From a virus, in the IMG/VR virus record IMGVR_UViG_3300030419_000955, positions 1 through 28,297 of that record: a DNA stretch of 28,297 bases; one strand, 5' to 3'. The notes beneath the pieces are model-generated. The model saw only the letters and a list, made by a program, of their open reading frames with translations, was not told the origin of the DNA and did no database searches. The position numbers were made by a program, and so were the translations under genes. Of this stretch, positions 1-28,297 are shown in pieces (position 1 is the stretch's first letter; each line of letters starts with the position of its first letter).

Positions 1-117
1 GCGACTGTAGCAGCAACCGAGAAGCTTGACTTCTATGGTGAGCTTGCAGTCCAAACCAACGATGGTGATACCGACAATTCTTGGGCAACTAAGATCGGTA
101 CTAAATATAAATTCTAA
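1..117 (+). CDS. C-terminal end of an unidentified protein, outer-membrane beta-barrel-like
   Basis: An open frame enters from the left edge and ends at a TAA at 115-117, leaving 38 residues. What can be seen are two likely beta strands joined by an acidic turn (DGDTDNSW), ending in GTKYKF. Counting back from the terminal Phe there is Tyr at -2, Ile at -6 and Trp at -10, the alternating pattern of the C-terminal strand that the BAM complex recognises in outer-membrane proteins. In T7 the scaffold gene precedes the capsid gene, but this acidic and aromatic tail does not resemble the basic helical end of a scaffold. It could also be a beta-rich virion protein. The reading frame is well supported because it is open and stops one base before the next start; the function is not. 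Confidence 0.6.
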   Translation, partial: ATVAATEKLDFYGELAVQTNDGDTDNSWATKIGTKYKF

Positions 118-118
118 T

Positions 119-271
119 ATGGCACAACAATCATCCAAACTACGTGCAAGTATTACACGATTGTCTCCTGAACCTGAAATAAAAGAACCCGTGGACAATA
201 GTCCTAGTGATTCTCAGCCGCCAGGTGTAGATGAAGACATGAATCTAGAAGAAGCATTGACTTCTTTATAG
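119..271 (+). CDS. 50-residue protein with a capsid-like N-terminus
   Basis: The ATG follows the previous stop by one base (TAATATG), so it is probably translationally coupled. The first 14 residues match the start of the capsid protein encoded 324 bases downstream at 9 of 14 positions (M-A-x-Q-S-S-x-L-x-x-S-x-T-R). The serine codons differ completely between the two (TCA TCC here, AGT AGC in the capsid gene), so the likeness is at protein level. The rest is rich in Pro, Ser, Glu and Asp and probably disordered, with a short acidic helix at the end (NLEEALTSL). The frame stays open upstream to position 26, but that stretch overlaps the preceding gene and is ignored. The function is unknown; a capsid-assembly or minor head role is inferred from position and sequence. 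Confidence 0.6.
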   Translation: MAQQSSKLRASITRLSPEPEIKEPVDNSPSDSQPPGVDEDMNLEEALTSL

Positions 272-442
272 ATCAGTGGGAGAGACACCTCAGAGTCGGA
301 TCTCTCCTGCATTGGCATTGGCCCTTACGAGGATACCCTTTGCCGTCTAGACGGTGGGATAGACCACAACTGTTAAATAAAAAAATGATCACAAAAATTT
401 TCAGCTGAAAGAAAAGTAAACAATACATTTTAATCTAATCTA
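272..442 (+). promoter_or_regulatory. Structured leader of the capsid gene
   Basis: This non-coding stretch holds a perfect 7-bp stem (GGAGAGA 279-285 with TCTCTCC 301-307), a tandem ATTGGC repeat (311-322), and a perfect 12-bp palindrome CCGTCTAGACGG (343-354) flanked by CCC and GGG. The last 70 bases are A/T-rich and contain no Shine-Dalgarno sequence next to the capsid ATG. In T7 the equivalent place carries the strongest phage promoter. I cannot identify a promoter consensus here, so the role (phage promoter, RNase III site or stabilising 5' structure) is inferred. Confidence 0.5.
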
Positions 443-1588
443 ATGGCTCATCAGAGTAGCGATTTGACGACCAGCCTTACCAGGCCGGGTCAATCGAACT
501 CTACTGGTGACGCACGGGCTTTATACCTAAAGCTGTTTAGTGGAGAAATGTTTAAAGGCTTCCAGCATAACGCTATCGCTAGAGATTTAGTTATGCGTCG
601 TACCCTTAAGAACGGCAAGTCATTGCAGTTCATTTATACGGGTCACACCAAAGCCGAATATCATACTCCAGGAAACGCTATCTTAGGTAATACTGACGGT
701 GCACCTCCAGTAGCAGAGAAGACGATCACAGTAGATGATCTTCTAATCTCCAGTGCATTTGTGTACGAACTTGACGAGACTCTTGCTCACTATGAATTAC
801 GTGGTGAGATCTCTAAGAAGATCGGTTATGCATTAGCACAAAAGTATGATAGACTAATCTTCCGTGCTGTTGCACGTGGAGCTAGAAAAGCTAGTCCTAT
901 CACGAAGTCTAACTTCGTAGAACCAGGTGGAACACAAATCCGTGTTGGTACTAACAACCAAGCATCTGATGCTTATGCTGCAACCTCTTTGGTAAATGCA
1001 TTCTATGATGCTGCAGCAGCCCTTGATGAAAAGGGTGTTAGTTCTGAAGGACGTGTAGGTGTTCTTAACCCACGTCAGTACTACGAGCTTATCCAGCAAG
1101 TAGGTGACAACGGTCTTGTTAACCGTGACGAGCAAGGTACATCCCGTCAAAAGGGTAATGGAATTGTTGAGATCGCAGGTATCAAGATCTATAAATCCAT
1201 GAACATCCCATTCTTTGGTTCCTATGGTACCAAGTTTGGATCAGCATCTGCAACTAACCCAGGCGTAACATCACCTGGTAACACTGGCTCATTCGTCGGT
1301 GAAGCAATCGAAGATGCTGCCAACGATGTTGGTGGAATCAATAACGAGTACGGTGAAGAGACTGAATTCGCTAACAGCTGCGGACTTATCTTCCAGAAGG
1401 AAGGCGCAGGTTGTGTAGAAGCAATTGGTCCTCAAGTACAAGTAACAAGTGGTGATGTATCAGTTGTTTATCAGGGTGATGTAATCCTTGGCCGTTTGGC
1501 TATGGGTGCTGACTACCTGAATCCAGCTGCTTGCGTTGAGCTTATTGCTGGTGCTGCTGTCGGTTCATCCGGTAACGCCGCATTCTAA
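443..1588 (+). CDS. Major capsid protein (T7 gp10-like)
   Basis: This 381-residue protein forms the icosahedral head shell. It has the features I associate with podoviral capsid proteins of the T7 group: a polar N-arm (MAHQSSDLTTSLTR), an early segment LKLFSGEMFKGF followed by RTLKNGKSLQF, and a middle region with LISSAFVYELDE and AQKYDRLIFRAVARGARK. Its length is close to the capsid proteins of cyanopodoviruses and somewhat longer than T7 gp10A. It is followed by a strong terminator and then the tail tube gene, as in T7. There is no Shine-Dalgarno sequence before the ATG; the start is fixed by the conserved N-arm and the leader upstream. I see no slippery site for the T7-style 10B frameshift. 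Confidence 0.93.
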   Translation: MAHQSSDLTTSLTRPGQSNSTGDARALYLKLFSGEMFKGFQHNAIARDLVMRRTLKNGKSLQFIYTGHTKAEYHTPGNAILGNTDGAPPVAEKTITVDDLLISSAFVYELDETLAHYELRGEISKKIGYALAQKYDRLIFRAVARGARKASPITKSNFVEPGGTQIRVGTNNQASDAYAATSLVNAFYDAAAALDEKGVSSEGRVGVLNPRQYYELIQQVGDNGLVNRDEQGTSRQKGNGIVEIAGIKIYKSMNIPFFGSYGTKFGSASATNPGVTSPGNTGSFVGEAIEDAANDVGGINNEYGEETEFANSCGLIFQKEGAGCVEAIGPQVQVTSGDVSVVYQGDVILGRLAMGADYLNPAACVELIAGAAVGSSGNAAF

Positions 1589-1614
1589 GTTATACTTATT
1601 AACCAACATATACA

Positions 1615-1640
1615 GGGGAGTTCTCACGCTCCCCTTTTTT
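1615..1640 (+). terminator. Rho-independent terminator after the capsid gene
   Basis: A perfect 6-bp stem GGGGAG / CTCCCC encloses an 8-base loop and runs straight into six Ts. It lies between the capsid stop and the tail tube start, matching the site of the T7 T-phi terminator after gene 10. It would make capsid mRNA more abundant than the downstream late mRNAs. Confidence 0.9.
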
Positions 1641-1646
1641 ATTATT

Positions 1647-2276
1647 ATGCCTTTTCCAACCACAAACGCCACCAAAGAGTTACCAGCCATAAACCAGATA
1701 CTGTCGTCATGTGGTCAGGCACCTGTAACCACCTTAGATCAAACCAACCCGGACGTTGCGATTGCCTATGATACATTATTACAGGTATCACGGGAAGTAC
1801 AGGCAGAAGGCTGGACTTTTAATAAAGAATATCACTATAAAATAGCTAAAGATGATACAAATCAAGTAGTTATACCTAACAATATGCTACAAGTAAAGCT
1901 GTCAGAGACTAGTGCTAACACAGAATTTGATGGTATACGTAGAAGTGGTAAGCTATATGATAGACAACATCATACTTTTTCTTGGGAAGATCATACAGGA
2001 GATGAAATAGAGTGTGATATTATATGGGAATTTGATTGGATTGATTTACCTGAACCCATACAAAACTTCATTGTATCAAGAGCTGCAGTCTTAGTATCAC
2101 AAAGGATAGTAGGAGATCAAGCTCAATATCAAATGCTACAACAACAAGAAGCATATGCTAGAGCTACTGCTTTAGAGTATGATACACAACAAGGACAGTT
2201 TACATTCTTTGGACACCCACAAGGACAACAAAACTACTACCAAAGTTACCAACCGTTCCAAGCACTTCAAAGATAA
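1647..2276 (+). CDS. Tail tubular protein A (T7 gp11-like)
   Basis: This 209-residue protein is the adaptor ring between the portal and the nozzle of a T7-type tail; T7 gp11 has 196 residues. The N-terminal part (residues about 10-90) contains the pattern typical of this family: INQILSSCGQAPV, a helix with two-codon-spaced polar residues, then EVQAEGWTFNKE. The C-terminal 35 residues are rich in Gln and Tyr. The frame is open further upstream into the capsid gene, but the ATG at 1647 is chosen because it lies just past the terminator and gives the family's N-terminus. The stop overlaps the next start by one base (TAATG). Confidence 0.9.
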   Translation: MPFPTTNATKELPAINQILSSCGQAPVTTLDQTNPDVAIAYDTLLQVSREVQAEGWTFNKEYHYKIAKDDTNQVVIPNNMLQVKLSETSANTEFDGIRRSGKLYDRQHHTFSWEDHTGDEIECDIIWEFDWIDLPEPIQNFIVSRAAVLVSQRIVGDQAQYQMLQQQEAYARATALEYDTQQGQFTFFGHPQGQQNYYQSYQPFQALQR

Positions 2277-5116
2277 TGCCAGCTGTAACCCAACGAATTG
2301 ACAATTATTTAGGTGGAGTATCTAGACAATCTGATGATAAGAAGCTTCCCGGTCAAGTCCGAGAGTGTCTTAATGGTTATCCTGACCCAACATTTGGATT
2401 AACCAAAAGACCAGGGTTTCAATGGATTACTAATCTAGGTACTGGTACTACATATGATTCATCAAAGTGGTTCTACATAGCTAGAACTGCAGATGAAAAA
2501 TACATAGGCTGTATAAAGCCTGCAGGAGGCTCTACAGGAGACATAGATATATGGAATGCCTCTACAGGGGCAGCATGTACTGTTACGTACGGCTCAGGGG
2601 CACAGGCGTACCTTACAGGAGCACGTACGAACTATGATGTACTTACTGTACAAGATACCTCTATTATAACAAACAATTTAATAACAGTAACGAAGCAAGC
2701 TGACCCTGCTTTTGTTCAGAATACCAGAGCTACACTTATATTAAGTGATACTGCTGCTGGTGATTATAGTGTCACTATTAATGGTAGTAGTATATCAACA
2801 TATACTGCAAGTAATACTGAGACTTATAATAGTTTATTGACTGAACTTAAATCACGTATTGATGGTTTAAGTATATCAGGATTAACTGTAACGAAGTATG
2901 CAGCTTCATTAGAACTTACACGTGTTGTTAGCGGTACACGTACTGCTTTCACAATTACATGTCAAGGTGGAGCAGCTAATAATAAACTAGCTGTATTTCA
3001 AGATCAAGTTGATAACGTTTCTCAATTACCTACTCAATCTTTTGATGGACATGTAGTTAAAGTTATTAATACTGCTTCTGCTAACGATACATATTTTGCT
3101 AAATTTGTAGCTGATGATGGTACTTCAGGTACTGGTTATTGGGATGAAACTATAGACCCAAGTAAATCACCAGGCTTGACTGATACTACTATGCCACATG
3201 AGTTGATTAATACATCAACTAATAACTTTACATTCAGAAAGATAGCTTGGACTGCCAGGTTAGTCGGGGATGATGTAACTAATGATCACCCTAGCTTTGT
3301 GGGATCTAAAATACAACAAAGCTTCTTCCATAACAATAGACTTGGGTTCTTATCTGATGATAATGTATGCTTAAGTCAATCAGGGAAACACTACAATTTT
3401 TATCACACCTCTGCACAGACTATCACTGATGCTGATCCAGTTGATATCAGTACGTCAACAATTCGACCTGCTGCACTACACGCTGTACTTCCTACAACAC
3501 AGGGTCTTGTACTCTTTAGTAAGAACCAACAGTTTTTAATGAGTGCTGCTGATGGAATCCTGACACCTTCTTCAACAATCATCAGTGCTATCTCTAACTA
3601 TGAGATGGATACAGAAGTAGACCCAGTTGATATGGGTACTAATATTAATTTTATAAGTAAAACTCCAAGCTACACTCGTATATTCGGTATGGTCACACGT
3701 GGCCAAGATGAAAACCCTCAGGTCTTAGACGTAGGTAGAGTTGTTAACGAATGGGTTCCTGCTACAGTGGATACGTTCATTGCTAGCCCTCAGAACCAAT
3801 TCCTGGCAATGTCCAGTCAGTCTTCCGATAAAGTTTATTTCTATCGTACTTATAGTGATGGAGAGAAAACACTTGTACAGGCGTGGTTTAATTGGCAGTT
3901 AATGGGTACATGTCAAACAATAGCAGTTGATACTGATGACCTATTTGCAGTTACTAAACAAGGTAATCAATTTACTTTAAGTAAAGCAAGCATGAGTCAA
4001 AGTCCTGATGATGCTATTATCGTTAATAACGATGGACAAAAGATTAACCCATGTATGGACCTTTATACTGAAGCAAGTAATGCAGCAGGTAATAATAAGG
4101 TCGATTATGATGCAACTAATGACTTCTCTAAATGCTACATACCGTGGAATAATGTTACGACATTAACTCCAGTTATAGTTATTAAAGGTACTACAGCAGC
4201 AGGATCATTTGTTGAATCTGGATTTACAATAACACCTACAGTTGTAACTGATGATGGTGATCCTTATTTTAAGGTACCTAAGAAAGATTTAACTGGTGTA
4301 GAAGATGATGTTATTGTTGGATGGAAATATGATTTCGATATAACTTTACCTAAGACTTATTTAAGACTAGATGATGCTAATGCTAAGACTGATTTCACTG
4401 CTTCTTTAACAGTGGCTAGAATGAAGTTTGCTGTTGGATTATCTGGTGTTATGGGTTTCAAAGTTAAATCTACTGGTGTTAGACAAGGTAAAAAAGAATA
4501 CACTGGAGATTCCACAACAACTGATTTCCCATTTACAGATGATGATATCGATTATATAGATAGGGATCAGGTAAAAGTAAATATAAATAAAAAAGAAATC
4601 AGTGCTTTTACTTTTGTTAATGATACAACAATACGATTAACTTCTATACCATCACAAACTTTCACTGCTGGTTCAGGAGCTACAACTTTTACTTGGACAT
4701 TTGATAGAACAGATACAAGTAAAATTAAAGTACTACTTGAAACAGGTGTATCATCAGGGTTATATACTGCACAAGTAGAAGGAACAGACTTCCTAATTAC
4801 AGGTAAGAATGTTGTCTTTATTGATGCTAATAACAACCCAAGTGCTGTTACTACAGGAGTTAGAGTTATAATTTATAGTGCTGATGATATTCAGATCTAT
4901 TTAGATGAATGGTATAATCTTACACCAACTCAAATCTCAGACACTTACCTAGCTAATGATATTGCATTAACAGAACAATCAGTGTTTACATTACCTATTC
5001 ACCAAAAAACAGAAAACTTCCAAGTTAGGTTGTTTAGCGATTCACCATTCCCAGTATCCTTAAACTCCATGATGTGGGAAGGAAATTATTCACCACGATT
5101 CTATAGGAGAGCTTAA
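2276..5116 (+). CDS. Tail tubular protein B, nozzle (T7 gp12-like)
   Basis: At 946 residues this is longer than T7 gp12 (794 residues). It forms the tail nozzle through which DNA leaves. Characteristic features are the start VTQRIDNYLGGVSRQSDDKKLPGQ followed by a segment naming a cluster of GYPDPTFGLTKRPGF, then long beta-rich repeats, and a C-terminal segment with QVRLFSDSPFPVSLNSMMWEG. The extra length seems to lie in beta-rich sections around residues 140-240 and 740-880. It starts within the stop of tail tube A, so the two are probably coupled. Confidence 0.9.
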   Translation: MPAVTQRIDNYLGGVSRQSDDKKLPGQVRECLNGYPDPTFGLTKRPGFQWITNLGTGTTYDSSKWFYIARTADEKYIGCIKPAGGSTGDIDIWNASTGAACTVTYGSGAQAYLTGARTNYDVLTVQDTSIITNNLITVTKQADPAFVQNTRATLILSDTAAGDYSVTINGSSISTYTASNTETYNSLLTELKSRIDGLSISGLTVTKYAASLELTRVVSGTRTAFTITCQGGAANNKLAVFQDQVDNVSQLPTQSFDGHVVKVINTASANDTYFAKFVADDGTSGTGYWDETIDPSKSPGLTDTTMPHELINTSTNNFTFRKIAWTARLVGDDVTNDHPSFVGSKIQQSFFHNNRLGFLSDDNVCLSQSGKHYNFYHTSAQTITDADPVDISTSTIRPAALHAVLPTTQGLVLFSKNQQFLMSAADGILTPSSTIISAISNYEMDTEVDPVDMGTNINFISKTPSYTRIFGMVTRGQDENPQVLDVGRVVNEWVPATVDTFIASPQNQFLAMSSQSSDKVYFYRTYSDGEKTLVQAWFNWQLMGTCQTIAVDTDDLFAVTKQGNQFTLSKASMSQSPDDAIIVNNDGQKINPCMDLYTEASNAAGNNKVDYDATNDFSKCYIPWNNVTTLTPVIVIKGTTAAGSFVESGFTITPTVVTDDGDPYFKVPKKDLTGVEDDVIVGWKYDFDITLPKTYLRLDDANAKTDFTASLTVARMKFAVGLSGVMGFKVKSTGVRQGKKEYTGDSTTTDFPFTDDDIDYIDRDQVKVNINKKEISAFTFVNDTTIRLTSIPSQTFTAGSGATTFTWTFDRTDTSKIKVLLETGVSSGLYTAQVEGTDFLITGKNVVFIDANNNPSAVTTGVRVIIYSADDIQIYLDEWYNLTPTQISDTYLANDIALTEQSVFTLPIHQKTENFQVRLFSDSPFPVSLNSMMWEGNYSPRFYRRA

Positions 5117-5117
5117 T

Positions 5118-6110
5118 ATGGGAGATGAATTTAATATGAGTATGCCAGGTGAACAACAGATAGGTTTACCTGGTAACCAGCATTTAGCAAGACAGATACA
5201 AGAAGCTGGTGTAGAAATGCATATTTGGGAAGTTGTAGCTGGTGCTGCAATTAATGTTGTTGGTTCTCTTATTGGCGGTAATAAATCAGCCAGTGCTGCA
5301 CGTAAATCAGCTCAAATGTCTAATGAAGCTGCTCAACGACAACTTGAATATGACACTAAAGCTTGGGATATGTCTAAGGACAAACTCCGAGCTAATCGTG
5401 AGTTTGCCGTTAAAGAAGTAGAACAAAGAGCTAAGAACGAAGGTAAGATTGCTGCATTTAAAGATGCTTCAAACTTAGAAAGATATAATTATGATATGAT
5501 GATACGGAATAGAGAACAGACTTCTCTAAACCAACAGTATCTCAGATCAGATGATATCTATAATCAACAAATTACTCTCAATGCTTTAACAGCTAGAGCA
5601 GGTAGAGAGAATGAATTTAGAAAGCTTCAAGAGATTGGAGCTGAAGCTGCTTTTGATGCAGAAGAGCAACGTATCCAAAGATTAAAAGCTCAAGGTGCAG
5701 CCTATTCCAGAGGTGTATCAGGCAGAACTACAGGCAAAATTGCTCAATCCATTGATGCGGATCTGGGTAGAAAAATGGCTATGATTAATGAATCCTTAGC
5801 AAGTGCTGGTAGAAATACAAAAGCAATACTACAAGAAATAGCGAGAGATAAAACTTCGGCTGATTTAGCTGCATTAGCACAGAAAATGCTAGACCCAGGT
5901 GTCTTACCTACACCTATCGTACCGTTTAAAACACCAATGGCAGAGTTCCTTTATCCAAGAGAGATTGAAGAATTTGACTTTGGTCCTAAACCTGTACTAG
6001 GTGCTATAAAAGATCCAGGTGCTGCTGCTAATCAAGTATGGGGAACTACCATCAGTGGTATAGCTGGAACTGTTGGGAACGCTTTAGGCAGTCTCGATTT
6101 AGGCTGGTAA
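5118..6110 (+). CDS. Internal virion protein, membrane-pore component (T7 gp14-like)
   Basis: This 330-residue protein sits where T7 gene 14 does, between the nozzle and the gp15 homologue. T7 gp14 is ejected and inserts in the outer membrane. A hydrophobic segment at residues 36-54 (WEVVAGAAINVVGSLIGG) is followed by a long Ala/Gln/Arg/Glu-rich helical region to about residue 210, including a GVSGRTTGKIAQ turn. T7 gp14 begins with such a hydrophobic segment, so Met34 (ATG at 5217) is an alternative start. The ATG at 5118 is preferred because GGAG at 5106-5109 lies eight bases before it and it follows the upstream stop directly. Confidence 0.82.
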   Translation: MGDEFNMSMPGEQQIGLPGNQHLARQIQEAGVEMHIWEVVAGAAINVVGSLIGGNKSASAARKSAQMSNEAAQRQLEYDTKAWDMSKDKLRANREFAVKEVEQRAKNEGKIAAFKDASNLERYNYDMMIRNREQTSLNQQYLRSDDIYNQQITLNALTARAGRENEFRKLQEIGAEAAFDAEEQRIQRLKAQGAAYSRGVSGRTTGKIAQSIDADLGRKMAMINESLASAGRNTKAILQEIARDKTSADLAALAQKMLDPGVLPTPIVPFKTPMAEFLYPREIEEFDFGPKPVLGAIKDPGAAANQVWGTTISGIAGTVGNALGSLDLGW

Positions 6111-6138
6111 AGTACGCTAACTTCATATACTAATTATT

Positions 6139-8484
6139 ATGGCACAGTATTATAAGGGCCACGCACGCGGAGGTTCTTTTAAAGGAAGACAGTTAGAAGG
6201 TACTGGTGATCGCTTTAAGGAGCAACAAGATAAGATCATTCAAGCCTTAAAACTGCAGCAACAAAGATCTAATGAGTACAACGAGGAGTATGTTCGTGGA
6301 CTTGAGAGTAATCATGAGAGTGAAAGATGGAATCGTCAGATACTAGATAAGCTTGAAAATGATGCTTACGAAACCAGACGAAGAGCTGTTGAATTAAGAG
6401 GAAAAAGAGAAGTAGAAGCTTTACAAGGTAAGGCTAGGGAGTACGAACGGAAATCTCAGTTCTGGCAAGATTTTTCTAAAACATATGCTAAACAATGGGG
6501 CGAGCTTGCAGAAGGTACTACTACTTTAGTAGGGAAATTACAAGCTAAAAAGCACATGGAGGAGCTTGAAACTGATGAGAATGGTAAGACTAAGATAGAT
6601 ACTGCTCTAGAACAAGCAACTCTACTTATCACTAAACAAGCAAACGAAGAGACTGAAAAGGCGCTAAAGGACGGTGATACTAATAAAGCATCTAATGTAA
6701 ATGAAGTTCCAACACTTGCTAAGTATTATGTAGGTAAAAGATTTTCAACTTATGTAAATGATCATTGGGATGAGATATTATCTGAGATTCAAGGTAGTGT
6801 TGATGATCTAGATTTCTATGAAAATCCACAAGCATATATTGGTAATTTTATAGAAATCCTTGCACAACAATGGGGTTTAGATCCAAACGGTGCTGGTGTT
6901 AGAGATGCTGTCAGATTTGGTAAACAGAAAGGAAGTGCAATTGATGTAGCACGTAACTTAAATCATGATTTAATTAAAAGGCAGGGTATCCAGGATACAA
7001 ATGCACAGAATCTATATAGTTTACGTAATTCAGAGGGTGTTACTGAGGAGCAGATAGTAGAAAGTTTCAATACATTAAAACTTAGCTCAGCATTATTACT
7101 TCAGAAAGATAGCAGTGGCAGGATAACTAGACCGAACCCTTCTTCATTTGATAACAAATCAGGATTAATACCTGCATTTGAGAAAATGATTAATGATAAA
7201 CAGTTTAATACTGCAGAAGATGTTTCTAAATTTTACCATACAGTAGTTCCAAAGCCTTTTTGGAATACAGCTGATATAAAACTTTTAGAAGATAAATGGA
7301 TTGATAACTACAAGAAAGATAAGCAAAGAGAAGATAGCCTATTCGAGGCTAATGATTCTGCGAATTTACAAGAAATTAAAGCTAAGAACTTAAAGTTTAA
7401 TGATTTTGGAGTTGATGGTGATAGACAAGAAGCAATTAATTTATTAACTACTGCAGGTCCAATAACAAGAAAGTGGTTAGCAGAAAGACTTGAGTATCAT
7501 TCTGAATTAAGTTATAATGAACAAAGGACTGCTGAGCATTTGTTGAAGGCTGCTCACTTAGGTAATTGGGATGCCTTTATGTTTCATTATTCTAAACTGG
7601 ATAAAGCGGCTAGAGAGCCATATAAAAGAAAGTATGAGGTTCTATTACAACTTCAAGATTATGGTAACACTGCAGCTAAAGTAAAGAAGTTAGCTAAAGA
7701 TGCTATTCAAGGTGTATCTAAAGTAGATACGTTATCTGGAGGACGAGCTCATATAAGTGAAGAAGGTGCTATAGAAGGATGGGAGATAACATTTTGGAAT
7801 CATTTCAATAATTCTGAACATGACAATGTAGCAAAAAAATGGACAGAAGCAATTGAAAAGACTACTGATGATCTTCTTGCAAAAGTTGAAGGTGATGGAA
7901 CTATTGTAGGTAGAGGACTTCTTAGACGAAAAAAACCAAGAAATTTTGATGATGCAGGATCTGGTCCAGTATGGTTAGCTTATGCTGCTGAAGAAGGTGA
8001 TACTATTCAGAAAAAAGATATAGCAACTAAATACAAGGATAGTTTAGTAATTGATCGTACCAATCCATTGGGTACATTTTTAAAAGATAATCCTAATATT
8101 ATATCTAATGATCAATTCGATATGATAGTTAAAGAACTAACCCAAGGAAAACCATTGTCTCAATCTCATGAGAATATAATAGAATTAACTAATATTGTAA
8201 ATGAAACTAGTCCAACTCCTGTCAGCAGGACTGATGTGCTAAATGCTTTACTTAAATCTAGAGGAATTACAAATATAAAAGTAAATCCAGGACCACAGGA
8301 TGAGGCTGTTAAAATACTAACTAAAGAAAATATAAAACCTTCTAAAAGTGAGAGAACGAATGTAATAAAATCAGGTTACTTGCAATTACAACAAATCAAT
8401 TTACAGCAAGTAGATCCTACATATCTCTGGCCGTGGAATCTTATGCGTCCAGAACTAAAAGAAAAATTAAACCAGACTAACTGA
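6139..8484 (+). CDS. Internal virion protein (T7 gp15-like)
   Basis: This 781-residue, largely helical, charged protein is close to the length of T7 gp15 (747) and lies in the same place. In T7 gp15 is part of the inner core and, with gp16, forms the periplasmic conduit for DNA ejection. I see no signal peptide, membrane segment or catalytic motif. The N-terminal 120 residues are rich in Lys, Glu and Gln and are probably coiled-coil (EYERKSQFWQDFSKTYAKQW). The assignment rests on order, length and helical composition rather than on a diagnostic motif. There is no obvious Shine-Dalgarno sequence; the first ATG after a 28-base gap is used. Confidence 0.75.
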   Translation: MAQYYKGHARGGSFKGRQLEGTGDRFKEQQDKIIQALKLQQQRSNEYNEEYVRGLESNHESERWNRQILDKLENDAYETRRRAVELRGKREVEALQGKAREYERKSQFWQDFSKTYAKQWGELAEGTTTLVGKLQAKKHMEELETDENGKTKIDTALEQATLLITKQANEETEKALKDGDTNKASNVNEVPTLAKYYVGKRFSTYVNDHWDEILSEIQGSVDDLDFYENPQAYIGNFIEILAQQWGLDPNGAGVRDAVRFGKQKGSAIDVARNLNHDLIKRQGIQDTNAQNLYSLRNSEGVTEEQIVESFNTLKLSSALLLQKDSSGRITRPNPSSFDNKSGLIPAFEKMINDKQFNTAEDVSKFYHTVVPKPFWNTADIKLLEDKWIDNYKKDKQREDSLFEANDSANLQEIKAKNLKFNDFGVDGDRQEAINLLTTAGPITRKWLAERLEYHSELSYNEQRTAEHLLKAAHLGNWDAFMFHYSKLDKAAREPYKRKYEVLLQLQDYGNTAAKVKKLAKDAIQGVSKVDTLSGGRAHISEEGAIEGWEITFWNHFNNSEHDNVAKKWTEAIEKTTDDLLAKVEGDGTIVGRGLLRRKKPRNFDDAGSGPVWLAYAAEEGDTIQKKDIATKYKDSLVIDRTNPLGTFLKDNPNIISNDQFDMIVKELTQGKPLSQSHENIIELTNIVNETSPTPVSRTDVLNALLKSRGITNIKVNPGPQDEAVKILTKENIKPSKSERTNVIKSGYLQLQQINLQQVDPTYLWPWNLMRPELKEKLNQTN

Positions 8485-8492
8485 GGAATGAT

Positions 8493-11400
8493 ATGGAAGA
8501 AAATGAAAAGGAATTAACTCCTATAACTAAAGAAGAGCAAGCTGACATTCAGCTAAAAGGAGATACAAGTCCAACTGAACCCATTGAACAACCTCAGAAT
8601 ACTGGAGGATTCTATCCTGGTGCAAACAATCCAATAGAGAATCTACAGAATACCATGCAAGGTTTATCTACTGTAGGATTAGGTGCTGCTGATTTTATAT
8701 TAGATGCTGCAGGTACAGTTATACCTGGAGCAGATAAATTAGATAATATGTGGGATAGAGCAACAAGATTGCCTAATAATCTGCATCAACAAATCAGACG
8801 AATGGCATCAGTTATTGTACCGTCTATTTATGGTGGAGGTCTTGTTGGACAAGGAATCAAACGGTTACCTGCTGAAATGCCTAGAGTAACTAAAGCTTTA
8901 GTTGCTACCGGTTTATTTAGTGCAGAAGAAGCTGCAGTAATAGGACTTAGTGATGTAGGTGAAGAGCATAATCTAATGAGAACTTTAGTTGATTTTATGC
9001 CAGGTGTCTTCGGACCTAAAGGTGTTGTACCTTTACCTGATGCTATTGTCACTTTAGATTCAGATAGCTCAAGTATTAGAAAAAGAAAAAACATGTGGGA
9101 CACTGCAGGATTAAGTATTCTAGGTTCTATAATTGGTACTTTTCTTTCTCTAAGAAGTGGTGCTAAAAAGATGGGTTGGTTTGAACCTTTAAATCAACAA
9201 GCAGCTGATTACAAAGCTGATCAAATAATGAAAACAGCAGATACTGAGACTTTAATTAAAATACAAGAACTACAGACACAATTAGCTAACCCTAATATAT
9301 CTGAACAAGTTAGAGCTCAGTTGATTGATGAAGCTGCTACATTAGAGCAGACATTAGAAATAACAAGTAGTCTAGAAGATGCTTTAAGACAATTAGAAGC
9401 TAATCAAGTCGACGAACAGACTACAGCTGCTGTAAGAAAGATAGAGAATGAATCAGCAAGTCCACTTAATCTTGATCCTGATATTACTCCAATCTTAGAT
9501 GAGACTGATAATGCAAGACAATCTATACCTCCGGGTAATGTAGCACGTAATATAGCTGATACAACTGCTATTAAAAATGGTACCTCAACTGGTGATCCAG
9601 CTCCTATTATAACAGAAGCTATGAGAACGAAAGGACTCATGGTAGGATCAACCTCACGTGATGCTGTCTTAGGTGTAGCAGAAGAAGCTAGAGATTTAGG
9701 TAGATTCAATGCTTTAGTAGATGGATTTAGATTTACTGCTAAACAAATGAATGCTGCTGCTTGGGATATCTATACAAGTATTATAGCAGCTGAGAACATG
9801 GATGATTTACGTGGTTTATTTATAGATAATAAAGCACTTCAGCCTATGTTACTTGGTAAATTTAATGTTGAATACTTTAATGAAGAACAAGCTAGAGCTG
9901 CTGCATTTGCTTTACGAGATTTAACGGATAGATATTTAGGACGTTCTATTGCTAAATCTTCTGCTAGAGTTATGGATACTCTAGGTAGAGAAGCTGCTAC
10001 AATAGCTGAAGCTGTACAAGAGTTATCACCTTATATAGATGATAACAATGCAATGGACTTAATCATTGATAAGATGCAATTCTTATTAGATGAATATGCA
10101 TTGAATAAGTACATATCAGGTTGGCAATTAAGGAATAAGAACTGGTTTGATCAAGTACCTCCTAATGAATTAGATACTGTTATTGAAACATTAACACAGG
10201 AATTTAGATCTGCAGAGAATGCTATTCATGCTAAGAATCTTAAATTCACTAAGACACTGAAGGAATTAGCAGATACAAATCCTTTAGCTATGAGACCTTT
10301 AGTTGATGCATTCGCTCATACTAATGGTGATGTTGATACAATAGCTAAGTTAATGAACTGGGCTGCTCAACAAGTTACACCTATGGGACTTATTAAGAGT
10401 CCAGATCCTAATCAATTAAACCTATTTGCTAGGAATGCATGGGGTGTTGTTTATAATAATGTACTAAGCGGTATATCAGCTCTAAGGGCTGTAGTAGGTA
10501 ACACAGGTCAATTAGTATTAAAACCGATTACAGGTGTCTTAGGACACGGTATATGGGGCTTAGCGGATGATTTCGAAGGATTGAAGAGATCTTTTTATTA
10601 TCATGGTGCTGTTTATGAGACAAACCGAAGAGCAATAAGAGATGCTTGGACGATGATGAAGAAGGCTCATAAAGATCCTGAGTTAATGATGAAAGCATAC
10701 AGGAAAGATTTTATATTTCAAGAAGATAAAGCTTGGGATATTCTAGAAGATATGAGACCTGTATGGGAGAAAGCAGGTAATTATGGTAGGGTTTTACAGT
10801 ATGACATGGCTAAAACTTTAAAGGATTTAGCTAAGTTACCTGGATTACGCTATGGTATGACTGGAATGGTATTCCCTGATGTCTTTAGTCAAGTACATAT
10901 AGCTCATTACTTATCTCGTATGAGAGCTTATGATGATGTATTTACTGAGTTCGGTTATATAGATCCTAAAAAGATAATACAAGCTGAGAAGAGACATGCT
11001 GCTACTATGTTTAATCCAGATGGCACTATGTCAGATCAAGCTTTAAAAGCATTATCTGGTGAAGTTTCATTAAACTTAGATGATGGTTTAGCTACTTGGA
11101 TTAATAAAGGTACTACTGCTTATCCTATTGCAAAACATTTATTCATGTTTCCTAGGACTAGTAGTAATAGTGTAAGGAATGCTTTATCTTGGACTCCTAT
11201 CAGTGCAATACCTGGTATCAATAAATACTCTAAAACTATATGGGCTAGAACAGATGATGAGATAGCTGCTGCATTAGCTGAGCATGGTATTGATATGGCT
11301 ACTGAGCCTAATGCTAGATTACTATGGCAGAATCTTAGAGCAGAATATACTGGACGTATAGCTTTCAGTACATTACTCGTTAAGAGTCTTTGGGATTATT

Positions 11401-12443
11401 CTATGGCAGGTAATATCAGAGGTAATGGTCATTATAATGCTGGTCGTAGACGTAAAGAACGAGATCAATTAGGTTATATACCTAAGACTATTAATTTAGG
11501 TGGTCGATGGGTTAGCTATAAAGGTATCATAGGAGTAGATCAAGTATTAAGTATCTTAGGAGACCTTTCATACTATGCATCAGACATAGATGAAACAATG
11601 CTTGAGAGCTGGCAGAGCAAGCTTATGTGGACTGTTGCTGCTAGTTTCCTTAACGAGACACCTTTACAAGGCTTAGAGCCGCTTGTAGCCGCCTCTAGTG
11701 GCGATTTAACAGGATGGTCTAGGTTACAAGCTAATGCATTAAGAGCCTATATCCCAATGTCAGGTGCTTTAGGTGTACTAAGTAATGCTATTACATCCTC
11801 ACAGAAAGATATACAAGGTGAAATGCATGAGTATCTAATGAATAGAATTCCTGGATTCTCTAGTATGTTACCTGATCAAATTGATATTTGGACAGGACAA
11901 CCTTTAAATGATGTTAATAATCCATTCCTTAGAATGTTGAATGCTTTCAGTCCTATTAAAGTTAGTGGTACAAGAGAACCATGGCGTGTATGGCTTGAAG
12001 CAACAGGCTGGGATGGTATGGGTAAACTTAGAAAAGATTCATCTGGATCATATGAGTATAGCCCTGAAGAAAGAGAAATTATTTATAAGTATATGGGTGA
12101 GTTACAGATGTATAAAAAACTAATACCTTTAATGAAATCTAAACGTTATGCTAAAGAAATCGGTTTACTAAGAGCACATCGTGCCAGTGGAGATGATTTA
12201 GATAACGAAAGGATTAAGTTAGAAACTCAAAAATTACCTGTTATACAAGAGATAAATAATATTGTTAGAACAGCTCAGAAATTAGCAGAAAACAGACTTC
12301 TTAGAGAACACCCATCTATAGCTGAAACAATATTTAATCAACGAGTAGTTGATCAAGATATGAAAGCTGGTAATATAAAGGCTGCAAGAAGACAACAAAA
12401 GAAAGATTTAGAAACCAGACAATTACTCCAAATGGCTAAATAA
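8493..12443 (+). CDS. Internal virion protein, inner core (T7 gp16-like)
   Basis: At 1316 residues this matches T7 gp16 (1318 residues) almost exactly and has the same place before the tail fibre gene. T7 gp16 spans the inner membrane and helps draw DNA into the cell. The N-terminus is acidic and Pro-rich, followed by hydrophobic stretches (LSTVGLGAADFILDAAG near residues 58-75 and a second around residues 205-220). The lytic transglycosylase domain at the start of T7 gp16 is not recognisable here. The C-terminal 80 residues are highly charged and helical. A good Shine-Dalgarno GAGGA overlaps the stop of the preceding gene, fixing the start. Confidence 0.8.
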   Translation: MEENEKELTPITKEEQADIQLKGDTSPTEPIEQPQNTGGFYPGANNPIENLQNTMQGLSTVGLGAADFILDAAGTVIPGADKLDNMWDRATRLPNNLHQQIRRMASVIVPSIYGGGLVGQGIKRLPAEMPRVTKALVATGLFSAEEAAVIGLSDVGEEHNLMRTLVDFMPGVFGPKGVVPLPDAIVTLDSDSSSIRKRKNMWDTAGLSILGSIIGTFLSLRSGAKKMGWFEPLNQQAADYKADQIMKTADTETLIKIQELQTQLANPNISEQVRAQLIDEAATLEQTLEITSSLEDALRQLEANQVDEQTTAAVRKIENESASPLNLDPDITPILDETDNARQSIPPGNVARNIADTTAIKNGTSTGDPAPIITEAMRTKGLMVGSTSRDAVLGVAEEARDLGRFNALVDGFRFTAKQMNAAAWDIYTSIIAAENMDDLRGLFIDNKALQPMLLGKFNVEYFNEEQARAAAFALRDLTDRYLGRSIAKSSARVMDTLGREAATIAEAVQELSPYIDDNNAMDLIIDKMQFLLDEYALNKYISGWQLRNKNWFDQVPPNELDTVIETLTQEFRSAENAIHAKNLKFTKTLKELADTNPLAMRPLVDAFAHTNGDVDTIAKLMNWAAQQVTPMGLIKSPDPNQLNLFARNAWGVVYNNVLSGISALRAVVGNTGQLVLKPITGVLGHGIWGLADDFEGLKRSFYYHGAVYETNRRAIRDAWTMMKKAHKDPELMMKAYRKDFIFQEDKAWDILEDMRPVWEKAGNYGRVLQYDMAKTLKDLAKLPGLRYGMTGMVFPDVFSQVHIAHYLSRMRAYDDVFTEFGYIDPKKIIQAEKRHAATMFNPDGTMSDQALKALSGEVSLNLDDGLATWINKGTTAYPIAKHLFMFPRTSSNSVRNALSWTPISAIPGINKYSKTIWARTDDEIAAALAEHGIDMATEPNARLLWQNLRAEYTGRIAFSTLLVKSLWDYSMAGNIRGNGHYNAGRRRKERDQLGYIPKTINLGGRWVSYKGIIGVDQVLSILGDLSYYASDIDETMLESWQSKLMWTVAASFLNETPLQGLEPLVAASSGDLTGWSRLQANALRAYIPMSGALGVLSNAITSSQKDIQGEMHEYLMNRIPGFSSMLPDQIDIWTGQPLNDVNNPFLRMLNAFSPIKVSGTREPWRVWLEATGWDGMGKLRKDSSGSYEYSPEEREIIYKYMGELQMYKKLIPLMKSKRYAKEIGLLRAHRASGDDLDNERIKLETQKLPVIQEINNIVRTAQKLAENRLLREHPSIAETIFNQRVVDQDMKAGNIKAARRQQKKDLETRQLLQMAK

Positions 12444-12449
12444 CAAACT

Positions 12450-15400
12450 ATGGCTGTTACACAGAATTCATACGTTGGGAATGGGTCTACTACGACCTAT
12501 TCCTTTACATTTCCATATCTAAAAACAGCAGATGTTAAAGCTCAGATCGACGCAACCGATACTACGGCATTCACCCTTCCAACTGCTACAACATTACAAT
12601 TTAATACTGCTCCTTCAAACGGAGCCAAAATAAAAATATACAGAGCAACGGATGATGATTCACTCACAGCTACGTTCTATGCTGGATCTTCAATTAAATC
12701 CGAAGATCTAAATGATAACTTCACTCAAAACTTATATACAACACAAGAGGTAAACGCTAGATATCTTAGTAACCTTGGTGGAACAATGGTTGGTGACCTC
12801 ACAATGGATGAGGATGCTGACATTGTATTTGAAGGTGCTACAGCTGATGCTTATGAGACTACTCTTACTGTTGCTGACCCTACAGCTGACCGTACTATTA
12901 CCTTACCTAATGTTACAGGTACAGTAATTACTACAGGTGATACAGGTACAGTTACAGCTACAATATTAGCAGCTAACTCTGTAGACTCATCTGAATTAGT
13001 AGATGGAAGTATTGATACATCACATATAGCTGATAGTCAAGTTACTACTGCTAAACTTGCAGCTGATGCAGTAACTGGAGCTAAGATAGCAGACGATACT
13101 ATTAACTCTGAACATTATGTTGATGGTTCTATCGATACTGCTCATATTGCTGATAGTCAAATAACAACTGCAAAGATCGCTAATGACGCTATAACAGCTG
13201 CTAAGATAGCTGCAGATGCTGTAGGGTCAAGTGAGATTGCAACTAATGCTGTAGGCGCTTCTGAGCTTGCTGACAACGCTGTAGATACAGCAGCTATAGC
13301 TGACAATGCTGTAACAAATGCCAAGATGGCAGATGATTCAGTTGGGTCTGCTGAACTTGTTGATGGATCAGTAGTAACCGCAGCTTTAGCTTCAAATGCA
13401 GTTACACTAGCTAAGATGGCTGATAGTTCTGTAGGAACTGCTGAAATTGTAGCTGATGCTATTACTGATGCTAAGATATCCGACAATGCAGTTAAGACAG
13501 AACATATAACAAACTCACATGTAACAACTGCTAAAATAAATAACGATGCTGTAACACAAGATAAATTAGCAGATGATTCAGTTGGTACACCTCAGTTAAT
13601 TGATGGTTCAGTTAATGCAGATAGACTAGCTTCTAATGCTGTTACTACAGCAAAGATAGCAGACGATGCTGTTACAAGTGCTAAGATAGCTGCTAACGCT
13701 GTAACAACTACAGAGATTGCTGATGCTGAACTCACAACGCTTGCTGGTATGCAGTCAGGTACTGCTTCTATTTTGGCGGGTGGTACTGCTCTTACTGCTA
13801 CTCTCACTGAAATCAATACAGTGGTTGACGGTAAAGGTGTTCACACAACTATATCAGACAGTGATGCTCACTACCCAACTTCAGGAGCTGTCGTTGATTA
13901 TGTTGCTGCACAAATTGCTCCCATAGGTGGTCTTGAAGTTATAGCAGATGAAGATAACTTCCCTTCTACACAACCAGCATCAGGTGTTGTTATATCAATT
14001 GCTGATGCAGCTGGTATAGTTGTTAATGGTAGTGGTGTATCTACTACTGCTAGAACAGCTGGTAATGGATCAGATAATGTAACTATTAATGGATTCCCAT
14101 CCAGTCTTTATAGTGAAACATTAGCTACTGGTAATGGTCTGATGGTAACTTCCACTGGATCAAGTAATACTTATAATTATCATAAATTATTAGCATCTGA
14201 ATCTGATGTTAAACAGTTATCTGATGATATAAATGACTTCAACTCTAGGTATCGTATAAATGCTGGTGAGCCTTCATCTAATAATGATGATGGTGATTTA
14301 GTATGGGATACTAATGCTGACAAGATGAAGGTGTATGATGGTACAGCTTCTGCTTGGAAAGAAGTTACATCATCTGGAGACTTTAAATATCTATTCCTCT
14401 GTCCTGCAGGTGGAAGTGGAGCACCTACTTTAAATGGTAGTATTGCTACATATGACTTAAGAGAAGGGAGTAACTCAGGTAATGCAGCTAGTGTAACTAG
14501 TGCTGCTCAATTGATTGTTAGTATAGATGGTGTTATACAGAAAGCTAATACAGGAACAAGTGCTCCTGCTGAAGGTTTTGCACTTGTAGATAGTAATACA
14601 ATTATATTTGGTGCTAACTTAGCATCTGGATCTAGTATATTTATAGTACAAGTAGGTTCAGCTATAACATTAAGTGTACCTGCTGATAATACAGTAGCTA
14701 CAGCTAAGATACAGAACCTTGCAGTTACGACTGATAAGATTGCTGCTGATGCAATTAATGGAGGAAAAATTGCAAACGATGCTGTTGGTCATGAGCATAT
14801 AGAAGAACTTACTGGTGCTGTAGATTTTGCAGACAATGCAAAAATTAGAATGGGAAATGGTGATGATCTACAGATTTATCATGATGGATCTCACTCCTTT
14901 ATAAGAGATGCTGGCACAGGGATGTTAAGTATCGATGGTAATCAAATTAACTTCCACAATGCTGCTGGTAGTGAGACAATGTTGTCGGCTATTCAAGACG
15001 GAGCAGTATCGTTATATTACGATAACAGTAAGAAGTTTGAGACAACTTCAACTGGTACTACAACAACAGGAACTGTACAAACTGATGGCGATGTTAAATT
15101 TACAGTTTCAGGTAATGCTAGTGGTAGACATAAATTTATAGGTGGTCAAGGTGCTAATTTAGAACTTGGTACTTACTCTAGTAGTAATTCTTCAAGAGAT
15201 GTTCACCTTGAAATAGATAGCGCTGGAGATTTATTTGTTGATGATAATCAAAAGTTTTACTTTGGTACAGGTGATGATTTAAAGATCTACCATTCTGGAT
15301 CCCATTCTTATATAACAAATTCTGGTACAGGTAGGTTATATATAAACGCTGAGCAAATAAATCTGCATAATAAAGCTGTTGATGAAAACATGCTGAGGGC

Positions 15401-16799
15401 AGTTCAAAATGCAGAAGTAGAACTCTATTACGATGGTACTAAGAAGTTTGAGACTTGGAGTGGAGGCGTTACAGCAACTGGTGGTGTTTATTCTAACGAA
15501 ACTTCTGGAACATCTTTTAAAGCAGAAGATGGCGGTAAGTTTGTTGCTGGAAGTGGTAATGATCTAGAAATCTACCATAATGGAAATCATAGTAAAATTC
15601 GTGATACAGGTACTGGAAATCTTTATATAGAGTCAGTAGATGGCAATATATATTTAAGAGTTAATGATAATGAGCAAGGTGTTACTGTTGTAGAAGATGG
15701 AACTGTAGAACTCTACCATAATAATATTAAGAAACTTTCGACATTATCAAATGGTATAGAAGTTTTAGGTAGTGAAGGAGAAGATGGTGTTATTTATATA
15801 TCTGCCGATGAAGGTGACGACAATGCTGATAAATGGAAGCTTGGTGCAGATTCTACAGGCTACTGGTTCCTTGAGAACTACACAAGTGGTTCTTGGGAAA
15901 CAAATATTAAAGCTACTGGCAATGGAGCCGTAGAACTTTATTACGATAACTCAGGTCCGAAATTAGCTACAACTGCAACTGGTGTCGCCCTAGGTGGCGG
16001 TAATTGCACTTTTAACGATAGTGGAAAAATAAGTTTAGGGACAGGAGAGGATCTACAAATCTATCATGATGGTTCTCATAGTAAACTAGTTAATAGTACA
16101 GGTGATTTACATTTAGCAAGTAATAATGCAGTTAAAATATTAGGCGGTTCTGATCTATCAGAAGTTCAAGCAGTCTTTAATGATAATGGGTCTTGTGAAC
16201 TCTATTACGATAACAGTAAGAAGTTTGAAACTACAACAAACGGAGCTACTGTTACAGGACATATCAGTGGCGCCCATGGCGTTATGGAACAGTTCTTTAC
16301 TGTTTGTGATGGTTCTACTATAGCCTTAGCAAGCGGTAATAAAACTGTTGAAAATGTTACTGCAGACATGGACTTAACTAGTACTTTTGCAGATATTCCT
16401 GGATCAACTCTTGCATACACACCACCTACAGGAGCTAAACAAGTAATTTTTGAATTCCATTATTATGGTACATTTAAAGATCCTAATGTTATTTGGCATC
16501 ACAAACTATTTTTAGATAGTGATGAAGTAACTATGGCACGTGGTACGTTTAGAGCTAACGAAGCTTTTACCGATAGAATTGTCATGAAATGGGCTTTTAA
16601 TATAGGAGGCACAGCTGCTACTGCTTCAGGTAGAGTAGCTTCTTGGACTAGTGATAAAACTATCAAAATGCAAGCCAGAGAATTTGGTAGTAGCAGCGAA
16701 GGTTATTTACACAGACTTGCTAACTGGGATGGTTCTACTACTGATGTAGAAGCACCAGATGCAGCCATGCCTTGTATAGGTATTACAGCAATAGGATGA
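12450..16799 (+). CDS. Tail fibre with T7 gp17 N-terminal domain and repeated modules
   Basis: This 1449-residue protein has four parts. Residues 1-125 match the T7 gp17 N-terminal tail-attachment domain (NGSTTTYSFTFPYL, GAKIKIYRATDDD, IKSEDLNDNF). Residues about 173-428 are a run of short repeats of the form VTxAKIADDAV and VGSSEL. Residues about 793-1270 are four larger modules, each with DLxIYHxGxHS near the start, with VELYYDNSKKFETT at the end of each and one extra copy. Residues 1271-1449 form a non-repetitive tip (FEFHYYGTFKDP, WHHKLFLDSDEV) that probably binds the receptor. It is the host-recognition fibre. It ends just before the second fibre gene. Confidence 0.88.
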   Translation: MAVTQNSYVGNGSTTTYSFTFPYLKTADVKAQIDATDTTAFTLPTATTLQFNTAPSNGAKIKIYRATDDDSLTATFYAGSSIKSEDLNDNFTQNLYTTQEVNARYLSNLGGTMVGDLTMDEDADIVFEGATADAYETTLTVADPTADRTITLPNVTGTVITTGDTGTVTATILAANSVDSSELVDGSIDTSHIADSQVTTAKLAADAVTGAKIADDTINSEHYVDGSIDTAHIADSQITTAKIANDAITAAKIAADAVGSSEIATNAVGASELADNAVDTAAIADNAVTNAKMADDSVGSAELVDGSVVTAALASNAVTLAKMADSSVGTAEIVADAITDAKISDNAVKTEHITNSHVTTAKINNDAVTQDKLADDSVGTPQLIDGSVNADRLASNAVTTAKIADDAVTSAKIAANAVTTTEIADAELTTLAGMQSGTASILAGGTALTATLTEINTVVDGKGVHTTISDSDAHYPTSGAVVDYVAAQIAPIGGLEVIADEDNFPSTQPASGVVISIADAAGIVVNGSGVSTTARTAGNGSDNVTINGFPSSLYSETLATGNGLMVTSTGSSNTYNYHKLLASESDVKQLSDDINDFNSRYRINAGEPSSNNDDGDLVWDTNADKMKVYDGTASAWKEVTSSGDFKYLFLCPAGGSGAPTLNGSIATYDLREGSNSGNAASVTSAAQLIVSIDGVIQKANTGTSAPAEGFALVDSNTIIFGANLASGSSIFIVQVGSAITLSVPADNTVATAKIQNLAVTTDKIAADAINGGKIANDAVGHEHIEELTGAVDFADNAKIRMGNGDDLQIYHDGSHSFIRDAGTGMLSIDGNQINFHNAAGSETMLSAIQDGAVSLYYDNSKKFETTSTGTTTTGTVQTDGDVKFTVSGNASGRHKFIGGQGANLELGTYSSSNSSRDVHLEIDSAGDLFVDDNQKFYFGTGDDLKIYHSGSHSYITNSGTGRLYINAEQINLHNKAVDENMLRAVQNAEVELYYDGTKKFETWSGGVTATGGVYSNETSGTSFKAEDGGKFVAGSGNDLEIYHNGNHSKIRDTGTGNLYIESVDGNIYLRVNDNEQGVTVVEDGTVELYHNNIKKLSTLSNGIEVLGSEGEDGVIYISADEGDDNADKWKLGADSTGYWFLENYTSGSWETNIKATGNGAVELYYDNSGPKLATTATGVALGGGNCTFNDSGKISLGTGEDLQIYHDGSHSKLVNSTGDLHLASNNAVKILGGSDLSEVQAVFNDNGSCELYYDNSKKFETTTNGATVTGHISGAHGVMEQFFTVCDGSTIALASGNKTVENVTADMDLTSTFADIPGSTLAYTPPTGAKQVIFEFHYYGTFKDPNVIWHHKLFLDSDEVTMARGTFRANEAFTDRIVMKWAFNIGGTAATASGRVASWTSDKTIKMQAREFGSSSEGYLHRLANWDGSTTDVEAPDAAMPCIGITAIG
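12970..13735 (+). repeat. Short tandem repeats in the first fibre (KIADDAV type)
   Basis: The coding strand repeats units around GCTAAGATAGC plus GATGCTGT with a period of about 42-45 bases, giving degenerate peptides such as AVTxAKIADD, AVGSSEIAT and SVGSAELVDG. There are roughly a dozen and a half units by eye. They probably form a trimeric fibrous shaft. The units are diverged enough at DNA level that they are not a recent amplification. Confidence 0.75.
14830..16260 (+). repeat. Four fibre modules of about 75-115 residues
   Basis: Each unit begins with a phrase like GDDLQIYHDGSHS, continues with GTGxLxI, and ends with VELYYDNxKKFETTxxG. DNA stretches such as GATCTACAAATCTATCATGA and TACGATAACAGTAAGAAGTT recur nearly unchanged between units here and in the neighbouring fibre gene. 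Confidence 0.8.
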
Positions 16800-16803
16800 T
16801 CTT

Positions 16804-18753
16804 ATGGCATTAACAAAAATTGATGACAGAGGTTTAAATACTCCGGTTGACCTCTTAGATAACGAAAAGATTAGGTTTGGAACGGGGAATGATTTAGAGA
16901 TCTACCATGATGGGTCTCATAGTTTCATTGCAGATGAGGGAACTGGTCAGTTAACAATTAAATCAAATGGCGCTGGAATTGAACTGCAAAAAGGTGATAC
17001 AGAGTTCATGGGCAGATTCATTACTGATGGAGCCGTAGAACTCTACTACGATAACGTCAAGAAATTTGGTACAAGGTCGAATGGAGTAGATATCATTGGA
17101 AATACTTACATAGCTGATAATGATAAAATATCATTTGGAGGATCATCAGATCTTCTGATCTATCATGATGGAACAAATTCAGTACTACGTAATACAGGAG
17201 GTACTTTATACTTACAAAGTCAATCTCATATTGAATTAACACATCGGCATGCAGATAATTCTGAAGAGAAAGCTTTATTTAGCAACGTAAATGGAGCTGT
17301 AGAGATTTACCATAATGGAACTAAGAAGTTTGAGACAACATCAGACGGAGTTCAAATAACTGGGCATTCTTATCAAGGTGATGACAATAAAGCTTACTTT
17401 GGTAACGCTCAAGATCTACAAATCTACCATGATGGAACGGATAGCTATATTTATAGTGATAACAAAATATTACGTATACAAGGTAATGGTTCTGCTATTA
17501 AGATAAATCCAGTTAATGCAGAGAATTGTGCTAATTTTAATGCTAATGGTTCTGTAGACCTCTATTACGATAATGCTAAGAAGCTTGAGACAACAAGTAC
17601 TGGAATACAAGTTAGTGGTCATGTTGACTTACCAGACTCAGCAACTGGAATTGGAAAACTAAAACTTGGAGATGATGATGATCTACAAATCTACCATGAC
17701 GGATCTAATAGCAGAATCCATGACAACGGTACAGGTATCTTAGCAATATCTGGTAGTCAAATAGATCTCCAAAACGCAGCTCAATCTGAAACCTTATTAC
17801 AAGCTTATCAAAATGGTGCTGTAAAACTTAGATATGATAACAGTGTTAAGCTTGAGACAACCTCAGCTGGAGCTACATTATCAGGTAATCAGACAATTAC
17901 TCAATCTGGTGGAACAACTGCATTTCTTCAACTCAATAATGGAACCGATACGGATGGAGCTAAGTTCATTTATTCTTCTTCTAGTAATGCTGCATCAATA
18001 CAAGTAGCAGAGAGTGGTTCTGGTTTTAAGATTGCTTGTGGAGGCACTGATGCAGGTAATAGGCGTTTTCAAGCATATAGTGATACGACTGGAACTGTAT
18101 TACCTTATGGCGATGAAAACATGGGTAAGTTTAACCCTAATGGGTCTGTAGATCTCTACTACGATAACGTTAAGAAGTTTGAGACAACTTCAGATGGAGC
18201 GAAGGTTAGTGGCAAATTAGTTGCCTCGGCTGACGGAGCTGGTAGTTCTTACACAGATCCGGTAGCTTTCTTAGCTTATTCCAGTAATAGTAATGATGAT
18301 CATACGGCTGAAATCTTCCAAGGTAGATATAATAGAAGAGCTTTAACAGTATCTCATTCTAATACTGGAAGTGTTACTCATGTAGTTTTTGAACAGAATG
18401 ATTCAAATGTAGGATCTATAACAGGTGATGGAAGTAACGTAGCATTTAATACGAGTTCTGATTACCGGCTAAAAGAAAATGAAGTTCTTATCTCTGATGG
18501 TATAACTAGATTAAAAACTCTTAAACCTTATAGATTTAATTTTAAAACAACTCCTTCTAAAACAATTGATGGTTTCTTTGCTCATGAAGTTTCTTCTGTT
18601 ATTCCTGAAGCTGTTACTGGTGAAAAAGATGGCACAGAAATGCAACAATTAGATTATTCAAAATTAACAACACTAACTATTGCTGCATTACAAGAAGCAT
18701 TAGCAAAAATTGAAACACTAGAAACTAAAGTCGCCGCCCTTGAGGGTGGTTAA
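16804..18753 (+). CDS. Second tail fibre with C-terminal self-cleaving chaperone (S74)
   Basis: This 649-residue protein starts directly in repeats (MALTKIDDRGLNTPVDL) with no tail-attachment domain. It has four modules with IYHDG and five LYYDN-KKFETT phrases between residues about 15 and 472, the same kind as in the gene before. Residues 552-649 form an intramolecular chaperone of the S74 type: the phrase SDYRLKEN has Ser552 and Lys557 in the spacing of the catalytic Ser-Lys pair of endosialidase chaperones, followed by LKTLKPYRFNF, a DGFFAHEV core and a C-terminal coiled coil (LQEALAKIETLETKVAALE). In that family the chaperone is cut off before the Ser after trimer folding. AGGA seven bases before the ATG is a likely ribosome site. 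It probably attaches to the first fibre or to the tail. Confidence 0.85.
   Translation: MALTKIDDRGLNTPVDLLDNEKIRFGTGNDLEIYHDGSHSFIADEGTGQLTIKSNGAGIELQKGDTEFMGRFITDGAVELYYDNVKKFGTRSNGVDIIGNTYIADNDKISFGGSSDLLIYHDGTNSVLRNTGGTLYLQSQSHIELTHRHADNSEEKALFSNVNGAVEIYHNGTKKFETTSDGVQITGHSYQGDDNKAYFGNAQDLQIYHDGTDSYIYSDNKILRIQGNGSAIKINPVNAENCANFNANGSVDLYYDNAKKLETTSTGIQVSGHVDLPDSATGIGKLKLGDDDDLQIYHDGSNSRIHDNGTGILAISGSQIDLQNAAQSETLLQAYQNGAVKLRYDNSVKLETTSAGATLSGNQTITQSGGTTAFLQLNNGTDTDGAKFIYSSSSNAASIQVAESGSGFKIACGGTDAGNRRFQAYSDTTGTVLPYGDENMGKFNPNGSVDLYYDNVKKFETTSDGAKVSGKLVASADGAGSSYTDPVAFLAYSSNSNDDHTAEIFQGRYNRRALTVSHSNTGSVTHVVFEQNDSNVGSITGDGSNVAFNTSSDYRLKENEVLISDGITRLKTLKPYRFNFKTTPSKTIDGFFAHEVSSVIPEAVTGEKDGTEMQQLDYSKLTTLTIAALQEALAKIETLETKVAALEGG
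16850..18220 (+). repeat. Fibre modules in the second fibre gene
   Basis: Four complete modules and one extra closing phrase are homologous to those in the first fibre. The openings read NDLEIYHDGSHS, SDLLIYHDGTNS, QDLQIYHDGTDS and DDLQIYHDGSNS. Near-identical 20-base blocks shared with the upstream gene make exchange between the two genes possible. Confidence 0.8.
18457..18753 (+). other. S74 intramolecular chaperone domain
   Basis: This domain covers residues 552-649 of the second fibre, predicted to be released by autocleavage before Ser552. Ser552 and Lys557 form the presumed catalytic pair. The released part would have 98 residues ending in a trimeric coiled coil. Confidence 0.75.
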
Positions 18754-18794
18754 GATAAAACCTTAAAACACAAACTTATTATTTAAAAATTAAA

Positions 18795-19103
18795 ATGGCA
18801 ACTAAAACTTGGCAAGTAAACACCCTCCAACGCGAACTCGCTGATGGGTATGTAAATAAAGTTATCTACCGTGTTAACGGTGAAGATGGTACTTATAAAT
18901 TCAGAGCTACTGGTGAAGTAGATCTTCCTAAGCCTGATACTCTTGTACCTTATGCTGATTTAACCGAATCACAAGTATTGGGTTGGGTTAAAGCAAAACT
19001 TGACGCTGATAATGCTGGTACTGTAGCAGCAATTGAAACAGCTGTAGAGAATGGTGTGAACGAACAGAAGACTCCAACAACCGGTGTCGGTAAACCTTGG
19101 TAA
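18795..19103 (+). CDS. Conserved phage protein of 102 residues, function unknown
   Basis: The protein is soluble and compact, beginning TWQVNTLQRELADGYV with a predicted beta-rich first half (KVIYRVNGEDGTYKFRATGEV) and a helical second half (ADLTESQVLGWVKAKL, TVAAIETAVENGV). I recall similar proteins in marine phages, listed as domains of unknown function. It has no signal peptide or membrane segment. Its place just after the fibres suggests a virion or fibre-associated role, which is inference. The 41-base gap upstream is A/T-rich and has no Shine-Dalgarno sequence. Its 3' end overlaps the next gene by 20 bases. Confidence 0.75.
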   Translation: MATKTWQVNTLQRELADGYVNKVIYRVNGEDGTYKFRATGEVDLPKPDTLVPYADLTESQVLGWVKAKLDADNAGTVAAIETAVENGVNEQKTPTTGVGKPW

Positions 19104-19488
19104 TATAGACTTACCCACACCCACGCTTCCTAAGCCCTTAGACCTGCCTAGAGTCTACCTGAAGGAGCCTAAAGCCCTCGTACCATCATATAAGCCTATG
19201 GTGGTACCTCCGGCTGATCTAGAGCGTCCTGAAGAGACTGAGGCAGAAGAGACAAAGGAGCAGCCTGAACCACCAAAGCTTAAGATACCGGTATTGGATA
19301 TTCAGATGCCGGTACCTGAAGCTGCGGTGGTAGTGACGGCTGTAACAACAGCGGTGATAGCAGTAACAACTACAACTATTACTCAATCTTTATTCGAACC
19401 TATCAAGAAGAAGGTTCAGAAGCAACTACAATCTAAAGTTGATGCATGGAAGAAAAAAAGGAAGGAAAAAACCTCCTCGGAAAGCTGA
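19084..19488 (+). CDS. Proline-rich single-span membrane protein
   Basis: This 134-residue protein starts at a GTG inside the preceding gene. Residues 1-75 are dominated by Pro with acidic and basic residues (PTPTLPKPLDLPR, EETEAEETKEQPEPP). Residues 79-100 are a hydrophobic Val/Ala/Thr segment that should span a membrane once. Residues 107-129 are strongly basic (IKKKVQKQLQSKVDAWKKKRKEK). Such a layout, a stiff extended arm, one span and a basic tail, is compatible with a lysis or envelope-spanning protein, but no family is recognised. It overlaps the holin-like gene by 43 bases, so the two are probably made together. An alternative is a virion protein. Confidence 0.65.
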   Translation: MSVNLGNIDLPTPTLPKPLDLPRVYLKEPKALVPSYKPMVVPPADLERPEETEAEETKEQPEPPKLKIPVLDIQMPVPEAAVVVTAVTTAVIAVTTTTITQSLFEPIKKKVQKQLQSKVDAWKKKRKEKTSSES

Positions 19489-19751
19489 AAGATGCTGCTG
19501 AGGATAACGAATCCCAAATACAAATCCTATCCACCTTCGTTCGTTTAGGCGTAGTTGTGTGGGCAGGGTTTATAATTACTCTTAATTATGTGGAATTACC
19601 TGTAATTAAGAAGGCAGGAAGCTCCGACATAACCTTTGTAGCTAGTATTTTTACCGGAGCTTTAGCTAGCTTTGGGCTCAATACATCAAATCAGAAAGGT
19701 AAATCAAGCTCTCCTGTTAATTGCCCTATGTTAGATAAGAAGAAAGAATGA
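19446..19751 (+). CDS. Holin-like two-span membrane protein
   Basis: The protein has 101 residues with a charged N-terminus, a first membrane segment at about residues 27-49 (STFVRLGVVVWAGFIITL), a short loop with KKAGSSD, a second segment at about 61-79 (ITFVASIFTGALASFGL), and a polar Lys-rich tail. Size and topology match small class II holins, which make the inner-membrane lesion at lysis; T7 gp17.5 lies at the equivalent place between fibre and small terminase. The start codon overlaps the upstream gene and the stop overlaps the next start (ATGA). No endolysin gene lies beside it. The membrane topology is well supported, the holin role is inferred. Confidence 0.65.
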   Translation: MEEKKEGKNLLGKLKDAAEDNESQIQILSTFVRLGVVVWAGFIITLNYVELPVIKKAGSSDITFVASIFTGALASFGLNTSNQKGKSSSPVNCPMLDKKKE

Positions 19752-20119
19752 AGAAATGGCTTTTACTCTTAATGCTGTTATCCCCCACGGTAGCAAGAGC
19801 AGAGTTAGTAACGCCTCGCTTCACCCAAGGCAGTATGAACTCAACCACTACAACGACCCAAGAGATAGTGGAAGAAATAACTACCACAACCTATGGGTCT
19901 GCATTAAACAAATGGTCAGGAGACAACATAACCCACACCTCAACATCTTCTGGCGGAATAGCGGATTCAGATTCGGTATTCAACATGACGACAGCTGGAA
20001 GCGACTTCACACTAGAGATAGTAACAAGAGCAGCCAGTCAGGTACTAGAAGTAACAGAAATCGAAAGAGAAATCGACACTACCTCTACTACTACCTCATT
20101 ATCAGTATTCTCACAATAA
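19748..20119 (+). CDS. Secreted threonine-rich protein
   Basis: This 123-residue protein begins with a clear signal peptide (KKWLLLLMLLSPTVARA, cut before ELV). The mature part is very rich in Thr and Ser (STTTTTQEIVEEITTTT, TTSTTTSLSVFSQ) with a likely beta structure and no cysteine. I recall close relatives in cyanophage genomes, always next to a second secreted protein; no function is known to me. The start overlaps the holin-like stop by four bases (ATGA). Its last codons are also read in another frame as the signal peptide of the next protein. Confidence 0.75.
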   Translation: MKKWLLLLMLLSPTVARAELVTPRFTQGSMNSTTTTTQEIVEEITTTTYGSALNKWSGDNITHTSTSSGGIADSDSVFNMTTAGSDFTLEIVTRAASQVLEVTEIEREIDTTSTTTSLSVFSQ

Positions 20120-20751
20120 GCCCTTTACGCGCTGAAGAAGGTGAAACAAATAACACGTCGAATCCAGTTGCAGCTGCTACCGGAAACGTCACAAATCAAG
20201 CCGTACAGTTCCAAAACAATGGAGCACCAAGTCGTCAGATTATTGGGCCAAACATATCTTGTAACGGTGCTACCATGACTTTTAGCCCATTCTATATGGG
20301 CAATCATACAACACCTTATGATGATACTATGACTCAACAGAGTTATACTGTAGCTGAGAACTGGGGAGGACAGATTAATTTCATGGTACCTCTTGATGGT
20401 TCTCTTGTTGAACGTTGTAAAGCTGCAGCAGATAAACAGATTGAGAAGATGGAATTAAATTACGAACTTGTTAGGATCGATAATTGTGCAAAGCTCCAAC
20501 AAAAGGGCTTTATGCTGATGCCTGGTTCTAGAGTTTATCATATATGTAGTGATGTAATTCCTATTTCCACATGGAAAAAAGCACAGGCTAAAGTCCTTGC
20601 TTGTAATACACCACCTAAGCCTTGGTGGAAACCTTGGCAGAAACCCCAACAAACATGTAAAATGAGTACTTTATCAGATCAAAAAGCTAAAGAAATAGAA
20701 GCAGCTAAGCAAACTTCTAAAAAAGAAACCACTACTACCACTAAAAAATAA
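19912..20751 (+). CDS. Secreted cysteine-containing protein, start uncertain
   Basis: The real protein seems to be residues encoded from about 20050 to 20751. In this frame a basic stretch (NRKRNRH) precedes a hydrophobic core (YLYYYLIISILTISPL) and a cut site LRA before EEGE, a good signal peptide, lying inside the last codons of the upstream gene. The mature part has six cysteines (at ISC, ERC, DNC, HIC, LAC, QTC), a conserved-looking stretch NGAPSRQIIGP with FSPFYMGNHTTP, and a Lys/Thr-rich tail. No ATG, GTG or TTG lies close before the signal peptide. The nearest ATG is at 19912, given here as the nominal start, and the residues between look like a shadow of the other frame. Starts at ATT 20098 or 20107, or frameshifting, are alternatives. 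A periplasmic role is inferred. Confidence 0.6.
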   Translation: MVRRQHNPHLNIFWRNSGFRFGIQHDDSWKRLHTRDSNKSSQSGTRSNRNRKRNRHYLYYYLIISILTISPLRAEEGETNNTSNPVAAATGNVTNQAVQFQNNGAPSRQIIGPNISCNGATMTFSPFYMGNHTTPYDDTMTQQSYTVAENWGGQINFMVPLDGSLVERCKAAADKQIEKMELNYELVRIDNCAKLQQKGFMLMPGSRVYHICSDVIPISTWKKAQAKVLACNTPPKPWWKPWQKPQQTCKMSTLSDQKAKEIEAAKQTSKKETTTTTKK

Positions 20752-20907
20752 ATGACCTTATTAATCAAGCCCATCCTTCTCGCCTTTATTAAATCAGATT
20801 CAGTTAAGCAACTTGTAGTTGATCTACTAACTGCTTATGTAAAACGAACTGATAATAAGCTTGATGACAAAGCATTAGAAATTGTAAAAGAAAAACTATT
20901 TAGTTAA
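20752..20907 (+). CDS. Small conserved protein of 51 residues
   Basis: The ATG follows the previous stop directly. The protein reads as two amphipathic helices: a hydrophobic N-terminus (TLLIKPILLAFIKSD) continuing to VKQLVVDLLTAYVKRT, then a charged helix (NKLDDKALEIVKEKLF). It could associate with a membrane but lacks a clean spanning segment. I recall similar short proteins just before the small terminase in cyanophages. The function is unknown. It is too short for most gene finders, but it fits the gap exactly and has no competing frame. Confidence 0.65.
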   Translation: MTLLIKPILLAFIKSDSVKQLVVDLLTAYVKRTDNKLDDKALEIVKEKLFS

Positions 20908-20911
20908 ACTC

Positions 20912-21181
20912 ATGGCTCATAAAGCCGCAGAAGAAAAATTTAATGAGTTACATAACCTTGTCACTAATGAATTCTTATCTAGAGTTCGTAGTGGTGAGGC
21001 TACAACTCAAGATTTAAAAGCAGCGTGTGATTGGTTAAAGACTAATGATATTACTGGTGTTGCTTTTGAAGGTACACCATTAGATAAATTAGCATCAATC
21101 ATGCCTAAAATAGACCCCGACCTCGTACAACATAGGCTCTATGGCAAAAACATCAACCGAACAGTATCGAACAAACGCTAA
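20912..21181 (+). CDS. Terminase small subunit (T7 gp18-like)
   Basis: The protein has 89 residues, the same length as T7 gp18 (DNA maturase A), and lies in the packaging block. The first 50 residues resemble a helical DNA-binding and oligomerisation region common to small terminases of marine podoviruses (FNELHNLVTNEFLSRVRSGE, TQDLKAACDWLKTNDI). The tail (PKIDPDLVQHRLYGKN) would contact the large subunit. It recognises phage DNA for packaging. Its 3' end overlaps the next gene by 41 bases. No Shine-Dalgarno sequence precedes the ATG. Confidence 0.82.
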   Translation: MAHKAAEEKFNELHNLVTNEFLSRVRSGEATTQDLKAACDWLKTNDITGVAFEGTPLDKLASIMPKIDPDLVQHRLYGKNINRTVSNKR

Positions 21182-21383
21182 ATCTAGGGCTAAACATGTT
21201 CGGGATAATAGCCCTGGAGGAAAATACGCTCATTCTAAAAAATATAAAAGAGATCATGGTAAAGCACGAGCAAGTTTAAAGATCAGATCTTCAAATGTAG
21301 ACGCTTCTAAACAACCAGACGGTTCGTATAAGGCAGAAAGTAGAAAGGCTAACCGTGGAAGAGGCGGTGCTCAGAGGAGATAA
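21141..21383 (+). CDS. Very basic small protein in the packaging block
   Basis: This 80-residue protein has a strong excess of Lys and Arg and no hydrophobic core. It has a helical basic N-terminus (STEQYRTNAKSRAKHVRD) and ends in KANRGRGGAQRR. The pattern (tyrosine-led basic helix, then an Asp/Ser/Gly turn, then NRxRGG) resembles a group of small basic proteins of unknown role found near structural genes of large marine phages. Nucleic-acid binding is likely from charge alone. It starts inside the small terminase gene, so the two are probably made together. Confidence 0.65.
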   Translation: MAKTSTEQYRTNAKSRAKHVRDNSPGGKYAHSKKYKRDHGKARASLKIRSSNVDASKQPDGSYKAESRKANRGRGGAQRR

Positions 21384-21385
21384 GT

Positions 21386-23467
21386 ATGGCCTTATATAAT
21401 AAAATTATAGAAAGAACTACTGATAAAGATAAAGAAGAAGATACAAGACCACGGTTACTTTCTTCTGAATTTGATGCTATAGGTGAAGGTATAGATAATA
21501 CTTGGAATGCTCTTCCTGAATCAGTAAGAGAGGGTGCTACTAATACAGCTAACTTTATCCGTAATGTATTTATAGATGACCCTGGCTCAGAATGGAATCA
21601 AGCAATACTAAAAAAAGTACTTATAGATGTAGAAGGTGAAGAAGTAGGACTTCAGAAGTTCAATGCTTTAAATGAATCTATTGCCCGTGGAGATCATGAT
21701 CCAATAGGACAAGTATTTGGCTTAGCAATCGAAGGTATAAGCCAAGCACCAAGAGCTGTAGGCTTACCTCCTTTAGATACAAGAGCAACAACAACAGGAT
21801 TAGCATTATATACTTTAGGTAAACCTTTAATGTCTTCAGCATATAATAAGCTGAACCGACAACCTTGGGCTCATAATTATATGCATGCTAGAGGACAAAC
21901 CTTAAGATCTAATGTTGACCGAATGAGCAGAGATCTTAACGTTGCTAAAAATGTAGTTAACCATATTGTTAAAAAAGGTACAACTGCATATAAGGAAAGA
22001 TTTGGCCTAGCTAGTGAACGTGTTATTAGAATTAACGCAATTTACGACGATGTATGGAATAAACACACCAATACAAGTAATGCAATTAGTAGATCATTTA
22101 AACCTAAAACATTACCAGGAACTAATCCACTAATTCAATCTAAAGGTCTAATACCAAGTGTAGTTACAGGAAAGGTTACTAAAAATGATCCTATAGCATT
22201 AGGTGTTCAAGAATTTACACCAGGTACTATACAAGGAGCTGATAGAAAGCCTTATGCATATAAAGCAATATATAATTATAATCCATCACATATTGTAAAC
22301 GAGTCCAGACTTAGTTCACTTAGAAATCAAAGATTATTTAAAAATCTAAATACAGAAGAACAGAATACTATATTAGGATTAATTAATCCAATTGATGAAT
22401 ATACTATTAGAACAGAAAATAGTAATAAAACTCCTAGAGGAAACGTTTTTAATCCATCTAAACCTAGTTCAGGTTATCCAGGCCAAAGAAAACTTATAAC
22501 TTCAGATGGAAATGAACTAGGAATTAGATGGAGTGTTAGAAAAGGAGGATGGACATTATATAATAGAAGTGTCAATTTACAGGTAGTAGATAAACGGAAT
22601 GTTTGGAATCAACCTAGTTCTCCTAATAAAGCAGGTGAGGCAAGAGTTATCTTAGAAACTAAATCAGAAGCAAATAGAATGGCTAAAAGACTTCTTGATA
22701 GGTTAAAGGATAGTGACTCACCAGAAGATCGTGATTTACATGCACGGATAGTAGGCGGACAAAATCCATTTCAAGTAGAACATATTAATAATCAAGACTC
22801 AAGTGTATGGATTGAAAGGACACCTGGTGTATTTACTCATGCATATAAAAGAAATTCAGAAGGTAATTTTATACAACCAGGAGATCCTGAAAATTATAGA
22901 ATAGTAGGTATTTATGATTTTAAATATTTAAAGGATAGTATTGAGGCTTATATGAAAGCCAATGGTTTATCTAAGCAGTATCATTTAGAAATGGACTCAT
23001 CAAATAATCTTTATGTTAAACATGGTAATAGAGATGAAGATGTTCTTAGTCGTTCAGGTGCTAAAGTAATAATACATAGATCACTAGATGCAGATAAAGG
23101 TGTAGAAGCTTTTAATGCAATTATAAATGGAGCAGAGCAAAAAGACTTGCCTACATCATTAGCACATGATTATAGAAGAACTTTTGCAGATTGGATGCAA
23201 GATCCTGAAGGAGGTTTATCTGAAGATGCTAGGTTAGCTGATAAAGGATATTCTGGTCCAGAACAAAGGATGTTGAACTTACAAGCTGAAATTGAAAGAG
23301 AACAACTTAAATTACTTAGAACTACAAATGAACGAACTAAAATTAGAATAAGAACTAAATTAGCTGATTTATATAGTGAAGGTTTGGAATACATGAATCA
23401 GGATGCTATGGACCCGTCTATAAGAGGTGGGTTTAACTGGTTAAATCGAGCCTTTAAAGACAGATGA
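21386..23467 (+). CDS. Unrecognised 693-residue protein between the terminase genes
   Basis: I do not recognise this protein. It begins two bases after the previous stop, with a good Shine-Dalgarno GGAGA before the ATG. Residues about 25-150 contain amphipathic and weakly hydrophobic segments (FGLAIEGISQAPRAVGLPPL, TTTGLALYTLGKPLMSSAY) in the style of ejection proteins. Residues about 165-230 are basic and helical. The middle is beta-rich (GIRWSVRKGGWTLYNRSVNL). A helical hairpin of charged residues follows (SEANRMAKRLLDRLKDSD), then FQVEHINNQDSSVW, which faintly recalls the first half of an HNH nuclease motif, and a C-terminal coiled coil (LNLQAEIEREQLKLLRTT). T7 has only short genes here. 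An ejected virion protein or a packaging nuclease are both possible; neither is shown. Confidence 0.7.
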   Translation: MALYNKIIERTTDKDKEEDTRPRLLSSEFDAIGEGIDNTWNALPESVREGATNTANFIRNVFIDDPGSEWNQAILKKVLIDVEGEEVGLQKFNALNESIARGDHDPIGQVFGLAIEGISQAPRAVGLPPLDTRATTTGLALYTLGKPLMSSAYNKLNRQPWAHNYMHARGQTLRSNVDRMSRDLNVAKNVVNHIVKKGTTAYKERFGLASERVIRINAIYDDVWNKHTNTSNAISRSFKPKTLPGTNPLIQSKGLIPSVVTGKVTKNDPIALGVQEFTPGTIQGADRKPYAYKAIYNYNPSHIVNESRLSSLRNQRLFKNLNTEEQNTILGLINPIDEYTIRTENSNKTPRGNVFNPSKPSSGYPGQRKLITSDGNELGIRWSVRKGGWTLYNRSVNLQVVDKRNVWNQPSSPNKAGEARVILETKSEANRMAKRLLDRLKDSDSPEDRDLHARIVGGQNPFQVEHINNQDSSVWIERTPGVFTHAYKRNSEGNFIQPGDPENYRIVGIYDFKYLKDSIEAYMKANGLSKQYHLEMDSSNNLYVKHGNRDEDVLSRSGAKVIIHRSLDADKGVEAFNAIINGAEQKDLPTSLAHDYRRTFADWMQDPEGGLSEDARLADKGYSGPEQRMLNLQAEIEREQLKLLRTTNERTKIRIRTKLADLYSEGLEYMNQDAMDPSIRGGFNWLNRAFKDR

Positions 23468-23557
23468 ATACTCTTAGAAGCCTCTCTAACCCCTCTGAAA
23501 TCATCTAAACGATACATCCTACCTAACCACCCATTTAACCCCCTTACAGACGATCCT

Positions 23558-23692
23558 ATGGCCGAATCAGAAGCAATGCCTCAATCTATTATGGAACAAT
23601 TTGAAGAAATTGAACGTAATGAATATATTGAAGCTAAAGATACCTATAATAAAGATAAACAAGCTAAAATTAAAACAATGAAACATGAGTGA
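23558..23692 (+). CDS. Small acidic-then-basic protein before the large terminase
   Basis: This 44-residue ORF has an acidic first half (SIMEQFEEIERNEYIEAKD) and a Lys-rich second half (YNKDKQAKIKTMKHE), all predicted helical. Its stop overlaps the large terminase start by eight bases, suggesting coupling. T7 also has small ORFs (18.5 and 18.7, the spanins) here, but this one has no membrane or lipoprotein signal and is not a spanin by sequence. The 90 bases before it are C-rich and show no clear feature. Confidence 0.5.
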   Translation: MAESEAMPQSIMEQFEEIERNEYIEAKDTYNKDKQAKIKTMKHE

Positions 23693-25427
23693 TGTTGTAA
23701 TTGCTCTACAAAGTGACTTTAAATTATTCTTACAGGCTTTGTGGGAGCAACTTAACTTACCTTCACCTACAAGAGCTCAGTATGCTATTGCAGATTACCT
23801 TCAGACTGGTCCCAAAAGACTTCAGATCCAGGCGTTTCGCGGAGTTGGTAAGAGCTGGATTACTGGTGCTTTTGTTCTTTGGACTCTATTTAATGACCCC
23901 GAAAGAAAAATAATGATTATATCAGCTTCTAAAGAAAGAGCTGATAACATGTCTATTTTCCTACAAAAACTTATTATTGAAACTCCATGGCTAAAACATC
24001 TCCAACCGAAATCAGACGACTCTCGCTGGAGTCGCATCAGCTTCGACGTAGACTGTTCTCCTCACCAAGCCCCAAGCGTCAAGTCGGTGGGCATAACTGG
24101 GCAGCTAACAGGAAGTCGCGCAGATTTAATGATTTTGGACGACATAGAGGTGCCTGGAAACTCCATGACCGAGTTAATGCGTGAAAAACTATTACAATTA
24201 TGCACGGAAGCAGAGTCAATTCTTACCCCCAAGAGCGATAGCCGTATTATGTATCTCGGGACTCCTCAGACTACTTTTACTGTTTATCGTAAGTTGGCAG
24301 AGCGCAACTATCGTCCCTTCGTTTGGCCAAGTCGATACCCAAGAGAAGATAAACTCTCCCAATACGAAGGATTATTAGCTCCTCAAATTCAAGAGGATAT
24401 CTATAATGGTGCTGAACCTTGGGCTGTAACTGATCCTGATCGTTTCGATAATGACGACCTAATAGAACGTGAAGCATCTATGGGTCGTTCTAACTACATG
24501 CTTCAATTTCAACTCGATACAAGCCTTAGTGATGCAGAGAAATTTCCCCTTAAGATGGCTGATTTGGTTATCACTAGTGTTAATCCTACTGAGGCTCCAG
24601 ACAATTGCATATGGTGCTCAGATCCCTCAAACCTCATCAAGGATCTCCCGACGGTTGGACTCCCTGGTGACTACTTTTACTCTCCAATGCAGCTGGCTGG
24701 AGAGTGGACACCCTACACCGAAACTATTTGCTCAGTTGACCCCTCTGGACGAGGTACAGATGAAACAGCAGCTTGCTTCCTCTCCCAAAAGAACGGGTTC
24801 CTTTACTTGCATGAAATGCGAGCTTACAGAGACGGATACTCAGACAACACCCTGTTGGATATACTTCGAGGATGTTCCAAATATAAAGCAACCAAACTTG
24901 TTATAGAAACTAACTTTGGTGATGGTATGGTTTGTGAACTCTTCAAAAAACATCTACAACAAACTAATCAAGCAATCGACGTAGAAGAAATTCGTGCTAA
25001 TGTTAGAAAAGAAGACCGTATTATTGATGCTCTTGAACCTGTCCTTAATCAGCATAGATTGGTGGTTAATAAGTCGGTTATAGATTGGGATTATAAATCT
25101 AATCCTAATGAAGCACCTGAACTTAGACTCATGTATATGCTCTTCTACCAAATGTCTAGAATGTGTAGAGAAAAAGGTGCAGTTAAACATGATGACCGCC
25201 TTGACTGCCTCGCTCAAGGTGTTAAATACTACACAGACGCTCTCTCTATCTCCGCTAATGAAGCAATTAAACTTCGTAAACGTGATGAATGGAACTCCCT
25301 CCTTCAAGATTTCCTTGAAAGTCCTGAAAAATCTGCTAATCATGTCGTGTTAGGTATGAATAAAGATCAACGTGATATGGCACGAGGTATTGATTCTGGA
25401 AAACCAGTCCCTACCTGGATAAATTAG
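23685..25427 (+). CDS. Terminase large subunit (T7 gp19-like)
   Basis: This 580-residue protein, close to T7 gp19 (586), is the packaging motor ATPase and nuclease. Visible are Walker A at residues 53-57 (GVGKS), Walker B at 148-153 (LMILDD, followed by IE), a coupling motif LGTPQT at 190-195, and nuclease acidic residues: Asp350 in SVDPSG, Glu406 in VIETNFGDG and Asp501/502 with Asp505 in HDDRLDC. It docks on the portal and cuts concatemers into genomes. The start overlaps the small gene before it. Bases about 23985-24180 are richer in G and C than the rest of the gene. A strong terminator follows. Confidence 0.95.
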   Translation: MSDVVIALQSDFKLFLQALWEQLNLPSPTRAQYAIADYLQTGPKRLQIQAFRGVGKSWITGAFVLWTLFNDPERKIMIISASKERADNMSIFLQKLIIETPWLKHLQPKSDDSRWSRISFDVDCSPHQAPSVKSVGITGQLTGSRADLMILDDIEVPGNSMTELMREKLLQLCTEAESILTPKSDSRIMYLGTPQTTFTVYRKLAERNYRPFVWPSRYPREDKLSQYEGLLAPQIQEDIYNGAEPWAVTDPDRFDNDDLIEREASMGRSNYMLQFQLDTSLSDAEKFPLKMADLVITSVNPTEAPDNCIWCSDPSNLIKDLPTVGLPGDYFYSPMQLAGEWTPYTETICSVDPSGRGTDETAACFLSQKNGFLYLHEMRAYRDGYSDNTLLDILRGCSKYKATKLVIETNFGDGMVCELFKKHLQQTNQAIDVEEIRANVRKEDRIIDALEPVLNQHRLVVNKSVIDWDYKSNPNEAPELRLMYMLFYQMSRMCREKGAVKHDDRLDCLAQGVKYYTDALSISANEAIKLRKRDEWNSLLQDFLESPEKSANHVVLGMNKDQRDMARGIDSGKPVPTWIN

Positions 25428-25473
25428 ACCACTCACTAATACAGGGAGAGAGAAGGGTGGACTCTTTCCCCAA

Positions 25474-25516
25474 GGGGGAATTTCCTTTGTCTTCGACAAA
25501 CAATTCCCCTCTATTT
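25474..25516 (+). terminator. Strong terminator after the large terminase
   Basis: GGGGAATT (25475-25482) pairs with AATTCCCC (25502-25509), and inside it TTTGTC (25486-25491) pairs with GACAAA (25495-25500) over a three-base loop; a T-rich stretch (TCTATTT) follows. This would end the late transcript. The G-run can alternatively pair with the CCCC at 25468-25471. Confidence 0.75.
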
Positions 25517-25520
25517 ACCG

Positions 25521-25539
25521 GATATCATCATTTGATATC
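25521..25539 (+). promoter_or_regulatory. Inverted repeat GATATCA-N5-TGATATC
   Basis: A perfect 7-bp inverted repeat with a five-base centre lies five bases after the terminator T-run and before the next small gene. As DNA it could be an operator; as RNA it would be a weak A/U-rich hairpin. It has no T-run of terminator quality. Confidence 0.4.
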
Positions 25540-25566
25540 TCTCAAATTACTACAAATAAACTACCC

Positions 25567-25710
25567 ATGTCTCAATCACCTCCCCAACATAAACAACGCT
25601 ATTATTACATATTTTGGTCTATAGCAACTTTGTTAGTTGTGTTAGGTCAACTTTATGTGGCTTCCTCCTATAGACAACTTGCAGATGTATTAAAACTTTC
25701 TTTAACTTGA
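25567..25710 (+). CDS. Small single-span membrane protein
   Basis: This 47-residue protein has a polar, positively charged N-terminus (SQSPPQHKQR) followed by a hydrophobic segment at residues about 11-32 (YYYIFWSIATLLVVLGQLYV) and a short polar C-terminus (YRQLADVLKLSLT). It should span the inner membrane once. I recall short proteins with a YYIFW-type membrane segment near the terminase of cyanophages; function is unknown to me. The ATG is preceded by A/T-rich sequence without a Shine-Dalgarno site. Its stop overlaps a TTG start of the next ORF (TTGA). Confidence 0.6.
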   Translation: MSQSPPQHKQRYYYIFWSIATLLVVLGQLYVASSYRQLADVLKLSLT

Positions 25711-25844
25711 CTAAACAACAACTTAAACTTATTAAACTTAACTCTAAAGCGCAAGACTGCATCTCTAGACAGAAAGCTATTAAAATTCTTAAAAAAGAAG
25801 ACAAACTCCGTAGAAAATTAACAAAAATGTCTGAAGCCATATAG
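25707..25844 (+). CDS. Small Lys-rich protein with a TTG start
   Basis: A 45-residue frame starts at TTG overlapping the previous stop by four bases. It encodes a strongly basic helix (KQQLKLIKLNSK, KAIKILKKEDKLRRKLTKMSE). No ATG start is available except the third codon from the middle of the tail, so the overlap TTGA is the best start and implies translational coupling. With the membrane protein before it, it could form a small membrane-proximal pair. The short length and rare start keep confidence moderate. Confidence 0.45.
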   Translation: MTKQQLKLIKLNSKAQDCISRQKAIKILKKEDKLRRKLTKMSEAI

Positions 25845-25921
25845 CGTCATAGCAAGGACGCAATTCCCCCCATTGGGTATCACTTTTCTACGGAAATAGT
25901 CCGGATAAAGTATAAATAATT

Positions 25922-25960
25922 CTGATTAATCAGTATATTACTGTGTTATACTGTAATATA
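25922..25960 (+). promoter_or_regulatory. Putative early promoter inside nested inverted repeats
   Basis: An extended -10 element TGTTATACT lies at 25944-25952. It is the centre of a perfect 8-bp inverted repeat (TATATTAC 25934-25941, GTAATATA 25953-25960). Upstream a perfect 12-bp palindrome CTGATTAATCAG (25922-25933) shares its last three bases with CAGTA-TAT-TACTG (25931-25943). No good -35 box is seen at 17 bases, which an extended -10 does not need. A start near 25959 would begin a leader into the small membrane peptide gene. Promoter and operator roles are inferred. Confidence 0.5.
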
Positions 25961-25981
25961 TTAGCAAAACTTATATTAATA

Positions 25982-26002
25982 TGTCGCTATCTGTATGCGA
26001 CA
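25982..26002 (+). other. Leader hairpin before the membrane peptide gene
   Basis: TGTCGC (25982-25987) pairs perfectly with GCGACA (25997-26002) over a nine-base loop. It ends directly before the ribosome site AAAGG of the next gene, so it could stabilise or control that mRNA. Confidence 0.45.
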
Positions 26003-26014
26003 AAGGTAAAAGGA

Positions 26015-26110
26015 ATGAGACAGGATGGTACGGCTATGAGCTGGCTACTACCTATTGTATTGATGGTACTGATAGTACTGTATTGGATAGTATGGGTACG
26101 TGAGTCTTAA
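26015..26110 (+). CDS. 31-residue membrane peptide
   Basis: The peptide has eight polar residues (MRQDGTAM), then an unbroken hydrophobic segment (SWLLPIVLMVLIVLYWIVWV, residues 9-28) and RES at the end. It should span the membrane once. AAAGG at 26002-26006 lies eight bases before the ATG. Met8 is an alternative start, giving 24 residues. It is the first gene after the putative early promoter, in the place where T7 carries host-takeover genes. An overlapping 40-residue frame starting at 25981 in another frame lacks a ribosome site and looks non-coding. The function is unknown. Confidence 0.5.
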   Translation: MRQDGTAMSWLLPIVLMVLIVLYWIVWVRES

Positions 26111-26125
26111 TGATACTGTGTGAGA

Positions 26126-26227
26126 ATGCTGACAAAGGATAGACAGGTAAGGAATGTAAGACTATTATGGACACATGAAGAGAGGACGGCTGACTTCTTC
26201 AGTACGTTCTCCTTCTCCACTCATTAG
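26126..26227 (+). CDS. Possible 33-residue small protein
   Basis: A short open frame begins 15 bases after the membrane peptide stop, with a basic first half (TKDRQVRNVRLLWTHEERT) and an aromatic end (DFFSTFSFSTH). The ribosome site is weak (GAG directly before the ATG). It is listed because its spacing fits a small early operon, but it may be chance. Confidence 0.25.
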   Translation: MLTKDRQVRNVRLLWTHEERTADFFSTFSFSTH

Positions 26228-26441
26228 TCTCAAATGAGATGTGTGGTATTGCTGACAGAGCATTGCCAAATGAATCAAGCGAGACTATATTGGATATGTT
26301 GAGTAAGACGAGCTGAGTTATCGCATGACTTGATGAATGTATTAAATTACAGCCAAGTTCTATCAATTAACGAAGCGCATCAACAAAACATTTAAAGGAC
26401 GCAATGAAACTATTAATTAGTGTATAAGTCGTCCTTTATCT
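26228..26441 (+). other. Non-coding stretch between early leader and tRNA
   Basis: No convincing gene is seen. It holds the second copy of a 23-base imperfect repeat (26241-26263, the first at 26118-26140), a second copy of AAGGACGCAAT (26395-26405, the first at 25854-25864), and an 8-bp stem just before the tRNA. In T7-like phages the terminal repeat and host-type promoters lie between the large terminase and the early genes, so they could be in this interval, but nothing in one linear copy shows the ends. Confidence 0.45.
26394..26437 (+). other. Hairpin immediately before the tRNA
   Basis: AAAGGACG (26394-26401) pairs with CGTCCTTT (26430-26437), a perfect 8-bp stem around a 28-base A/T-rich loop that has its own ACTA/TAGT pairing. 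It ends four bases before the tRNA and could guide 5' processing. Confidence 0.5.
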
Positions 26442-26513
26442 GGTCCTATAGTTTAACGGTTAGAATATGAGCTTGTCACGCTCAAGGTCGCAGTTCAATT
26501 CTGCGTAGGATCG
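26442..26513 (+). tRNA. tRNA-Asp (anticodon GTC)
   Basis: The 72-base gene folds into a full cloverleaf. The acceptor GGTCCTA pairs with TAGGATC with one G-T; the anticodon stem TGAGC/GCTCA is perfect around the loop TTGTCAC, giving anticodon GTC; the T stem CGCAG/CTGCG is perfect around TTCAATT; the discriminator is G. CCA is not encoded. All conserved positions look intact, so it is probably functional. No integrase is visible near it, so an attachment-site role is not supported within this window. Confidence 0.93.
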
Positions 26514-26531
26514 TTACCATTCATATGGTAA
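26514..26531 (+). other. Hairpin immediately after the tRNA
   Basis: TTACCAT (26514-26520) pairs perfectly with ATGGTAA (26525-26531) over a TCAT loop, starting at the base after the discriminator. It may mark the 3' processing site and lies 12 bases before the ribosome site of the next gene. Confidence 0.5.
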
Positions 26532-26553
26532 GTTCACTTAATCGAGGATTAAC

Positions 26554-26982
26554 ATGGATGCAACTAAAGCAATCACTGAAGTTTATTCACTCGAAGAATT
26601 CAAGGAAATTGCTAATCATGGTTGTCAATCTGGTGTGTGCCATCAACACATATATTATGGTGACACCATCAAGTTCTATGATACCTACGAAGTACAAATC
26701 CTGGACGATCTCGTACTCAACTATGGTTACGACCTCTTAATTGATTTGTTCAAGGAGAACAATGCAAACTTGACATGGTACAAGAATGCAGTTGTTTGGG
26801 CATTCATAGAGTTAACAGCCATTGAAGCAATTGAGGACGCAGCCTATACAGAGGATGCTGTTAAATCTGATGATTTAGCATCTGCTAGATTGTTAGATGA
26901 ATGGAATAATTCTTTTGAAGTAATTCCATCAGGATCTAAAGTTGAAGAACTTGGTAACAAGATCATGGCAATGGGTCTTTGA
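26554..26982 (+). CDS. Conserved phage early protein, DUF7222-like
   Basis: This 142-residue soluble protein has a Shine-Dalgarno GAGGA (26544-26548) five bases before the ATG. A first segment carries a Cys/His-containing motif (NHGCQSGVCHQHIYY) followed by DTIKFYDTYEVQILDDL. From memory this resembles a widespread phage family of unknown function, catalogued as DUF7222, with a Gly-Cys-x-Ser-Gly-x-Cys motif and an acidic FYD-Y segment. The second half is helical (WYKNAVVWAFIELTAIEAIED). The two Cys and two His could bind metal. Its place directly after the tRNA in the early region suggests expression soon after infection. Family assignment is from pattern memory only. Confidence 0.7.
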   Translation: MDATKAITEVYSLEEFKEIANHGCQSGVCHQHIYYGDTIKFYDTYEVQILDDLVLNYGYDLLIDLFKENNANLTWYKNAVVWAFIELTAIEAIEDAAYTEDAVKSDDLASARLLDEWNNSFEVIPSGSKVEELGNKIMAMGL

Positions 26983-27012
26983 AGCTCTTCTCCAGCCTGT
27001 ATAAGGTTGGAT

Positions 27013-27033
27013 AAGGGACTCACTCCCTTTTAT
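27013..27033 (+). terminator. Weak terminator or leader hairpin
   Basis: AAGGGA (27013-27018) pairs with TCCCTT (27024-27029) over a five-base loop, followed by TTATT. It lies between two early genes and could reduce read-through. Confidence 0.5.
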
Positions 27034-27052
27034 TCACCTACTAAATATAACT

Positions 27053-27286
27053 ATGAAAGTTGACAATGAAGTAAGACTTGGTGATTCACATCAATCTTAC
27101 AAGGTAACTAAAATAGTGAAGGGTAAAAGAATTGGTGTAGTAGGTATAACAAAGGCTGAGAATGCACAGTTAGGTCTACTACTTAAGTATATCTTCACTA
27201 ATGATGAAGTATACAATTCAATTCCCAAGGAAGTATTAGCTTATCCTGATGCCTTCAATGCACTATGTGCGAGGTATTCAAAATGA
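27053..27286 (+). CDS. Early protein of 77 residues, unknown function
   Basis: The first half appears to be a small beta barrel or strand bundle (EVRLGDSHQSYKVTKIVKGKRIGVVGI), the second half two helices (KAENAQLGLLLKYIF, SIPKEVLAYPDAFNALCARY). It has no signal peptide or membrane segment. I do not recognise the family. Its stop overlaps the next start by four bases (ATGA). No Shine-Dalgarno sequence is seen before the ATG. Confidence 0.6.
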   Translation: MKVDNEVRLGDSHQSYKVTKIVKGKRIGVVGITKAENAQLGLLLKYIFTNDEVYNSIPKEVLAYPDAFNALCARYSK

Positions 27287-27447
27287 GTTTAATTAAACAA
27301 CACCTTCACTTAACACAAGAGGATTTAATTACTTTTGAATTAAGTTACACTGATGCATTGACTCTCTTATCTTATTTAGATCAAGAGCCACAAGATTCAG
27401 TTATAAACCGTGTTCATGAGGAATTACATACTCAAATGTATAAATGA
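27283..27447 (+). CDS. Early protein of 54 residues, unknown function
   Basis: The ATG at 27283 overlaps the previous stop, so it is preferred over an in-frame ATG at 27265 inside the preceding gene. The protein is acidic and helical (LTQEDLITFELSYTDALTLLSYL, INRVHEELHTQMY), resembling a small protein-binding helical hairpin. I do not recognise the family. It is followed by two stable hairpins. Confidence 0.6.
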   Translation: MSLIKQHLHLTQEDLITFELSYTDALTLLSYLDQEPQDSVINRVHEELHTQMYK

Positions 27448-27456
27448 TTCTCTCAC

Positions 27457-27482
27457 GGAGGGTAACCTCCTTCCCTGAGGGA
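27457..27482 (+). promoter_or_regulatory. Tandem stable hairpins with a GNRA tetraloop
   Basis: GGAGG (27457-27461) pairs with CCTCC (27466-27470) around GTAA, a GNRA-type tetraloop; TCCC (27472-27475) then pairs with GGGA (27479-27482). No T-run follows, so it is more likely an RNA processing or stability element than a terminator. The GGAGG has no start codon at normal distance. Confidence 0.5.
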
Positions 27483-27506
27483 TTCACATCCTTCATGTTG
27501 TTTATT

Positions 27507-27848
27507 ATGGATAGCATGACTACCACCCAATTAAAGCCTAAGCCAACAAGGACTAGGAAGAAAACAACAACACCTAAAACAATGACAGAATCCACTTACC
27601 CAGTGAAGACTACTAGACAGTATAAGCATACTGAACCTGTCATCATTGATTCACATATCAAGGATGTGCAAGTGTTAAGTACTGCTGCTTATATACAGGA
27701 CTTTAAGAATAGAGTCCATCTTAATAATGTAGAGGTTAAGGAATTAATCGATGCACATGTTGAGGTATATAATTATGTCAAGCCTTACGCTGTTAAAGCA
27801 GTGACCAAGGTCGCTGATTATGTCAAATCATTTAACAAAAAGGATTAA
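27507..27848 (+). CDS. Early protein with a basic N-terminus, unknown function
   Basis: With the start at 27507 the protein has 113 residues. The first 35 are Lys/Thr/Pro-rich and disordered (KPKPTRTRKKTTTPK), the remainder helical (AAYIQDFKNRVHLNNVEVKE, VYNYVKPYAVKAVTKVADYV). In-frame ATGs also lie at 27444, 27495 and 27516. 27444 overlaps the previous stop, but translation from it would run through the stable hairpins at 27457-27482, so a start after them is preferred. A nucleic-acid-binding role is possible from charge; it is not shown. Confidence 0.6.
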   Translation: MDSMTTTQLKPKPTRTRKKTTTPKTMTESTYPVKTTRQYKHTEPVIIDSHIKDVQVLSTAAYIQDFKNRVHLNNVEVKELIDAHVEVYNYVKPYAVKAVTKVADYVKSFNKKD

Positions 27849-27854
27849 CTTACT

Positions 27855-28034
27855 ATGGCTACATATGAAGTTAAGCTAACATTCAAGACCTTATCTAATC
27901 CTAGAGAGGTTGTAGAATTAATAACAAGTAAGGTCAAGGAGTCAATCCCTGTCCTTACTATTTCTCATAGTTTATTAGAAGAAAGACCTACGGATGTTGA
28001 GCATCATGGAGGGTTACAAGATGAAGAAAGATAA
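27855..28034 (+). CDS. Early protein of 59 residues (ATYEVKLTF type)
   Basis: The protein begins with a likely strand (ATYEVKLTFKTL), then a helix (PREVVELITSKVKE), a second strand (PVLTISHSL) and an acidic, His-containing tail (LEERPTDVEHHGG). The next partial gene at the window edge starts with a similar phrase (PKYHVKLQSG), so they may be relatives. The function is unknown. Its 3' end overlaps the next gene by 14 bases. Confidence 0.55.
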   Translation: MATYEVKLTFKTLSNPREVVELITSKVKESIPVLTISHSLLEERPTDVEHHGGLQDEER

Positions 28035-28239
28035 GGACTGGTTAATACTTAACGCAGTCATAGCTTACATTCATCATTATCCTAATAATCAATTCACTCA
28101 ACAGTACAAGGACTTGAAGGATGAACTCATCAATCCGCCTACCGTTCGCAAACGCGGACGTAAAGCGAAGAGACAAAGGAAGGAAGAGACCGCAAGCCCT
28201 GAGACAAACAAGGAAGCGGTTGAAACAACTCAAACGTAA
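28021..28239 (+). CDS. Early protein with a basic tail, unknown function
   Basis: The start at 28021 is set by GGAGGG at 28008-28013, seven bases upstream; upstream in-frame ATGs at 27994 and 28006 are less likely. The 72-residue protein has an N-terminal helix (DWLILNAVIAYIHHYPNNQF), a second helix (QQYKDLKDELINPP), then a strongly basic segment (VRKRGRKAKRQRKEE) and a Glu/Thr tail. The basic segment suggests binding to nucleic acid. I do not recognise the family. Confidence 0.6.
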   Translation: MKKDKDWLILNAVIAYIHHYPNNQFTQQYKDLKDELINPPTVRKRGRKAKRQRKEETASPETNKEAVETTQT

Positions 28240-28262
28240 ACTTTATTCACAGTCAAGCCGCC

Positions 28263-28297
28263 ATGCCTAAGTATCATGTTAAACTACAATCAGGTAG
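28263..28297 (+). CDS. Start of a gene cut by the window edge
   Basis: An ATG opens a frame running off the right edge and encoding PKYHVKLQSG. It resembles the start of the gene at 27855 (ATYEVKLTF). Only 11 residues are visible. Confidence 0.45.
   Translation, partial: MPKYHVKLQSG

Follow-up and report, generated by a model that had tools for sequence, protein, structure and literature searches.

The window, which is the whole 28,297-nt stretch of DNA analysed here, from a marine phage of cyanobacteria (positions 1 to 28,297 of the IMG/VR record IMGVR_UViG_3300030419_000955), holds two overlapping genes on the same strand, ORF1 and ORF2, with the gene of a small membrane protein on one side and the terminase genes on the other (Table 1). 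ORF1 bears its own signal peptide (MKKWLLLLMLLSPTVARA). The ORF2 frame, which is -1 relative to ORF1, is open from 19735 to the stop codon at 20749-20751, and its bases 20062-20133 read RKRNRHYLYYYLIISILTISPLRA followed by EEGE, in which a basic part precedes a hydrophobic core and an xRA cut site. This cut site (20131-20133) lies just beyond the ORF1 stop, so the part shared by both genes is 20062-20119. The original prediction of a signal-peptide-like stretch inside the end of ORF1, with ATG, GTG, and TTG absent in front of it, is confirmed over 150 nt upstream: the nearest canonical in-frame start before 20062 is the ATG at 19912, 150 nt upstream, and the next is the ATG at 19756. The former had been listed among the candidate starts, and the latter had been missed. 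The pair is reached through a chain of small overlapping genes (18795-19103, 19084-19488, 19446-19751, and 19748-20119), where the first two share 20 nt, and 19084-19488 and 19446-19751 share 43 nt.

Table 1. Genes and features at the ORF1/ORF2 locus, in positions of the window
Feature	Position	Strand	Description
Upstream small membrane protein (DUF6450)	19446-19751	+	TGA stop overlaps the ORF1 ATG (ATGA); ends 4 nt before ATG 19756
ORF1	19748-20119	+	ATG start; 123 aa, Thr-rich, exported, phrog_650; almost wholly nested in ORF2
ORF2, most likely translated form	19756-20751	+	ATG 19756, 331 aa, -1 frame relative to ORF1; phrog_848 / phrog_1755
Likeliest start codon of ORF2	19756-19758	+	Formed by the last base of ORF1 codon 3 and the TG of Trp codon 4; lies 8 nt past the ORF1 ATG
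Second in-frame ATG, possible alternative ORF2 start	19912-19914	+	Homologous site is the start in group D
ORF2 leader, 102 residues, hydrophilic	19756-20061	+	Coding wholly inside ORF1
ORF2 signal-peptide-like segment	20062-20133	+	SPase I-like site after the Ala at 20131-20133; 20062-20119 doubles as the ORF1 C-terminus
ORF2 predicted mature exported domain	20134-20748	+	Four Cys invariant in the alignment

Both proteins are direct sequence members of known phage families, ORF1 of phrog_650 (E 1.5e-31, positions 3-147 of the 147 of the profile) and ORF2, in its 331-aa reading, of phrog_848 and phrog_1755, known as "gp165" of cyanophages (E 6e-58 and 1e-52), and the Pfam search gave nothing usable for either. 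The portion of the gene from 20062 to 20748 also matches both PHROGs 848 and 1755, which probably split one single family because of inconsistent start annotation. Among phage records, tblastn finds ORF1 in 51 and ORF2 in 449, almost all of them from phages of Prochlorococcus or Synechococcus. The search of bacterial genomes returned 15 matches, mostly short marine contigs resembling phage DNA. Two ORF2 relatives with 28-29% identity lie on contigs of 188 kb (L422, Nonlabens xiamenensis) and 189 kb (L423, Prochlorococcus AG-418-C09), the size of T4-like cyanophages; they sit within bacterial assemblies and probably represent phage DNA that was binned or sequenced along with the host.

The gene pair is kept in cyanopodoviruses and T4-like cyanomyoviruses, and is present in approximately 390 relatives. 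Five scans of viral contigs, with 80 loci each, define groups A (the clade of the window), B (P-SSP7-like), C (T4-like cyanomyoviruses, with gp166/gp165 of Syn9), D (S-RIP-like), and E (P-SCSP2-like), while the freshwater myovirus DSL-LC02 was added separately as group F. These sequences share kinship, and raw counts therefore overstate their independence. Every member of groups A, B, C, and D (79, 81, 81, and 82, respectively) and F has ORF2 in the -1 frame of ORF1, and all 74 members of group E have it in the +1 frame. The sequence error that had been considered for this locus is excluded by this recurring frame relation, since the same arrangement is found in hundreds of independent contigs and in isolate genomes.

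ORF1 contains a canonical start in the ORF2 frame (ATG, GTG, or TTG) before the hydrophobic segment in 68/68 sequences of group A, 78/78 of B, 81/81 of C, 79/80 of D, and 74/74 of E; the frame of the sole exception (L254) fails to reach the overlap. The place of this start, counted from the end of ORF1, is specific to each group. In group E it is an ATG immediately at the signal peptide (-55 or -52), and in group F an ATG at -63. Group B holds starts at -111 (GTG, ATG, or TTG) and/or -66 (ATG or GTG), group C an ATG at -165, and group D an ATG at -192, and group A has both an ATG or GTG at -207 (the homologue of 19912) and an ATG at -363 (the homologue of 19756). When related phages are compared, as had been proposed, an ordinary start at the signal peptide thus appears only in the distant group E, where the ORF2 frame differs, and not in the others. 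Four members of group E (L384, L386, L401, and L354) have additional start codons in an ORF2 frame that stays open much farther back, as far as -158 or -176, which is perhaps the beginning of a longer overlap there too.

A Trp codon of ORF1 gives rise to the main starts of groups A, C, and D and to the -111 start of B: the third base of the preceding codon joins the TG of TGG. This third base is A in 68 of the 68 sequences of group C with the Trp and in 75 of 76 in group D; the Ser codons at this place in group C are TCA in 46 out of 46, compared to a background of 0.21 (0.21-0.32 across C and D). Judging by this codon choice, the start codons of groups C and D are under selection. Group C also conserves GGAGTGA before its ATG, with a Shine-Dalgarno pairing that beats that of synonymous resamples (-6.0 vs. 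-4.3); in the other groups this pairing is no better than in the resamples. In group B, a stop between -111 and -66 occurs in 11 sequences, each of which has ATG at -66; the -66 start is missing from 36 of the 44 sequences whose frame is open and whose -111 start is ATG or GTG, and TTG at -111 is always accompanied by a start at -66. The three group B sequences without either start keep the ORF2 frame open across all of ORF1, with an ATG 9 nt after the ORF1 start position.

The signal peptide of ORF2 is recognizable by its composition in five groups, where a basic n-region (net charge of +2 to +4 before the core) is followed by a hydrophobic core (Kyte-Doolittle group means of 2.1-2.7), small residues at -3 and -1, and Ala at -1. 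Synonymous change in ORF1 over this segment is cut to 0.55-0.56 of that expected. The ordinary ATG directly at the signal peptide in group E indicates that the segment is a real N-terminal signal. Cleavage by signal peptidase I probably occurs behind the RA at 20133 and would take away a leader of approximately 100 residues along with the signal peptide.

Selection on both frames of the overlap is observed in the window clade, where 66 sequences contain one single stop in the overlapping ORF2 frame, compared to 643 expected for the same protein with free codon choice. The controls exhibit no such avoidance, with 1006 stops in the +1 frame of ORF1 (761 expected) and 1512 in the -1 frame of the ORF2 portion outside the overlap (1350 expected). 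This non-overlapped part also served as the reference for synonymous change in ORF1, which becomes constrained only in the last 60 nt in group E, from about -123 in B, from about -213 in D and A, and from -213 in C, where the constrained region takes in the ribosome-binding region. The boundaries are also seen site by site, by counting those ORF1 codons where a T in the third base would make a stop in the -1 frame. Such a T is common upstream of -192 and almost disappears after it in group D; the change takes place at -165 in group C and at -111/-66 in B, and in group A none of the listed sites, from codon 2 on, holds a T. With both frames under selection, the locus is best regarded as a dual-coding pair of overlapping genes on the same strand, both proteins of which are presumably translated.

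The extent of stop avoidance in the window clade, which covers essentially all of ORF1, suggests that ORF2 most likely begins at ATG 19756. Among groups A, B, D, and E, the frame is open through all of ORF1 in 72 of the 78 sequences with an in-frame start within the opening codons of ORF1 and in none of the 201 without it (p ~1e-60, ignoring kinship), and the same contrast holds within group B (5/9 vs. 0/62, p = 1e-5). In addition, ORF1 codons 6-20 of group A are under a strong extra constraint, with 141 synonymous changes compared to 327 expected, which is absent in D and E and has a weaker counterpart in B at codons 11-20. Between -303 and -243, synonymous constraint in group A does not go beyond stop avoidance, so the sequence of the leader itself seems unimportant there. 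The bias towards AAA at ORF1 codon 3 was discarded as a sign of selection on this ATG, as it is equally strong in group B sequences without an ATG at that place. The window shows weak Shine-Dalgarno pairing at 19756, no better than at the ORF1 ATG.

In the main competing explanation, translation of ORF2 begins at ATG 19912, the leader has 50 residues, and the frame farther upstream is open as a relic or incidentally. The 19912 site is ATG or GTG in 65 of the 68 members of the clade, the homologous Trp site is the selected start of group D, and synonymous constraint resumes at about -213. Furthermore, one member of the clade (L036), where the ORF2 frame is closed at about -330, upstream of the 19912 equivalent, must use this equivalent. 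However, the proportion of ATG to GTG at the site tracks the neutral use of the Lys codons AAA and AAG (37:16 vs. 0.74:0.26), and another member (L007) has CTG at -207 while retaining the ATG at -363. The region from -303 to -207 in group A, upstream of the 19912 homologue, contains no stops in 66 of 66 sequences, compared to 128 expected, and at nine stop-prone sites upstream of -207 the group A tree shows at least 72 independent third-base changes, none of them to T, while control sites hold 15% T. A start at 19912 as the only one is improbable. Of the 10 relatives that have a fourfold-degenerate codon before the 19912 homologue, nine keep a purine in it, a hint that this homologue is also selected, and a secondary role for 19912 is possible. 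As for the original proposal of a start at 19912 with a long leader, the deep start within ORF1 stands, although probably not the precise codon, as selection in the clade keeps the frame open well upstream of 19912, to ATG 19756.

The explanation that we consider quite probable is that ORF2 is translated in the -1 frame from a canonical start within ORF1, most likely ATG 19756, and that its leader is cut off together with the signal peptide. According to this model, which we infer from the sequences, the two overlapping genes would encode two Sec-exported phage proteins. The ribosome would start ORF2 at ATG 19756, 8 nt past the ORF1 ATG, with ATG 19912 perhaps used too, and would translate a hydrophilic leader of ~102 residues, then the basic and hydrophobic signal peptide, and finally the mature domain. 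Signal peptidase I would cleave after the RA at 20133, so that the leader is lost and the exported product matches that of relatives starting right at the signal peptide. As the basic flank, the hydrophobic core, and the Ala at -1 hold in five groups, the mature protein would be the same whichever start is used. If the leader is discarded, the start codon would be free to move among different places in ORF1 during evolution. In the tree of the mature domain, full-length starts are found in group A and in the earliest-branching sequences of B, suggesting that both lengthening and shortening of the overlap are possible.

The TGA of the upstream gene, which overlaps the ORF1 ATG just before 19756, would suit re-initiation at either ATG. 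A more speculative extension of the model, which we regard as rather unlikely, is that the ATGs at 19748 and 19756 constitute a dual-start switch, where ribosomes coming from the TGA at 19749-19751 re-initiate at either of them and thus set the ratio of two cooperating exported proteins, the leader being a functional cytoplasmic domain or part of an ORF2 isoform. If this were true, the 102-residue leader would not be waste.

Other mechanisms fare worse than translation of ORF2 from a canonical start inside ORF1. A -1 programmed ribosomal frameshift from ORF1, giving a fusion of the two exported proteins, would agree with the constant -1 frame of ORF2 in groups A-D, but we judge it very unlikely. 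An in-frame X_XXY_YYZ heptamer never exceeds 25% in A, B, or D, and C has just one, a long way upstream at -372, so no slippery heptamer is conserved at the overlap. The stop-free stretch begins instead at the group-specific start codons, whose coincidence with the onset of stop avoidance and whose selection would be left unexplained by a frameshift, and in group E, ORF2 has an ATG of its own in the other frame. Initiation at a non-AUG codon right at the signal peptide (the ATT at 20098 or 20107, or another codon) would produce a whole or partial signal peptide of normal length; nevertheless, this option, also part of the original prediction, is hardly tenable, since these two codons are ATT in only 13 and 14 of 68 relatives and CTT in 48 and 54, an ATT start would omit the conserved basic flank, and both stop avoidance and synonymous constraint reach far upstream. 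Equally implausible is a non-exported ORF2 starting downstream of the signal peptide, as annotated in the public records of P-SSP7, NATL2A-133, S-RIP1, and S-RIP2, given the hydrophobic segment and Ala cut site conserved in five groups, one of them with an ATG at the front of the segment, and the absence of any ORF2-frame stop from the final 63 nt of ORF1 in groups A-D.

Structure models were built from alignments without rows from annotated records. ORF1 is predicted to form a long beta-hairpin (mean pLDDT 83), and ORF2 is predicted to be partly disordered and partly helical (mean pLDDT 69), with a helix at 113-147 of the folded stretch, the four invariant cysteines, and a single hydrophobic segment with a conserved cleavage site. 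Comparison with PDB structures gave no significant match for either protein. For ORF1, the top PDB matches are weak (E 0.04 and above), comprising tail or collar proteins of phages and pore-forming beta-hairpin proteins, and were not counted as evidence, while its three significant matches in a library of viral structures are all unnamed or uncharacterised viral proteins. As a working guess, held with low confidence, both proteins may cooperate in the envelope of the host at a late stage of infection.

Public records disagree on the start of ORF2. It is annotated at -363 in NATL1A-7 and 9515-10a and at -207 in P-SSP10, all three without ORF1, at -165 in Syn9, and downstream of the signal peptide in the four records named above. 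ORF1 is also unannotated in GenBank HQ337022, GU071102, GU071100, and PV340853 (loci L082, L083, L426, and L430), although tblastn finds it intact in those from podoviruses; in these records, gene callers retain just one of the two overlapping genes.

Overlapping genes are common in phages, and some Sec signal peptides have extended n-regions, in which a long N-terminal extension precedes an otherwise ordinary signal peptide. Known extended n-regions carry conserved motifs, unlike the ORF2 leader, most of which shows stop avoidance only. Rz/Rz1 from lambda and other embedded or overlapped two-component spanin genes represent pairs of exported phage proteins encoded in different frames, whose annotation is often wrong since overlaps are rejected by gene callers, and -1 overlaps are known among them (PMC6139136). 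ORF1 and ORF2 are likewise two exported phage proteins from overlapping genes in different frames. They were considered as a two-component spanin and rejected: contrary to Rz/Rz1, neither holds a lipobox (ORF1 from the window is devoid of any Cys, and the ORF2 cut site is RA followed by EE), and therefore they are not spanins by definition. The geometry also differs, as the embedded spanin gene starts within the larger one, whereas the larger gene of this pair begins shortly behind the start of the nested one and runs past its end. Overlap through an upstream shift of the start codon is a known route (2008, PMC2268670), and ORF2 resembles these overlaps in that its start lies upstream, inside its neighbour and in another frame. 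It differs in that several start positions coexist in one family, and in that the N-terminal addition is probably cut away by signal peptidase.

No earlier description of the ORF1/ORF2 overlap was found in the literature searched, nor any study applying ribosome profiling to these phages. What seems to be new is one single family whose start lies at several sites in its neighbour, with boundaries of selection that can be read from the sequence and a plausible reason for the harmlessness of this arrangement. The pair is widespread in phages of the main photosynthetic bacteria of the ocean, although public records disagree on where ORF2 starts and often omit ORF1. With a start at five or more places inside the neighbouring gene and a mature protein that is still recognizable, this family represents a natural experiment on the origin and persistence of long overlaps, and a leader that is cut off would provide a testable reason why such an overlap is tolerated.
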